A DNA stretch of 64,000 nucleotides, from NCBI GenBank assembly GCA_003020985.1, contig PXRM01000016.1, forward strand, positions 39,246-103,245, written 5' to 3'. Below, one piece after another: positions 1 to 64,000 of this stretch. The position numbers and the translations under genes were made by a program. This DNA is from Halobacteriales archaeon QS_4_70_19 (GTDB lineage Archaea; Halobacteriota; Halobacteria; Halobacteriales; Haloarculaceae). A model generated the notes under the pieces. It was not told the origin of the DNA. It did no database searches and worked only from the letters and a program-made list of their open reading frames with translations. Every line of letters begins with the position of its first letter. Position 1 is the first letter of the stretch.

Positions 1-2
1 AC

Positions 3-305
3 CGCGTGCTGGACTTCGCCGAGGACTTCCTGGACTGTGACTGCCAGTCGAACCCGCACTGTGGCCACCCGGAGGAGAAGTTCGTCTCCTACCTGCTGGA
101 CCTGCGGGCACAGGGGCTCGGCCCGGAGGCCATCGTCGACGTGATGAGCGACGACTACCTCGTGTACGCGTATCCGGGCGACGTCCTGAGCTTCCTCGAC
201 GACGGCATCCGCACGCTGGAGGCGGCCGAGCAGCTGGCCGACGTGGACGGCCAGCAGGAGCAGGCCGGGGCCATCCGACGGCGGCGGAAGAATCTAAGCG
301 GCTGA
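3..305 (+). CDS. C-terminal end of a haloarchaeal DUF5814-like protein (partial)
   Basis: The reading frame is open to the left edge of the window, so only the last 100 residues are present and the true start lies outside. The fragment is acidic. It carries a Cys/His cluster near its start (CDCQSNPHCGH) that could bind zinc, followed by a helical tail with the conserved-looking stretch DYLVYAYPGDVLSFL. From memory this resembles the C-terminal DUF5814 region found on haloarchaeal DEAD/DEAH helicases; no helicase motif is visible here because that part would lie upstream. Function is therefore unassigned from this sequence alone. Confidence 0.6.
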   Translation, partial: RVLDFAEDFLDCDCQSNPHCGHPEEKFVSYLLDLRAQGLGPEAIVDVMSDDYLVYAYPGDVLSFLDDGIRTLEAAEQLADVDGQQEQAGAIRRRRKNLSG

Positions 306-394
306 TTGCGCTCGGACAGCGACGGGCCGGCAGCGGCGAAGCCGGGCTCGTCGTCGACGTGGAGCACTCGAATCACCGCGCGTTCTCGCTGCAT
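306..394 (-). pseudogene. Remnant of a response-regulator receiver N-terminus
   Basis: Read on the minus strand from an ATG at 394, about 30 codons give MQRERAVIRVLHVDDEPGFA and then lose family resemblance before running antisense into the upstream gene. The string IRVLHVDDEP is the typical first beta-strand and acidic pocket (DD) of haloarchaeal receiver domains. No phospho-acceptor Asp strand, no Lys and no output domain follow. I read it as the leftover 5' end of a deleted receiver or sensor-kinase gene. The rest of the 306-571 gap shows no coding signal. Confidence 0.45.
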
Positions 395-571
395 GCCGTC
401 CCGGTCGGCGGAGCCATCGGCTGACGGAGGCACGATACTCGGGATTACCCGGCCGTCCGAGAGGAGCGTGGTCGGGCCGGGCTGGAACGGTCCTCAGCGG
501 GCCGGAGACTGTCGGTCCCAGAGCGCCCGAAGGGCGCGCGAGGAAACCAGACGGGTGAAGAGCTCTCCGTT

Positions 572-1738
572 CTACATGTCGGGCCAGGCCTTCGCGGCGG
601 CGACGGGCCCGGCCACATCGTTGATCCAGCGGGCGGCGACGGTCTTCTTCAGCTGTTCGGCGAGCGGGCCCCCGAACGTGTTCGAGACGGCCCGGAAGCC
701 GATGACGTTGTGTGCGACGGCGTCGTCGCCGACGGAGACGAGGGTCCCCTTGTCCTCGTAGCGCCACTCCTCGAGCGGCTGGCCGCGGATGGCGCGGGCG
801 ACGTTCTCGCCGATCACCTCGGCAGCCTGCCAGGCGGCCTGCGCGGTCGGGGGCGCCGGGGTGTCACCCTGGTCGACGAGGGCGGCGTCGCCGAGGGCGA
901 AGACGCGCTCGTCGTCGGTCCGAAAGTCCGAGGCGGTGTGGATGCGGTGTGAGCGCTCGTCCTGGTCGAGGTCGGTGCGCTCGGCGGCCTCGCGGCCGGT
1001 GATGCCGCCGGTCCAGAGGAGGACGTCGTACTCCAGCTCCGTGTCGTCGCCGACGTAGACGGTGTCCTCGTCGACCTCGCCGATGAACTCGCCGGTCATG
1101 ATGTTGACGTCGGCGTCCTCGAGCAGGTTGTGTAGCTTGCCCTGGACGACGGGGTCGTTGTTGGGGAAGACGTTGTCCAGCCCCTCAACGAGGTGGATGT
1201 CGATGGGAGCGCGGTGGCGGTCGCGGAAGGCGGCGATCTCGCCGGCCGACTGGATACCGGAGAGGCCGGCACCGCCGACGACGACCTGCGCGGGGTCGTT
1301 GCGCGAGGCCTGCCGGGCGGCCTCCTTGACCTCCTCGTGGATTTCGAGGGCGTCGTCGAGGCGCTTGAGCGTGAGCGAGTGCTCCTTCAGCCCGTCGATG
1401 CCGAAGAAGGCGGTCCGGGAGCCGAAGCCGACGACGAGGTAGTCGTAGTCGACGGCGGAGCCATCCTCGAGTTCGACGGTCCGCTCGTCGGTCCGGACGT
1501 CCTTGACGCGGCCCTGGACGAAGCGGGTGCCGGGCCCGGCGATCTCCTCGCAGTCGAAGGTAATCCTGTCCTGGATGGAGGGGTCCCGGATACAGCGGTG
1601 GGACTCGTGGAGGACGAGGTGGTGCGGAACGTCGGAAATCCACGTCACGTCGGCCTCCCCGTCCAGTTCGTCCTCGAGACTCATGACCGTGCCAGTTCCG
1701 GCGTAGCCGGATCCGAGCACGACGACGTCCTCTGTCAT
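572..1738 (-). CDS. NAD(P)/FAD-dependent oxidoreductase, type II NADH dehydrogenase family
   Basis: A 388-residue flavoprotein of the NDH-2 family, which passes electrons from NADH to the membrane quinone pool without pumping protons. The N-terminal FAD-binding Rossmann motif GSGYAG is at residues 9-14, the second (NADH) nucleotide site VVVGGAGLSG at about 152-161, and the FAD-contacting motif FALGDAA near residue 300. Length is normal for the family. The C-terminal part (VAARWINDVAGPVAAAKAW) is amphipathic rather than a clear membrane segment, fitting peripheral attachment. It is transcribed alone; the next gene on the same strand, an Rrf2-like regulator, ends 175 bp upstream. Its exact electron acceptor cannot be read from the sequence; sulfide:quinone reductase is less likely because paired redox cysteines are absent. 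Confidence 0.85.
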   Translation of the reverse strand: MTEDVVVLGSGYAGTGTVMSLEDELDGEADVTWISDVPHHLVLHESHRCIRDPSIQDRITFDCEEIAGPGTRFVQGRVKDVRTDERTVELEDGSAVDYDYLVVGFGSRTAFFGIDGLKEHSLTLKRLDDALEIHEEVKEAARQASRNDPAQVVVGGAGLSGIQSAGEIAAFRDRHRAPIDIHLVEGLDNVFPNNDPVVQGKLHNLLEDADVNIMTGEFIGEVDEDTVYVGDDTELEYDVLLWTGGITGREAAERTDLDQDERSHRIHTASDFRTDDERVFALGDAALVDQGDTPAPPTAQAAWQAAEVIGENVARAIRGQPLEEWRYEDKGTLVSVGDDAVAHNVIGFRAVSNTFGGPLAEQLKKTVAARWINDVAGPVAAAKAWPDM

Positions 1739-1913
1739 GTCCGAAGGTCGGCGTGGGTCGGATACAAAGGTGTTGATTCGGGGACGCGCGGCCGTGTCAA
1801 GCGGTAATCCGACAGAATCGACGTTCCGGAATCACCGCTCGAAGCGACCGATATACGACCGCCGTGGATTGCAGGGTCGAGAAGGCCACCCCGGCGGAGT
1901 GAGAGAGAGGCAG

Positions 1914-2447
1914 TCAGTGAGCGGGTTCCTCGGCAGGTGCCCGCATGTCGTCGATGGTGATGATGAGGGTGTTGTTGGTGTCGTCTTTCCCCTCCAGCGT
2001 CCCCTCGATGACGAGTTTCGAGAGCGGCGTCGGGCCGACGCGGATGGCGTCGCCCTCGTGGAACGCGGAGATGGAGCCCTGCATGCGGATCTCGGCGCGG
2101 CACAGCTCGGGGTGGTGGACGCTGGTGAGGTCGATCTCCTGGACGTTGGCACCCTCGACGGCCTCCTCGTCGTGGAAGAAGGGCACGTCGGCGGCCTGGT
2201 CCATCTCCTCGATCTGGAGTGCCTCGTAGGCGCCGGCGGTCGGCTTGTAGCCGCCTTTCGGCCCCGGTACGCCCTCGACCAGTTGCAGGGCCTTGAGCGA
2301 CTGCATCTGGTTGCGGATGGTGCCGGGGTTACGGTCGACGCGATCGGCGATATCCTCCCCCTTGACGGCGGTTTCGGACTCCCGGTAGAGATTGACGAGT
2401 TCCTGAAGGATCGCCTTCTGGCTGGGAGTGAGCTCGATGGACGACAT
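1914..2447 (-). CDS. Winged-helix transcriptional regulator (Rrf2-like)
   Basis: A 177-residue DNA-binding protein. Residues 5-65 form a winged helix-turn-helix (AILQELVNLY ... IADRVDRNPGTIRNQMQSL ... GGYKPT), the same arrangement seen in Rrf2-type regulators. The C-terminal half (about 95-177) is a small beta-rich domain (RIQGS-like RMQGSISAFHEGDAIRVG) of a type common in haloarchaeal versions. The cysteine cluster that holds an Fe-S centre in IscR and RsrR is missing: only one Cys is present. Divergent from the epimerase gene (185 bp between the two start codons). The regulated genes are not evident. Confidence 0.7.
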   Translation of the reverse strand: MSSIELTPSQKAILQELVNLYRESETAVKGEDIADRVDRNPGTIRNQMQSLKALQLVEGVPGPKGGYKPTAGAYEALQIEEMDQAADVPFFHDEEAVEGANVQEIDLTSVHHPELCRAEIRMQGSISAFHEGDAIRVGPTPLSKLVIEGTLEGKDDTNNTLIITIDDMRAPAEEPAH

Positions 2448-2632
2448 GTAACGGACGATTCACCAGCGTTTCGCATAAATCCGGTGGTGGGGTGGCCAGT
2501 GATGGACAGATGGTGTGGACGGGCCGAGCGGCGACAGTCGGGACGGCCCGGCGGGGGGTGAGACGGACGAGTCGGCGGAGACGACACGACTGGACCGACA
2601 CGTCTTTGCGGTCGCCAGCGACGTGTCCCGAC

Positions 2633-3550
2633 ATGGAAGGGAAGCGCGTTCTGGTGACGGGCGGTGCGGGATTCATCGGCTCGAACCTCGCGAACCGGCT
2701 CGCGGCCGACAACGAGGTCGTCGCGGTCGACGACGGCTACCTCGGCACGCCGGAGAACCTCGACCCGGAGGTGGAGTTCGTCGACGCCTCCGTGCTCGAC
2801 GACGACCTGCCGACCGACGTTGACGCGGTGTTCCACCTGGCCGCGCTCTCCTCGTACTTCATGCACGAGGAGGAGCCCGCGAAGGGGGCCCGCGTCAACG
2901 TCGAGGGCTTCGTCAACACCGTTGACCAGGCCCGCCGGGACGGCTGCGACCACGTGGTGTACGCCTCCACCTCCTCCATCTACGGCGACCGGACCGAGCC
3001 CTCCCCCGAGGACATGCCCGTGACCGCCCGGACGGGCTACGAGGCCTCGAAGCTCGCGCGCGAACGCTACGCCGAGTACTTCCGCCACCACTACGGTCTG
3101 ACGACCTGCGGGCTGCGCTTCTTCTCGGTCTACCAGGGCTTCGGCGGCGCGGAGGCGCACAAGGGCGAGTTCGCGAACCTCATCGCGCAGTTCGCCGACG
3201 CCATCGCGAACGGCGAGCGCCCGGAGATCTGGGGCGACGGCACCCAGACCCGTGACTTCACCCACGTCGACGACATCGTCCGGGGCATCGAACTCGCCGC
3301 GAACCACGACCTCCAGGGCGTTTACAACCTCGGCACGGGGGAGTCCTACTCCCTGAACGAGCTCGTCGAGCGGCTCAACGAGGAACTCGGCACCGACGTC
3401 GAGCCCCGCTACGCGGAGAACCGGATCCCCGAGGACGTCTACGTCCACGACACGATGGCCGATCCCTCGAAGATGCGCGAGGGGACCGGCTGGGAACCGG
3501 AGATAAGCTTCGAGGAGGGTCTCGAACGCGTCTGCGCCCAGTATCAGTAG
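2633..3550 (+). CDS. NAD-dependent epimerase/dehydratase (extended SDR, sugar-nucleotide type)
   Basis: A 305-residue extended short-chain dehydrogenase of the GalE/RmlB-like group, expected to modify a nucleotide sugar for surface glycan or glycoprotein synthesis. The NAD-binding motif GGAGFIG is at residues 10-16, the active-site S/T cluster ASTSSIYGD at 111-119, and the catalytic pair Y136-x3-K140 in TGYEASK. The C-terminal substrate domain includes the usual WGDGTQTRDFTHVDD stretch. I start at the ATG at 2633, directly before the Rossmann fold; the in-frame codons upstream to 2492 are Arg-rich and unlike the family. Substrate (UDP-glucose, UDP-GlcNAc or dTDP-glucose) cannot be decided. 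Confidence 0.85.
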   Translation: MEGKRVLVTGGAGFIGSNLANRLAADNEVVAVDDGYLGTPENLDPEVEFVDASVLDDDLPTDVDAVFHLAALSSYFMHEEEPAKGARVNVEGFVNTVDQARRDGCDHVVYASTSSIYGDRTEPSPEDMPVTARTGYEASKLARERYAEYFRHHYGLTTCGLRFFSVYQGFGGAEAHKGEFANLIAQFADAIANGERPEIWGDGTQTRDFTHVDDIVRGIELAANHDLQGVYNLGTGESYSLNELVERLNEELGTDVEPRYAENRIPEDVYVHDTMADPSKMREGTGWEPEISFEEGLERVCAQYQ

Positions 3551-4953
3551 CGGCCCGGCCGGGTGGCGACCGAGTGGGCCGCCGGAGGTGCCTGACCGGC
3601 TCCCGCCGGGTCGGTGTGGGGCTCGCGAGGACCGAGGTCGTCATCGGACTCGCTCGCCGCCTGTCGGTCGACGAACTCGACCGCGAGGATGACGGGTTTC
3701 CCGGTCCGTGCTTCGACCTCGTCATCGAGTGTGCCGGCGAGCGAGGGGTGGGTCGTGTCGGCCGGCCGGCTGACCTGGATGGTGACCTCGGTCGGAAGCC
3801 CCAGCAGTCCGAGGTCCGCGAACGCCACCTGGAGCTCCCTGAACTGGAGGTCCTCGTACGACGGCTGATCGAGCGTGTCCCGAACGACGGTGCTGACCTC
3901 GTGCTCCGTCCGGACGTGCTCGACGACCGCGACCCCCGGAACGGAGATCAGCAGCAGCAGGAGGACGACCGTCCCGACTGCGACGACCGTCTCCCGCGAG
4001 GGAGGGAGCCGAGCCCAGTCCCGGTCGTCGTCGGGGTCGCTGTCACCCCCGCCCCAGTGGTAGCCCATGACCCGGAGCGTGGCGGCGCCCGCGAGCAGGA
4101 TCGCCGCGGCGTTGATAACCAGCAGGACGCCGGCACCGAGCGCGACGAGGGGAAGCCCCCACACGATACCGATGCCGACGGCGGCCGCGGCCGGGACGAC
4201 GGCAGCGGCGATGGCGACCCCCACGAGCGCCAGCGGGAGGTCGGTCGCCAGTCCCAGTGCCGCGGCCGACCCGGCACACAGCCCCAGCAGCAGCGAGAGG
4301 AACCCCGGGGAGATGCGGGTGCTGATCTGCTTGACCGTCGACACGTGGAGCGCGGGGGAGACGACCCCGGTGTCGTGGAGGAACAGGCCGAAGAGGGTCG
4401 CGGTGACGACCGCGACCAGCAGCCCCAGTGCCAGCGATCGGACGCCGTCGCGTATCATCGCCGTCTCACCGAGTACGATGCCCGTCGACGCGGTGATGGC
4501 CGCCCCGACCTGTGGCGCGATAGCCATGGAACCGATGACGACCGCCGGGGAGTCGAGCAGGATCCCCACCGTCGCTACGAGCGCGCTCAGGACGGTCATC
4601 GCGTAGTAGGTCCGCCGATCGGGGAGCAGGGAGCGGGCCGTCACCCGGACCTCCTCGACCGAGACGCTGTCGGTCTCGTCGTCGGCCTCGACGTACTCGG
4701 CCTCCAGTTCCTCGAACCGCTCCGTCGAGGCCGTCTCGGCGTTCGCGACGACCGAGTAGTCGAGGTCCTCGAACCCCGACTCGTCGAGCGTCCGATCCAC
4801 GTTCTCCATTGCCTGAACGGGCAGCGGGAACTCGACGATGACCGCGTCGCGCTCGCGCTCCTCCGTGACCACGAAGTCGATACCCTCCCCGTCCAGAACG
4901 TCCGTGAGTTCCGCGAGCCGCTCCGTCCCGACGAGGAGGCGGATGAGACGCAT
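3544..4953 (-). CDS. TIGR00341/DUF389 family membrane protein
   Basis: A 469-residue membrane protein. The soluble N-terminal region (1-130) includes an ACT-like half starting MRLIRLLVGTERLAEL. A core of about six to seven membrane helices follows (from about 135 to 340), with the family signature region VIGSMAIAPQVGAAI, then an extracytoplasmic or cytoplasmic C-terminal domain from about 370. The family is widespread in haloarchaea and its transport or sensing role is not established. The start at 4953 was chosen because the 41 in-frame residues further upstream do not resemble the family. The 3' end overlaps the epimerase stop by 7 bp in convergent orientation. Confidence 0.8.
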   Translation of the reverse strand: MRLIRLLVGTERLAELTDVLDGEGIDFVVTEERERDAVIVEFPLPVQAMENVDRTLDESGFEDLDYSVVANAETASTERFEELEAEYVEADDETDSVSVEEVRVTARSLLPDRRTYYAMTVLSALVATVGILLDSPAVVIGSMAIAPQVGAAITASTGIVLGETAMIRDGVRSLALGLLVAVVTATLFGLFLHDTGVVSPALHVSTVKQISTRISPGFLSLLLGLCAGSAAALGLATDLPLALVGVAIAAAVVPAAAAVGIGIVWGLPLVALGAGVLLVINAAAILLAGAATLRVMGYHWGGGDSDPDDDRDWARLPPSRETVVAVGTVVLLLLLISVPGVAVVEHVRTEHEVSTVVRDTLDQPSYEDLQFRELQVAFADLGLLGLPTEVTIQVSRPADTTHPSLAGTLDDEVEARTGKPVILAVEFVDRQAASESDDDLGPREPHTDPAGAGQAPPAAHSVATRPGRY

Positions 4954-5087
4954 ACGGTCCTCCAATCGAGTCCGGTACGTAGTTATGCACCACCTCGAAT
5001 CCCCGGCCCCCGCGTTTCGAACGGGGAGAGCCACCGGGTCCCCCGGCAGGCCGCCGGTCATAAGACCATCCACCATGAACGACCGGT

Positions 5088-5987
5088 ATGGACGTCCAGC
5101 TCATCGGCGTGCCGATGGACCTCGGGGCGGACCGACGTGGCGTGGACATGGGCCCCTCCGCCATCCGTTACGCCGGGCTCAGCGAGGCCGTCGAGAGCGC
5201 CGGCCACGACTGCGCGGACCGGGGCGACCTCGCGGTCCCGCGGCCGGAGACACAGGAGGGCACCGACGACGAGTACGGCGGCCGCGCGAAGTTCCTCGGC
5301 GAGACACGGCAGGTCTGCACTGCGCTCTCCGATACGGTCGCGGACACGCTCGCCGACGACCGCTTCCCGCTCGTGCTCGGCGGGGACCACTCCATCGCCG
5401 TCGGGTCACTCGGTGGCGCCGCCCGGGACCACGACATCGGCGTCGTCTGGTTCGACGCCCACGGCGACTACAATACGCCCTCCACCACGCCGTCGGGCAA
5501 CGTCCACGGGATGAGCCTCGCGGCCGCGCTCGGCGTCGGCGAGTTCGCCGACCACGACTGGGCCGACAGCGGTATCGACCCGTCGAACGTCGCCCTGGTC
5601 GGCATCCGCGACCTCGACGAACAGGAGCGCGAGGCGCTCGCCGCGTCCGACGTGACCGTCTACACCATGGGCGACATCGACGAGCAGGGGCTCCCCGCCG
5701 TGGCGGATGCCGCCCTGGACGTGGCGATGGACGGGACCGACGGCTTCCACGTCTCGCTGGACATGGACTTCCTCGACCCGGACGAGGCGCCCGGCGTCGG
5801 GACCCCCGTCCGCGGTGGGGCCACCTACCGCGAGGCCCACGCCGCCATGGAGGAGGTGGCTGCCCACCGCGACCACCTCGTCTCGATGGAACTCGTCGAG
5901 GTCAACCCCATCCTCGACACCCACAACCGGACCGCCGAACTCGGTGTGGAACTGGTGGCGAGCGGGCTGGGGAAGCGCATCATCTGA
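5088..5987 (+). CDS. rocF: Arginase (ureohydrolase family)
   Basis: A 299-residue ureohydrolase predicted to hydrolyse L-arginine to ornithine and urea with a binuclear manganese centre. Metal ligands are all in place: H101 in GGDHS, D123, H125 and D127 in WFDAHGDYN, and D225/D227 in SLDMDFLDP. The segment DEAPGVGTPVRGG and the ending ELVASGLGKRII are more like arginases of the RocF type than agmatinases, which fixes my preference. A TATA-like CATAAG lies about 30 nt before the ATG. No arginine-catabolism partners are adjacent. The stop codon is followed at once by a hairpin-rich repeat (see 5988-6105). Confidence 0.88.
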   Translation: MDVQLIGVPMDLGADRRGVDMGPSAIRYAGLSEAVESAGHDCADRGDLAVPRPETQEGTDDEYGGRAKFLGETRQVCTALSDTVADTLADDRFPLVLGGDHSIAVGSLGGAARDHDIGVVWFDAHGDYNTPSTTPSGNVHGMSLAAALGVGEFADHDWADSGIDPSNVALVGIRDLDEQEREALAASDVTVYTMGDIDEQGLPAVADAALDVAMDGTDGFHVSLDMDFLDPDEAPGVGTPVRGGATYREAHAAMEEVAAHRDHLVSMELVEVNPILDTHNRTAELGVELVASGLGKRII

Positions 5988-6105
5988 GCTCTTTTCCGCT
6001 GCGGGTATCCTCGGCGCGGCTTCGCCACGCCTGCGGGAACCGACCCGCCGGCAACGCCAGCCAGCTATCCGTTCGTCGGCGGAGCCGACAAACCACTCGC
6101 GCAAG
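5988..6105. repeat. Hairpin-rich dispersed element, copy 1 (3' of arginase)
   Basis: Starting at the arginase stop the sequence runs GAGCTCTTTTCC, GGGTATCCTCGGC, GGCTTCGCC, then CCAGCTATCCG and a perfect hairpin GTCGGC-GGA-GCCGAC. The same order of blocks, with changed bases, follows the aminotransferase stop at 34013, and the second half recurs at 26671. The T-run next to the stop suggests a transcription terminator as its role here. The remaining part of this 301-bp gap (6181-6290) is a sharp AT-rich island, TATA-like but with no gene downstream on the plus strand. Confidence 0.55.
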
Positions 6106-6288
6106 AACGTTCAGAAAAAGAGCCGCTGGCTCCCTCCGGTCGCCAGCGGTGAACCGGTCACCTCCGGCGTGCGGATTCAGCTACATAACGACACATTCAA
6201 GCAATCTATATCGAGAATATTATAATTTTGTACCAAGAAATTAGAAAATGCCGAAAATTGAGGCGTTATGCGGGCAATATGAGTGGAA

Positions 6289-6972
6289 TCAGACCGTCAC
6301 CGTCGCCACGAACGCCGTCCCACCGTTGTAGCGGTCGATATCCACGCGGTCGGCACCGAACGCGGCCCGGAGGTCCGTGAGGAGGTGGCGGTCGGGGTAC
6401 CAGTTGGTCGCGAGCGCGGAGAGGCCGTCGACGAGCGGGTTGAGCAGGCGCCCGGGGCCCTTCTGGTACGGCTGTGCGTCGAGGACGGCGACACGACCGC
6501 CGGGACGGACGACGCGCCGGAGCTCCTGGATGGCCCGGAGGTGGTCCGGGATGGCCGACAGGGAGAGCGTACAGCACGCTGCGCCGACTGCGTCGGCCGG
6601 AAGCGGCAGCCTGGCGGCGTCGGCCCGGACGACGTGAACGGGCACATCCACCTCGCGGGCCCGGGCCCGGGCCGCCACGACCATCCCCGCCGAGTGGTCG
6701 ACGCCGACGACGGCACCGGAGCGGCCGACGCGGTCGGCGAGGAGCGGGACGTTCGGCCCGGTACCACAGGCGAGGTCCAGCACCCGGTCGCCCCGGGAGA
6801 GCGCGAGCCGGTCGACCGTGGTCCGCCGGAGCGCCCGGTAGCGCCCGAAGAACGCTCCCCGGGCGAACAGGTCGAACAGGCCGGGGTGGTCACTCCACCG
6901 GTCGCAGACCCGGTCGGCGTGTGACTGGGACTGACCGTCGAACACGGCGGTGGGGGCGCGCCCGGCGAGCAT
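6289..6972 (-). CDS. Class I SAM-dependent methyltransferase (UbiE/Methyltransf_11-like)
   Basis: A 227-residue methyltransferase. SAM-binding motif I RVLDLACGTG is at about 63-72, the acidic motif II VVGVDHSAGM follows, and the post-motif region LRRVVRPGGRVAVLD is that of quinone/small-molecule methyltransferases of the UbiE-like class. The substrate is not deducible. The start at 6972 was chosen because upstream in-frame codons (to 7356) are low-complexity and antisense to the next gene. Divergently arranged with the small membrane protein at 7037, leaving 64 bp for both promoters. Confidence 0.75.
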   Translation of the reverse strand: MLAGRAPTAVFDGQSQSHADRVCDRWSDHPGLFDLFARGAFFGRYRALRRTTVDRLALSRGDRVLDLACGTGPNVPLLADRVGRSGAVVGVDHSAGMVVAARARAREVDVPVHVVRADAARLPLPADAVGAACCTLSLSAIPDHLRAIQELRRVVRPGGRVAVLDAQPYQKGPGRLLNPLVDGLSALATNWYPDRHLLTDLRAAFGADRVDIDRYNGGTAFVATVTV

Positions 6973-7036
6973 CACTCTGCCGGTCGTGGCCCCTGCGGGG
7001 GCCAGCGTTTTGGGGCGCGGGCCCCTGGTTCGAACT

Positions 7037-7450
7037 GTGACCGAGGACGCTGGTACCGACGACGGTTCGGGCGGGCCCGGCCCGGCGATAGTCGCCGCGG
7101 GTGCGGTGCTGCTGGCCGTGCTGGTCGCGCTCGTCGCTGCGCTGTGGGTCGGCGGCGAAACCGGGATGGTCGTCGCCGTCGGCGCACTGACCCTGCTGTT
7201 CGCCGCGGTCGGCACCGGCCTGCTCCTCATCGCTCGCGAGGTGGGTTCGAAGGCGGACGACCCCGAAGAGGTCGAGCGCCGGATGGCCGAGAGCCTCGGC
7301 CTCAGCGAGGAGCGCACCCAGCTGCGCGTGGACCGGGTGGCCGGCGAGGTCGACACCGTCCCGGCCCAGGGCGCCCTCGACGAACGGTACGAGGACGAGG
7401 ACGACGGCGTGCGGGAGGCCCTCGACGAGCGGTTCTACGAGGAGGAGTAG
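7037..7450 (+). CDS. Small two-helix membrane protein, unknown function
   Basis: A 137-residue protein starting at GTG (7037). Two hydrophobic helices at about 14-40 and 44-66 are followed by a 70-residue very acidic cytoplasmic-type tail (EERTQLRVDRVAGEVDTV ... ALDERFYEEE). I do not recognise the family. An upstream in-frame ATG at 6950 would add 29 residues that overlap the divergent methyltransferase start and look non-coding, so GTG is preferred. It ends 24 bp from the convergent gyrA stop. Confidence 0.65.
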   Translation: MTEDAGTDDGSGGPGPAIVAAGAVLLAVLVALVAALWVGGETGMVVAVGALTLLFAAVGTGLLLIAREVGSKADDPEEVERRMAESLGLSEERTQLRVDRVAGEVDTVPAQGALDERYEDEDDGVREALDERFYEEE

Positions 7451-7474
7451 CGAGGCGAGAGACGAGCGCGGCCC

Positions 7475-10000
7475 TCACTCGGCGGCGTCCGCGTCGTCGC
7501 CTCCGTCGGAGTCGTTGTCGGCCGCGGGGATGGTGTCGACACTGGCGACCCGGTCGTCGTCGTCGAGGCGCATCACCACGACGCCCATCGTGTTCCGGCC
7601 CTGGGTCGACACCTCGTCGACGTGGGTCCGCATGATCTGCCCGCGCTCGCTCATGATGACCAGCCCGTCCTCGTCGGTCACGGCGTTGACCGAGACGACG
7701 TGGCCGTTGCGCTCGTTCGTCTTGATGTCGATGAGCCCCTTCCCGTAGCGGGACTGGCGGCGGTACTCCGAGAGCCGCGTGCGCTTGCCGTACCCCTGGC
7801 TGGTGACCGTCAGGAGCGCGCGCTCGTCCTCGTCGTGGGTCGCAACGAGCCCCGCGACCTCGTCGTCGTCCTGCAGTTTGATGCCGTTCACGCCGCGGGC
7901 GGTCCGGCCCATCGACCGGGCCTCGTCCCCGTCGAAACGGATGGTCATCCCCTGCCGACTGGCGATGACCAGGTCCCTTCCGCCGTCGGTCACCTCCACG
8001 TCGGCGAGGCTGTCGCCACCCTCGAGCTTGATGGCGCGGATGCCGCCGGAGTGGACGTTCTCGAACTCGCCGACGGCCGTCCGCTTCACGTAGCCGTTCC
8101 GGGTGACCATCGCCAGGAAGTCCTCCTCGTCGAGGTCGGCGACGTCGACGACGGCGTTGATCTCCTCGTCGCCGTCCAGGTCGAGGACCTGCTGGGCGGA
8201 CGTGCCACGCGCCGTCCGCCCCATCTCCGGGATCTCGTAGGTCTTGAGCCGGTAGACCTGGCCCTCGCTCGTGAAGCAGAGCAGGTAGTCGTGAGTGTTG
8301 GCCTCGAAGACGGTGGCGACGCGGTCGCCGTCCTTCGGGCGGACGCCGATGATGCCCTTTCCGCCGCGGTGCTGCGGGTCGAAGTCCGCGAGCGGCATCC
8401 GCTTGAGATAGTCACCCTCCGTGACGACCACGACCACGTTCTCCTCGGGGATGAGGTCCTCGCGCGTGACCGAGCCCACGTCCTCCATGAACGTGGTCCG
8501 GCGCTCGTCGTCGTACGTCTCCTTCAGCTCCTCCAGCTCCTCGATGACGACGCGGTCGAGTTCGGCCCGGGAGCCGAGGATGGTCTCCAGGCGCTCGATC
8601 TCGGCCTGGACCTCCTCGTACTCCGTCTGGATGTCCGCGGCCTCCATCGAGGTGAGCGAGCCGAGCTGCATCCGGACGATGTGTTCGGCCTGGTCCGTGC
8701 TGAGGCTGAAGGGGAGCTCGTTGTCCGGGTTCTGCAGCTCCTCGATGGCCGCCGAGCGGTCCTCGCTGTTGCGGATGAGCTCGACTACGGGGTCGACGTT
8801 CTGCAGCACCTCGAGCCGGCCCTCGAGGATGTGGGCGCGGTCCTCGGCCTCCGCGAGTTCGAACTCGGAGCGCCGGCGGACGACCTCGCGCCGGTGGTCG
8901 ACGTACTCCTCCAGCAGCTGCTTGAGGTCGAGTCGCCGGGGCTGGCCGTCGACCAGCGCGACGCAGTTGACGCCGAACGTCGTCTCCAGGTGGCGCTCGA
9001 CGAGCTGGTTCTCAACGACGTCCGTGTTGGCGCCGCGCTTCAGTTCGATGACGACGCGGACCCCGTCGCGGTCGGACTCGTCGCGGATGTCGGTGATGCC
9101 CTCGATCCTGCCGTCGTTGACGTCGTCCGCGATGCGCTCGATCCGGCGGGCCTTGTTCTCCTGGTACGGGAACGCGGTGATGACGATGCGGTCCTTCCCG
9201 CCGTCGTTGTGTTCGACCTCGTAGTCGGCCCGAACCCGGACCCGGCCCTTGCCGGTCGTGTAGGCGTCGTAGACGCCCTCCTTCCCGACGATGCGCGCGC
9301 CGGTGGGGAAGTCGGGGCCCTCGATGGGGCCGTCGGACTCCTTCGTCGCGATGAGGTCCGAGATGGGGCAGCCGGGGTTCTCGATGACACGGACGCAGGC
9401 GTCGATCACCTCGCCGAGGTTGTGCGGCGGGATGTTGGTGCTCATCCCGACGGCGATGCCCGAGGCCCCGTTCAGCAGTAGGTTGGGGAGCGCGGACGGC
9501 AGCACCGCCGGCTCCGTAAGGCGGTCGTCGTAGTTGGCCTCGAAGTCGACGGTGTCCTTCTCGATGTCGGCGAGCATCTCCTCGGCCAGCGGTGCCATCC
9601 GGGCCTCCGTGTACCGCATCGCGGCCGGCGGGTCGCCGTCGATGCTCCCGAAGTTCCCCTGCCCGTCGACCAGCGGATAGCGCAGCGAGAAGCTCTGGGC
9701 CATCCGCGCCAGCGCGTCGTAGATGGCGCTGTCGCCGTGGGGGTGGTAGTTCCCCATGGTCTCCCCGACGACGTTCGAGGACTTCCGGTGGCCCGACCCG
9801 GGCGTGACGCCCATCTCGTGCATCGCGTAGAGGATGCGTCGCTGGACCGGCTTCAGGCCGTCGCGGGCGTCGGGCAGCGCGCGCCCGACGATGACGCTCA
9901 TCGCGTAGTCGATGTACGACTGCTCCATCTCGTCCTCGACGCGGACGCTCTCGACGCGCTCGGCGACCTCGTCCGGGAGATCCGGCGTGTCCGAACTCAT
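7475..10000 (-). CDS. gyrA: DNA gyrase subunit A
   Basis: The breakage-reunion subunit of gyrase, 841 residues from the ATG at 10000; an ATG four codons upstream is less typical. The catalytic Tyr is in [10 protein letters not shown] (Tyr130 from this start). The quinolone-pocket helix [15 protein letters not shown] keeps Ser and Asp at the usual positions. The GyrA box QHRGGKG is present near residue 540, so the protein should wrap DNA and supercoil rather than act like Topo IV. Six beta-pinwheel repeats follow, and the tail is acidic ([14 protein letters not shown]). It lies 120 bp downstream of gyrB with its own AT-rich stretch between them, so it may be expressed both with gyrB and separately. 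Confidence 0.95.
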
Positions 10001-10089
10001 CGCCAGGGACACCCCGCTCGGAGCGACCGGTCGGAACGATACGCGGACGGCACGACTTCGGACGCTGTATCCGGTGTCTGCGACTTGTG

Positions 10090-10113
10090 TATCATATATC
10101 GTATATCTCCTCG
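10090..10113 (-). promoter_or_regulatory. Candidate gyrA promoter
   Basis: In the 120-bp space between gyrB and gyrA the minus strand reads GATATACGATATATGATAC, the only AT-rich run in an otherwise GC-rich spacer. It is a plausible TATA/BRE region about 95 nt before the gyrA start, implying a leader of some 65-70 nt. Confidence 0.4.
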
Positions 10114-10120
10114 GTTCCCG

Positions 10121-13732
<3,612 letters not shown>

Positions 13733-13978
13733 CTATCTACCAAGGGTAGTGGGCGTTCCGTTTTAAACCCTCGCACGCGCGCGCGAGAGTTACCACCCTG
13801 TTGGTTCCGAGGGGACAACCCGTTGGTTCCGAGGGGAGCGTCCCGGAGGCGCCCCGTGGCCGCCAGGGGGATGGCCGTCCGTGACCGACGGATGGCAGCC
13901 GTGCGTCCGACGGAGGGCGTTCCACTTCCACCGAGGTAGCGGGCAGGTTTTACTTCCCCGGGGGATAGGAGTCCGGTA
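13733..13978. promoter_or_regulatory. Shared gyrB / top6B control region
   Basis: A 246-bp space between two divergent topoisomerase operons. For gyrB (minus) it has a TATA box at 13761-13767 and, directly upstream, a 14-bp alternating purine-pyrimidine run (13772-13785, mostly CG steps). A 16-bp direct repeat GTTGGTTCCGAGGGGA occurs at 13800-13815 and 13822-13837, one helical-turn pair (22 bp) apart. For top6B (plus) there is a TTTTACTT stretch at about 13949 and GGAG near 13967. The layout suggests supercoiling-sensitive and protein-mediated control of both operons, but this is inference. Confidence 0.5.
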
Positions 13979-16399
13979 ATGACTTCGTTCCAGTCGGAGC
14001 TCGGGGGCGGCGGCGGCGACGGCATCGCCGAGGAGCTGGCACAGGAGCAGCGAGCCATCTCCATCGCCGAGTTCTTCGAGAAGAACAAGCACATGCTTGG
14101 GTTCGACTCGGGTGCCCGGGGGCTCGTCACCGCCGTCAAGGAGGCCGTCGACAACGCGCTCGACGCGACCGAGGAGGCCGGTATCCTCCCGGACATCTAC
14201 GTCGAGATCGAGGAGGCCGGCGACTACTACCGGCTCGTCGTCGAGGACAACGGTCCCGGTATCACGCGCGAGCAGGTGCCGAAGATATTCGGCAAGCTGC
14301 TGTACGGCTCCCGCTTCGGCAAGCGCGAGCAGAACCGTGGCCAGCAGGGAATCGGCATCTCCGCGGCCGTCCTCTACTCGCAGCTCACCTCCGGCAAGCC
14401 CGCGAAGATCACCTCGAAGCCCCGCGGCGGCGACGCACGCTACTTCGAACTCATCGTCGACACGGACGCCAACGAGCCGGAGATCGACACGGACGAGGCG
14501 ACGACGTGGGAGCGCCCCCACGGCACGCGCATCGAGCTGGAGATGGAGGGCAACATGCGCGCCCGCCAGCAGCTCCACGAGTACATCGAGGACACGGCGG
14601 TCGTCAACCCGCACGCCCGCATCGAACTCCGCGAGCCTGGGCTGGACGAGCCGATGAAGTTCGAGCGGGCGACCGACCAGCTCCCCGCCGAGACCGAGGA
14701 GATCAAACCGCACCCTCACGGGGTCGAACTCGGCACGCTGAAGAAGATGCTCGCGGCGACGGATTCGTACTCCATCAGCGGCTTCATGCAGGGCGAGTTC
14801 ACCCGCGTCGGGGGGACGACCGCCACCAACGTCGTCGACGCCTTGCGCGACCGTCACTTCGGCCGCGAGATGGCCTGGCGCGTCCCCGGGACGACCGACG
14901 ACGCCGACGTCGCCGGGGCCGTGGTCGACGCGACGGCGAACAAGGGTGCCACCGCCACCGCGGCGTTCGGCGAGGGCGTGGAGGACGAACTCCGGAGCCG
15001 GGACCACGTCAGCTACGGCGACGTCGAGGACGCAGTCGACACCGCCGCCGCGACCGTCGAGGACGAGCACGACGTCCGGCTGGGCGACACCGTCCGGGAG
15101 AACGCAGTCGCGGCCGCCTGGAGGGAGGCGACGACCGTCCGCGGGTCGGACTGCTACCGGCTCGTCGACGAGGCGACCACGACCCGGAAGGACGACGCCG
15201 CAGTCGACGGGCTGGCCCGACGGGTCGCCGACCGCTTCGCCGACGCCGAGATCGACGCGGTCGGCGTCGGCGACGGGAGCCGCGGCCGGGTGACCCGGGA
15301 GACGCTGGCCGAGTGGGTCGAGTGGGCCGCCGAACGGACCGCCGAGCGCGACGACGAGACCTTCGGCGAGACCGCCCGCGAGAACGTCGTCGAGACGTTC
15401 TGGGAGCGGGCCCGGACGGTCGACGCCGAGCCGCCGAACGTCTCCGCGCTGGTCGACGACCGCGACGCCGTCGCGCGGCTGCTGGAGGCGATGCGCGAGA
15501 CGGACATCCTCTCGCCGCCGACGGACTGCCTGGCGCCCATCACGGGGGAACTCGTCGAGGCGGGGCTCCGCAAGGAGTACGACGCCGACTTCTTCGCGGC
15601 CTGCACCCGCGACGCCGAGGTCCACGGCGGCGACCCGTTCATCGTCGAGGCCGGCATCGCCTACGGCGGCGACCTCGAGTCGGAGGGGAGCGTCGACGTC
15701 CTCCGGTTCGCCAACCGCGTTCCGCTGGTGTACCAGCGTGGCGCCTGTGCGACCGTCGACGTCATCAAGGGCATCAACTGGCGGAACTACAACCTCGACC
15801 AGCCGGGCGGCAGCGGCATCCCCAACGGCCCGGCCGTGCTGATGGTCCACGTCGCCTCCACCAACGTCCCGTTCACGAGCGAGTCGAAGGACGCCGTCGC
15901 CAACGTCCCCGAGATCGAGGACGAGATCGAACTCGCGCTGCGGGAGGCCGCCCGTGAACTGAAGACGTTCCTCAACAAGCAGCAGTCGCTGCGCGAGCGC
16001 CGGCAGAAGCGCGACACGCTCGCGGAGATCCTGCCGGAGATGGCCGACAAGCTGACCGAGGTCACCGACCGGGAGCCGCTGGAGATCGAGGACTCCCTGG
16101 CCCGCATCATGAACAACGTCCTCGTCGAGCGGCGCCACGAGAACGGGCACGTCTCGCTCGTCGTCGAGAACAACGACGACGCCGGCATCGAGCCGGAGAT
16201 CACGGACATCTGCTCGGTCGACCCCGGGGAGGTAGAAGAGGCCAGCGTCGTCGAGATGGACGGGGAGTGGTTCGTCCGCTGGCAACCCTCCGTCCCGGGC
16301 GGGGAGACGGCCGAACTCGTCTACGACGTGGACGAGGAGGCCGAGTTCGACATCGCGGTCGAGGGCATCGCCGACGAGAAGCTGAACACCAACGCATAA
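13979..16399 (+). CDS. top6B: DNA topoisomerase VI subunit B
   Basis: The ATP-binding subunit of the type IIB topoisomerase that decatenates chromosomes. At 806 residues it is longer than subunit B of non-halophilic archaea. The GHKL ATPase motifs are [15 protein letters not shown] (54-68), VEDNGPGI (88-95) and [15 protein letters not shown] (121-135). The transducer domain, with its Lys-bearing switch region, follows from about 515 (PPTDCLAPI onward). The extra length lies in the H2TH region at about 305-510 and contains an internal duplication (about 345-387 and 437-481). The gene ends one base before the top6A start, so the two subunits are co-translated. Confidence 0.93.
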
Positions 16400-16400
16400 C

Positions 16401-17513
16401 ATGAGCACGGACACCAACACGGAGCCGGAGCCGAACAGCGAGCGCGCCCGCGAGGAGTTGATCGACCTCGCCAGCGAGTTCTACGACCAGTTCGCCGAGG
16501 GGGACGTCCCCCGGATGCGCATCCCCACGCGGACGAAGAGCAACATCGAGTACGACGAGGAGAAGGGCGTCTGGGTCCTGGGCGACCGGGAGACGACCCG
16601 CACGGCGAAGACGAAGGCCGGCGCGCAGAAGCTGCTGAAGGCCATCTACACCATCGAGTTCCTCGCCACCCAGCTCGAGGAGGACCGCTCCTCGACCCTC
16701 CGAGAGCTGTACTACCTCAGCGAGTCCTGGGACAACGAGTTCGCCCAGTTCAACGACCAGGACGACTCCAACGGCCTCGTCGAGGACCTGGAGGTCGTCT
16801 CGGGGGTCACCCGCGAGGACTTCCACATGCGCCCGGAGGAGTCGGGCGCGACGCTGATGGGTCCACTCCTGCTGCGCGAGCAGACCCGCCGCGGCGAGCG
16901 CGAGATCCACTGCCAGGAAGACGTCGGCGAGGGCGGCTACCAGATCCCCAACAACCCCGACACCATCGAGTTCCTCGAGAACGACGCGGAGTTCATCCTC
17001 TGCGTGGAGACCGGTGGCATGCGCGACCGACTCGTCGAGAACGGGTTCGACGAGGAGTACGGCTGCATCGTCGTCCACCTCAAGGGCCAGCCCGCCCGCG
17101 CGACCCGGCGCATCACCAAGCGCCTCCACGACGAGCTCGACCTCCCGGTCGTGGTCTTCACCGACGGCGACCCGTGGTCGTACCGCATCTACGGCTCGGT
17201 GGCGTACGGCTCCATCAAGTCCGCCCACCTCTCGGAGTACCTCGCCACCCCGGCCGCGCAGTTCGTCGGCATCCGCCCCCAGGACATCGTCGACTACGAC
17301 CTGCCGACGGACCCGCTGAGCGACTCCGACGTGAACGCCCTGCAGTCGGAGCTGGACGACCCCCGCTTCCGGAGCGAGTTCTGGCGCGAGCAGATCGAAC
17401 TCCAGCTCGACATCGACAAGAAGGCCGAGCAGCAGGCGCTGGCCTCCCGTGGTCTGGACTTCGTGACCGAGACGTACCTCCCGGAGCGCCTGACCGAGAT
17501 GGGCGTCTTCTGA
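16401..17513 (+). CDS. top6A: DNA topoisomerase VI subunit A
   Basis: The Spo11-like cleaving subunit, 370 residues. The 5Y-CAP (winged-helix) domain carries the catalytic tyrosine in [12 protein letters not shown] (Tyr104/Tyr105 pair). The TOPRIM domain shows the acidic motif [14 protein letters not shown], with Asp residues for Mg2+. The ending [10 protein letters not shown] is typical. It forms the A2B2 enzyme with the product of the preceding gene, whose stop precedes this ATG by one base. Confidence 0.94.
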
Positions 17514-17553
17514 GACGCCAACCCTTTTCGCCGGCGCCACCCTCCACGGAGCC

Positions 17554-17841
17554 GTGTCGGAGGAGTGGATCTGTACGAACTGCGAACACACCTACCACGA
17601 GCCACCCGACATCTGCTCCGTCTGCCGGAACGAGGTCGTCGTCCCGCGGTCGGACTACGACGCCCGGTACGTGGGCGTCGAGGGGCGCCTCGAGCGTGCT
17701 CGCGGCCGGCTTCTGGAACCCATGGCGAGCGACCGGAGCCTGCTGAACGAGAGCCCCCTCGTGCGCGCCGTCTTCCTCGCCATCGTCGCCCTGACCGTCG
17801 TCGTCGTCGGTGTTCTGGTCCTGGGCGTGCTGTTCGGCTGA
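17554..17841 (+). CDS. Small zinc-ribbon membrane protein
   Basis: A 95-residue protein starting at GTG 17554. It has an N-terminal zinc ribbon (CTNC at 7-10 and CSVC at 21-24), a linker, and one C-terminal membrane helix (about 69-94) ending at LFG. The architecture, rubredoxin-like finger plus anchor, is common among small haloarchaeal proteins of unknown role. It follows top6A by 40 bp on the same strand and could be a distal part of that transcript. Confidence 0.7.
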   Translation: MSEEWICTNCEHTYHEPPDICSVCRNEVVVPRSDYDARYVGVEGRLERARGRLLEPMASDRSLLNESPLVRAVFLAIVALTVVVVGVLVLGVLFG

Positions 17842-17868
17842 GACGACGGGCGCCAGTGCCACACTCGC

Positions 17869-18351
17869 TCACGCCCGACAGGTCTCGCGCTCGACCGAGA
17901 GCCGCCCGTCGTCAGTGATAGCGACCCCGATGTCGATGTCGGGGCAGTCGGGCACCGCCCACTCGACCGTCACCGACGTCGACTGGAGGGCGACGGTGAG
18001 TTCGTACGGGCCACGGTCGGGCTCGTTGCCGGTCGACTGCCCGAAGAGACGCTCGTCGGCCGGGAGCGACTCCTCGGTCGGCTCCCCGACCGGCGTTCCG
18101 TCGGCCGCGGTCAGGGTCACCTCGACCCGGTGAGCGGTGTCATCGCCGTTGGTCACCGTGTACCGAAGCGTCCCCCGGAGTTCGCCGCCGGCCCCCGCCA
18201 CCGTGGGCGAAGGGGTGGGGCTCGGCGTCGACGTCTCCGTCCGGGTCGCCGTGTCGGTCGGCGTCTCGTCCGTCCCGTCGTCGCCGGTACAGCCAGCGAG
18301 TGCCGCCACGGCGGCACCGCCACACAGCCCGAGCCACTGCCGTCGTCGCAT
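17869..18351 (-). CDS. Tat-exported haloarchaeal lipoprotein
   Basis: A 160-residue exported protein. The N-terminus MRRRQWLGLCGGAAVAALAGC has a twin-arginine start and a lipobox LAGC, so Cys21 should be lipid-modified. A Thr/Pro/Ser-rich linker (about 25-50) leads into a beta-sandwich-like domain (residues 55-155) with a C-terminal Cys pair that could form a disulfide (DCPD ... ETCRA). The domain looks like FxLYD- or DUF-type beta domains but I cannot name it firmly. Probably a cell-surface protein. Confidence 0.72.
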   Translation of the reverse strand: MRRRQWLGLCGGAAVAALAGCTGDDGTDETPTDTATRTETSTPSPTPSPTVAGAGGELRGTLRYTVTNGDDTAHRVEVTLTAADGTPVGEPTEESLPADERLFGQSTGNEPDRGPYELTVALQSTSVTVEWAVPDCPDIDIGVAITDDGRLSVERETCRA

Positions 18352-18444
18352 GCTCCGGGCTCCGACCGCCCGGCCGAAAAAGAGCGCCGGCGACGAACTG
18401 ATACGTCCGCCAGCACCGGTTTGCTGTCCCGGAGTCCTCGCTGG

Positions 18445-19305
18445 CTACCAGAGGTCGTCGGGCCACGTCTCCGAGAGGACGACCGGGATGCCCGCCTCGG
18501 CCACGTCCGCGGCGAAGGCCCGGGAGTCCGTCCGGAGCGTGTCGAACGTGTTGTAGTGGACCGGCACCACGAGGGCCGGGTCCATCGCGGCCGCCAGCGA
18601 CGCGGCGGCGTGGCGGTCCATCGTGAACGCGGCGCCGATGGGCGGGCAGAACAGGTCCACGTCGAGTTCGGCGTGCCCCTCCAGCACGTCCGTGTCGCCG
18701 GGCCAGTAGACGCGGACGCCGTCGGCGGCCGTTCCGCTGGGTCCGGAGGCAGGGACCGTGAGGTGGAACCCGCAGCCGAACCCCTCCGGGTGGACCGGGT
18801 CGCCGTCCGCGCGCACGTGGTCGCCGTCCGCGCGCACGTGGTCGCCGTCCGGGTGGTTGTACGCGGCGGTCGTGCGGACGATCACGTCCCCGACCGCGAG
18901 GTCGGCTTCGTCGTCCACGCGGCGGACCTCGCAGGGGAGGTCGACCGGGCGCTCGACCGCCCGGTCGATCCGGTGGGTGTCGACGCCCTCGAAGACGAGA
19001 AGCGTGGTGTCCTCGTCGGCCACCCGGCGGATGGCCGCCGGGTCGTAGTGGTGGTCGTGGGTGACGCAGACGAGGTCCGCGTCGTGCGGTTCGACCGCCG
19101 GGCCCCGCGGGTGGTGGTCCGGGTCGCCGTCGGCGTCCGCCGGGGGCCAGTCGCCGGAGAGGACCCCGTACCGCCCAGGGTCGCAGTAGACGACAGTCGG
19201 GTCGGGGGCCTCGGCTCCCATCCCTTCGAGGCCGGGAGCGGGCGTCTCCAGACGCAGCGTCGCGTAGCCGAGCCAGTCGGCCCGGATACCGCCGTGGCGG
19301 ACCAT
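18445..19305 (-). CDS. Metallo-beta-lactamase-fold hydrolase (UlaG/YcjY-like)
   Basis: A 286-residue MBL-fold protein. The metal motif HxHxDH-type appears as VTHDHHYDP, with later ligands in VYWPGDTDV and VPVHYNTFDT. This pattern is that of the broad UPF0173/UlaG-like hydrolase group; the substrate is unknown. The start at 19305 is the first Met next to the conserved fold (ADWLGYATLRLE); upstream in-frame sequence is antisense to another gene. Oddity: a 21-bp unit is tandemly repeated inside the gene (about 18795-18858), giving VRADGDH-VRADGDP in a surface loop. Confidence 0.78.
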   Translation of the reverse strand: MVRHGGIRADWLGYATLRLETPAPGLEGMGAEAPDPTVVYCDPGRYGVLSGDWPPADADGDPDHHPRGPAVEPHDADLVCVTHDHHYDPAAIRRVADEDTTLLVFEGVDTHRIDRAVERPVDLPCEVRRVDDEADLAVGDVIVRTTAAYNHPDGDHVRADGDHVRADGDPVHPEGFGCGFHLTVPASGPSGTAADGVRVYWPGDTDVLEGHAELDVDLFCPPIGAAFTMDRHAAASLAAAMDPALVVPVHYNTFDTLRTDSRAFAADVAEAGIPVVLSETWPDDLW

Positions 19306-19404
19306 ACCGGCGCTTCCGCCGGTAGCACCCTGAACGTTCTGCCACCGGTCCCGTCGCGGGACGGCGGCCGTTCTCACGGGCCGAAAACGCGCTCGACCGC
19401 TTAC

Positions 19405-19647
19405 GTGGAGACGAGTCGGTCCGACCGACCTCGAGACGTCCCCACGCTCGGTAGCAAGGGCGGGACCGTCGGGGAGCGGGTCGACGAACTCCAGGCCGCC
19501 GCCCGCGAGACACACACCGAACTCGCCCGGCGCATCAGGAGCGTCGACGACGCGAGCGCCGAGACCGCACGCGTCGACGGGCTCGCCGACCGCATGACCG
19601 CCATCGAGGAGCGCCTGGCGACCATCGAAGAACGGCTGGCAGAGTGA
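19405..19647 (+). CDS. Short coiled-coil protein
   Basis: An 80-residue, charged helical protein from GTG 19405. The second half has clear heptads (LADRMTAIEERLATIEERLAE). Small coiled-coil proteins beginning with a GERVDELQAA-like segment are frequent in haloarchaea, but no function is known to me. The start is uncertain because no ATG is available upstream in frame near a promoter. It is divergent from the metallo-hydrolase. Confidence 0.5.
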   Translation: METSRSDRPRDVPTLGSKGGTVGERVDELQAAARETHTELARRIRSVDDASAETARVDGLADRMTAIEERLATIEERLAE

Positions 19648-19816
19648 ATTACGTCCATTATTGCTGTCGCTCCAGAACAAACTGCCGCATTGGTATATAA
19701 TATCAATCATTCTCGATTAATAGGGAGCGTACCGCGTTTCTGCGTGCGGCCGGCGTCGCCGCAGTCCCAGCCTTGCAAGCCCGGTACCTTCCGGACTGGT
19801 GGCCCCCTCCAGTGGC

Positions 19817-20035
19817 ATGGAGTCAGCCGTCCACCTCGTCTCCGCCGACGAGACCGGACGCGAGACATCGCTCGCGATCGCCAGGAGCCTCCTCGACGAC
19901 GGGGTCTCGTTCTCGGCGTGCCGGAACACGCTCGAGATGGAGCCTGGACGAGTCGCAGTTGCTCGACGGGATCGAGACGGTCCCTGAGGGTGCCATCGAG
20001 GTGACCCGCCTCCGGGACGAGGGCTACGCGTACCC
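19817..20035 (+). pseudogene. Decayed DsrE-like gene
   Basis: From ATG 19817 the frame reads MESAVHLVSADETG, then SLAIARSLLDDGVSFSACRN, which matches the first strand/helix of haloarchaeal DsrE-like proteins joined directly to a middle segment (xxVSFSACxNTL). After about 19937 the family continues in the next frame as SLDESQLLDGIETVPEG and RLRDEGYAYPRP. So there is an internal deletion (about 35-40 codons relative to the usual length) plus a frameshift. An AT-rich TATA-like run lies at about 19691-19701. No function is expected. Confidence 0.6.
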
Positions 20036-20092
20036 GCGGCCGTCGGCACGGGTCGACTCGGTAGTTCGGCGAGAAGTGTCCGACTGTGCCGC

Positions 20093-20806
20093 TTACAGGA
20101 CCTCGTCGAAGTCCCTGTGGCCGTTGATGTCGACACCCTCCCCGGTGACCTCGGCGAGGAAGACGCCGTTACCGGAGCCGGTGTCGCGCTCGACGGCGGC
20201 CTTGATGCCGCTGGCAGCGACCTGCTTTGCCTCGTCGAGCGTGAGGTCGTCGCTGTACTCGCGCTCCAGCGTCCCGTAGGCGACGGTGAGACCGGAGCCG
20301 GTGACGGTGTAGTCGTCCTCCATGACGCCACCGGCGGGGTCGATGGAGTAGACGTGATGGCCCTCGTCGTCGACGCCGCCGAGGATGGGGTTGATGGCGA
20401 AGAACGGGCCGCCGCGGGCGAAGTTGCCGGCGAGCGTCGCGAGCGCCTCGATGTTCATGTTCTCGCCGCGGCGGGCCTCGTAGAGGTTGACCTCGGCGCG
20501 GAGCGAGCGGATGAACGACTGGGCGCCGCCGACGGAGCCGACGAGCGTGAGCGCGCCGGTGGGGTGGATCTGCTCGACCTTCTGGACGTTCTTGTTGGAG
20601 ACGAAGCGGCCGCCGAGCGAGGCGCGCATGTCCGTCGCGATGACGACGCCGTCGTCGGTGGTGATGCCGATGGTCGTCGTCCCGGTGGTGTTCACCTTCT
20701 CGGCGTCCTTCTCGGAGACGTCGGGCAGCTGGCCGAGCTCCGGCTCGTACACGGCGGACTCCAGGCCGTCTCCCGGACTCGGGGCGGCGAGATCGTTCTG
20801 ACGCAT
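20093..20806 (-). CDS. psmB: Archaeal proteasome endopeptidase complex, beta subunit
   Basis: The catalytic subunit of the 20S proteasome, 237 residues as a precursor. The propeptide (1-42) ends TG, and autocleavage before Thr43 would expose the N-terminal nucleophile of TTTIGITT. Conserved partners are Asp and Lys in DMRASLGGRFVSNK, and the GSGNG loop near the end. No alpha subunit is encoded in the window, as is usual in haloarchaea. A TATA box (CTTTATG on the minus strand, centred at 20835) is 29 nt before the ATG. Confidence 0.93.
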   Translation of the reverse strand: MRQNDLAAPSPGDGLESAVYEPELGQLPDVSEKDAEKVNTTGTTTIGITTDDGVVIATDMRASLGGRFVSNKNVQKVEQIHPTGALTLVGSVGGAQSFIRSLRAEVNLYEARRGENMNIEALATLAGNFARGGPFFAINPILGGVDDEGHHVYSIDPAGGVMEDDYTVTGSGLTVAYGTLEREYSDDLTLDEAKQVAASGIKAAVERDTGSGNGVFLAEVTGEGVDINGHRDFDEVL

Positions 20807-20829
20807 TGGCCCGAGGTACACTCGTCGCG

Positions 20830-20840
20830 TGCATAAAGGC
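20830..20840 (-). promoter_or_regulatory. TATA box of psmB
   Basis: GCCTTTATGC on the minus strand, about 29 nt before the psmB start codon. The spacing implies an almost leaderless transcript, which is common in haloarchaea. Confidence 0.5.
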
Positions 20841-20958
20841 ACCCCTTCGGGAACCCGCGGGTCGACGGTCGGACGGCGCGACGGCGACCCACCACGGCCG
20901 CGACGGCGCCGACGCTTGCGATGAGTGATGGTCAGGGAAACAGGCTCGAACCGCGTGT

Positions 20959-21126
20959 TCAGGCGGCGTTCTCGTAGGCGGTCCCCAGCCGCTCGATGAC
21001 GCGGTCCATCGGCATCCGGAGGCCGGCCCGGCGGACGGCCAGCGCGACCGGTAGCAGCATGATGCCGAGCAGGATGCTGAACTGGTAGAGGACGAGCAGC
21101 GTTGCGCGGTACGCCGTGTCGATCAT
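20959..21126 (-). CDS. Small conserved haloarchaeal membrane protein
   Basis: A 55-residue protein starting MIDTAYRATLLVLYQFS, with one long hydrophobic helix (8-30), then a short amphipathic tail ending RLGTAYENAA. I recall near-identical small proteins in many haloarchaea, none with a known role. A strong TATA box (TTATATAC on the minus strand, 21154-21161) sits about 32 nt upstream, which supports expression and this start rather than the longer frame from 21282. Confidence 0.72.
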   Translation of the reverse strand: MIDTAYRATLLVLYQFSILLGIMLLPVALAVRRAGLRMPMDRVIERLGTAYENAA

Positions 21127-21153
21127 CTTCGTACCCGTCCGGGACGTTCCTAC

Positions 21154-21161
21154 GTATATAA
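21154..21161 (-). promoter_or_regulatory. TATA box of the 55-aa membrane protein
   Basis: TTATATAC on the minus strand, in the middle of a GC-rich region and correctly spaced for a nearly leaderless mRNA starting at 21126. Confidence 0.6.
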
Positions 21162-21406
21162 GCCTTCCCACCACGGCGACCCCCTCTGATCCGCCGCACT
21201 CTTGCGGTTCTCCCGGTTGGCCTGCGACCGGTGCCGGCGCAGAACTGGACGAACGTCGAGCCGAACGAGGCACGTTAGCCACCCGGGTCGTTCTCGTAAC
21301 TTATGCGGATACTGTCGGTACCGTGCGCCGACGTGCGCGGCGGCTCACGGGGCCGAACACTCCGAACTCGGGACGTACGAGGCCGGCGCGCGCGAGGGGC
21401 GGGCGG

Positions 21407-22555
21407 TCAAGAGTCGGCGATCGGGAGTTCGACCCGGAACCGGGCCCCCCGCGGCTCGTTGTCCGTGACCGTCACGTCACCACCGTAACGGTCGACCAGC
21501 GTCTCGACCAGGTAGAGGCCGAGGCCCTGTCCGACGCTGCTCTCGTCCTGCTCGCCGGGACCGAAATACGCCTGCTTGTACTCGTCGGGGATGCCCGGCC
21601 CGTCGTCGGCGACGGTGACGACCGCGACGCCGACCGCCGGCTCCGAGCGGAGCGACACCTCGACGTGGGGTGTGGCGCGGTCGCTATGCTCGATCGCGTT
21701 GGCCAGCAGGTTCTCGAAGACGGCCGGCAGCAGGTCGTCGGCGGAGACCATCACCCCCGACTCTGCGTCGACCTCGACGGTCGCCTCCGGGTGGGCCCCG
21801 TCCGTGGTCCGGACCTTCGTCCGGAGCATCGAGGAGAGGTCGACCGGTCCGCAGGCGACCTCGCCGGAGACGGATTTGGCGAGCACCCGGACGTTCTCGA
21901 CCAGGTCGACGATCTCCTCGCCCCGGTCGTCGATGTGGTCGAGGGCGTCGGTGACGGCCGCGGGGTCGGGGTCGTCAGTGTCGAACTCCTCCTCGACGAG
22001 TCGCGCGCTCGCGAGGACGACCTGCATCCCGTTGAGGACGTTGTGGCGCAGGAGCTCGTTGACGAACTCCAGTGTGTCGCGCTGGCGCTCGACGCGCTCC
22101 TGGCTCCGCATCGACCGGACCGTGGAGATGCCGATGAGGAGGCCGGCGATACCGCCCCCACCGGCCGCCAGGAGCAGCTCCTCGACGACGGTCACCTCGG
22201 CGATGGCGCGACCCTGCGAGAGCTGGGAGCTCTGGAGCAGGGCGACGATGGCGACGATGCCCGCCAGCCCGAGTACCGTCCAGAGGCCGGCCCACCAGAG
22301 CTGGTGGGAGTCGAACTGGCTGGTGGCGAGCCAGTAGCCCGCGTAGACGAGGACCGCCGAGAACCCGCCAAGCAGGACGAGTTCGAGAATGGTGAGCACG
22401 AGCCCTGCCGGGCCCGCCGAGTTCGTCGCTGGCGACAGCGCCCGGAAGACGATGACGTACCAGAGCGAGAGCCCCGCGAGGACGATCCCGACTCCACTGA
22501 CGAACCAGGACCCTCCCCCCTGCTCGACCGTCTCCCTGACGCCCCCCGATCTCAT
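21407..22555 (-). CDS. Membrane histidine kinase
   Basis: A 382-residue sensor kinase. Four hydrophobic segments lie in the first 150 residues (about 16-40, 50-72, 85-107 and 125-145), with no PAS or GAF domain. The dimerisation/phospho-acceptor box reads NELLRHNVLNGMQV with the His. The HATPase domain has the N box ENLLANAIEHSD, G1 DDGPGIP and G2 GQGLGLYL. Signal input probably comes through the membrane part. The HalX receiver gene at 25050 is close but not adjacent, so pairing is unproven. Confidence 0.87.
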   Translation of the reverse strand: MRSGGVRETVEQGGGSWFVSGVGIVLAGLSLWYVIVFRALSPATNSAGPAGLVLTILELVLLGGFSAVLVYAGYWLATSQFDSHQLWWAGLWTVLGLAGIVAIVALLQSSQLSQGRAIAEVTVVEELLLAAGGGGIAGLLIGISTVRSMRSQERVERQRDTLEFVNELLRHNVLNGMQVVLASARLVEEEFDTDDPDPAAVTDALDHIDDRGEEIVDLVENVRVLAKSVSGEVACGPVDLSSMLRTKVRTTDGAHPEATVEVDAESGVMVSADDLLPAVFENLLANAIEHSDRATPHVEVSLRSEPAVGVAVVTVADDGPGIPDEYKQAYFGPGEQDESSVGQGLGLYLVETLVDRYGGDVTVTDNEPRGARFRVELPIADS

Positions 22556-22669
22556 ACCGAGTGGGAGGGAGATGGGCACCGCTCCTACTTGCCTCTGTTG
22601 GCCGCCGGGGTGTGAACCGGGCGGTGCCGGCCGCATCGGGGGGCGAGCGCCGCTGCCCCGGTCGTGGCG

Positions 22670-23359
22670 TCAGATGGGGAAGCCCACGTAGAGGACGCTG
22701 GCGACGGCGACGCCGGCACAGAGCAGGAAGCTCAGGCCGAACCCGATCTTGCTCCAGCGGAGCACCTTCCGGCCGTCGAGCGGGCCGAACGGGATCATGT
22801 TGAACCCCGCGAGGACGGCGTTGAGCGTGACCCCGAGCTGGCCGGCGCGGAGGAGGAAGCCGCCATCGGCGAACAGGAAGACCGGGAGGAACAGGCCGGC
22901 GAGGACGACGTTCGTGAGCGGGCCGGCGACGGCGATGCCGGCGCTCTCGCGTGGAGTGATGCGGCCGCTGTGGTAGACGGCGCCGGGCGCGGCGAACAGG
23001 AAGCCGACGAGCGCAGCCGCGATAGCCAGTCCCAGCATCGTGTAGTCGGCCCGGAACTCCGCGACCTGGCCGAAGCGGATGGCGACGACCTTGTGCGCGA
23101 GTTCGTGGAGCAGGAACCCCACGCCCGCAGTGAGCAGCGAGAGCGCCAGCAGCGTGAGGAACTGGTCCGTCCCGAACAGGTCCAGCAGGTCGGCCGGCCC
23201 GACACTGCGCCCCGAGGTGACCAGCAGGAACAGGGTGAACGCGACCCCCAGGGCCAGCCACGCGGCGACGAGGTCGCGCGTTTCGCGGGCGCTGAACGAG
23301 ATGCCCCCGCCGCGGCCGCCGGGCCGTCCCGGAGCGCCGCCGCGACCACTGCGACTCAT
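22670..23359 (-). CDS. Site-2-protease-like M50 zinc metalloprotease
   Basis: A 229-residue integral membrane protease. The zinc motif HELAHK lies in a membrane helix (about residue 85), and the second ligand region is NMIPFGPLDGRK, as in minimal M50 proteases with about six helices and no PDZ domain. It likely cleaves a membrane-bound substrate within the bilayer. Its ATG overlaps the stop of the TraB-like gene (ATGA, 23356-23359), so the two are translationally coupled. Confidence 0.85.
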   Translation of the reverse strand: MSRSGRGGAPGRPGGRGGGISFSARETRDLVAAWLALGVAFTLFLLVTSGRSVGPADLLDLFGTDQFLTLLALSLLTAGVGFLLHELAHKVVAIRFGQVAEFRADYTMLGLAIAAALVGFLFAAPGAVYHSGRITPRESAGIAVAGPLTNVVLAGLFLPVFLFADGGFLLRAGQLGVTLNAVLAGFNMIPFGPLDGRKVLRWSKIGFGLSFLLCAGVAVASVLYVGFPI

Positions 23360-24870
23360 AGCAGTCCCCCCGCGATGAGGTCGACGCTGTTGCGGGCCCC
23401 GGCGAGCATCAGCCGGACGATTTCGTCGGTGCCCCCGATCTCGGCGAACAGGTACGGGATGAGTACCGTCGCGAACAGGACGCTCCCGACGAACGAGCCG
23501 ACGTTGGTGGCGGCGACGATGATGATGAGTCGGAACAGCGGTACGTCGAGCATGCTCCGGAGGAGTTCGGGGATGGGCGTCTCCGTGTCCTCGAGCAGGT
23601 CGTTGAGGTCGCCGATGTCGGCCACGTTGACCGTGAGGTAGCGCAGTTCGACGTAGCCGGCGAACCAGCCCGGCGCCAGCAGCGGGTTGACGGAGGTGAG
23701 CCACGCCACGGCGCCGCCGACGGTCGCGCTGGGCCAGTGCGCCCCCGCGAGCTTCGCGAGGCCGAAGGAGAGCAGGCCGTTGACGAGGAACCAGGCGGCG
23801 AACAGGCGGATCAGGAGGCCGCTGGACGCTCCCGGGACGCCCGTGGCCGCGGCGATGGCCAGCAGGACGAAGAAGGCGAGGAAGCCGAGCGTGAACAGGT
23901 AGCCGAACAGCTTGTACGGCGAGAACCGCGAGGCCTGCTGGCGCCCCGCCAGGTCCGCCATCGGCGGCAGGGGCTCCGGGTCGTCGAGGTACCGCTCGAT
24001 CCCCTGCTGGTGACCGGCGCCCACGACGGCGACAACGTGCTTGCCGGCGTCCCGCAACTGCACCAGCTGGTGGGCGATGTAGGCGTCGCGCTCGTCGATG
24101 AGCGCCTCCGCGCCGCCCGGCGAGAACCGGCGGAACTCCTCCATCATCGCCGTCACGACGTCCGTGTCGGTCAGCTCACCGGGATCGAGCGCCTCCACGT
24201 CCCGGGTTTCGTCGGGGGCGGTCAGGCGGAGCGCGAGCCCGAACAGGACCGCGACACCCAGTCCGACGAGCGCGCCGACCAGCACGGCATCGACGATACC
24301 GGGGAGGGGCGTCCCGGAGGGGACGAGCGGTGCGCCGCCGACGGCGCCGGCGACGAGCGCGGCGAACAGCCCGACGGTCGTGCCGATGCCCAGCCCGACG
24401 GCGAACGGGTCGGCGACCCCGAACGCGAGCCCGCCGAGCAGTCGGAGCTTCTCCAGCCCCGAGAGGCGGGCCCAGAACCGCTGGATCGTCACCTGGATGT
24501 CCCGGTCGACCAGTGCGACGTCGATCCCGAGCGCCTCGCTCCGCTCGACCGCCGCGAGCATCTCTGCCCCCGGGCGGACGTCGAAGCGGTCCCCCAGCCG
24601 CGTCTGGACGTACGAGAGCATCCAGTAGGCGAGGAACTGGAAGACGGTGTTGCCCTCCAGCAGGTCCGCGGCGTCGAGGTCGTCCGGCGTCTCGCCCTTC
24701 AGCTGCCGGTAGCGGCCCTCGTCGAGTTCGACGGCCACCACGTCCGGCTGCTCCTCGTCGATGACCCGCTCGACCTCGTCGACGCTCTCCTGGGAGACGT
24801 GGGCGGTGCCGACGACGCGGACACTGCCCGCGTGTTCGCTTCCGGCGTCGGCGACGGCCCCGTCTGTCAT
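23356..24870 (-). CDS. TraB/PrgY/GumN-family membrane protein
   Basis: A 504-residue protein. The N-terminal soluble TraB domain (15-130 and 215-290) has the family motifs VVGTAHVS near the start, VVAVELDEGRY, and VVAVVGAGHQQGI, whose His and Glu residues are thought to form a protease-like site. Two clusters of membrane helices are present: three at about 155-215 and several from 325 to the end. In the pheromone-plasmid relatives the protein blocks peptide signalling; the archaeal role is unknown. Coupling with an M50 protease gene suggests a joint membrane proteolysis function. Confidence 0.82.
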   Translation of the reverse strand: MTDGAVADAGSEHAGSVRVVGTAHVSQESVDEVERVIDEEQPDVVAVELDEGRYRQLKGETPDDLDAADLLEGNTVFQFLAYWMLSYVQTRLGDRFDVRPGAEMLAAVERSEALGIDVALVDRDIQVTIQRFWARLSGLEKLRLLGGLAFGVADPFAVGLGIGTTVGLFAALVAGAVGGAPLVPSGTPLPGIVDAVLVGALVGLGVAVLFGLALRLTAPDETRDVEALDPGELTDTDVVTAMMEEFRRFSPGGAEALIDERDAYIAHQLVQLRDAGKHVVAVVGAGHQQGIERYLDDPEPLPPMADLAGRQQASRFSPYKLFGYLFTLGFLAFFVLLAIAAATGVPGASSGLLIRLFAAWFLVNGLLSFGLAKLAGAHWPSATVGGAVAWLTSVNPLLAPGWFAGYVELRYLTVNVADIGDLNDLLEDTETPIPELLRSMLDVPLFRLIIIVAATNVGSFVGSVLFATVLIPYLFAEIGGTDEIVRLMLAGARNSVDLIAGGLL

Positions 24871-25049
24871 GAGGTGAGTTCGCCCGGCGAGCCGCTTACA
24901 CCTGTCGGAGTCGGTGCGGGCTCCGGGCAGCCACGAGGGGGTTGCTTCACGCCGCGAAGCACCGAGAGAACCTTTACTATCGGCGCACCTAATACAGGGA
25001 CGATGCGACGTAGCGCTCGGACGACCCAGCACCGGAGGACGCTCCGTCG

Positions 25050-25607
25050 ATGACCACCGTACTGATCGTCGACGACGAGCCGAACGTGGTCGAGGCCTAC
25101 GGCCTCTGGCTCCGAGACGAATACGACATCCGAACGGCCGAAGGGGGCCGCGAGGCGCTCGACGAGGTGGACGAGGGCGTCGACGTGGTCCTGCTGGACC
25201 GGCGGATGCCGGAGCTCTCGGGGGACGAGGTGCTCGAGGAGATCAACGGGCGGGGGCTCGACCCCCGGGTCGCGATGGTGACCGCCGTCGACCCGGACTT
25301 CGACATCGTCGACATGGCGTTCGACGCCTACCTCACGAAGCCGGTCACGAAGTCGGACCTCGTCGAGACGGTCGAGCAGTTGCGCTCGCTGAAGGAGTAC
25401 GAGGCGGGGGTCCGCAAGCAGTTCGCCCTCGCCGAGAAGCGGGCGGTGCTGGAGATGGAGATGAGCGAGGCCGAACTCGCCGGAAACGAGGAGTACCAGG
25501 AGCTGATCGCGGAACTGGAGCGGATCGAGGCCGAGACGGGCGAGCGCGCGGAGGACCTGAACCACGACGCCTTCGCGGCCGCCGTCCGCGACCTCGTCGA
25601 GGAGTAG
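25050..25607 (+). CDS. HalX-domain response regulator
   Basis: A 185-residue two-component regulator. The receiver domain (1-115) has the acidic pair VDDEP, phospho-acceptor Asp in VVLLDRRMPE (about residue 50), the T in AMVTA and the Lys in YLTKPV. A HalX domain follows (about 118-183), a helical output module restricted to haloarchaea (EYEAGVRKQFALAEKRAVLE). The start at 25050 has GGAGG about 12 nt upstream. An ATG at 25003 is out of frame. Its kinase is not identified. Confidence 0.88.
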   Translation: MTTVLIVDDEPNVVEAYGLWLRDEYDIRTAEGGREALDEVDEGVDVVLLDRRMPELSGDEVLEEINGRGLDPRVAMVTAVDPDFDIVDMAFDAYLTKPVTKSDLVETVEQLRSLKEYEAGVRKQFALAEKRAVLEMEMSEAELAGNEEYQELIAELERIEAETGERAEDLNHDAFAAAVRDLVEE

Positions 25608-25657
25608 ACCCACCCCGGCCGGCGCGATCGCCGCCGCGCCGTCCCCCCGACGGGACT

Positions 25658-26026
25658 TCAGGCCGCCGCGTCATCCTCCTCGCTCTCCGTCTCGACGACC
25701 TCGATGACCTTCAGCGGGACGTTCCGGAGCGCGCCGCCGACCTCGCTGGTGGCGATACGGCTGGCGTGCTCGTCGGACTCCGCGTCGAAGATTTCCATCT
25801 CCAGGGCCAACCCGACCAGCGCCGTGTCCGCGGCGACGAACACGGAGTCGAGCGTCTCCCGGCAGGCCGGGCAGGTCGTCGCGCCCACGTTCATGTCGAC
25901 GTACTCCAGGTCGGCCTCATTGAGTCGCTTGCCGGCCTCGCTGATGGCGACGCCGATGGCGTCGTTCGAATCCTCGACGTCTCGCACGAGCCACGCGGCC
26001 TCCATCCGGACGTAGTAGTTGCTCAT
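25658..26026 (-). CDS. UPF0212 (DUF555) family protein
   Basis: A 122-residue conserved archaeal protein beginning MSNYYVRMEAAWLVRDV. A CPAC motif (about 52-55) suggests a metal or redox role. The C-terminal tail is acidic. Length and sequence match the euryarchaeal UPF0212 family, whose function is unknown. Confidence 0.85.
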   Translation of the reverse strand: MSNYYVRMEAAWLVRDVEDSNDAIGVAISEAGKRLNEADLEYVDMNVGATTCPACRETLDSVFVAADTALVGLALEMEIFDAESDEHASRIATSEVGGALRNVPLKVIEVVETESEEDDAAA

Positions 26027-26136
26027 ACCCGTGGATGTGGGGGCACTGCGGAATTGGCTTGTGGTTCGTCGGTCGCACGGTGAGGGCTGCGGTGACGCTC
26101 CCTACGACGCCCTTGCGCTCTCGCACTACGGAGACG

Positions 26137-26310
26137 CCAGCGACGGAACCATCGACGAAGCCCTCACGTTTCTTCACGGCTGCAGTGACGGCAACCACGA
26201 CAACGGGGACGCCTACGCCCGCGAAGCCCTCTCGCTCTCGACCGGCCGCGCCTCGCTGCGCTCCTCACTCGCTCCCTTCGGTCGCTCGTTGCGGTGCTTG
26301 CGTCGTCGGG
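26137..26310. repeat. Dispersed intergenic repeat, left copy
   Basis: Contains GACGAAGCCCTCACG and, downstream, GACGGCAACC ... CGCGAAGCCCTCTCGCTCTCG. The latter matches 63839-63890 closely (GACGGCGACGGGAACGC ... CGAAGCCCTCGCGCTCTCG). Both copies go on to GCTTCGCTCG/CTGCGCTCCT-type sequence. It is not protein-coding in any consistent frame. Role unknown. Confidence 0.45.
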
Positions 26311-26563
26311 GCCGGGTCGAGATCGCTCGCCCTTCGAGTCCGCCAGGAAGTTGAACGTGTCACGGGCGCGGTGGCCCTGCCCTTCCCCGGGTTGCGCGGG
26401 CTCACTCGCGAGGCGTCCGCCACGCGCGGCCCGGCCAGGGAGCGGCTGCTCGGCCGGCGGGTTCCGAGAACGGGAAGCGCGCTCGCGCCCCTTCTGTGGA
26501 GGCGCGAGCGCGGGGAGGTGTGGGGACACTAGCACTCCGCTGGAACCACCACGCGCAGACGCA

Positions 26564-26661
26564 CGGTGAATCAGGCAACAGGGTGGAACTGAAAGGACCG
26601 CGACGCCGACGAGGACGAGGCCGACGACCGGTGAATCAGGCAACAGGGTGGAACTGAAAGG
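26564..26661. repeat. Pair of perfect 33-bp direct repeats with 32-bp spacer
   Basis: A 33-bp unit beginning CGGTGAATCAGGCAACAG and ending GGTGGAACTGAAAGG occurs at 26564-26596 and 26629-26661 without mismatch; the period is 65 bp. The end GGAACTGAAAG resembles the 3' terminus of many archaeal CRISPR repeats, and the period fits a 30-nt repeat plus 35-nt spacer. Only two copies exist, the spacer is GAC/GAG-rich low complexity, and no cas gene is in the window, so I do not call it a CRISPR array. Confidence 0.7.
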
Positions 26662-26670
26662 GGCCGCCCG

Positions 26671-26725
26671 GCTGGCCGGCTCAGCCGGCCAGCTATCCGT
26701 TTCCCGGCGGAGCCGAGAAATCACT
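26671..26725. repeat. Hairpin-rich dispersed element, copy 3 (second half only)
   Basis: Contains the perfect hairpin GCCGGC-TCA-GCCGGC, then CCAGCTATCCG, CGGC-GGA-GCCG and AATCACTCGC. This is the same block order as 6050-6105 after arginase, but the stem bases differ in a compensating way. Confidence 0.5.
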
Positions 26726-26859
26726 CGCCCCGGCCCCGGCGAAGCAAGCACTGGACCGGAGCGAGCGAAGTCCTCGTGAGCGAAGCGAACGAGGGCCGTG
26801 CCAGAGCCTGCTCTGGCTGAGCGAGCGGAGGGAAGCGTGCAGCGAGCCGCGGCCGGTCA

Positions 26860-26941
26860 AGCGGGCGGGGGCTTTCTACACGGGGTCGTCGTCGCTGCCA
26901 TCGCTGTCGTCGCAGAGAGCGGGCAGGGGCTTTCTACACGG
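26860..26941. repeat. Pair of 24-bp direct repeats with 34-bp spacer
   Basis: A 24-bp unit AGCGGGC(G/A)GGGG followed by CTTTCTACACGG lies at 26860-26883 and 26918-26941, with one mismatch and period 58 bp. The spacer is 34 bp and CGTCGT-rich. Unlike the 33-bp pair in sequence but similar in design. Confidence 0.65.
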
Positions 26942-27169
26942 TACGTCCTCACGAAATTCTCAATTCTGATATGCTTTCGCAGTCGTGCTGAATACACAGC
27001 GCGAGTCGGTAAATAATTGGATATCGAGATTATTGGGAAATCAGAATCTCCGCGACAATGTTGCGGACATATCGATCAAATTCGAACACGAGCGGTGAAG
27101 TATCTGTCGCGGCTTCCACCCGTCCCCGGACACACAACCCCTATGTGCGCCGACGTCGGCCACACGGAT

Positions 27170-28138
27170 ATGAGCGACTCGGGCCCCGAACAGGTGGACG
27201 ACCCGGACTACCACAGCCGGAACCACACGGCGGCCCAGACCTGCGGCTGGACCGCCAACGCGCTCCGTGGGGAGGGGCGCTGCTACAAGAACACCTTCTA
27301 CGGCATCCAGAGCCACCGCTGCATCCAGATGACGCCGGTCGTCAAGTGTAACGAGCGCTGCGTCTTCTGCTGGCGGGACCACCAGGGCCACTCCTACGAA
27401 CTGGACGGCGTCGAGTGGGACGACCCCGCGGCCGTCGTGGACGCGAGCATCGAACTCCAGCGGAAGCTACTGTCGGGGTTCGGCGGCAACGACCAGGTCC
27501 CGCGCGAGGCGTTCGAGGAGGCGATGGAGCCCCGACACGTCGCCATCTCGCTGGACGGCGAGCCGACGCTGTACCCGTACCTCTCGGAACTCATCGAGGC
27601 GTTCCACGACCGGGGCATCACCACCTTCCTCGTCTCGAACGGGACGCGGCCGGAGGTGCTGGCCGACTGTGACCCGACCCAGCTGTACGTCAGCGTCGAC
27701 GCCGCCGACCGGGCGACGTTCGACGACGTGGTCGGGGCGATGGAGGACGGCGCGTGGGACCGGCTGATCGACACGCTGGACGTGCTCGCGGCCAAGGAGG
27801 AGACCCGGACGGTGCTGCGGACGACGGTCCTGAAGGGGTTCAACGACCATCACCCCGAGTGGTACGCCGGGATGTACGACCGCGCCGACGCCGACTTCGT
27901 GGAGCTGAAGGCGTATATGCACGTCGGGCACTCCCGCAGCCGGCTCGACCGCTCGGCGATGCCCGAGCACGAGGAGGTGCTGGCGTTCACCGAGGCCGTC
28001 CAGGAGCACCTGCCCACGCATCCGGTGCTGCGCGACGTCGAGGCGTCGCGGGTCACGCTGCTCGCGCGCGACGAGGACACCTGGGTCCCGAAACTGAAGG
28101 GCGGCAGCGAGTTCTGGGAACAGGAGCCGTACGCCTGA
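27170..28138 (+). CDS. taw1: tRNA 4-demethylwyosine synthase (TYW1, radical SAM)
   Basis: Makes the tricyclic base 4-demethylwyosine at position 37 of tRNA-Phe from N1-methylguanosine and pyruvate. The 322-residue protein has the radical-SAM cysteines C60, C64 and C67 (CNERCVFCW) and the extra cysteines C25, C38 and C51 that hold the second Fe-S cluster of TYW1. There is no flavodoxin domain, as is normal for archaea. I start at ATG 27170 because family similarity begins there. An ATG nine codons upstream (27143) is equally possible, while the longer frame to 27017 is AT-rich promoter DNA. Confidence 0.92.
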   Translation: MSDSGPEQVDDPDYHSRNHTAAQTCGWTANALRGEGRCYKNTFYGIQSHRCIQMTPVVKCNERCVFCWRDHQGHSYELDGVEWDDPAAVVDASIELQRKLLSGFGGNDQVPREAFEEAMEPRHVAISLDGEPTLYPYLSELIEAFHDRGITTFLVSNGTRPEVLADCDPTQLYVSVDAADRATFDDVVGAMEDGAWDRLIDTLDVLAAKEETRTVLRTTVLKGFNDHHPEWYAGMYDRADADFVELKAYMHVGHSRSRLDRSAMPEHEEVLAFTEAVQEHLPTHPVLRDVEASRVTLLARDEDTWVPKLKGGSEFWEQEPYA

Positions 28139-28159
28139 GGCGCCCGTCTCCGCCCTCGT

Positions 28160-29182
28160 TCAGGGCAGGACGACGTCGATCTCGAGGCCGATATCGCGTT
28201 CGACCATCGCCCGGCACTGGTCCATCGTCGTCCCCGCGATGCCGGCGGTAGTGAGGTGGGTGAGGATACCGCCGGCCTCCTTCCCGGTCCCGAGCGCTCC
28301 GATGATTGGGGAGCCGGAATCGCCGGGTGACGCGCGGATGCCCGCGAACCAGGTGTCCTGTTCCGGGTTGCCGCCGAACGAGGTCCCCGAGGAGCCCATC
28401 GTCGGGTAGACCTCGCCGTTGGCGACGCCGGCGCCGTACTGGTTGATAGGGAGCCCCGGGTCGATGGCGTCGCCGGAGACCCCGTTCGGACCGCCCCACT
28501 GGGGCATCGAGGGGTCGACCAGGTCGCGTTTGTCGGCGGGGATGCGGACGATGCCGAAGTCGTGACCCGGGCCGTCCTCGCCGTTTCGCACCTCCTGTCG
28601 GGCGTAGACGACCTCGCCGAGCTCGACGACCGGACCCTCCACGACCGACAGGCCGGTCGCGCCGCCGAACGTACAGTCCAGACAGACCGAGACGGTTCCG
28701 AGCTGGCTGGTGTCGAACGCCTCGCCGTCCTGTCGCTCCTCCGCGGTCGCCGCGTTCTCGCTGGCAGCGGCATCCGTCGGCAGGAAGCAGTGGCCCGCCG
28801 CACCGATGTAGAGGTCACCGCCGGACGAAGTGCCCTGGTCGTCCGCGCTCGCGTCGCCCGACTCGCTCCCGGGGAACGACTCCCAGATGAAGTTCGCGGT
28901 GCACCCGGCGGTTCCACCGTCGGGGAACTCGATAAACATCTGCGACCCGGGCCGGACACCGGTCGCTTGCTCGGGAACGCCGTACTGGTCGACCGGCCGG
29001 GTGTTCATCTCGACATCCGACAGGTCCAGACACGGCGCTCTCCCGATGACCGTGGGGTGGTCACCGTCGCTGTCGTCGGTGGTCGGGAGCCCGCTCGCGG
29101 ACGCGGGACCGACAGCCCCCACGCCGATGGCGGCTGCGGATGTGGCTCTGAGCAGCTGTCGACGAGTGAATTCGTCGGGCAT
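28160..29182 (-). CDS. Tat-secreted trypsin-like serine protease
   Basis: A 340-residue secreted protease of the chymotrypsin fold. The signal TRRQLLRATSAAAIGVGAVG is a twin-arginine peptide, with cleavage likely near ASA-SG (residue 30). The catalytic triad is visible as H131 (IGAAGHCF), D208 (GPGHDFGIVRI) and S289 (ASPGDSGSP). Cysteine pairs C94/C132 and C167/C170 could form disulfides. Substrate unknown; probably an extracellular or surface protease. A TATA-like CTTATTAC is centred 24 nt before the ATG. A decayed paralogue lies just upstream. Confidence 0.86.
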   Translation of the reverse strand: MPDEFTRRQLLRATSAAAIGVGAVGPASASGLPTTDDSDGDHPTVIGRAPCLDLSDVEMNTRPVDQYGVPEQATGVRPGSQMFIEFPDGGTAGCTANFIWESFPGSESGDASADDQGTSSGGDLYIGAAGHCFLPTDAAASENAATAEERQDGEAFDTSQLGTVSVCLDCTFGGATGLSVVEGPVVELGEVVYARQEVRNGEDGPGHDFGIVRIPADKRDLVDPSMPQWGGPNGVSGDAIDPGLPINQYGAGVANGEVYPTMGSSGTSFGGNPEQDTWFAGIRASPGDSGSPIIGALGTGKEAGGILTHLTTAGIAGTTMDQCRAMVERDIGLEIDVVLP

Positions 29183-29431
29183 GCCTGCAGGTGGGAACGG
29201 CTGTAATAAGGTTCCGCTGCCGTGGTCATAACCCTGTTTATCTATCGAACGTCCGATTAGTACGGTACAAGAAACCGTTCACACCGAGCCTGCTCTCGCG
29301 GGTCCCGCCACCAGCCGCGGCTGGCTATCCGCGACGTAGACCGCTCGGCGACGCCGGGTGCTCGACGGGACCGAGGTCGAATCCACGCACGAGAGAGCGG
29401 TGTTCGCCTCGAGGTGTGGCCGAAGGTCTCG

Positions 29432-29511
29432 TACGGATTACGCTAACCGTTCCCCACGGCGACCACCCGAGTGCGGAGGTTCGATGTGGAAATGACGTAG
29501 CGTAATCCGTA
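29432..29511 (-). mobile_element. 80-bp MITE-like element, copy 1
   Basis: A palindromic element with perfect 14-bp terminal inverted repeats TACGGATTACGCTA (29432-29445) and TAGCGTAATCCGTA (29498-29511). On the minus strand it begins immediately after the TGA (29514-29512) that closes the decayed protease gene. The interior is about 89% identical over 80 bp to the element at 40906-40985, in the same orientation relative to the upstream gene. It has no coding capacity. Confidence 0.75.
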
Positions 29512-30190
29512 TCACTCCGACGCCGGTCGGACGCCGATATCGAGACCGACCTCGGCGGTCATCCCCCTGGCCCGCGACGCCGTGGTGCCGGCGACGCCGC
29601 CGTTCGTCGTGCGGTGCGTGGGGACGCCGGCTACCTCGACGCCCCGGTAGCCAGTGAGCGTCGCCTCGCAGACCCGGACCGCCCCACCGGAGTCGCCCGG
29701 CGCCGTCCCCGAACTGGCGAGCGTAAGCGACCTCGCCCGGTTCGACGACCCGCCCACCCTGGGGCCCGTCGCACCGCCGAAGCCGCAGTCGACGCAGACC
29801 CGAACTGTCACCTCGCTCGGCAGGAGCCGCCGACGCTCCGTGAGGCCTCGAGTCACCCGGGAGGAAACAGTGACCGGCCGCGCCCAGGTAGACGTCGCCG
29901 GTGGCACTGTCCCGGACGAAGTTCGCGGTGCACCCGGCGGTGGTACCGTCGTGCGAGACGAGGAGAAACGAGCCCGGCCCGATACCGCTCGCAGTCGCCG
30001 GTGCGACCGACGCGGCCTCGACCGTCTCCATCTCGTCTGGTAGTCCCGTCACGTCGAGGCAGGGGATCGGCTCGGCGCCGGACGTGCCGTCCGTCTCGGC
30101 CGAGGCCGATCCCGTGGCGCCACAGCCCACAGTGGCTGCCGCCGCACTCGCCGCCAGTGCCTGCTGGCGCGGCAACTCGTCGTGCCCGGA
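29512..30190 (-). pseudogene. Decayed trypsin-like protease, paralogue of the 28160 gene
   Basis: Compared with the intact neighbour, the start codon is lost: the signal region reads [14 protein letters not shown] where the neighbour has MPDEFTRRQLL. The first half ([13 protein letters not shown] ... GCTANFVRDSATGDVYLGAAGHCFLPGD) is in one frame with the catalytic His. It then shifts to a second frame for VRVCVDCGFGGATGP, back for VVEPGEVAYARQF, and shifts again for GTAPGDSGGAVRV and the end. The segment that would hold the catalytic Asp is deleted. It cannot make an active protease. Confidence 0.8.
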
Positions 30191-30316
30191 CCGACGCGTT
30201 TTTGCGTGGGTACCACTACCGAACCGACGGACGCGGCGGCCGACGCTCTTCATCACGATTCCGTTACGCATCACGGGAACGATACACTTATCGGAACCGT
30301 GACCCTACCCGGGGGT

Positions 30317-31018
30317 ATGGCAGAGACACGAGCCGCGGTCGGGCCCGCGGAGGTGGCGACCCTCAAGGAACTCGCGCTAGAGGGGGCGCTCGCCGGAACG
30401 ACGGTCACCTGTGCGGGACTGGGCGAGCGGCTCGACGCCTCGAACCAGACCGCCTCCCGCCGCCTCCAGCGGCTGGCCGAGGCCGACCTCATCGAACGCG
30501 AGGTGCTGAACGACGGGCAGCGCGTCCGGCTCACGGCCGACGGCGAGGCCCAGCTGCGCCGGGAGCACGCCGACTACCGCCGGATCTTCGAGGACGACGA
30601 CGACGTGACCCTCGACGGGACCGTCACGACGGGGATGGGCGAGGGGCGCCACTACATCTCGCTCCCGGGGTACATGGAGCAGTTCATCGAGCGCCTGGAC
30701 TACGAGCCGTTCGCCGGCACGCTCAACGTGGAACTTGACGAGGAGAGCGTGCGGGAACGGGGCCGGATGGACGCGCTCGACCCGGTCCGCATCGACGGCT
30801 GGGAGGACGACGAGCGGACCTACGGCCCGGCGTTCTGCTGGCCGGCCACCATCGAGGCCGACGCCGGACAGTACGAGCCGGGGCACGTCATCGCGCCCGA
30901 GCGGACCCACCACGGCGACGACCAGCTCGAGGTCATCGCGCCGGACCGGCTCCGCGACGAACTGGACCTCGTCGACGGCGAGAAGCTCGGCGTCCACGTG
31001 GAGGGGGAGGGGACGTGA
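30317..31018 (+). CDS. ribK: CTP-dependent riboflavin kinase with winged-helix domain
   Basis: Phosphorylates riboflavin to FMN using CTP, the archaeal route. The 233-residue protein has an N-terminal winged helix-turn-helix (about 10-80, [20 protein letters not shown]). The RibK (DUF120) domain runs from about 95 ([20 protein letters not shown]) with the FAGTLNVEL motif and the C-terminal basic/acidic edge. The HTH may let it control flavin genes, which is inference. The GTGA overlap with ribB shows an operon. The start at 30317 follows a TATA-like CTTATC about 26 nt upstream. Confidence 0.9.
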
Positions 31019-31707
31019 CCCGGGCCGACGCGGACACGGACGCCGCGAGCGCCGCCGCGGGGACCGACCCGGTGGAGGCAGCCATCGAGGCGTTCCGCAG
31101 CGGCGAGCCGGTGCTCGTCCACGACGCGGCCGACCGCGAGGGCGAGACCGACCTGGTCTACCCGGCCACGGCCGTCGACCCCGAGGCCGTCGCCCGACTG
31201 CGCAACGACGCCGGCGGCCTGGTCTGTACGGCGCTCTCCCACGACGTCGCGGAGACGCTCGACCTCCCCTTCCTCCAGGAATCCATCGACCACCCGCTCG
31301 CGGCGGACCACGACCTGGCGTACGACGAGCGCTCCTCGTTCTCGCTCACCGTGAACCACCGCGAGACGTTCACCGGCATCACCGACGAGGACCGGTCGCT
31401 CACCATCCGGGAGCTCGGCCGGCACGCCGCCGATCCCGACGCCGACGCGTTCGCCGGGTCGTTCCGGGCTCCCGGCCACGTCCACCTGCTGCGTGCGGCC
31501 CCCGACCTGCTCGACGACCGGGAGGGGCACACGGAACTGGGCATCGCGCTGGCCGAGGCCGCCGGAATCGAGCCCGCGGTCGTCGTCTGCGAGATGCTCG
31601 ACGACGAGACCGGCGGCGCCCGCTCCCCCGTCGACGCCCGCCGCTACGCCGCCCGCCGCGACCTCGTCTACGTCGAGGGCGCCGACCTGGTGGCCGCGTT
31701 CCGCTAG
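31015..31707 (+). CDS. ribB: 3,4-dihydroxy-2-butanone-4-phosphate synthase
   Basis: Converts ribulose 5-phosphate to the four-carbon precursor of riboflavin. 230 residues, starting at GTG 31015, which overlaps the ribK stop. The acidic Mg2+ loop [12 protein letters not shown] is at about 42-53, and the other active-site stretches are [23 protein letters not shown] and the conserved RxGHTE-like [12 protein letters not shown]. No GTP cyclohydrolase II domain follows. The 3' end overlaps the convergent MFS gene by 4 bp. Confidence 0.92.
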
Positions 31708-32942
31708 TCCGACGGCTGCCCCCCGGTCTCCGCGCCGCTACCCGCGACCAGCGGCCGGTCCACGACGACCAGGAACACCCCGGCCAGCAGGAAGGCGGCC
31801 CCCAACGCCGCGACGCCGGCCACGGGTGAGACGAGGTCGGCCACCCGTCCGGAGCCCAGTTTCAGCGGCGCCCGGACCAGCGCGTACACCATCGCGGCCG
31901 CGGAGAGGACCGTCGCCCGGCCGGCACGGTCGATGCGGTCGTTGAGATAGCCGGAGACCAGCGGCTCCAGCGTCGCCCGACCCGACTTCACGACGAGGAA
32001 GACCGGCACCGCGACCGGCGTGACCAGCACCGGGGCGAGCGCGGTCGCCGCGACGACCATCGGGATACCGACCACGGCCGCCCGGGTCCCGAATCGTCGC
32101 TCCAGCATCGCGGCCCGGTCGCTGGCGACGGCGGCGACCGCGGTGAAGCCCGCGTACAATACGCCCAACAATGCGGGTTCCGGAAGGACCTCGCCGCCGG
32201 GGACGTACCGCAGGTAGATGTCGAACGCGTCGACGGCGATGGGCTGGACGAGGTCGTCGACGGCCGAGACCAGCCCGAAAAAGAGGCCGGCGTACAGGAC
32301 GACCCCGCGGACGCCGGGGCTGGAGAGGGCCTCGCGGACGAGGGCGAGCGCCTCGCGCCCGGTCGGCTCGGTGTCGCCGCTCTCGACCGTCGGGAGGCCG
32401 AGCAGGAACACCGCGCTCAGGAGGCCCACGCCGGCGCCGGCGACGAACGGATAGGTCGGGTCGAGGACGTACAGGGGGCCGGCGAGGACCATTCGCCCGG
32501 CCATCGCCCACTGACCGATGGCACGCCCCCGACCCCGGACGGCGGTGTACCGGCCGGCGTCGAGATGTTCGTCCAGCGCGTCGTAGAGCCACGCCGCCGC
32601 GGTGCCGGAGGCGAGCGTCATCGCCAGTGCCCAGAGCGCGTACAGGGCGAGGAAGTCCACGAAGGCCGTGGCGAACACGAATCCGACGAGCGACGCGGCC
32701 TCCGCGAGGCGGCCGAGCAAGAGCGCGTTGCGCCGGCCGAGCCGGTCGGCCAGCCGACCCGTCGGCACCTCCCCCGCCACGACGAGCACGGAGAGGAAGG
32801 CACTCAGGCCGGCGATCTGGGTGAAGTTCAGGTCCCGCCCGAGCAGGAAGAGGGTGAAGATGGGCCAGACGAGTCCGTGGGCGGCCGTCGCCTCGTAGAG
32901 GAAGTAGCGGCGGACGAGCGAGCGCCCCGGCGCGTCGGTCAT
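31704..32942 (-). CDS. MFS transporter
   Basis: A 412-residue major-facilitator permease with about 12 hydrophobic segments. The loop 2-3 signature is GRLADRLGRRNALLLGR (residues 62-78). The C-terminal half carries a related segment (SGYLNDRIDRAGRATVL). The substrate cannot be told; many haloarchaeal relatives are annotated as drug or sugar exporters without proof. Confidence 0.82.
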   Translation of the reverse strand: MTDAPGRSLVRRYFLYEATAAHGLVWPIFTLFLLGRDLNFTQIAGLSAFLSVLVVAGEVPTGRLADRLGRRNALLLGRLAEAASLVGFVFATAFVDFLALYALWALAMTLASGTAAAWLYDALDEHLDAGRYTAVRGRGRAIGQWAMAGRMVLAGPLYVLDPTYPFVAGAGVGLLSAVFLLGLPTVESGDTEPTGREALALVREALSSPGVRGVVLYAGLFFGLVSAVDDLVQPIAVDAFDIYLRYVPGGEVLPEPALLGVLYAGFTAVAAVASDRAAMLERRFGTRAAVVGIPMVVAATALAPVLVTPVAVPVFLVVKSGRATLEPLVSGYLNDRIDRAGRATVLSAAAMVYALVRAPLKLGSGRVADLVSPVAGVAALGAAFLLAGVFLVVVDRPLVAGSGAETGGQPSD

Positions 32943-33082
32943 CGTTCGGTCCGCGGGCGCCCGGAACTAAACCGTTCCCTGAAACGGATTTCGGGAGCCC
33001 GGCCCCGCCCCCGTCCCCGCCACGCGACACGGCGACACACGGACCGTCAACACTCATTAGCCCCGGATACGACGGTCGCGAT

Positions 33083-34012
33083 ATGGGCTTCGAGGAGATG
33101 GACGTCGACACTATCTGGATGGACGGGGAGTTCACCGACTGGGAGGACGCCCAGGTGCACGTGCTGACGCACAGCCTCCACTACGGGACGGCGGTCTTCG
33201 AGGGGGTTCGCTGCTACGACACCGAGGAGGGCCCGGCCATCTTCCGCTGGGACGAGCATCTCGATCGGCTCTACCAGTCCGCGCAGGCGCTCGACCACGA
33301 GATCGAGCACACGCGCGAGGAGCTGACCGAGGCGACGCTGGAACTCATCCGCCGGCAGGACCTCGATTCGTGCTACATCCGGCCGCTGGTCTACTACGGG
33401 TACAACTCGCTGGGCGTCAGTCCGAGCGAGTGCCCGACGGACACGATGATCGCCTGCTGGCCGTGGGGCGCCTACCTCGGCGAGGAGGCCCTCGAAGAGG
33501 GTGTCGACGTGATGGTCTCCTCGTGGCGAAAGCACCACTCCAGCATGATCCCGACGAACGTGAAGGCGACCGGCGCCTACATCAACTCGATGCTGGCCGG
33601 CGAGGAGGCCCGCGGCAACGGCTACGTCGAGGCCATCGTCCTCAACAAGGAGGGCGACGTGGCCGAGGGGCCCGGCGAGAACGTCTTCATGATCAACGAC
33701 GGGGAGATATACACCCCTGGCCTCGCCGAGTCCATCCTCGACGGCATCACCCGGCAGACGGTCATCGAGGTCGCCGAGGACCTTGGCTACGAGATCCACG
33801 AGGAGGCGAAGATCGCCCGCGGCCAGCTCTACACCGCCGACGAGCTGTTCTTCACCGGGACGGCCGCGGAGGTCACCCCCATCCGGACCGTCGACGACAA
33901 CGAGATCGGCGCCGGGACGCGCGGCCCCGTGACCGAGGAGGTCCAGCAGCGCTTCTTCGACATCGTCGAGCGCCGGACCGACGACTACGACGACTGGTTC
34001 ACGTACGTATAG
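33083..34012 (+). CDS. ilvE: Branched-chain amino acid aminotransferase
   Basis: A PLP fold type IV transaminase for the last step of Val, Leu and Ile synthesis. 309 residues. The PLP Lys is in IPTNVKATGAY (about residue 160); other conserved sites are HSLHYGTAVFEGVRCY and EGPGENVFMI, and the phosphate-binding GITRQTVIE and TGTAAEVTPI. The Met five codons downstream (33098) is an alternative start. The stop is followed at once by a T-run (GAGCTTTTTTCTCG) and the hairpin-rich element. Confidence 0.93.
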   Translation: MGFEEMDVDTIWMDGEFTDWEDAQVHVLTHSLHYGTAVFEGVRCYDTEEGPAIFRWDEHLDRLYQSAQALDHEIEHTREELTEATLELIRRQDLDSCYIRPLVYYGYNSLGVSPSECPTDTMIACWPWGAYLGEEALEEGVDVMVSSWRKHHSSMIPTNVKATGAYINSMLAGEEARGNGYVEAIVLNKEGDVAEGPGENVFMINDGEIYTPGLAESILDGITRQTVIEVAEDLGYEIHEEAKIARGQLYTADELFFTGTAAEVTPIRTVDDNEIGAGTRGPVTEEVQQRFFDIVERRTDDYDDWFTYV

Positions 34013-34095
34013 GAGCTTTTTTCTCGTCGGGTGTCCTCGGCACTCGCTTCGCTCGCGCCCGTGGGCACCGGCTGGCCGGCGGAACCGGCCAGCTA
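34013..34095. repeat. Hairpin-rich dispersed element, copy 2 (3' of ilvE)
   Basis: Begins GAGCTTTTTTCTCG directly after the TAG stop, then GGGTGTCCTCGGC, GCTTCGC, GGGCACCGGC, the hairpin GCCGGC-GGA-ACCGGC and CCAGCTA. It aligns block by block with 5988-6070 after arginase. The T6 run fits an archaeal terminator. Confidence 0.55.
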
Positions 34096-34162
34096 GTAGA
34101 TTTATGCTCATGTCGATTGCTGATGCCGGCGTCCCTTTCACCCCGCCCGTCGCAGAGGGTGT

Positions 34163-35077
34163 ATGCCGCCCCGTCTCGCCACCGACGCCTCGCTCCTGCG
34201 GGACCCGGACGTCGAGTCCGTCTACCGTGACATCGACGGTCTCGAACTCCACGCCGTCGCCGCGGGGGACCCGTCGGACCCGCTGGTCGTCCTGCTCCAC
34301 GGCTTCCCCGAGTTCTGGTGGGGCTGGCGCGAGTACGTCGGTCCGCTCGTCGACGCCGGCTACCGCGTGCTCGCCCCCGACGGGCGGGGGTACAACCTGA
34401 GCGAGGCGCCCGACGCGCTCCCCGCGTACAGTACCGACCGCCTCTCCGCGGACCTCGCGGGGTGGATCGAGAGCGAGGGCCGCGACAGCGCGCGCGTCGT
34501 CGGCCACGACTGGGGCGCCGCCGTCGCGTGGGACGCGGCGCTCCGTCGGCCGGCGGTGGTCGACCGACTCGTGATCATCAACGTCCCGCACCCCGCGGCC
34601 TTCGCGGGCGCCCTGATGCCGAGCCGCGGCCGCTGGAAGCTGACCCTCCGGCAGTGGCGCCGGAGCTGGTACGTCCTGTTCTTCCAGCTGCCCGGTGTGC
34701 CGGAGTGGCTGAACCGCCGGAGCGACTACGAGGGGATGGCCCGCTTCCTCCGGCAGGCCTCGCCGGACGCCCTCTCCGAGGCCGACCTCGACCGCTACCG
34801 CGCGGCCTGGAGCCGGCCCGGCGCCCTCACCGCGATGCTGGACTGGTACCGCGCCGCGGTCCAGCACCGTCCCGACCTGCCCGGCGTCACCGTCGAACAG
34901 CCGACGCTCGTCGTCTGGGGCGAGCAGGACGACGCGCTGCTGCCCGAACTCGCCGAGCAGAGCGTCGGCTTCTGTGAGGACGGCCGGCTGGAGCGGTTCC
35001 CCGACGCGAGCCACTGGGTGACCCACGAGCGCCAGGCGGAGGTACAGGCGCTTCTCCGGGAGCATCTGGACGGGTGA
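34163..35077 (+). CDS. Alpha/beta hydrolase (epoxide hydrolase / haloacetate dehalogenase-like)
   Basis: A 304-residue alpha/beta hydrolase. The oxyanion motif is HGFPEFWWGW, the nucleophile elbow GHDWGA has Asp as nucleophile, the acid site is VVWGEQDDAL and the catalytic His is in DASHWVTHE. The Asp nucleophile and the EFWWGW segment are shared by soluble epoxide hydrolases and fluoroacetate dehalogenases; I cannot separate the two. A TATTTAT-like element (GATTTATG) lies about 65 nt upstream. Confidence 0.85.
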   Translation: MPPRLATDASLLRDPDVESVYRDIDGLELHAVAAGDPSDPLVVLLHGFPEFWWGWREYVGPLVDAGYRVLAPDGRGYNLSEAPDALPAYSTDRLSADLAGWIESEGRDSARVVGHDWGAAVAWDAALRRPAVVDRLVIINVPHPAAFAGALMPSRGRWKLTLRQWRRSWYVLFFQLPGVPEWLNRRSDYEGMARFLRQASPDALSEADLDRYRAAWSRPGALTAMLDWYRAAVQHRPDLPGVTVEQPTLVVWGEQDDALLPELAEQSVGFCEDGRLERFPDASHWVTHERQAEVQALLREHLDG

Positions 35078-35189
35078 CGGCGTCGGATAGGTGGCCCACG
35101 GACTCGGGTATTAGCTCCAAAAACCATAGTCTATCCACTTACCTGCGTGATAAAAGACGAAAGGAGCCGATTACAGGAATATCCGCTAG

Positions 35190-35381
35190 CTATCCCCGTC
35201 GTTCCCGAGGCCGGTCGCGGAACGGGGCGATCATCCAGCACGTCGCCGCCCGGGGGTCCCACGGGTACCACAGCGGCGAGCCCCGGGGCCCCGCGTCGCT
35301 GCACTGGGCGAGGAAACGGCACAGCGGGCGCGAGAGGAACGCGTCGCTGTCGACCGGCAGGGCGTCAGCGACGACCCGCAT
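35190..35381 (-). pseudogene. N-terminal remnant of a pyridoxamine-phosphate-oxidase-like gene
   Basis: From ATG 35381 the frame gives MRVVADALPVDSDAFLSRPL, then a stretch ending GPRGSPLWYPWD, which matches the first beta-strands of haloarchaeal FMN-binding split-barrel proteins (xFLxRPLxAHLAT ... GPRxSPLWYxW). It stops after 63 residues, less than half the normal length. The rest of the 35078-35482 gap has an AT-rich patch at about 35110-35180 and nothing else recognisable. Confidence 0.5.
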
Positions 35382-35482
35382 AGGTCGCCGTGGCGGGCAC
35401 CCATCGAAACGCGGGGGAGCACCGAACACCGGCTGAGTGGTCGGCCCAACCCTTACTACGGCAGCATCTGCATGATGGTACC

Positions 35483-36412
35483 ATGGGTGGTAGGGATGTC
35501 GGATACGGGACAGCACGCGTACGGGCACTACTGCGTCGACTACTCGTGGGCGCCGAGAGGGAGCGCCTCCGGGCGACGTGGCGCGTCCTCCTCGCCGGGC
35601 TCTTGGTCTTCCAGCTGACGGAAACCGCGTCCGTGCGGGTGGCGGGCGTCGTCGGGTCGCGGGCACCGGTCGTCGTCGGAACCGTGCAGGCGGTCGTCTT
35701 CGGCGTCCTGCTGGTCGGGTGGGCGCGGTACGTCGACCGGCGGCCGCTGGCGGACTACGGGTTCCGGTCGCCGCCGACGTGGGCGTTCGACCTCGTGGTC
35801 GGGGTCGGCGCAGTGCTCGTCGCCTGGACGCTCTGGTTCGGCGTCGGCACCGCGCTCGGCTGGACCACCGTCACGGTCTCGCTCTCGGCACCGGCGGGCC
35901 CCGTCGCCCTCGGGCTGGCGGCCGCGCTCGTGGCGTTCGGGACCAACGCCTGGGTCCAGGAGACGGTGTTCCGCGGCCTCGTGCTGAAGAACGCCGCCGA
36001 AGGGCTGGCGAGCCACACGTTCGACGCGAGACGGGCGGTCCTGGCGGCGTGGCTCCTCACGGTGGCCTACTTCGTCCTGATCCACGGCGCGACCCGGCCC
36101 CGGGTCGTCGTCGACCTCGCCGTCGCGGGCGCGGTCTTCGGAGCGCTGTACGTCCACACCGGTTCGCTGGCGCTCCCGGTCGGTGCACATCTCGGCGCCA
36201 ACGTCGTCGGGGGAGCCGTGTTCGTCCCGTCGGGCATCGCCGGCGACCGGGCAGCCGTGTTCGTCGTCTCCGGCGGCGTGCCCGGGCCCGAACTCCTGAA
36301 CACGGGGGTCCCGAAGGTGGTGCTGGGCTACCTGCTACTGCTCGGGTGGGTCCGGTGGCGCCACGGCGAGGTCGGCATCGAGACAGCCGTCGCGACGTGG
36401 ACGCGGCGCTGA
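35483..36412 (+). CDS. CPBP-family intramembrane protease homologue
   Basis: A 309-residue membrane protein with about eight helices. Family motifs are WVQETVFRG (motif 1), FVLIH (motif 2, FxxxH) and HLGAN (motif 3, HxxxN). Motif 1 is normally EExxxR; here the first Glu is Gln, which may lower or abolish the metal-dependent protease activity. Relatives act in CAAX-prenyl processing or as immunity proteins for bacteriocins. The start at 35483 was chosen because upstream residues are not hydrophobic or conserved. Confidence 0.75.
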   Translation: MGGRDVGYGTARVRALLRRLLVGAERERLRATWRVLLAGLLVFQLTETASVRVAGVVGSRAPVVVGTVQAVVFGVLLVGWARYVDRRPLADYGFRSPPTWAFDLVVGVGAVLVAWTLWFGVGTALGWTTVTVSLSAPAGPVALGLAAALVAFGTNAWVQETVFRGLVLKNAAEGLASHTFDARRAVLAAWLLTVAYFVLIHGATRPRVVVDLAVAGAVFGALYVHTGSLALPVGAHLGANVVGGAVFVPSGIAGDRAAVFVVSGGVPGPELLNTGVPKVVLGYLLLLGWVRWRHGEVGIETAVATWTRR

Positions 36413-36525
36413 GACGCCGGCACGTACCGGCGGCTCCGCGGGGAGCGTCGAAAGAAGCGGAGTGTCGGTCGGCGAGCGGTGCGAGGTGCGGTCGTGGGGG
36501 TGGAGTGGCGTGACGGTGGCCGGCT

Positions 36526-38232
36526 CTACATCATGCCGCCCATGCCGCCGCCCATACCGCCACCCATGCCGCCCATGCCGCCGCCCATACCGCCGGGGGC
36601 GCCGCCGGGGCCGCCGGGGCCGCCCTCGTCGTCGTCGTCGCCGGTCTGGCCGCCCTTCAGGTCACCGGCGGCGATGACGTCGTCGATGCGCAGGATCATC
36701 ACGGCCGCCTCGGTGGCGGACTCGATGGCCTGGGTCTTCACGCGGAGCGGCTCGACGACGCCGTCGTCCTCCATGTTGACGATGTCGCCGGTGTAGGCGT
36801 CGAGGCCGGCGGCGATGTTCTCCTCGGCGTGCTCGGAGCGCAGGTCGACGAGCGAGTCGATGGGGTCGTGGCCGGCGTTCTCGGCGAGCGTGCGCGGGAT
36901 GACGTCGATGGCGTCGGCGAACGCCTCGACGGCGAGCTGCTCGCGACCCTCGACGGAGTCGGCGAACTCGCGGAGCCCCGTGGAGAGCTCGATCTCGGGG
37001 GCGCCGCCGCCGGGCAGCACCTTGCCGTCCTCCAGCGTGACGCGGACGACGCCCATCGAGTCCTCGATGGCGCGCTCGACCTCGTCGACGACGTGCTCGG
37101 TCCCACCGCGGAGGACGAGCGTGACGGAGCGGGCCTCGTCGACGTCCTCGACGAAGATGCGGGTGTCACCGCCGATGTCCTTCTCGGCGACGGAGCCGGC
37201 GAAGCCGAGGTCGTCCTCGGTGATGTCGTCGATGTTGGAGAGGACGCGGCCGCCCGTCGCGCGGGCGAGCGCCTTGATGTCGGACTTCTTCGCGCGGCGG
37301 ACGGCGAGGATGCCCTCCTTCGCGAGGTAGTGCTGGGCCATGTCGTCGATGCCCTTCTGGCAGAAGACGACGTCGGCGCCGATGTCCTTCAGCTGGTCGA
37401 CCATCTCGCGGAGCTGCTCCTCCTCCTGGTCGAGGAACTGCTGGAGCTGGTCCGGCGAGTCGACGTTGACCTCGGCGTCGATCTCCGTCTCCTTGACCTC
37501 GATGGCGGTGTCCAGCAGCGCGATGTCGGCGTCCTCGGCCATGTACGGCATGTTGTCGTGGACGCGCTCCTTGTCGACGATGACGCCCTCGACGAGCTCG
37601 GAGTTCTCGACGGCGCCGCCGACGACCTTCTCGAGCTTGACGTTGTCCGTGTCGATGTCGTCGTCGTCGGCGACGGCCTGGACGGCAGAGACGACGAGTT
37701 CGGCGAGCGTGTCGCGCGCGTTCTCCGCGCCCTTGCCGGTCATCGCCGTGGCGGCGATGCGCTCGAGGTAGTCCGCGTCGTCCGCGGAGACGTCGATGGC
37801 GTTCTCCTCCAGGATCTCCTTCGCGCGCTGGGCCGCCTGCCGGTACCCCTGCGCGAGGATGGTCGCGTGGATGTCCTGCTCGAGGAGGTCCTCGGCCTTC
37901 GCCAGGAGCTCGCCGGCGATGACGACCGACGTGGTGGTGCCGTCACCGACCTCGTCCTCCTGGGTCTCCGCGACCTCGACGATCATGTTGGCCGCGGGGT
38001 GCTCGATGTCCATCTCCTTGAGGATGGTCACGCCGTCGTTCGTGACGACGACGTTGCCCGTCGAGTCGACGAGCATCTTGTCCATCCCCTTCGGACCGAG
38101 TGTCGTCCGAACGGACTCGGCGACCGCCTTCCCGGCCGTGATGTTCATCGACTGGGCGTCTCGCCCGGAGGTCCGCTGGCTGTCCTCGCTGAGTACGATG
38201 AGGGGCTGGTTCCCCATCTGTTGCTGAGCCAT
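36526..38232 (-). CDS. Thermosome (group II chaperonin) subunit
   Basis: A 568-residue CCT/thermosome subunit that forms the double-ring ATP-driven folding chamber. ATP-site motifs are [19 protein letters not shown] and [10 protein letters not shown]. The C-terminal tail is a run of GGM repeats ([12 protein letters not shown]), as in haloarchaeal CCT proteins. The start at 38232 gives MAQQQMGN; another ATG lies two codons upstream. Proximal TATA box at 38261-38267. A second TATA-like run at 38338-38347 may give a longer heat-regulated transcript. Haloarchaea often have two to three paralogues, so the exact number is not assigned. Confidence 0.93.
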
Positions 38233-38257
38233 AGTCATCGAATCGTTGATTGTGGTT

Positions 38258-38347
38258 CTACATAAAGGTGTCTGTACCGGCGTACAGAACCGCCACGCGG
38301 GGCGCCGGCAGGCCGTGTGACAGGGAGTGACGAGCGATTTTTATATA
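38258..38347 (-). promoter_or_regulatory. Two candidate promoters of the thermosome gene
   Basis: On the minus strand a TATA box CCTTTATGTAG is centred about 32 nt before the start codon, and a stronger GTATATAAAAAT (38338-38347) lies some 110 nt upstream, just after the KH-protein stop. No other minus-strand gene could use the distal box. Confidence 0.45.
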
Positions 38348-38363
38348 CTCCCCCGCGGTGGGG

Positions 38364-38966
38364 TCAGTCTCCCCCCTCGGCGCTCGGGTCACCGGTCGCC
38401 TCGGCACCGGCGGTATCGCCCCCCGAGAACTCGTGGTACTCGATGCCCGTCGTCTCCATCTCGTTGTGTTTGCGCTCGAGGAACGAGTAGACCGCGCCGT
38501 GCGGTGCGCCGTCGAGGATCATCTCGACGGCCGACCGGACGACGTCGACCTGCTCGGGCTCGCCGATGATGCCGACCGTCTTCCCGTAGATGACGACCTC
38601 GGCGCCGGAGAGTTCGGCCATCAGCTGCCGGGTCCGGCCGTCCTCGCCGATGAGCCGGCCCTTCTGTCGGCGGAGGTCGTTCTCGTTGCGGGTCGCCGCG
38701 GAGAGGTCGACCAGGTCCAGCATCCGCATGTCGCCCTCCAGCAGCGAGAGTGCCGCCTCGGGAGAGAAGCCACGACCGACCGCCTTCACGATGTCCGGCC
38801 CCTTCAGTCCCTTCACGGGGTCGCCGACGGACTCCACCCGCACCGCGCCCGTCTCGCTGTCGATGTCGAGGCGGACCTCGGCACGGGACTCGATCTCGCG
38901 CATCGTCTCGCCCCCCTCGCCGATGAGGACGCCGACGCGGTCCTGCGGAATCGTCACGTGCTGCAT
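38364..38966 (-). CDS. KH-domain RNA-binding protein (archaeal PNO1/Krr1-like)
   Basis: A 200-residue protein with two KH domains: VTIPQDRVGVLIGEGGETM (residues 3-21, GxxG loop GEGG) and RRQKGRLIGEDGRTRQLM (second GxxG). It is related to eukaryotic ribosome-assembly factors Pno1/Dim2. In archaea it is thought to act with Rio kinase and the methylase KsgA in small-subunit maturation. The C-terminal tail is Asp/Glu/Gly-rich. A TATA-like TCTTAAATC is centred 27 nt upstream. Confidence 0.85.
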   Translation of the reverse strand: MQHVTIPQDRVGVLIGEGGETMREIESRAEVRLDIDSETGAVRVESVGDPVKGLKGPDIVKAVGRGFSPEAALSLLEGDMRMLDLVDLSAATRNENDLRRQKGRLIGEDGRTRQLMAELSGAEVVIYGKTVGIIGEPEQVDVVRSAVEMILDGAPHGAVYSFLERKHNEMETTGIEYHEFSGGDTAGAEATGDPSAEGGD

Positions 38967-39260
38967 GAACGGCCGTTCGTGACGGCCCGATTTAAGACTT
39001 CGCTGTGCCCGGGAATCCCGCGCGTCCGTGCCCGTAGCCCACCTACACGAACCTCTAACGACTGGCCACAGACCTGGGGCGGACGCCGGCCCCGGTAGGG
39101 TGGTCGTCGGCGGGTGACCGCGCGCTGCAGCCGCCGGCACCACCCACTCGTGTGAGACGGCGAGGGAGGCATCGTGGCGGGCGACCGGAGCGGCTGCACG
39201 GCCACCAATTTCGGTTCAGGTTTCCGAAAGAGGTTTTTCGTCGGCCGCAAACGTACGGGT

Positions 39261-39689
39261 ATGAGCGCGGAGTCCACGGAGGACCGTATCCTGACCGTCC
39301 TCGAGGAGGACGCGCAGGCCTCCTACGCCGAGATCGCGGACCGTGCGGGTGTCTCGAAGCCGACCGTGCGGAAGTACATCGACCGGCTGGAGGACGAGGG
39401 TGTCATCGTCGGCTACTCCGCCGACGTGGACCCGAAGAAGCTGTCGGGCCAGTCCATCGCCATGGTGGGCATCGAGGTCGCAAGCGAATCCTACATCGAG
39501 GCGACCCGGAAGCTGAAGGCGCTCGACGCGGTCGAGGCGCTGTACTCCTCCAGCGGCGACCACACCCTGATGGCCGAGGTCCGGGCCGCCGACGGGGACG
39601 CGCTGGGGGAGGTCATCGCCGACGAACTGCTCGTCATCGACGGGGTCGAGGAGGCCCACCCCTCCTTCCTGCAGGAGCGGCTGAAGTAA
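39261..39689 (+). CDS. Lrp/AsnC family transcriptional regulator
   Basis: A 142-residue regulator with an N-terminal HTH (about 6-55, YAEIADRAGVSKPTVRKYIDRL) and a C-terminal RAM ligand-binding domain (about 65-140) that usually binds amino acids and controls octamer assembly. Similar to haloarchaeal LrpA-type proteins. A T-rich element (GGTTTTTCG) lies about 26 nt before ATG 39261. Its target is not apparent; no aminotransferase is adjacent. Confidence 0.88.
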   Translation: MSAESTEDRILTVLEEDAQASYAEIADRAGVSKPTVRKYIDRLEDEGVIVGYSADVDPKKLSGQSIAMVGIEVASESYIEATRKLKALDAVEALYSSSGDHTLMAEVRAADGDALGEVIADELLVIDGVEEAHPSFLQERLK

Positions 39690-39828
39690 CCCGCCGGGCC
39701 GCCGCGCACAGCTCCGCGACCCATTGCCCTCCGCTCCGCTTCGACTCCGTGGTCCACGCCTGCACCGACAACCCGGGGACCTGACCGCGACGGTCACCGT
39801 TATCCGCCGTCCGTTCCAACCGATTCAC

Positions 39829-40308
39829 ATGCCGACCTACGAGCGGTCGACGCGTGTCGCCGCCCCGCTCTCCGAGGTGTGGACGTTCCACTCTCGCGTC
39901 GAGGGACTGGAGGCGCTCACGCCCGACTTCATGAACCTGCGGGTCGAGCGGGTCGTCGGCCCGGACGACGAGGCGGACCCCGAAGTGCTGGAGACGGGAG
40001 CGCGCATCGACATGTCGATGCGGCCGTTCGGCGTCGGCTCGCGGCAGACCTGGACCTCCCTCATCCGGGCGCGCGAGTCACACGAGGGGGCGGCGTACTT
40101 CCGGGACACGATGGAGGACGGCCCGTTCCCGGAGTGGGAGCACACCCACCTCTTCTACGCCGACGACGGCGAGACCATCTGCCGGGACCGCGTGCGCTAC
40201 CGGCTCCCGGGCGGGCCGCTCGGCCGACTGGCCGAGCCGTTCGGCGATCTCGGCTTCGAGCCGATGTTCGCGGGCCGCCACCACGAGACGAAGCAGTTGC
40301 TGGAGTGA
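39829..40308 (+). CDS. SRPBCC (START-like) family protein
   Basis: A 159-residue ligand-binding-fold protein. The start MPTYERSTRVAAPLSEVWTFHS and the ending GLEPMFAGRH-like segment (LGFEPMFAGRHHETKQLL) are typical of the cyclase/dehydrase-like subgroup, sometimes fused to epimerases. The fold has a large hydrophobic cavity; the ligand is unknown. The 140-bp spacer upstream carries no other gene. Confidence 0.82.
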   Translation: MPTYERSTRVAAPLSEVWTFHSRVEGLEALTPDFMNLRVERVVGPDDEADPEVLETGARIDMSMRPFGVGSRQTWTSLIRARESHEGAAYFRDTMEDGPFPEWEHTHLFYADDGETICRDRVRYRLPGGPLGRLAEPFGDLGFEPMFAGRHHETKQLLE

Positions 40309-40368
40309 GACGGTCGCGCGCCGAGAACGAACCGGGGGCGCTTTCCGGGAGGACGGAGACGGGGGTGT

Positions 40369-40905
40369 ATGGATTCGCTCGTCGTGGCGCACGCCGGCGA
40401 GGCGAGCTTCGGCCTGGGGGCCGCCGTCGGCATCGGCGCGTTCGCGGGGCTGCTCGCGACGGCGCTGATGAACCTCCCGATGCAACGACTCCCCGAGGGG
40501 AGCACGCCGCCGTTCGTGGCGGCCGGGGCCCTCACCGGCGACGAGTTGACCGAGGTCTCGGAGGGCCTGGCGAGCCTGGTCCACTACGCCGCCGGGACGC
40601 TGGCGGGCATCGGGTTCGTCCTGGTCGCCGAGGGTGTCGAGCGCGTCGGGGCAGCGCGAGGCGGCATCCCCGGCGGCGACATCGTCCTCGGTGGGACCGG
40701 CATCCGCCTCGTCCCCCACTTCGTCGCCGCCATGGCCACGTTCTCCGTCCTCTTCCTGTTCTTCGGGTACGTGGTCCTCCCCCTGTTCGGGAAGGAGGCC
40801 CGGGACCGGGCCCGGCACGTCCGCAACGACTGGGCCATCTCCGCGGCCGTCTACACGGCCGCGGTGACGCTGCTCCTCCCGGTGCTGACGGTGGCCATCG
40901 CCTGA
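40369..40905 (+). CDS. Haloarchaeal integral membrane protein, unknown function
   Basis: A 178-residue protein with four hydrophobic segments (about 17-37, 66-86, 113-136 and 153-176) and short charged loops (GKEARDRARHVRND). I do not recognise a named family. The TGA stop (40903-40905) is followed with no gap by the 80-bp palindromic element. It lies 60 bp behind the SRPBCC gene on the same strand, so co-transcription is possible. Confidence 0.68.
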   Translation: MDSLVVAHAGEASFGLGAAVGIGAFAGLLATALMNLPMQRLPEGSTPPFVAAGALTGDELTEVSEGLASLVHYAAGTLAGIGFVLVAEGVERVGAARGGIPGGDIVLGGTGIRLVPHFVAAMATFSVLFLFFGYVVLPLFGKEARDRARHVRNDWAISAAVYTAAVTLLLPVLTVAIA

Positions 40906-40985
40906 TACGGATTACGCTACGTCGTTTCCACATCGACCGTCCGCACTCAGGCGGTCGTCGTGGGAAACAGGTAGCGTAATCCGTA
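40906..40985 (+). mobile_element. 80-bp MITE-like element, copy 2
   Basis: Perfect 15-bp terminal inverted repeats TACGGATTACGCTAC (40906-40920) and GTAGCGTAATCCGTA (40971-40985). The flanks on both sides read TGA (40903-40905 and 40986-40988), a possible 3-bp target duplication or chance. The left TGA is the stop codon of the upstream gene. It is about 89% identical to the copy at 29432-29511. Confidence 0.75.
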
Positions 40986-41041
40986 TGAGTCGCCCGCCGG
41001 GGACCGCCCGGACTTTTGTCGGCCCGCCGCCGAGCGGGTGC

Positions 41042-41776
41042 ATGGCCAAGCAGCCGCACATCCTCTGTGAGCCGGGCGACCTGAACGACGTGGCACTCGT
41101 GCCTGGGGACCCCGGTCGGGTCGACCGCATCGCCGGGCACTGCGACGACCACGAGCTGGTGGCCGAGAACCGGGAGTACCGCGTCGTGAACGCGACCTAC
41201 GACGGGGTCGGCCTGACGCTCTGCTCGACCGGCATCGGCGCCCCCTCGACGGCCATCGCGGTCGAGGAACTCGCCGCCGTGGGTGTCGAGACGTTCCTCC
41301 GCGTGGGGACGACCGGCGCGCTCCAGCGGGGGATCGAGATCGGCGACATGGTCGTCGCCACCGCCGCCGCGAAGGACGAGGGGACCACGAAGCGCTACGA
41401 GTCGGCGACGGTACCGGCGGTGGCGACGCACGGCGTCGTCGCGGCACTGCTCACGGGCGCCAGCGCACGCGACGAGACGGTCCACGTCGGGCCGGTCGCC
41501 ACGGACGACGCCTTCTACGCCGAGACCGAGGAGCACGTGGAGCGCTGGGAGGGGGCCGGCCTGCTCGCGGTGGAGATGGAGGCCGCCGCCCTGTTCACGC
41601 TCGCACGGCGCAAGCGGCTCGACGCCGGGGCCATCTGCACCGTCGACGGGAACCTCGTCGAGGGGACACAGAAGGGGGAAACCGGCGACGAGGAGCTCCC
41701 GCCGAAGGCCCGCGACAACGTCGACCGGGCCATCGCCATCGCGCTCGACGCCGTCGTGGCGCTCGACGACACCTGA
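41042..41776 (+). CDS. udp: Nucleoside phosphorylase (uridine phosphorylase-like)
   Basis: A 244-residue PNP/UDP-family enzyme that splits nucleosides with phosphate for salvage. Motifs are the phosphate-binding LVPGDPGRVDRIA near the start, CSTGIGAPSTAIAVEEL, RVGTTGALQ and the nucleoside-binding VEMEAAALFTLA. Sequence is closer to uridine than purine phosphorylases, but specificity should be treated as probable. The start at 41042 avoids the longer frame that begins inside the palindromic element. Confidence 0.87.
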   Translation: MAKQPHILCEPGDLNDVALVPGDPGRVDRIAGHCDDHELVAENREYRVVNATYDGVGLTLCSTGIGAPSTAIAVEELAAVGVETFLRVGTTGALQRGIEIGDMVVATAAAKDEGTTKRYESATVPAVATHGVVAALLTGASARDETVHVGPVATDDAFYAETEEHVERWEGAGLLAVEMEAAALFTLARRKRLDAGAICTVDGNLVEGTQKGETGDEELPPKARDNVDRAIAIALDAVVALDDT

Positions 41777-41888
41777 CCGGGCACGCCACGGCCGTTCCTG
41801 CCACCGCGACCCACCCTTGTATTTCCGCGTGATAGACCATGAAGTATAACGATTCCCCAGAGCCTTGCCCGGCATATTATCTCCCTTA

Positions 41889-41905
41889 GTGAGAACTTAT
41901 CTCAC
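41889..41905 (+). promoter_or_regulatory. Palindromic operator candidate
   Basis: GTGAGA-ACTTA-TCTCAC, a perfect 6-5-6 inverted repeat placed 12-29 nt before the start of the tiny HTH gene at 41918 and overlapping its probable TATA box. A bound dimer would block transcription, so self-repression is likely. Confidence 0.5.
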
Positions 41906-41917
41906 GATATTCTTATT

Positions 41918-42124
41918 ATGTCCCGTACGTTGCAGTGCTGTATGCACCAGCACGCGGTGCGGACGGCGATGGCCCTGTACACAGGCGGGACACTGGACCT
42001 GGAGACGGCAGCCCGCCAGGCGGGCGTCTCGACGGATCGCATCGAGCGGGCCGCCCGGCGCCTCGGGACAACCCGGACCACGACCACGACCTCCCACGAC
42101 CGGCTCAACGTCTCCGCCGACTGA
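41918..42124 (+). CDS. Tiny HTH-like protein (DUF7317-type)
   Basis: A 68-residue protein. Residues 18-50 (YTGGTLDLETAARQAGVSTDRIERAARRLG) form a single helix-turn-helix, like small haloarchaeal proteins I recall as DUF7317. It has an AT-rich promoter and a palindrome directly upstream, which favours a real gene. Binding site and targets unknown. The 240 bp that follow, up to 42364, show no gene. Confidence 0.6.
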   Translation: MSRTLQCCMHQHAVRTAMALYTGGTLDLETAARQAGVSTDRIERAARRLGTTRTTTTTSHDRLNVSAD

Positions 42125-42364
42125 CCGCGCGACCGACGGCAGGGGTCGCGACCCACACGGCCCTCGCTCTCCATCCCGTTCTCGACGCGACAGCTACCGC
42201 TCCCCCAGTGGCGCACGGTCCTCCCCGCAGCCCGAATTCCGCCTACAACTGCCGGATTACGCCACTACGGTAGGAATCGTCCACGTATCCGCCGCCGACA
42301 CCGGTAATGCAGGATACGGCGAGAGAATCGGAGGCGAGGGGCATGACCCCCGGTTCCCGCGCCG

Positions 42365-44254
42365 TCAGGACGCCTTGCCGACCACGGTGGGCGGGGCGAG
42401 CGAGTTCGTCCCGTCGGCGGACCCGGAACCGGACTCGCTCCCGAGGAGGTCCGTCTCGATGGTGGTGTCGTTCCCGAACAGGTCGAACGACACCCGTTCG
42501 GTCCCCTGCGGCGTGTCGACCGTGGCGGTGGTGTCGGCGCTCATCACCGTCACCTCGTCGTTGCGGACGTGGGTCGGCCACCACTCGTCCATCTTCTGGT
42601 TGTCCAGGTAGATGACGTAGGAGACCCGGCGGGTCGCACCCGGCGGGATGGTGTGGCTGGTGGTGCTGGCGTTGTCCGCCACCTGGACGCTGTTCAGGCC
42701 GACGACGTAGTCGAGCCGCTCGATGGTGATGGACTGGAACGTGTTCTCGTTGCGGATCTCCGTGCTGACTCGGAGCTTCGCGCGCTGTGGGGTGGCGTCC
42801 TGCCACTCCGCGACCACGTCGGTGATGGTGAGGACGTGCCGGCCGTCCTCCGTGGTGACGCGCTCGTCCTCGGCCGAGCGGAGCTGCCCGGTGATGTCCG
42901 TCGTCTCGGTGGCCTCCCGGTCGGGCAGGCTCACCGGGAGCGACGTGACCGCGATGTCGGCGGTCCCGGTCGCGGTGGTCCGCACGGTCGACTCCTCGCC
43001 GTTCTCGACGTGCCGCGACCACCAGCGCGGGACGGCGTCGTTGTCGGCGTCGGCGCTGACGGTGAACGAGCCGTTGCCCGCTGGCAGGTCCTCGACCGCA
43101 GAGGTGCCCTCCGCGAACGTGACGCCGTTGACCGTCGTCGTCCGGTTCACCCGGAGCGTCAGCAGGTCGTTGTAGTCCCCCTCGTTGGGATTAGTGACGT
43201 CGACGGTGGTGACGATCTCGGTCGTCTCGTCGGTCACTTCGCCCCACTCGCTCGTCGTCTCCCGGACCTCGGGCTCGCCGAACGTCGCCGCGGCGTCGTC
43301 CTCGGCCGGGAGCTCCGTGACACGGGTGGGCTCCTCGCCGAGGAAGTCGGTCTCGAACCGGATGCGCCGGTCGAAGACGTTCAGCGGGACGCGCTCGAAC
43401 TCCCCGTCGTCATGGACGAGGCCGTACACCTCCACCCGGAGGCGGGTCGTCTGGTCGTCCCGAAGGTGGGAGATCCACCACTGCTCCATCTTCGGCGTGT
43501 CCAGCGCCGCGTTCGCGGTGAAGGTGTCCGACTCGCCCGGGTCGAGGACGATGGAGTCGTCCGTTCGGCCCTCCCCGACGGTGACATCGTTCATCACGAT
43601 GCGGTACTCCGTGCCGTCGAGGCGAACGCTCCGGTTGTGGACGTTCTCGAGGCCGACGGAGAAGGCGATGGGCGTCCGCCCGGCGTCGGCGGTCCCCCAG
43701 TCGGCCCGCTGGTCGGAGACGGTCATGATCTCCTGGTCGGCGACCGCGACCGTGCTCGTGGAGTCGTTCGCGAAGGCGTCGAGCAGGTCCGTCTCGATTG
43801 AGCGGTTCTGCGGCGGCAGCGACGCGCCCAGCCCGGCCACGCCGACGCTGGCCTGCGTGGAGACGACCGTCTGCTCGTCGTTGTTGACGTGGGTCACCCA
43901 CCACGCCGGAATCTTCCCGTTGTCCAGCCGGGCGGTGAAGTTGATGACGTTCCGCCCGGGGTCGAGTCCGATGCCGCCCTCGGAGCCGTCCGCGACCGCC
44001 ACGGAGTTCATGTAGATCTCGTAGTCGAGGCTGGCGGCGCCGGGGAACTGCTGGTCGTTCGGGTTCGTCACCACGACCTCCGTCTCCGCGGCGGTCGTCT
44101 CCTCGGTGACGGCGCCGAACTCCGTCTGGACGGACTGGACCACGGGCTGTTCGAAAGAGAGGTCACCGCCCGTGAAAAACAGGGCCGCGCCGCCCCCGGC
44201 GACGGCCAGCACGACGGTTCCCCCGACGGCGACAGCGACCTTCGTTGAGACCAC
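42365..44254 (-). CDS. Membrane-anchored protein with four LEA-14-like (WHy) domains
   Basis: A 629-residue protein. An N-terminal signal anchor (about 5-28) is followed by four similar beta-sandwich units of 130-150 residues. Each unit has a VTNPN-type strand and ends in a W-W-x-x-H-(V/L)-x-(N/D)-(D/G/N) pattern (PAWWVTHVNNDE, EQWWISHLRDDQ, PRWWSRHVENGE, DEWWPTHVRNDE), typical of LEA type 2 proteins. The family is linked to desiccation and stress in plants; in haloarchaea the role is unknown. Probably faces outside the cell. Its Trp-His signature is invariant in all four units, suggesting a shared ligand or packing role. Confidence 0.78.
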   Translation of the reverse strand: MVSTKVAVAVGGTVVLAVAGGGAALFFTGGDLSFEQPVVQSVQTEFGAVTEETTAAETEVVVTNPNDQQFPGAASLDYEIYMNSVAVADGSEGGIGLDPGRNVINFTARLDNGKIPAWWVTHVNNDEQTVVSTQASVGVAGLGASLPPQNRSIETDLLDAFANDSTSTVAVADQEIMTVSDQRADWGTADAGRTPIAFSVGLENVHNRSVRLDGTEYRIVMNDVTVGEGRTDDSIVLDPGESDTFTANAALDTPKMEQWWISHLRDDQTTRLRVEVYGLVHDDGEFERVPLNVFDRRIRFETDFLGEEPTRVTELPAEDDAAATFGEPEVRETTSEWGEVTDETTEIVTTVDVTNPNEGDYNDLLTLRVNRTTTVNGVTFAEGTSAVEDLPAGNGSFTVSADADNDAVPRWWSRHVENGEESTVRTTATGTADIAVTSLPVSLPDREATETTDITGQLRSAEDERVTTEDGRHVLTITDVVAEWQDATPQRAKLRVSTEIRNENTFQSITIERLDYVVGLNSVQVADNASTTSHTIPPGATRRVSYVIYLDNQKMDEWWPTHVRNDEVTVMSADTTATVDTPQGTERVSFDLFGNDTTIETDLLGSESGSGSADGTNSLAPPTVVGKAS

Positions 44255-44415
44255 AGTTGTCGAACGTTCTCCGTCTGGAAGCTAAAACGTGACGGCCAAC
44301 CGGAGAGGTCGCACGACCGGAGTGGTTCCGGGGGCCGACCACCGGCGCGGTCGAGGGACCGGTCGTGGAGTGGCTACCGGAGCCCGGGACGGGCCCCGGA
44401 ACCCGGAGGGCTAAG

Positions 44416-44862
44416 ATGCCGGGAGGCGCCGTGTTCGATGTGAACGTCGGCTACCTCACCTACTCGCTCGTCGCGCTCGCGGCGTACACGCTCGTCTCCC
44501 CACTGACCAAGCTCGCCACCCGGGACCTCTCCAGCGACGCCGTCGCCGCCGTCACCAACGGGATGCTCGCGCTGGTCGCGCTGGCGGTGGCGCTCGCCGC
44601 CGGCGACAGCATCACCCGGACGCTCACCCACCCCGACCGGGTGTACGTCCTGGCGGCCGGCGTCTGCCTCTCGGTCGGCATCATCGCCTACTACCGGGCG
44701 CTCAAACTGGGCCCCGTGTCCGTGGTGGTCCCCATCTTCGGGCTCTTCCTCGTCACCTCGGCCATCATCGGCATCCTGTTCCTGGACGAGGCGCTCACCC
44801 TTCGCAAGGGCGTCGGGATCGCCCTGGCGGTGGTCGCGGTCCTGCTCGTCTCCGGGGAGTAG
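44416..44862 (+). CDS. EamA-type small transporter
   Basis: A 148-residue protein with about five membrane helices, a single EamA (DMT) unit; two would be needed for a full transporter, so it probably dimerises. Signature stretches are VSPLTKLATRDLSS, YYRALKLGPVSVVVPIFG and LDEALTLRKGVGIALAVVAV. A clear GGAGGG (44405-44410) six bases before ATG 44416 fixes the start, a Shine-Dalgarno site that is unusual here. Substrate unknown. Confidence 0.8.
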   Translation: MPGGAVFDVNVGYLTYSLVALAAYTLVSPLTKLATRDLSSDAVAAVTNGMLALVALAVALAAGDSITRTLTHPDRVYVLAAGVCLSVGIIAYYRALKLGPVSVVVPIFGLFLVTSAIIGILFLDEALTLRKGVGIALAVVAVLLVSGE

Positions 44863-45005
44863 GCCCGTTCCCCGGGCGCGGTGCTTGACCGATACAGTTC
44901 GGTATTATTAGATTAGTCACGTTATATCTCTATTCAGTACACGTTCAGTAGATATATACGAAAATTTTTCCCGCTGCTCGTGTATGAAACGGATGGGAGG
45001 GACCG

Positions 45006-46298
45006 ATGCGAACGCCAGGGAGCACCCCCACGGCAGGACCCCGGCGGGTCGCGCTCGTGGCCGTCGCACTCGCGTTGTGTTGTGCGTGGGGCGTGCCCGC
45101 GGCGGCCGGACTCGGCTCGGCCGCGTCGGCCGGCCACGTACCGACCCCGACGGGCGCGTCCACTCCGGACACGGCGGGAGAGACCGGCCCGGACGTGTCG
45201 ACCGCGACGCCAGACCCCGGTCCGGACCACGTGGGGACCGCGACGAACGCGACGCGGAACGGTACCACGCCCCCGGAGCGGGCTCCGGGCGGGGCCGTGG
45301 AGCCGACCCCCGGAGAGCCCACCCTGGGGGACCCCGGCGGGACGCGGACCTCCGTGCCGGACAACGGCTCCGGGCCGGTTCGGACCGCCGTCGACGGGTC
45401 CACGGAGCGACTGGACGACGGCCTGCAGCAGGAACCTCCCACGGGAAAGGCCGCTCGGCTGGGGCCGCCGGCTACGCTGACGCCATCGGGGCCGGCCCGG
45501 AGCGACCTCCGAACGCCGGCCCCGAATGCGGGGACCGCGACACCGCCGCCCGGGACCGGAGCCGGCGGAACTGGAGACGAAGCGCCCCAGCGGACGACGG
45601 CCCGCGTCCCATCCACCTCGACCCCGGGAGCGCCGCAGTGTTCGGACTGTGGCGTGCCCGTCTCCGTCGGCGTCGTGCTGCTTGGCCTCGCCGGGGGGGC
45701 GGGCGCTGCTGTCGGGCTCGGGCTGACACCGCCACACCCGACTCTCGGGTGGAGGGCCCTCCGGCAGTGGCTCGACCACCCCCCCAGGCTCCCGCCAGTC
45801 CTCCCCGCGCGGTTCGGCAGGTCGACGGACGCGGACCCCCTCGCGAACCCGCACCGCGAGCGCCTCCGAGAACTGGTCGATGACCGGCCGGGCATCCACC
45901 TGGGTGGCCTGGTCGACGAGGTGACGCTCTCGCGCTCGTCGGTCCGGCACCACGTCCGCGTGCTGGAGGACGCGGACGAGCTCGAAACGACGAAGCTGCT
46001 CGGGCGCCGGCGGCTGTTCCCCCCGGACGTGGACACGGAGCTGCTGGCGGCGGTCGCCGACGAGGGGAGCCGCCGGGTCGTCCGGGCGGTCGCGGCGGTG
46101 GAACCCGCCTCCGTCGGCGAGGTCGCCGACGAGGCCGACCGCGCGTACAGCACGGTGTCGTACCACCTCGACCGCCTGGAGACGGCGGGGGTCGTGACCC
46201 GGGAGTCCGATGGCCGGTCGGTGTCGGTCCGCCTCACCGACGAGGCGGCCGCGCTGCTCGGAGTCGCCGGCGACGGCGCGGACACTGCCGCTGACTGA
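45006..46298 (+). CDS. Membrane-spanning transcription regulator with extracellular Pro/Thr domain
   Basis: A 430-residue protein. It has an N-terminal signal or membrane segment (14-38), a long low-complexity Thr/Pro/Gly-rich outer region (40-205), a CSDC motif directly before a second membrane helix (about 213-240), and then two winged-helix domains inside (about 282-340, SRSSVRHHVRVLED; and 345-415, YSTVSYHLDRLETAGVV). It reads as a one-component sensor whose DNA-binding part stays attached to the membrane. An AT-rich promoter is at 44885-44960. Signal and targets are unknown. The next gene, a secreted Pro/Thr repeat protein, is 53 bp downstream on the same strand. Confidence 0.75.
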   Translation: MRTPGSTPTAGPRRVALVAVALALCCAWGVPAAAGLGSAASAGHVPTPTGASTPDTAGETGPDVSTATPDPGPDHVGTATNATRNGTTPPERAPGGAVEPTPGEPTLGDPGGTRTSVPDNGSGPVRTAVDGSTERLDDGLQQEPPTGKAARLGPPATLTPSGPARSDLRTPAPNAGTATPPPGTGAGGTGDEAPQRTTARVPSTSTPGAPQCSDCGVPVSVGVVLLGLAGGAGAAVGLGLTPPHPTLGWRALRQWLDHPPRLPPVLPARFGRSTDADPLANPHRERLRELVDDRPGIHLGGLVDEVTLSRSSVRHHVRVLEDADELETTKLLGRRRLFPPDVDTELLAAVADEGSRRVVRAVAAVEPASVGEVADEADRAYSTVSYHLDRLETAGVVTRESDGRSVSVRLTDEAAALLGVAGDGADTAAD

Positions 46299-46351
46299 GA
46301 CTTTCGAGTGGCTGGTCACAACGTCCTTTCTCCGCGACGAGGACCCACCAG

Positions 46352-47137
46352 ATGCACATGGGTCGCACACGACGGAGACTCGGTCTGGCGATACTCGTCA
46401 CCGCGCTCACCGTGAGTGGCATCGCAACCGCAGGCGTCCTGGTGGGTACCACCGGGACGGCCTCGGTCGAGGCACAGACCCCCGGCGGGACGATGACCCA
46501 GCCGGGAACCATGACGCCGCCGCTGTCGCCGGACGGCGCGAACGAAACCGGGACCGCGACCGAGACGGAGACGCAGACCGGGACCGCGACCGAGACGGAG
46601 ACGCAGACCGGGACCGCGACGCCGCCCGGCGGAGGCGATAACGAGACGTCGACCCCACCGATCTCGCCGACGCCGCCCGGTGACGGTGAGTCGCCCACGC
46701 CGCCCGGTGACGGCGAGTCGCCCACGCCGCCCGGTGACGGTGAGTCGCCCACGCCGCCCGGCGACAACGCCACTGCGACCCCGACCCCGGAGCCGACCGG
46801 GACCGAGACGGCCACGCCCACGCCGGACGGCGACGAACCGCCCCGGTGTGAACCCGGCGACGGTGGGGGCGACGGCGGGGACGACGAGACGGCAACCGAG
46901 ACGACCACCGAGGCGACACCGCCCGGCGAGGGCGGCTCCCCCACGCCGCCCACCTCCCCGACGGCACCGGGCAACGGGACCATGACACCGCCCGGCGACG
47001 ACAACGGCACCGCGACCACGACCGGCGGCGACGCGCCCGTGAGTTCGCCGGCGCCGGGGACGACCGAGGGGTCGTCGGACGGCCAGTCGTCGGGCCTCTT
47101 CGACGTGCTCGGGCAGTTCCTGGCTGACCTGCTCTGA
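46352..47137 (+). CDS. Secreted Pro/Thr/Glu-rich repeat protein
   Basis: A 261-residue exported protein. The N-terminus (MHMGRTRRRLGLAILVTALTV) is a signal peptide. The rest is low-complexity: two copies of TATETETQTG, three copies of SPTPPGDGE (27-bp DNA repeats at about 46676-46757), then more Thr/Pro/Gly. It ends in a short hydrophobic helix (GLFDVLGQFLADLL). Such sequences are usually heavily O-glycosylated spacers at the cell surface. Repeat number is expected to vary between strains. It lies directly behind the membrane regulator, whose outer region has the same composition. Confidence 0.7.
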   Translation: MHMGRTRRRLGLAILVTALTVSGIATAGVLVGTTGTASVEAQTPGGTMTQPGTMTPPLSPDGANETGTATETETQTGTATETETQTGTATPPGGGDNETSTPPISPTPPGDGESPTPPGDGESPTPPGDGESPTPPGDNATATPTPEPTGTETATPTPDGDEPPRCEPGDGGGDGGDDETATETTTEATPPGEGGSPTPPTSPTAPGNGTMTPPGDDNGTATTTGGDAPVSSPAPGTTEGSSDGQSSGLFDVLGQFLADLL

Positions 47138-47329
47138 GGGTCGGATTTCCACTCGTCTCCATCGTTCCACACGTACCGCATCGTCGTGGAATTTATCCGC
47201 ATTACAACACCGATATCCGGAGCGTATCCGGGATACTCCCCCGGCAACGGAGCCGGGCCGAGGTCACCCAGCCCGTCGACCGGTGGGCGACCACGCCGCT
47301 CAATAGCGCTCGTCCCCACGGGACGGGTA

Positions 47330-50227
47330 GTGAGCGACCCGGAGCCGGTGGCCGGTGCGGACGCGTTCGCGCACCTCCACGCGGAGGTGCGAGCGGCCCT
47401 GTCCGAACGCGGGTTCGACAGTCCTACGGAGCCACAGCGCCGCGCCATCCCGGCGCTCGCGGCGGGCGACGACTGCCTGGTCGTCGCGCCGACCGGGACC
47501 GGGAAGACCGAGACCGCGATGCTCCCCGTCTTCTCCGCGATCGCGGAGCGGGAGTCGGCACACGGCGTGCAGGCGCTGTACGTCACGCCGCTCCGGGCGC
47601 TGAACAGGGACATGCGCGAGCGGCTGGAGTGGTGGGGCGACGTGCTGGACATCGCGGTCGACGTGCGACACGGGGACACCACGGACTACCAGCGCAGCAA
47701 GCAGGCCGACGACCCGCCGGACGTGCTGGTGACGACGCCGGAGACGCTGCAGGCGATGTTCACCGGGGAGAAGCTCCGGCGAGCGCTGGCGGACGTCGAG
47801 CACGTCGTCGTCGACGAGGTCCACGAACTGGCCGCCGCGAAGCGGGGCGCGCAGTTGACCATCGGGCTCGAACACCTCCGGGAGTACGCCGACGGCTTCC
47901 AGCGCGTCGGCCTCTCGGCGACCGTCGGCGACCCCGCGGAGGTCGGGCGGTTCCTGACCGGGGGCGCTGCCCCCCGCATCGTGGAGGTCGACGTGGGGTC
48001 CCGGCTGGAGATCGAGGTCCGCGAGCCGTCGGTGACGGAGCGCGACGAACGGCTGGCCGGACAGCTCATGACCGAGGCCAACGTCGCGAGCCACGTCCGG
48101 GCCATCGACGAACTCGTGCGCGAGCACGAGGCGACGCTCGTCTTCGTCAACACCCGGCAGACCGCCGAGGCACTCGGCTCCCGGCTGAAGGAGCTGGGAA
48201 CGAACATCGGCATCCACCACGGCTCGCTGTCGAAGGAGGCCCGCATCGATGTCGAGGACGGGTTCAAGGCCGGCGAGCTGGACGGACTGCTCTGTACCTC
48301 CTCGATGGAGCTGGGTATCGACGTGGGCCACATCGACCACGTCGTCCAGTACCAGTCCCCGCGGCAGGTCTGTCGGCTGCTCCAGCGCGTCGGCCGGGCT
48401 GGCCACCGCCGGAACCAGGTCTCCTCCGGGACCGTCCTCACGACGCGACCGGACGACACGTTCGAGGCGCTGGCCATCACGGAGCGCGCGCTCGACGGGC
48501 AGGTCGAACCCGCGCGCATCCATCACGGCAGCCTCGACACGGTGGCCAACCAGCTCTGTGGCCTGCTGATGGGCTTCGGCGAGATCTCCGCGCGCGGTGC
48601 CTACGAGATCATCACGCGGGCCTACCCTTTCCGCGACCTCGCCGAGGACGACTTCAAGCAGGTCGTCCGCGAGTTGAGCGAGAACCGCGTCCTCTGGCTG
48701 GACGAGGGGAACGACCGGCTGGAGAAGTCCCGGGGGACGTGGCAGTACTTCTACGCCAACCTCTCGATGATCCCCGACGAGGCCAACTACACCGTCGAGG
48801 ACATGGCCTCCGGGCGGACGGTCGGCACGCTGGCCGAGCGGTTCGTCGTCAACTTCGCCGGGCCGGGCGAGGTGTTCATCCAGGGGGGCGAGATGTGGCG
48901 CATCACGGAGGTCGACGAGGAGGAGGAGGCGGTGAAGGTGACGCCGGTCGAGGACCCCGGCGGCGAGGTCCCCTCGTGGGTCGGCCAGGAGATTCCCGTG
49001 CCGTACGAGGTGGCCCAGCACGTCGCCCGGCTCCGCGAGCGGGCCGCCCGGCGCTTCGAGCACGGTGACGACCACGACGCCGTCGCGGCGTGGCTCGCCG
49101 ACGCGTACCCGACGGACGAGTACACGGCCCACTCCGCACTCGAACAGGTCGCAGACCACGTCGAGGCCGGGGCGCCCGTCCCCGGCCCGTCACGGGTCGT
49201 GGTCGAGTTCAAGACCCGGGAGGTGGTACTCGACGCGAGCTTCGGTCATCGGACGAACGAGACGCTCGGACGCGTCCTCTCGGCGCTTCTGGGCCAGCAG
49301 TCGGGGTCCAGCGTCGCGATGGAGGTCGACCCGTACCGCATCGAACTGGAGGTGCCGGGTGGCATCCGCGCCAGCGACGTGGTCGGGAAACTGGAGACGA
49401 CGGACCCGGACCACCTCCGACCGCTGATCGAGCTGAGCCTGAAGAACGCCGACTCCCTGAAGTTCAAGCTCGCGCAGGTGGCCGCGAAGTTCGGCGCGCT
49501 GAAGCGGTACCGCGGGGCGGGCGCCACCAGCTTCGGCCACGACCGCCTGCTGGCGGCGCTGGAGGACTCGCCCGTCTACGACGAGGCCGTCCGCGAGACG
49601 CTCCACGAGGACCTCGACGTCGACCGGGCGGCGGCGGTCCTCCGACGGGTGCAGGCCGGGAGCGAGGCCGGAGCCGGGGCAGCCGCGGAGCCGCGGTCGG
49701 CGTCACTCGTCCCCATCGAGGTAGAGGTGGTCGGCCAGCGGACGCCGATCGGCCTGGGCGGGCGCTCCTCCGGCAGGGAGCTGCTCGCCCCGGAGAACGC
49801 CGACGCGAGCGTCATCGCTACGGTGAAAGAACGGCTGCAGACCGACCGCGTCATCCTGCTGTGCTGTCACTGCCACGAGTGGGACCGCCGCCAGCAGGTC
49901 AAGCGGGTCCCCGACCAGCCGGAGTGCCCGAACTGCGGGTCCACGCGCATCGCGGCGCTCAACCCCTGGGCCGACGAGGTCGTCCAGGCCGTCCGCGCCT
50001 CGGAGAAGGACGAGGAGCAGGAGAAGCAGACCGAGCGCGCCTACCGCGCGGCGAGTCTGGTCCAGAGCCACGGCACGCAGGCCGTCATCGCGCTCGCCGC
50101 ACGCGGCGTGGGGCCGCACAACGCCGCGCAGGTCATCAACAAGCTCCGCGAGGACGAGGACGACTTCTACCGCGACATCCTGACGAAGGAGCGCCAGTAC
50201 GCCCGGACGAAGTCGTTCTGGGACTGA
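47330..50227 (+). CDS. Lhr-type DEAD/DEAH helicase
   Basis: A 965-residue superfamily 2 helicase. Motif I is APTGTGKT, motif II VVDEVHEL, motif III GLSATVGDP, motif V TSSMELGIDVG and motif VI QRVGRAGHR. A long C-terminal region follows, with a winged-helix and beta-barrel core as in Lhr, and near the end a CCHC ... CPNC zinc-binding pair (about 843-870). Lhr helicases unwind DNA/RNA hybrids in repair. The start GTG 47330 precedes the conserved part; the frame extends 48 codons further upstream but is unlike the family. Confidence 0.88.
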   Translation: MSDPEPVAGADAFAHLHAEVRAALSERGFDSPTEPQRRAIPALAAGDDCLVVAPTGTGKTETAMLPVFSAIAERESAHGVQALYVTPLRALNRDMRERLEWWGDVLDIAVDVRHGDTTDYQRSKQADDPPDVLVTTPETLQAMFTGEKLRRALADVEHVVVDEVHELAAAKRGAQLTIGLEHLREYADGFQRVGLSATVGDPAEVGRFLTGGAAPRIVEVDVGSRLEIEVREPSVTERDERLAGQLMTEANVASHVRAIDELVREHEATLVFVNTRQTAEALGSRLKELGTNIGIHHGSLSKEARIDVEDGFKAGELDGLLCTSSMELGIDVGHIDHVVQYQSPRQVCRLLQRVGRAGHRRNQVSSGTVLTTRPDDTFEALAITERALDGQVEPARIHHGSLDTVANQLCGLLMGFGEISARGAYEIITRAYPFRDLAEDDFKQVVRELSENRVLWLDEGNDRLEKSRGTWQYFYANLSMIPDEANYTVEDMASGRTVGTLAERFVVNFAGPGEVFIQGGEMWRITEVDEEEEAVKVTPVEDPGGEVPSWVGQEIPVPYEVAQHVARLRERAARRFEHGDDHDAVAAWLADAYPTDEYTAHSALEQVADHVEAGAPVPGPSRVVVEFKTREVVLDASFGHRTNETLGRVLSALLGQQSGSSVAMEVDPYRIELEVPGGIRASDVVGKLETTDPDHLRPLIELSLKNADSLKFKLAQVAAKFGALKRYRGAGATSFGHDRLLAALEDSPVYDEAVRETLHEDLDVDRAAAVLRRVQAGSEAGAGAAAEPRSASLVPIEVEVVGQRTPIGLGGRSSGRELLAPENADASVIATVKERLQTDRVILLCCHCHEWDRRQQVKRVPDQPECPNCGSTRIAALNPWADEVVQAVRASEKDEEQEKQTERAYRAASLVQSHGTQAVIALAARGVGPHNAAQVINKLREDEDDFYRDILTKERQYARTKSFWD

Positions 50228-50387
50228 GACGGGGCAGCGAACGGACCCCTGTCCACGCCAGCGGTTCCGGGTGCGATGACGGGTCCTTCCCACCGCCCGA
50301 CGTCGTGGCTCCGTCCGTCCGGGTCCCCTCGTGAACCGTTCTCACGACGGGGAACCACTCAAGCCCCGCCCGACCGCGAGTGCGACT

Positions 50388-51104
50388 ATGCCGGACCCGT
50401 TCGGTCGTGCGGTCCGCGACCATCACGAGGACCGACGCGACGGGCCGCTGATTCAGCGCGACGGCGCGATGACGCTCGAACATCCTATCGAGGAGCTCTA
50501 CTTCGCCGACTTCGACCCCGGCGACGATCCGTGGTTGACGGATGCTCTCGGCGGGCCGCTGCTCGACCTCGGTTGTGGGACCGGGGGGAACGCCACTCCC
50601 CGGCCGGTTCCGCCGGCGCGACGCCACGAGACGGTCGCCATCGACGCGAGCGAGCATCTCGTCGCCGTGGCGACTGACCGCGGTGTCGCCGACGCTCGCG
50701 TCGCGGACATGTTCGCCCTCCGGAACTCGTTCGACCGTGACCGGTTCGGGAGTGCGCTCTGCATCGGGACGCAGGCCGGACTGGCCGGCTCGATAGCCGG
50801 GCTCCGGGTGTTCCTCGCGGACCTCGCGCACGTGACGACCTCGGATGCGACCGCCGTCATAGACGGCTACGACCCGACTGCTCTCGACCCGGACGAACTC
50901 CTCGGCTACCGGTCCGACCCCCGCCCGGGCATCGCGAGCCGCGTCTTCCACTTCGCGTACGACGGCGAAGTGGGAACGACGCTCCTGTTCCGGCTCCTCA
51001 GCCCCGACCGGCTGTTCGAGGCCACCGTCGGGACGAGATGGCGGCTGGTCGGTACCGACTACGGGGACGAGGTTCATTATCGCACCCGGCTGGAGCGGTC
51101 CTGA
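50388..51104 (+). CDS. Class I SAM methyltransferase with an embedded repeat
   Basis: A 238-residue methyltransferase-like protein. Motif I LLDLGCGTG (58-66) and motif II VAIDASEHL fit the fold. Residues 64-81 are encoded by a 51-bp block identical to 51171-51221 in the neighbouring gene. The segment between motif I and motif II ([13 protein letters not shown]) is longer than usual for the fold and rich in Pro and Arg, so activity may be altered. Substrate unknown. Convergent with the AAA ATPase gene, 21 bp apart. Confidence 0.68.
   Translation: MPDPFGRAVRDHHEDRRDGPLIQRDGAMTLEHPIEELYFADFDPGDDPWLTDALGGPLLDLGCGTGGNATPRPVPPARRHETVAIDASEHLVAVATDRGVADARVADMFALRNSFDRDRFGSALCIGTQAGLAGSIAGLRVFLADLAHVTTSDATAVIDGYDPTALDPDELLGYRSDPRPGIASRVFHFAYDGEVGTTLLFRLLSPDRLFEATVGTRWRLVGTDYGDEVHYRTRLERS
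50578..50628. repeat. 51-bp perfect repeat, copy A (inside methyltransferase)
   Basis: Runs from GGACCGGGGGGAACGCC to GCGCGACGCCACG and is identical to 51171-51221, same strand. It contains two perfect hairpins, GGGGA-ACGCCAC-TCCCC and GCCGG-TTCCG-CCGGC; the second equals the ilvE-downstream hairpin. The copy keeps the reading frame open. Confidence 0.85.
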
Positions 51105-51125
51105 GGTTCAAGTACGGAGCCGCGA

Positions 51126-53399
51126 TCAGACGGCGCGTGCCCTGACGAACCGTCGCCGGGCCGCCGACCCGGACCGGGGGGAACGCCACTCCCCGGCCGG
51201 TTCCGCCGGCGCGACGCCACGCTCCACCGCGTCGAGCGCCTGCTCGAAGTGCGCCCGGGTGATGCGGACCTCGTCCGCCCGCTCGGTCGCGGCGTCCGGC
51301 CCCAGGTCGGCCGCGAACTCGCGGATCGCCCGCATCGAGGCCGTTCGGACCAGTGCCTCCAGGTCCGCGCCGGAGTACCCCTCCGTCACCGGGACGAACT
51401 CGTCGAGGGCCACGTCGTCGGCGAACGGCTTGCCCCGGCCGTGAACCTCGAGGATGGCCCGCCGGCCCTCGGCGTCGGGCGCCGGGACCTCGACGTGCTC
51501 CTCCAGCCGTCCCGGTCGCAGGAGCGCCGGGTCCAGGGCGTCCCGGCGGTTGGTGGCCGCCAGCACCACCACGCTCGGGTTGTCCTCGAGTCCGTCGAGT
51601 TCGGTCAGCAGCTGGGAGACCACCCGCTCGGTCACCTCGTGGCCGCTCGAGCCACGGACACCGGCGACGGCGTCGATCTCGTCGAAGAAGAGGATCGACG
51701 GCGCGGCCTGGCGCGCCCGGTCGAACACCTCCCGGACGGCCTTCTCGGACTCGCCGACGTAGCGGTCCAGCAGCTCCGGCCCGTCGACCGCGATGAAGTT
51801 GACCTCGGACTCGCCGGCCAGCGCCCGTGCCAGCAACGTCTTGCCGGTCCCGGGCGGCCCGTACAGCAGGACGCCCGACGGCGGATCCGTCCGTGTGGCC
51901 TCGAACAGCGCGCCGTACTGGAGCGGCCACTCGACCGCCTCCCGCAGCGTCTGCTTCGCTTCCTCCAGGCCACCCACGTCGGCGAAGGTGGTGTCCGGCG
52001 CCTCGGCGACGTACTCGCGCATCGCGCTCGGCTCGACGGCGTTCATCGCGGCCTCGAAGTCCGCCTTCGTCACGGTCAGCTCCGCACGGTTCTCCCGGTC
52101 CCGCAGCGACACCATGCCGGCCTCCTTCACCAGTGACGCGAGATCCGCCCCGACGAAGCCGTGCGTCCGTCCGGCGTAGTCGTCGAGGTCCACGTCCTCG
52201 GCCAGCTGGACCCCACGGGTGTGAACGTCCAGAATCTCGCGGCGGCCCTCGGCGCGCGGCGCGCCGATCTCGATCTCGCGGTCGAAGCGCCCGCCGCGTC
52301 GGAGCGCCGGGTCGATGCTGTCGACGCGGTTGGTCGCGCCGATGACGACCACCTCGCCCCGGCCATCGAGCCCGTCCATCAGCGTCAGCAGCTGTGCGAC
52401 CAGTCGGTTCTCCATGTCGGCCTCCTCGTCGCGTGTGCCGGCGATGGAGTCGATCTCGTCGATGAAGACGATGGCCGGCGCGTGTTGCTCGGCCCGACCG
52501 AACGTCTCGCGCAGCCGCTCCTCGCTGTCGCCCTTGTACTTCGAGATGATCTCCGGCCCGGAGATGATCTCGAAGTGGGCGTCGACCTCGCTGGCGACGG
52601 CCCGGGCGATGAGCGTCTTCCCCGTCCCGGGGGGGCCGTGCAGCAAGACGCCCTTCGGGGGGTCGATGCCGAGCTGTCGGAACAGCTCCGGCTCCGAGAG
52701 CGGTAGCTCGATCATCTCCTTGACCAGATCCAGCTCCTCGTCGAGGCCACCGATGTCCTCGTAGGTGACGTTCAGCCCGGCGTCCGCCCCGTCGGCCGGG
52801 CTCCCGGTCTCGACCGTCGTCCGACCTGCTCCGCTCGTCTCCGCCGCGTCCGCCGTATCCGCCGTGCCACCCGTCGGGACGGGACCGCCGGTACCGGCCG
52901 CTCCGCCGGACGAGGGCTGCGGGTGGGAGACGACCCGCAGGTCCGTCCGGTCGGTGACGCGCACGGTCCCGTCGGGGTCGGTCGCGCGGACCTCCGCTCG
53001 CGTGTCGAGCCGTTCGAGGCGCACGGTCTCGCCCGCCCGGAGGGGCCGGTCGAGCAGGTCCCGCCGGACCGCCTCCAGCGTGTCCTCGTCCAGGTCGACG
53101 GGGATGTCGAGCGTCACCTCGTCGGCGTCGGCCACGGAGACCGGTCGGACGGTCACCTCGTCGCCGATGGTGACGCCGGCGTTCGTCCGCGTGTCGGCGT
53201 CGATGCGGACGCCCTCCTCGTCGCCCCCGGGCCAGACCTTCGCGACCGACGGACGCTGCCCCTCGATGACGACGGTGTCGCCGCTGAGGACGCCGAGAGC
53301 CCGGCGGGCGTGTTCGGGGAGCCGGGCCACGCCGCGTCCGGCATCGCGCTTCTCCGCGCCACGGACGACGAGCGTCACGCTCCGGCCGTCCTCGCTCAT
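51126..53399 (-). CDS. CDC48/VCP-type AAA ATPase
   Basis: A 757-residue unfoldase. The N-terminal double-psi barrel domain (about 5-95) and CDC48_2 domain (95-165) are followed by a Pro/Gly/Thr-rich linker (170-210) and two AAA rings. D1 has [13 protein letters not shown] and [11 protein letters not shown]2 has [13 protein letters not shown] and [10 protein letters not shown], each with arginine fingers ([16 protein letters not shown]). It is a segregase acting on folded or membrane proteins with the proteasome. Oddity: the last 30 residues (from about 727, [17 protein letters not shown], then an Arg-rich end) are encoded by the 51-bp repeat and beyond and do not look like a normal CDC48 tail. 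Confidence 0.9.
51171..51221. repeat. 51-bp perfect repeat, copy B (inside the AAA ATPase 3' end)
   Basis: Identical to 50578-50628, direct orientation, 593 bp apart. Read on the minus strand it encodes residues about 727-743 of the ATPase, beyond the last conserved helix, where an insertion would be tolerated. Confidence 0.85.
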
Positions 53400-53603
53400 A
53401 CCGGCGGCACGAGCGGCCGACGGATTACGGTTCCGGGGCGATCGGCCCGACCGACGACCAACCGAGCGTCAGAGTCGAAGCTGTACCCGGAATAATCATC
53501 AATTTAGTAGCATCTATCCATCGTAATCGTCTTCTGGGATTATTTTCCATACAACCCAAACTGTTCGCTGGTAAATCACGAACAGCAGAGAGCTGTGACG
53601 GAG

Positions 53604-55016
53604 TCAGTACTTCGCCTCGGCGCCGGTCGTCTCGTAGATGTCCTCCATGATCTCGTCGCGCTCGGCGCGCCAGGACTCGAAGCCGTCCGGCACGTCCGGG
53701 TAGTCCTCGTAGTGCTCCGTCAGGCGGTCGGCGAGCAGCTTGGTCCGGTAGAAGTCGTACAGCGTGCCCCAGTGGCCGAACGACTTGATGGCGGTCCGGA
53801 GCTTGAGCTTCAGCCCGATCTCGGCCTTCCCGTCGTACAGCTGTTCGGAGAGCTTGTCGGCCGGCAGCGAGGCCAGTAACGCCATCAGGTCGTCGAGGTC
53901 GTACGCCGTGGTGAAGATGTTGTAGACGTCGAGCGCGGCGTACCGCCCCCCGAAATGCTCCATGACACGGCTGTTGTACGACCAGAGCACGTCCTCGGAG
54001 GCGTCCTCCCGTTCGAGCGCGTCGATGGCGGCGTCACCGGCGTAGGTGCCGGCGTACGCGGCGCCGGCGATGCCGCCGCCGGTAGTGGGGTTGACGTGGG
54101 CCGCGGCGTCGCCGACGGACATGAACCCGGGCGCGGTGGCCGAGTCGTACGGCCGGCGGGTGGGCAGCGCCGCCCCGAGTTTGTCCTTGACGGTGGCGTT
54201 CCGGAACTCCGGCCGGTCGTGGAGGTCCTTCTTGAGGTCGTCGACCAGCTTCATCGGCTCCTCGGTCATCTGGAAGCCTAGGCCGACGTTGATCTCCGTC
54301 CGCGTCCGGGGAAAGTACCAGAGGTAGCCGGCCGCCCGCTGGGTCGGCTTGAACACGAGCGCGTCGTGGTAGTCGACCGGCTCGTCGACCTCGAGAATCT
54401 CGCGGTAGGCCGACGAGAACTGCGAGAACCGGACGTTGGTGTCGAAGGTGGCGTCCGAGAGGTCCGCCTCGTCCTGGAGGATCGAGAGCGCGCCGGCGCC
54501 GTCGATGACCAGGTCGGCGTCGTAGTGGACCGGGTCGCCCTTGCGGATGCCCGTGACGCCCGTGACCCGCCCGTCGTCGTCGTCGTCCTGGAGGACGTTC
54601 TGGACGACCGTGTCGTAGTGGAACTCGGCGCCGGACTCCTCGGCCCCCTCGATGAGCAGTTCGCCGAACAGCTTCCGGTCGATGACGGCGAGTTCGCCGG
54701 GGACGGGGATGTCGAGGACGGCGTCCTCGGCGGGGATCTCGAACTGTCCGTGGTCGACCACCGTGTTCGTCAGCGAGGGGGAGATCTTCGACTTCGGGAT
54801 CACCTCCGGGAACTCGTCGGCACCCTTCAGCGCGTCGCCACAGGCGATGTGGCCCGCCTCCTCGGCGGTCTTCCGCTCCACGACCACCACGTCGTATCCC
54901 GCCGCCGCGATCGTCGCGGCCGCGTAACAACCCGAGGTCCCAGCGCCGACGACGGCGACGTTGACCTCGTGCGTCTGCCGGGTCCCCGTCGTCGTCCCGA
55001 CCTCGTCGGTACTCAT
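53604..55016 (-). CDS. Geranylgeranyl reductase family FAD protein (archaeal lipid saturation)
   Basis: A 470-residue flavoprotein of the digeranylgeranylglycerophospholipid reductase group, which saturates isoprenoid side chains of archaeal membrane lipids. The FAD motif VVGAGTSGCYAA is at about 22-33, the family Cys motif ACGDALKG is near residue 60, and the FAD/substrate motif SVGDAAAHVNPTTGGGI is near 300. The lipid-binding C-terminal half is present and length is normal. A TATA-like GATAAAG lies about 35 nt upstream. The divergent gene is a ferredoxin that could supply electrons to it, which is inference from position. Confidence 0.86.
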   Translation of the reverse strand: MSTDEVGTTTGTRQTHEVNVAVVGAGTSGCYAAATIAAAGYDVVVVERKTAEEAGHIACGDALKGADEFPEVIPKSKISPSLTNTVVDHGQFEIPAEDAVLDIPVPGELAVIDRKLFGELLIEGAEESGAEFHYDTVVQNVLQDDDDDGRVTGVTGIRKGDPVHYDADLVIDGAGALSILQDEADLSDATFDTNVRFSQFSSAYREILEVDEPVDYHDALVFKPTQRAAGYLWYFPRTRTEINVGLGFQMTEEPMKLVDDLKKDLHDRPEFRNATVKDKLGAALPTRRPYDSATAPGFMSVGDAAAHVNPTTGGGIAGAAYAGTYAGDAAIDALEREDASEDVLWSYNSRVMEHFGGRYAALDVYNIFTTAYDLDDLMALLASLPADKLSEQLYDGKAEIGLKLKLRTAIKSFGHWGTLYDFYRTKLLADRLTEHYEDYPDVPDGFESWRAERDEIMEDIYETTGAEAKY

Positions 55017-55186
55017 ACCCGCCTCTCGTCGCCCGACCGGCAAAACTCTTTATCGACGGCCACCACCCGGGCGGGGGCTCCATCCTGACCGGAGTCCCGG
55101 GCTGCACGCTGCCGTCCCCGGGCGCGTCCGTCCGACCCCCGCCTCGTTCGACAAGAGTTTTGTCCGCCGTTGCAGAAGCCCCTGGT

Positions 55187-55525
55187 ATGACGGAGTACAC
55201 CGTGGAGTTCGTCGGGACGGGCGAAACCATCACCTGTTCCGACAAGGAGACCATCCTGAAGCGATGCATCGAGGAGGGCATCGCCCAGGAGTACTCCTGC
55301 CGCGTCGGGATGTGTCTCGCCTGCTCGGCCGAGATCGTCGAGGGGGACGTCGAGCAGACCGTCGCCGTCCGCCGCGGACTCACGGAGGAGGAGGCCGAAG
55401 ACTACGCGCTCACCTGCATGGCCCGGCCGCTCTCGGACCTGAAGCTGGAGCGCGGGAAGTACCCCCCGAGCATCGAGAACGACATGCAGGCGGGCGGCGG
55501 GGGCGAGGCCGCGGCCGACGACTGA
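55187..55525 (+). CDS. Plant-type [2Fe-2S] ferredoxin
   Basis: A 112-residue electron carrier. Cluster ligands are in CRVGMCLAC and the later TCMARP. An acidic N-terminal strand region (MTEYTVEFVGTGETI) starts the fold and the tail is acidic and Gly-rich. The start at ATG 55187 is the one directly before the fold; codons upstream to 55160 lie in promoter DNA with a TTTTG stretch. It lacks the long helical insert of the major haloarchaeal ferredoxin and so is likely a secondary ferredoxin. Divergent from the geranylgeranyl reductase. Confidence 0.88.
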   Translation: MTEYTVEFVGTGETITCSDKETILKRCIEEGIAQEYSCRVGMCLACSAEIVEGDVEQTVAVRRGLTEEEAEDYALTCMARPLSDLKLERGKYPPSIENDMQAGGGGEAAADD

Positions 55526-55533
55526 ACGGGGCC

Positions 55534-55611
55534 GGGACCGGGCGACCGTCCGAGACGGGAACGGACCGGGCGACCGTCCGAGACGGGAGCGGACCGAGCG
55601 ACCGCCGGGAG
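55534..55611. repeat. 28-bp tandem repeat, about 2.7 units
   Basis: A unit ACCGGGCGACCGTCCGAGAC plus 8 bp is repeated at 55537 and 55565, with a degraded third copy at 55593. It lies between the convergent ends of the ferredoxin and HTH-10 genes. Each unit holds a small palindrome (CGACCGTCCG-like). Confidence 0.7.
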
Positions 55612-55631
55612 GAAGCGCGGAGCGGTGCCGG

Positions 55632-56288
55632 TCAGCCCGTGACGAGGGTCGACAGGACCCGCGACTCGGCCTTCCGGAGGTGCTCGTCGACGGTCGAGGG
55701 GGCGCAGCCGAGGTCCTCCGCGATGTCCTCGTGTGTCGCCCGCCGGGGAATCTCGTAGTAGCCCAGGTCGACCGCGGTCCGGAACACCTCGAGCTGGCGG
55801 TCGGTGAGCATCGACAGCATGTCGCCGCGCTCGGGCGTGTACTGGCCGACCTGCTCCACGGTGACCTGCACCTCCTCCGGGATCTGGTCGAGCGCCTGCC
55901 GGAGCATCTCGTGGGTGCCGACGAGCGTCGTTCGGAGGCCACCGCGGTCGGTGAACTCGAGCGGCGTGTCGATCATCAGTGCGTACCGCTGTGCGAGCGT
56001 CATCAGCGACCCCGCCGGTTCACCGGGTGGCACGTGGACGTAGCAGTGGAAGCGCTCGCCGCGGACGTTCATCATGTCGTAGGCGAGGACGTCGTCGGAC
56101 TCCTTGAGCGCCGGTTCCAGGTCGTCCGGCTCCCCCCGAAGCCGGTACAGCATCACTCCGGTCCCGTCGCCCAGCGCGTTCACGTGCATGAGTGCCTCGC
56201 GCGTGACCCCCGGGGTGGCGTCGATGACGGCATCCACGGGGTGGATGGTTCCGTCTTCCGGGGTCAGGGTGAAGTCGAAGTATCTCAT
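55632..56288 (-). CDS. HTH-10 (bacterio-opsin activator-like) regulator
   Basis: A 218-residue regulator. The N-terminal domain (1-150) is the GAF-like/BAT-associated fold of unknown ligand. The C-terminal HTH-10 domain (about 155-210) reads LTDRQLEVFRTAVDLGYYEIPRRAT, then HEDIAEDLGCAPSTVDEHLRKAE, typical of haloarchaeal Bat-type proteins. It lacks the PAS domain of Bat itself. ATG 56288 is preferred over one eight codons upstream. Confidence 0.85.
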   Translation of the reverse strand: MRYFDFTLTPEDGTIHPVDAVIDATPGVTREALMHVNALGDGTGVMLYRLRGEPDDLEPALKESDDVLAYDMMNVRGERFHCYVHVPPGEPAGSLMTLAQRYALMIDTPLEFTDRGGLRTTLVGTHEMLRQALDQIPEEVQVTVEQVGQYTPERGDMLSMLTDRQLEVFRTAVDLGYYEIPRRATHEDIAEDLGCAPSTVDEHLRKAESRVLSTLVTG

Positions 56289-56555
56289 CGCTGGGGCCTC
56301 ACGGGTTGCCACTCCGTTCGCCGCCGGCCTGTTAGTCGTTTTGGCCTTGGGGCGCAGCGACGCCCTGGCGCGTGCTCGACCCGCCCGCTCCCCCCGGCCT
56401 TGCGGGCAGTTCCCATTCCACGTGACATAACAACCACCGGGGATAAGCGGGCGGATGGTTATAAGTGTACCGTCACCCCCGATTTGGCACGACAGCCCGC
56501 AGCGGCCGTATCGAGGCGTCTCGGGGCGTCTCGATGGCTCGCGTGGGCGACTCGT

Positions 56556-58001
56556 TCAGAGCTGCCGATAGCGCTCCTCGACGTCGAAGAGGGGTGTCGG
56601 GTAGTCCACACCGAGGTCGACGCCGTGCTCGCGTTGCTCGGCCTCGGACAGCCGCCACGGCCGGTGCGCGTACTCCGCAGGGAGCCCGGCCAGCTCCGGA
56701 CACCAGTGCGTGACGTACTCGGCTCCCGGGTCGTACCGCTCGGCCTGGCCGAGTACGTCGAAGTAGTTGTCGCGCGAGTCGTTCCCGACGCCGGCCTGGT
56801 ACGCCCAGTTGCCCCAGTTCGAGGCGACGTCGTAGTCCACGAGCCGCGCCTCGAAGTAGGCCGCCCCCAGCCGCCAGTCCACCCCCATCGCATCCGCGAG
56901 GAAGGAGGCGACGTTCTGGCGTCCACGGTTAGACATGTAGCCCGTCGCGTTCAGTTCGCGCACGTTCGCGTCCACGAACGGGACGCCCGTCTCGCCGGCC
57001 GCCCACCGCTCGAACGCCGCACGGGCCTCGTCGTCGCGCCGCCACGCCTTCCGGACGTCACGGATGCCGTTCGCCGTGAAGAAGGCCACACCGTGTTTCA
57101 GGAACTGGAACTGGAAGAAGTCCCGCCACAGCAACTCGAACACGAGCCAGTAGGTGTCCTCGTTGGCGACGCGCTCCGCCTCGTAACGGTCGACCGCCGC
57201 GTGGACCGTCCGTGGGGAGAGACAGCCGTGGGCCAGCCAGGCGGAGACCTTCGAGGAGTAGTCAGCCCCGAGCAGTCCGTTGCGGGTCTGCTTGTACTCC
57301 CGGAGGTTGTCGCCGGTCCAGACGTACTCCTCCAGCCGCTCGCGTGCGGCCGTCTCCCCGCCCTCGAAGGCGAGCACGCCACGGTCGTCGTGGGTCGCCG
57401 CGTCGGGGTCGTGGCCGAGGTCGGCCAGCGTCGGCACCGTCGCCGCGTCGCCGAACTCGGGGGTCGGCACCGTCTCCGGGGCCGGAATCGGGTCCCGGAC
57501 GGTCGCCTCCGCCTCGACCGCCTTCCGCCACGGCGTGAACGTGTCCGCGATGTCCCGGTACGGGGTCGGCAGGTCGTCCAGGTGGTAGAGCGTGTGCGTC
57601 CAGTGGCGCTCGATGCCGACCCCCCGGTCGGTCAGCAGGGATTCGACCGCCCGCTCGTCCCGCCCCTCCTCCGTCCCGGGCGTCCGCTGCAGGTGGACCA
57701 CGTCCGCGTCGAACGCTTCCGCGACGGCCGGCACGACCGCCCGTGGGTCGCCATGCCGGACGAGCAGGTCGCCGTCACGCTCGCGCAGGGACGCGCGCAG
57801 GTCCAGCACGGCCTCGCGACGGAAGCGACCCCACCGGGCGCCCCGCTTCGGCAGCCCGAACATCCCCTCGCCGTCGTGTTCGCGTTCGTCGAAGACGTAC
57901 ACCGGGACGACGGTCCCGGCACGCTCGACGGCCGCCGCCAGCGTCTCGTTGTCGGCCACGCGCAGGTCGTCCCGGAACCAGACTACGGCAGTCTCGGACA
58001 T
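56556..58001 (-). CDS. DASH-type cryptochrome / photolyase
   Basis: A 481-residue blue-light flavoprotein of the DASH cryptochrome group, which repairs cyclobutane dimers mainly in single-stranded DNA. The N-terminal photolyase domain is MSETAVVWFRDDLRVADNE. The FAD-binding region is in the C-terminal half with TRNGLLGADYSSKVSAWLAHG, WRDFFQFQFLKHG and NRGRQNVASFL. The segment DYDVASNWGNWAYQAGVGND is strongly conserved in this group. Fits a sun-exposed brine life. No class II photolyase is nearby. Confidence 0.9.
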   Translation of the reverse strand: MSETAVVWFRDDLRVADNETLAAAVERAGTVVPVYVFDEREHDGEGMFGLPKRGARWGRFRREAVLDLRASLRERDGDLLVRHGDPRAVVPAVAEAFDADVVHLQRTPGTEEGRDERAVESLLTDRGVGIERHWTHTLYHLDDLPTPYRDIADTFTPWRKAVEAEATVRDPIPAPETVPTPEFGDAATVPTLADLGHDPDAATHDDRGVLAFEGGETAARERLEEYVWTGDNLREYKQTRNGLLGADYSSKVSAWLAHGCLSPRTVHAAVDRYEAERVANEDTYWLVFELLWRDFFQFQFLKHGVAFFTANGIRDVRKAWRRDDEARAAFERWAAGETGVPFVDANVRELNATGYMSNRGRQNVASFLADAMGVDWRLGAAYFEARLVDYDVASNWGNWAYQAGVGNDSRDNYFDVLGQAERYDPGAEYVTHWCPELAGLPAEYAHRPWRLSEAEQREHGVDLGVDYPTPLFDVEERYRQL

Positions 58002-58151
58002 GAGAACGTGTCGGGAGAGACGGGTCGCGGCGTCCTGAAGCTACGGGCAGCGGCAGTCCGCCGGCGGGCAGATGTCTTCGAAGGTTCCGATCCTCGACGG
58101 CTGTACGGGGACTCTGCCGGATGACCTCCATCCCGGATCGTTCTCGACGTA

Positions 58152-58535
58152 TCACCCGAATACCTCCATCGTCCGCGTCCGCGGGCCGTCGCACTCGACC
58201 AGGACGACGGACTCCCAGGTGCCGAGGTCGAGTCGGCCGTCGCGGACGGGGAGCGTCTCGCCGCTCCCGCAGAGCAGCGCCCGGAGGTGCGAGTCCGCGT
58301 TGTCGTCGATCTCGTCGTGGTGCCAGCCCTCGTCCGGAACGACCTCCGCGAGGACGGTCTCGATATCATCCATGAGTCGGGATTCGGCCTCGTTCACGAC
58401 GACCCCGGCGGTGGTGTGGCGTGACCGGACGGTCCGGGCGCCCCCGGCGTCGGCCGGGAGCGCGTCCTCGACGCGGTCGGTGATATCGATGGCCTGCAGG
58501 CGGTCGTCGGTTGTGACCTCGAAGCGCTCGTGCAT
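58152..58535 (-). CDS. YjbQ/UPF0047 family protein
   Basis: A 127-residue protein of the secondary thiamine-phosphate synthase enzyme family. Family motifs are SRHTTAGVVVNEAES, HHDEIDDNADSHLRA and WESVVLVECDGPR. Some relatives show weak thiamine phosphate synthase activity; the main role is not settled. Met 58535 fits the usual start. Confidence 0.87.
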   Translation of the reverse strand: MHERFEVTTDDRLQAIDITDRVEDALPADAGGARTVRSRHTTAGVVVNEAESRLMDDIETVLAEVVPDEGWHHDEIDDNADSHLRALLCGSGETLPVRDGRLDLGTWESVVLVECDGPRTRTMEVFG

Positions 58536-58567
58536 ACCGGGGAGGCCCCGCGCCACCGAGAAAACAC

Positions 58568-59143
58568 CTACTCCTTGCGGAACCGCTGGAACAGGATGCG
58601 GTCCTGCTGGGTGTAGACGTGGTAAGTGGCCGACAGCATCAGGATGACGAAGAAGACGGTGGCCGTGACGGTCACGCCGAGCGCCTCGACGCCCGGGACG
58701 CCGTACAGGACGGCGATGGTGGTGAGCGAGCCGAGCAGGCCGAGCCCGAAGTAGAACTCGCCCCAGGAGAGCCCGTAGCGGGGGACGACCTCCATGTACA
58801 CCTCCACCTCGCGGACGCGGTCCTCCAGACGGACGGTCTTGTCGTCAGAGTCGTAGGAGACGATGCCGAACTCCTCCAGCTTCGGGAGGTGGGTCTGGTG
58901 GAGCGATACGTAGACGGACTGGCGCTTGTCGCTCGGCGGAGGGTCCTCTCCCGTCTCGAGCGCGGCGATGGCCTCCGAGAGCTCGCGGAGCTTCATCTCC
59001 CTGTCCTGGCGCTCCTGCAGTGTCTTGATGGTGAGTCGCCGGCGGTCGTTCCGCAGGATGTCATGGATGTCGCTCGGCTCCATCTCCGCCGGTGCCTCGA
59101 CCCCGCCTCCGGGCTCGGAACTGACTGTGCTACCCTCGGACAC
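58568..59143 (-). CDS. HTH and two-helix membrane protein (DUF7344-like)
   Basis: A 191-residue protein. A winged-helix domain (about 22-110, DIHDILRNDRRRLTIKTL ... VSLHQTHLPKLEEFGIV) is followed by two membrane helices (about 125-150 and 155-175) and a short basic tail. The arrangement, cytoplasmic DNA-binding domain plus membrane anchor, is frequent in haloarchaea. Targets unknown. Confidence 0.76.
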   Translation of the reverse strand: MSEGSTVSSEPGGGVEAPAEMEPSDIHDILRNDRRRLTIKTLQERQDREMKLRELSEAIAALETGEDPPPSDKRQSVYVSLHQTHLPKLEEFGIVSYDSDDKTVRLEDRVREVEVYMEVVPRYGLSWGEFYFGLGLLGSLTTIAVLYGVPGVEALGVTVTATVFFVILMLSATYHVYTQQDRILFQRFRKE

Positions 59144-59255
59144 TATGCCTCGCTTACGTACCGGGGGACATGAAACTGTTCACGGGATACGCGGGCACCG
59201 GTCCTCCGGGCGCTGGCCCCGGTCGGTCCGAAAAGGCGGGCCGAGCGTGCACCAG

Positions 59256-62200
59256 TCACGCCAGCCACTCGTCGGGCTTCGTGTCGTAGTCCACGTCCGC
59301 CGCGGCGATGTTCTCCACGTCCTCCCAGGGGAGGTCCTCGATGGTGAACTCCTCGCCGTCGTAGCGGAGGAGCTTGCCCACCTCCTCCGGGTCGGGCTCG
59401 CGGTCGCGCCGGCGCGCAACCTCGATGTCGTGCTCGTCGATCTCCTTGACGATGGTCTTCAGGTTCACCGGGCGACCCCAGAGCTCGAAGACGCGCTCCA
59501 GGGTCTGCTTGGCCTGCTCGATGTCGAGCATCACGCCGTTGTACTGGTGGGCCAGCAGCAGCTCGTTGCGGTTCTCGTAGTTGCCGTCCTCGACGGCGAT
59601 GGTCGGCTTCCCGAAGTTGGTGAACTGCAGCATCAGCTTCTTTTTCACGTCGCGGTAGTCCGTCGACGTGACGCGGTAGTCGCGGGTCGTGTGCGTGTAC
59701 TCGTAGGTGAAGTAGTCGTTGTCGTCGACGAACTCCTGGGTGAGGAACTCGTCGAGGAAGGTCACGTCGTTGTGGGACTCGCGGATCTCCCGCATCCGGT
59801 CCCAGCCCGCGCTGCGGTCGACGTCTCTCACGGCGTCCGCGACCGAGTCGTAGCGGCCCGTGTCGAACTGGTAGCGGGCGATGCGCTCAAGCTCCGACTG
59901 GTTGATACGCTTGAGGAAGCCCCGGAACGCCGGCTTCACGAGCGAGTAGTGCCGCTCGGCCAGCCCCTCGTAGGTCAGGACCTTCCAGGGGTACGTCTCG
60001 ACGTCGAGGTCGCCGTCGCGGGCCCGCTCGAGCGCGTCGGCGTCGACGCGCGGGTCGCCGGGGTCCAGTTCGTCGAGGTGGCCGATAACGTCGACCAGCC
60101 AGGGTTCGGGCTCGAGCAGGTCCCGCACCTCGTCGAGATCGACCGTATCCTCGAAGTTGCGCCAGGTGATGCCGTCGACGCGGAGCAGCTTCTCGACGAC
60201 CTCGCGGCGGTTGGTCGTGTTCTCGACGTAGTTCCAGAGCTGCAGCCCCAGCTTGTAGGGGTTGAGCCCGGGCGAGCCGAGCACCTGGGCCATGTGGTCG
60301 GCGTACGAGAGGAACTCGTCGTCGCCGGCGAACACCTCGCCACTCATCATCTTCGACTCCCAGTAGGAGTTGTGGTTCACGAAACCGGCAGCGGCGTAGC
60401 GGTGTGTCTCCTCGACCGAGATGTCGTACACGTCCGCCGTCCCGGTCTCGATCTCGGCGACCTCGTCCGTCCACGGCTCGTCCTCGAACCAGGCGAGTTC
60501 GTCGAGATACGTCCGGAGCCTGTCAGCCTTCTCCGTGTAGCCGAATCCGATCTCGTCGGCGAACCGCTCGGCCGACCGGCCCGTCAGATGGACGTGGAAG
60601 CAGCCATCCGTCTGCTCCCGCCGGCGACTCAGGATGCCGAAGTTGGTGAGCAGTAGCTGGACCTGCCGGCTCATCTCTTCGCTTTTCGTGCTGAGGATCG
60701 CACCCTGCTCGCCAGCGTAACCGTCAGCATCGAACAGTCCCCGGAGGAACTCGGCGACGACGTTCTCCGGAGAGCGGAGTATCTGTTCCGGGACGATCTT
60801 CCGGGACGCCGCTTTCCCGTTGGGAAGCTCGAAGACCTCGATCAGCAGCTCGACGAGGTGTCCGGAGTAGAGAGAGACCCGCAAGCGCGAGCCCTGTCGT
60901 TCGACCGACGGGTCAATCCCGAACAGCTCCGAAGCGAGTCCGGCGAAATGCTCCGCGTGGACCTCCGATCTCGTCGTAAACCCGACCTGGCCGGTAGCCG
61001 AGGAGACATGGCCGTCTCCGACGAGCAGACCGAGGAGCCGACCGAAGGAGGGACCCACGTCGTCGGGAACGCGAATCGGATTCCGCTGCGAGAGTCGCTG
61101 ATCCTCCCCGCGGTAGCCACGTAACGCCTCCTCGATCGCATCCGCCTCCTCGGCGCGACCAGTGTCCCGATACCGCATGACCGTCCAGACCGAGACCCCG
61201 GCTTCCTCGGCCACGTCATCGAGTGTCTTCGCCGACCGTGGGGACCAGTCGAGTTCGACACGTTCCGCTGGCCAAGTGCCGTTACCCCCCGATACTTCGA
61301 TACGATCGCCACTTTCCAGCTCGTCTAGCCGGACCCACGACCCATCGGGTCGACGGATCCGATGATTGTTCGATCCGGTCAGTTCGAACCCGCGCCGAGT
61401 CCGTAGGGTGACGGTCCCGTGATCCGCGATGACGTTGGAGTCGTACACCTCGCGGAGATCGTCTCCATCCGAGACGCTGTTACGACGCTCGACGACCTCC
61501 TCCATCGGGACGAGTCCGCCCTCGGTGAACACCCGCGTATCCGGGGTCACACAGGCCCACCCCTCGTTCATCACCTTCGTCATCTTCTGTGGGGCGAAGT
61601 AGTAGGCCTCCTTCCGGAGGATCTCCAGCACGTCGCGCTGCCACTCGGTCATCTCCAGGGCCTTCTCCGCGTCCTCGTCGTAGGCCTTCCCGTGGGTCCA
61701 GAGGACGGCGAGGACGTCCTTCTCCGGCTCGGCGGGGAACCGGACCTCCTCGTCGTCCTCCTGGGCCGCCAGCCACTCGTCGTCGAACACCTGCTCCCGG
61801 ACCTCGTCGGAGAGGTCGAGCTCGTCGAGCTTCTCGTCGACGACTTCCGCCTCGGCGTCGTCGCCGTCGCCACCCCGGGTCTCGGCCGGGACGAACGCCC
61901 GGTGCTGGTCGATGTTGTCCTCCAGGCAGAGGACGTGGTCGATCCAGGCCTCGACGGCCTCGCGGTCGATCTCCGGGTCCTCCATGTACTCCCGGATGGT
62001 CTCGGCGTGCCGCTCGAGCATCGCCGCCGCGTCCGGGTCGTTCGCGAACAGGCCGAACCACTCGTTGTTCCTGAAGAAGTCCGAGTGGGCCTCCACGTGC
62101 GTGATGACGGCCTTCTGATCGGCCAGGTCGTTCGACTCCTGGAGGAACGCGTGGGCCGGGTTGTCGTTGTTGACGATCTCGAACGCCTTGCCCCCCATGA

Positions 62201-62432
62201 ACTGGCTCTGCTTCTGCTGGCGGTCGTACTGCATCCCCCAGCGCCAGTGCGGGTACCGGGTCTGGAACCCGCCGTAGGCGATCAGCTCGTTCATGTCGTC
62301 GTAGTCGACGATCCAGTAGTTGACGGGGAACGGCGCCAGCCCGAGCTTCTCGGCGAGGTTCGACGCCTCGCGGACCGGCTCCTCCAGTTCCTCGGCGATG
62401 CGCTGCTGTGTGATGCGGTCGGGCTGGCTCAT
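59256..62432 (-). CDS. SpoVR family protein precursor, containing an intein
   Basis: 1058 residues as translated; removing residues 294-688 leaves a 663-residue SpoVR/YcgB protein. The extein N-part (FPVNYWIVDYDDMNELIAYG, THVEAHSDFFRNNEWF) and the C-part after the intein (SYWESKMM ... NPYKLGLQLW) are typical. The intein splits the conserved NEGWA-SYWE motif, the most constant part of the family. Bacterial YcgB acts with YeaH and the YeaG/PrkA kinase in stress and sporulation-linked processes; molecular activity is unknown. One base separates it from the DUF444 gene upstream, an operon. Confidence 0.9.
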   Translation of the reverse strand: MSQPDRITQQRIAEELEEPVREASNLAEKLGLAPFPVNYWIVDYDDMNELIAYGGFQTRYPHWRWGMQYDRQQKQSQFMGGKAFEIVNNDNPAHAFLQESNDLADQKAVITHVEAHSDFFRNNEWFGLFANDPDAAAMLERHAETIREYMEDPEIDREAVEAWIDHVLCLEDNIDQHRAFVPAETRGGDGDDAEAEVVDEKLDELDLSDEVREQVFDDEWLAAQEDDEEVRFPAEPEKDVLAVLWTHGKAYDEDAEKALEMTEWQRDVLEILRKEAYYFAPQKMTKVMNEGWACVTPDTRVFTEGGLVPMEEVVERRNSVSDGDDLREVYDSNVIADHGTVTLRTRRGFELTGSNNHRIRRPDGSWVRLDELESGDRIEVSGGNGTWPAERVELDWSPRSAKTLDDVAEEAGVSVWTVMRYRDTGRAEEADAIEEALRGYRGEDQRLSQRNPIRVPDDVGPSFGRLLGLLVGDGHVSSATGQVGFTTRSEVHAEHFAGLASELFGIDPSVERQGSRLRVSLYSGHLVELLIEVFELPNGKAASRKIVPEQILRSPENVVAEFLRGLFDADGYAGEQGAILSTKSEEMSRQVQLLLTNFGILSRRREQTDGCFHVHLTGRSAERFADEIGFGYTEKADRLRTYLDELAWFEDEPWTDEVAEIETGTADVYDISVEETHRYAAAGFVNHNSYWESKMMSGEVFAGDDEFLSYADHMAQVLGSPGLNPYKLGLQLWNYVENTTNRREVVEKLLRVDGITWRNFEDTVDLDEVRDLLEPEPWLVDVIGHLDELDPGDPRVDADALERARDGDLDVETYPWKVLTYEGLAERHYSLVKPAFRGFLKRINQSELERIARYQFDTGRYDSVADAVRDVDRSAGWDRMREIRESHNDVTFLDEFLTQEFVDDNDYFTYEYTHTTRDYRVTSTDYRDVKKKLMLQFTNFGKPTIAVEDGNYENRNELLLAHQYNGVMLDIEQAKQTLERVFELWGRPVNLKTIVKEIDEHDIEVARRRDREPDPEEVGKLLRYDGEEFTIEDLPWEDVENIAAADVDYDTKPDEWLA
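60369..61553 (-). mobile_element. SpoVR intein with LAGLIDADG endonuclease and inserted HTH
   Basis: A 395-residue intein (residues 294-688). It starts with Cys (CVTPDTRVFTEGG), shows block B TGSNNHRIRR with its His, and ends FVNHN with downstream Ser. Two LAGLIDADG helices are visible, RLLGLLVGDGHVSS and FLRGLFDADGY. Ahead of them is a helix-turn-helix SAKTLDDVAEEAGVSVWTVM, the type that binds like a DNA-recognition add-on. Base composition is less GC-rich than the flanks. I recall no published SpoVR intein. Confidence 0.92.
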
Positions 62433-62433
62433 G

Positions 62434-63765
62434 TTATGCGGGCACCTCCTCGCGTTGCTCCGTGCTCAGGATCGTGTAGATGGCGTCGACCACGTCCTCC
62501 GCCGAGGACACGTAGGCGACGGCGACGTTCGAGTCGTCGCCGAAGTGCTCCTCCACCTCGTCGGCGTGGGTCGCGTTGATGGCGTTGCCCGACGGTTGCG
62601 TCTCCACGTAGGCGTGCAGGTTCGCGGGAATCTCCTCCATCAGCGGGACGACCCGCTCCTCCGTGTCGTTCGAGGAGTTCTCGCTGTCGCCCGCGGCGAA
62701 CACGTACCGGTTCCAGTCGCTCCAGGGGTAGCGCTCCTCCAGGATCTCGGCCGCCAGGTCGTACGCGCTGGAGATGCGGGTCCCGCCGCCGCTGCGGATG
62801 CCGAAGAACTCCTCGCGCTCGACCTCCCACGCGTCGGCGTCGTGGGCGATGTAGACGAACTCGGCGTTGTCGTACTTCCCCGTGAGGTACCAGTCCAGCG
62901 GGGTGAAGGTTCGCTCGACGAGTTCCCGCTTCTTCTCGCGCATCGAGCCGCTCACGTCGCGGATGTTGACGACGACGACGTTCTTCTCGCGCTCCTCGAT
63001 GATCTCGGGGTAGCGGTACCGCTCGTCCTCGCGGCGGAACGGGACCTCGTCGACCCCCTCCCGCCGGATGCGGGTCGCGGTGGACTCGCGCTCGACGTTG
63101 GCCTCCATCTCCTCGATGCTCGCCCACCGGCTCCGCTCGTCGCGGGGGAGCGCCTCGTAGGCGCTCTCGATCCACGGGCGGGAGACGGGGACGTTCTCGG
63201 CGCGGGCCCACTCGAACACCTTCGCCGGCCCCCAGCCGTCGACCCGCAGGGCCTCCTTCAGGTACTCCTCGTCGAAGTCCATCGCGAGCTTTCGCTTCAG
63301 CCCCTTCTTGAACAGCCGCTCGAAGTCCAGCGTCGAGGCCGGTCCCGAGCGCGTGATGTCCGTGAAGTCGCCCTCCGTCTCCTCGACGACCTTCTTCCCC
63401 TTCGGGTCCAGGTCAAGCCCCAGCTCCTCGTCCAGCTCCTGGGCGAACTCCTCCGGGTCCATCTCGTAGTACTCGTGGTCGCCGCTCTCCTCGCCGGGCT
63501 CGCCCTCCTCGTCGCCGTCGCCCGGCTGTGGCTGGGGTTCGCCGACCGGCTGGCCCACGTCCGGCGTGTCGCCGTCGCCCTGACCCACGCCACCCATGTC
63601 GCGCTGGTCGTAGGCGAACTCCGGCAGGTCGACGATCTTGATGGGGATCTTCACCTCGTCCGGCAACGACTGCCCCATGTCGCCGTACTGGATGAACTCC
63701 GAGAGGTCCTGTCGCTTCTCCTCGCCCACGTCCCGATATCGTTCGAGGTCGTCTTTCAGTCCCAT
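62434..63765 (-). CDS. YeaH/DUF444 (UPF0229) family protein
   Basis: A 443-residue protein. An acidic, Gly/Glu/Gln-rich linker (58-100) follows the N-terminal helix. A von Willebrand-like domain (about 260-440) has the metal motif [20 protein letters not shown], whose DxSxS binds Mg2+. Works with SpoVR and a PrkA-type kinase in bacteria and haloarchaea; the kinase gene is expected just beyond the right end. The gene ends one base before the SpoVR start. Confidence 0.88.
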
Positions 63766-64000
63766 TACGTCGTTACCTCACTCGTTAGTCCTCGGGTTGA
63801 TTCTGAACTCTCAGAATTATTCCATAATTCCGGTGTGAACGACGGCGACGGGAACGCTACCGAAGCCCTCGCGCTCTCGGCCCACGGAAAGACGTTCCTG
63901 CTCGGTCGCTCTGCTCCCTGCGTGGGCTGCGACTTCCCTGGTTCGCGCCGTGGGCGCTCACCTCCGGGGCTCGCTGCGCTCCTCGGCCTCGCTTCGCTCG
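63766..64000. other. Upstream region with inverted repeats and dispersed repeat copy
   Basis: No gene is visible. Next to the YeaH start are two inverted repeats: TTCTGA-ACTC-TCAGAA (63801-63816) and the overlapping AATTAT-TCC-ATAATT (63815-63829). The minus-strand TATA box of the YeaH operon should be in this area. From 63839 the DNA matches the repeat block of 26137-26310 (GACGGCGAC ... CGAAGCCCTCGCGCTCTCG). If a PrkA gene exists it lies further right. Confidence 0.5.

What the first reader, a model, noticed from the sequence alone, without database searches (positions are those of the whole stretch)
60369..61553. Intein inside the conserved NEGWA-SYWE motif of a SpoVR protein
Seen directly: the SpoVR frame is continuous but holds 395 extra residues with Cys1, block B His, two LAGLIDADG helices, terminal HN and a following Ser. 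Established: inteins favour conserved sites in DNA-metabolism proteins; SpoVR is not one, and I recall no SpoVR intein. Inference: this may be an undescribed insertion site, and it would make a stress-linked system depend on splicing.
Basis: partly seen in the sequence, partly recalled or inferred. Interest (0 to 1): 0.8.

Follow-up and report, generated by a model that had tools for sequence, protein, structure and literature searches.

The report
Intein in the SpoVR stress gene
A self-splicing, probably mobile protein insert sits inside a conserved motif of a salt-loving archaeon's stress protein SpoVR, and the same insert turns up at the same spot in scattered archaea and bacteria, apparently bringing with it the serine codon it needs.

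Summary
Window 60369-61553 (-) is a 395-residue in-frame insert in the genome's only detected SpoVR gene (59256-62432, -), between NEGWA and SYWE. It has the sequence marks of a class 1 intein (Cys1, block B His, block F Asp and His, terminal His-Asn, +1 Ser), a LAGLIDADG homing endonuclease with both catalytic Asp, and a small helix-turn-helix. The AlphaFold model (pLDDT 92) matches VMA inteins.

The insert is a recurrent allele: 22 of 391 haloarchaeal genomes searched (plus a fragment in one more), 13 of 282 genomes in a Myxococcota sample, and one planctomycete record, at this SpoVR site in each gene checked. On a SpoVR tree its presence is as scattered as shuffled labels (sampling partly favours this). 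Two congeneric species share identical intein DNA (0/1185) while their exteins differ at 66/1986.

Intein-bearing SpoVRs have Ser at +1 (22/22); intein-free ones mostly have Ala (217 of 314 classified). Some flanking tracts look imported, as if homing brings the serine codon along.

Four term searches found no paper on a SpoVR intein. Splicing and cleavage are untested. This is a new host gene and insertion site for a known kind of element. Regulation by splicing is not supported.

The parts
59256..62432 (-). SpoVR precursor ORF, 1058 aa
   Evidence: only SpoVR found in the genome
61554..62432 (-). N-extein of SpoVR, 293 aa, ending in NEGWA
60369..61553 (-). Intein, 395 aa, Cys1 to His394-Asn395
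61536..61553 (-). Block A, first splicing nucleophile Cys1 (CVTPDT)
   Evidence: Cys1 in 32 of 32 aligned copies
61362..61376 (-). Block B GSNNH
   Evidence: His64 32 of 32, Ser61 31 of 32 with Thr in one
61158..61226 (-). Helix-turn-helix (LacI-like) between the N-terminal splicing half and the endonuclease
   Evidence: Pfam LacI E 0.00024, 21.3 bits, below its cut-off of 27; three predicted helices at residues 111-143; position
61011..61037 (-). First LAGLIDADG motif LLGLLVGDG, Asp180
   Evidence: Asp in 31 of 32
60720..60749 (-). Second LAGLIDADG motif FLRGLFDADG, Asp277
   Evidence: Asp in 31 of 32
60402..60431 (-). Block F VYDISVEETH, Asp377 and His384
   Evidence: both 32 of 32
60369..60374 (-). 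Block G His394-Asn395
   Evidence: 32 of 32
60366..60368 (-). +1 Ser codon TCC, second splicing nucleophile
   Evidence: Ser in the intein-bearing copies checked
59256..60368 (-). C-extein of SpoVR, starting SYWE
62434..63765 (-). Upstream DUF444 (YeaH-like) gene; a PrkA gene lies further upstream on the same contig, outside the window
   Evidence: DUF444 7.1e-114; PrkA C-terminal domain 6.3e-29 at L220:4398-6758 (-)

Best explanation
It is a full-size class 1 intein carrying a LAGLIDADG homing endonuclease, at a SpoVR insertion site that I name the NEGWA|S site. Inferred splicing: after translation Cys1, the +1 Ser and Asn395 carry out self-excision and rejoin NEGWA to SYWE, leaving normal SpoVR. 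Inferred homing: the freed endonuclease cuts intein-free spoVR alleles at the empty site, and repair from the intein-bearing allele copies the intein plus a short flanking tract. That tract can bring the Ser codon the intein needs, replacing Ala, Thr or a differently coded Ser. Shown here: anatomy, same-site recurrence in two domains, a highly scattered presence, identical intein DNA within diverged exteins, and the +1 association. Inferred: the splicing and cutting activities, and homing as the route.
For: Anatomy. Splicing residues kept in 32 of 32 copies and the two endonuclease Asp each in 31 of 32. Model pLDDT 92.1; best PDB matches TliVMA and PhoVMA inteins, then PI-PkoII, PI-PfuI and PI-SceI. 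Same site in the window and all 20 other full-length haloarchaeal copies from the genome search, in all 31 full-length loci from genome contigs, 9 of them bacterial (12 of the 31 have inteins identical to the genome search rows), and in 13 of 13 Myxococcota-sample hits. Scatter: 19 state changes for 21 intein-bearing rows on a 106-row SpoVR tree, against a mean of 19.5 in 200 label shuffles. Recent exchange: 0/1185 intein differences against 66/1986 in exteins between two species of one genus, identical from -36 to +236. Co-conversion: Ser at +1 in 22 of 22 bearers against 60 of 314 classified intein-free genomes; 17 independent pairs, on average 11.6 agreeing, 0 against, 5.4 alike, median p about 0.0005; TCN serine codons 21/21 against 21/60; raised near-site divergence; L016 against L173, 12 differences within -31..+18 out of 38.
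Against: No direct evidence of splicing or DNA cutting. Pfam Intein_splicing is just below its cut-off for the window copy. Block B has Ser where Thr is usual (recalled), although Ser is nearly fixed in this family. Near-site divergence is not raised in every pair (L009 and L011 show 0 of 57), and the p values are modest (0.003 to 0.03 over three cut-offs). The rows of the SpoVR tree were partly chosen near intein carriers, which inflates the scatter. L016 against L173 has a second mismatch cluster further upstream, so recombination other than homing also occurs. No close copy was found in the plasmid, phage or viral-contig collections to serve as vehicle.
Confidence: 0.9

Rival explanations
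1. The intein splices but no longer homes in the window's lineage; it is inherited vertically and its endonuclease is a relic there.
For: The window intein is 71% identical at best to the other copies found and its place among haloarchaeal inteins is unresolved. Two other copies have lost a catalytic Asp.
Against: Both catalytic Asp and full length are kept in the window copy. Other lineages show recent exchange and the family is scattered.
Confidence: 0.15
2. Splicing is conditional (salt, redox or temperature), so the intein acts as a post-translational switch on a stress-linked SpoVR.
For: Host lies beside DUF444 and PrkA genes, a setting linked to stress responses in bacteria (recalled). 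In the unspliced AlphaFold model the extein around the site has low confidence (residues 283-292 and 702-726 under 50), weakly suggesting an unfolded unspliced protein.
Against: Presence is scattered with no visible coupling to host lineage, as for a selfish element. The precursor model has a shallow alignment (20 rows) and pTM 0.49, so it says little.
Confidence: 0.1
3. The insert is not an intein but an extra SpoVR domain that stays in the mature protein.
For: The frame is continuous.
Against: Most haloarchaeal SpoVRs lack it with an intact NEGW-xxxWE site, the splicing residues are invariant in 32 copies, intein profile hits and intein fold.
Confidence: 0.02
4. The Ser(+1) pattern reflects only which alleles tolerate the intein (it survives only in alleles already Ser), not import of Ser with the intein.
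For: 60 intein-free haloarchaea have Ser already, and some carriers sit among Ser relatives (g3, g9).
Against: In genera g6, g19, g20, g30 and g36 the classified intein-free relatives of the carriers are all or mostly Ala or Thr. L016 has Ser TCC where its nearest kin have Ser AGC plus other near-site changes, which amino-acid need alone does not explain.
Confidence: 0.25

Closest known systems
Haloarchaeal MCM inteins, above all MCM-d (PMC10643990; start of abstract, passages and section 15 seen)
   Same: Haloarchaeal intein with homing endonuclease; occupied sites encode Ser at +1, empty ones mostly a non-nucleophile (Pro there, Ala here); co-conversion of the +1 residue proposed.
   Different: Host is the replicative helicase subunit MCM, not SpoVR; homing was studied by experiment there, here it is only inferred. 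'SpoVR' does not occur in that main text.
VMA inteins (TliVMA 7qsu/7qss, PhoVMA 7qst)
   Same: Best structural matches, intein fold plus LAGLIDADG endonuclease.
   Different: 18-20% identity in the structural alignments, different host and site; whether they have a like HTH was not checked.
Haloarchaeal intein set of 2014 (PMC4071816; section 11 with Table 1 and passages seen)
   Same: Patchy, horizontally moving inteins in Halobacteria.
   Different: 24 alleles in 13 genes; none is SpoVR.

Membership tests
Class 1 intein | In-frame insertion absent from most homologues of the host | tested here: met
Class 1 intein | Cys or Ser at position 1 | tested here: met
   Cys in 32 of 32
Class 1 intein | Block B TxxH (recalled form) | tested here: met
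   His 32 of 32; Ser in place of Thr in 31 of 32, a conservative variant
Class 1 intein | Terminal His-Asn and a Cys, Ser or Thr at +1 | tested here: met
Class 1 intein | Curated intein profiles over cut-off | tested here: inconclusive
   TIGR01445 and TIGR01443 pass; Pfam PF14890 just below cut-off
Class 1 intein | Hedgehog/intein fold | tested here: met
   predicted model and Foldseek matches to solved inteins
Class 1 intein | Protein splicing activity | not testable with these tools
   needs expression or proteomics
LAGLIDADG homing endonuclease | Two LAGLIDADG motifs with catalytic acidic residues | tested here: met
   Asp180 and Asp277 in the window; each in 31 of 32
LAGLIDADG homing endonuclease | Cuts the intein-free allele and promotes homing | not testable with these tools
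   indirect signs only
SpoVR protein | SpoVR and SpoVR_C domains in the exteins | tested here: met
   PrkA and DUF444 neighbours

The most novel reading that the evidence does not exclude
Ala at +1 is target-site resistance. It is the commonest +1 residue in the haloarchaeal SpoVRs classified (217 of 314 intein-free) but was absent from the 38 sites matched in 80 Myxococcota-sample genomes (23 Ser, 15 Thr). It would have been favoured because it makes the intein splice-dead on arrival, and the intein beats it by carrying its own Ser codon in the co-converted tract. SpoVR would then be a readable arms race between a mobile intein and its target, running in both archaea and bacteria.
Probability: 0.15. 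Interest if true: 0.75.

Novelty: new member of a known kind. Interest (0 to 1): 0.5.

Why it matters
It adds a stress-linked, non-DNA-metabolism gene to the intein hosts, with the same allele in Archaea and Bacteria. The intein is about 50% identical between the domains where the SpoVR core is only 37.5%, which suggests the intein crossed after the exteins had split. The many intein-free relatives, some with nearly identical exteins, and a clear +1 codon marker make it a good natural system for measuring homing, co-conversion and target resistance. It could also affect annotation, since such genes may be labelled simply as SpoVR or as homing endonucleases (inference, not checked).

Tried and rejected
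A viral or plasmid vehicle: plasmids gave 4 records (28-33% identity, none covering 80% of the query) and phages 10 (21-31%; three Staphylococcus phage DNA polymerases cover 88% at about 24%), so no close copy; in viral contigs 101 pattern matches, none confirmed. A second SpoVR copy without intein in this genome: none found. G323, whose SpoVR hit was split in three, was suspected of another insertion; its hits include a TGA near the N-terminus and it has Ala at +1, no intein at the site. G304 holds an intein-free SpoVR and, on another small contig, an intein-end fragment followed by SKWESLMM; probably a mixed assembly, so not used as polymorphism evidence. The fold of the whole precursor was too uncertain to place the site in the SpoVR structure. 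No solved relative of the N-extein (293 aa searched) was found by sequence; the best E was 0.12. A first near-site test on 17 hand-picked pairs (near/far 1.42 against 0.54 in 201 free-free pairs) was replaced by the nearest-relative test. L015 was dropped from that test because its N-flank is disrupted. Four rows were dropped from the core identity comparison (L068, L075, L084, L086). In the 391-genome class search 351 have SpoVR; by subtraction about 15 of these (351 - 22 - 97 - 217) match neither site pattern nor the intein, and their +1 residue is unknown. That each pattern match lies in SpoVR was not checked one by one; the 217 Ala genomes are a tally, and one search printed sequences for only part of them. 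Other intein-survey papers listed were not opened; two were (PMC4071816, PMC10643990).

Full report
What is there. The minus-strand ORF 59256-62432 is SpoVR (1058 aa) with a 395-residue insert at 60369-61553, between NEGWA and SYWE. The insert frame is open while the other two frames hold 8 and 6 stops. Third-position GC is 0.78 in the insert against 0.98 and 0.96 in the exteins, which fits a later arrival but could also follow from its amino acids. Upstream lie DUF444 and, outside the window, PrkA. No other SpoVR was found in the genome, whose assembly is about 82% complete.

Anatomy. Cys1, block B GSNNH, LLGLLVGDG, FLRGLFDADG, block F VYDISVEETH, terminal HN and +1 Ser are all present (block names recalled). 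Across 32 aligned copies Cys1, His64, Asp377, His384, His394 and Asn395 are invariant; each endonuclease Asp is kept in 31. This is what a homing cycle predicts: splicing is always needed, while the endonuclease may decay. An extra LacI-like helix-turn-helix lies between the first splicing half and the endonuclease (Pfam below cut-off; helices in the model); I infer a role in DNA target recognition. The model (pLDDT 92.1, pTM 0.88) matches TliVMA and PhoVMA inteins best.

Distribution. Of 391 haloarchaeal genomes, 21 including the window's own hold a full-length copy (the 20 others at 62-71% identity to it), one (G034) holds its two ends on two contigs, and one (G304) only a fragment. Many further matches in that search are below 40% identity, look like other inteins or endonucleases, and were not sorted one by one. 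SpoVR is in 351 of 391. All 21 full-length copies sit at the same site, NEGWA or, in two, NEGWS. A GTDB scan found 39 loci: 31 full-length, all at this SpoVR site, of which 9 are bacterial (8 titled Myxococcales, Myxococcaceae or Deltaproteobacteria, 1 Planctomycetota; 45.9-58.0% identity to the window intein); 1 is a contig-end piece in SpoVR, and 7 are weak hits (23-28%) with other flanks. In the phylum sample around one Myxococcales genome, 13 of 282 had it, all at the same site with Ser at +1 (4 of these 13 are the same loci as in the scan).

Between the domains the intein is more alike than its host: 49.7% against 37.5% for gap-free core columns, in 196 of 196 pairs, while within each domain the two are about equal (67.1 against 69.2; 62.0 against 62.9; full alignments, 270 of 270 pairs). 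Haloarchaeal inteins form one supported clade (100/100) in a 48-row tree, with one change between domains; order among the bacterial copies is partly unresolved. The simplest reading is one cross-domain passage, direction unknown.

Mobility. On a tree of 106 haloarchaeal SpoVRs the intein state changes 19 times for 21 carriers, as many as with shuffled labels (mean 19.5, lowest 15 of 200); intein-free rows were partly picked near carriers, so this overstates the scatter. L006 and L007, two species of one genus by group code, have identical intein DNA (0/1185) and identical flanks from -36 to +236, but 66 of 1986 extein bases differ. Conversely two carriers of genus g3 have inteins with saturated synonymous divergence (dS about 3.7) in exteins with dS 0.65, as expected of separate acquisitions.

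The +1 residue. Pattern searches over the same 391 genomes found 97 intein-free sites with a nucleophile codon (60 Ser, 37 Thr, counted by hand) and 217 genomes with Ala; no genome that I compared was in both lists, and the reversed control patterns read 0 in the rows I looked through. Carriers have Ser in 22 of 22 (Fisher 3e-15, which ignores kinship). With kinship handled by independent pairs, 17 pairs give on average 11.6 in the expected direction, 0 against and 5.4 alike (median p 0.0005). Carrier serines are TCN in 21 of 21, free ones in 21 of 60 (4e-8; by pairs on the sampled rows 6.7 of 10, 0 against, median p 0.016, range 0.004-0.06). In bacteria TCN is 16 of 18 in carriers, the planctomycete included, and 12 of 23 in free Myxococcota-sample Ser sites (p 0.018). 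Divergence within 10 codons of the site, the +1 codon left out, is higher between a carrier and its nearest free relative than between free relatives (0.088, n 16, against 0.056, n 77, at far divergence under 0.2; p 0.0097; the other two cut-offs gave 0.033 and 0.0027). L016 (same intein as the Halomicrobium katesii record) against L173 shows it best: 12 of 38 differences lie in -31..+18, including TCC against AGC for the same Ser. L009 and L011 show no such excess (0 of 57 each). The MCM-d intein of haloarchaea shows the same +1 logic with Pro against Ser, and co-conversion was proposed there (PMC10643990, passages and section 15).

Known or new. Searches for SpoVR with intein, intein with stage V sporulation, inteins with PrkA and sporulation, and intein with YcgB gave no papers; Table 1 of PMC4071816 does not list SpoVR. 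Other intein surveys in the listings were not opened. The library lacks most subscription papers, and InBase was not available. I therefore call it a new host and site of a known kind of element, with priority unproven.

Verdict. Real, well supported as a mobile intein, moderately surprising by its host and cross-domain spread. Splicing, cutting and any regulatory role remain to be shown by experiment.

Noticed in passing
L254 (G000:C36) and L256 (G000:C34), outside the window: The same genome carries other intein-like endonuclease domains, among them in an A-type ATP synthase subunit A and a B12-dependent ribonucleotide reductase whose 2408-aa frame gives three separate matches.
   Followed up: partly
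L069 and L090: Two copies of the SpoVR intein have lost a catalytic Asp (position 180 is Gly; position 277 is Glu) but keep the splicing residues checked, as in the decay phase of a homing cycle.
   Followed up: partly
G304, contigs C135 (L026) and C146 (L105, L109): One assembly holds both an intein-free SpoVR and an intein-bearing fragment with a different extein; probably mixed strains or species.
   Followed up: partly
G323 C1:2378362-2378568 (L113): SpoVR hit split near its N-terminus with one TGA inside, possibly a pseudogene or sequencing error.
   Followed up: no
window 58568-59143 (-): Gene downstream of spoVR encodes a DUF7344 protein of unknown function.
   Followed up: no
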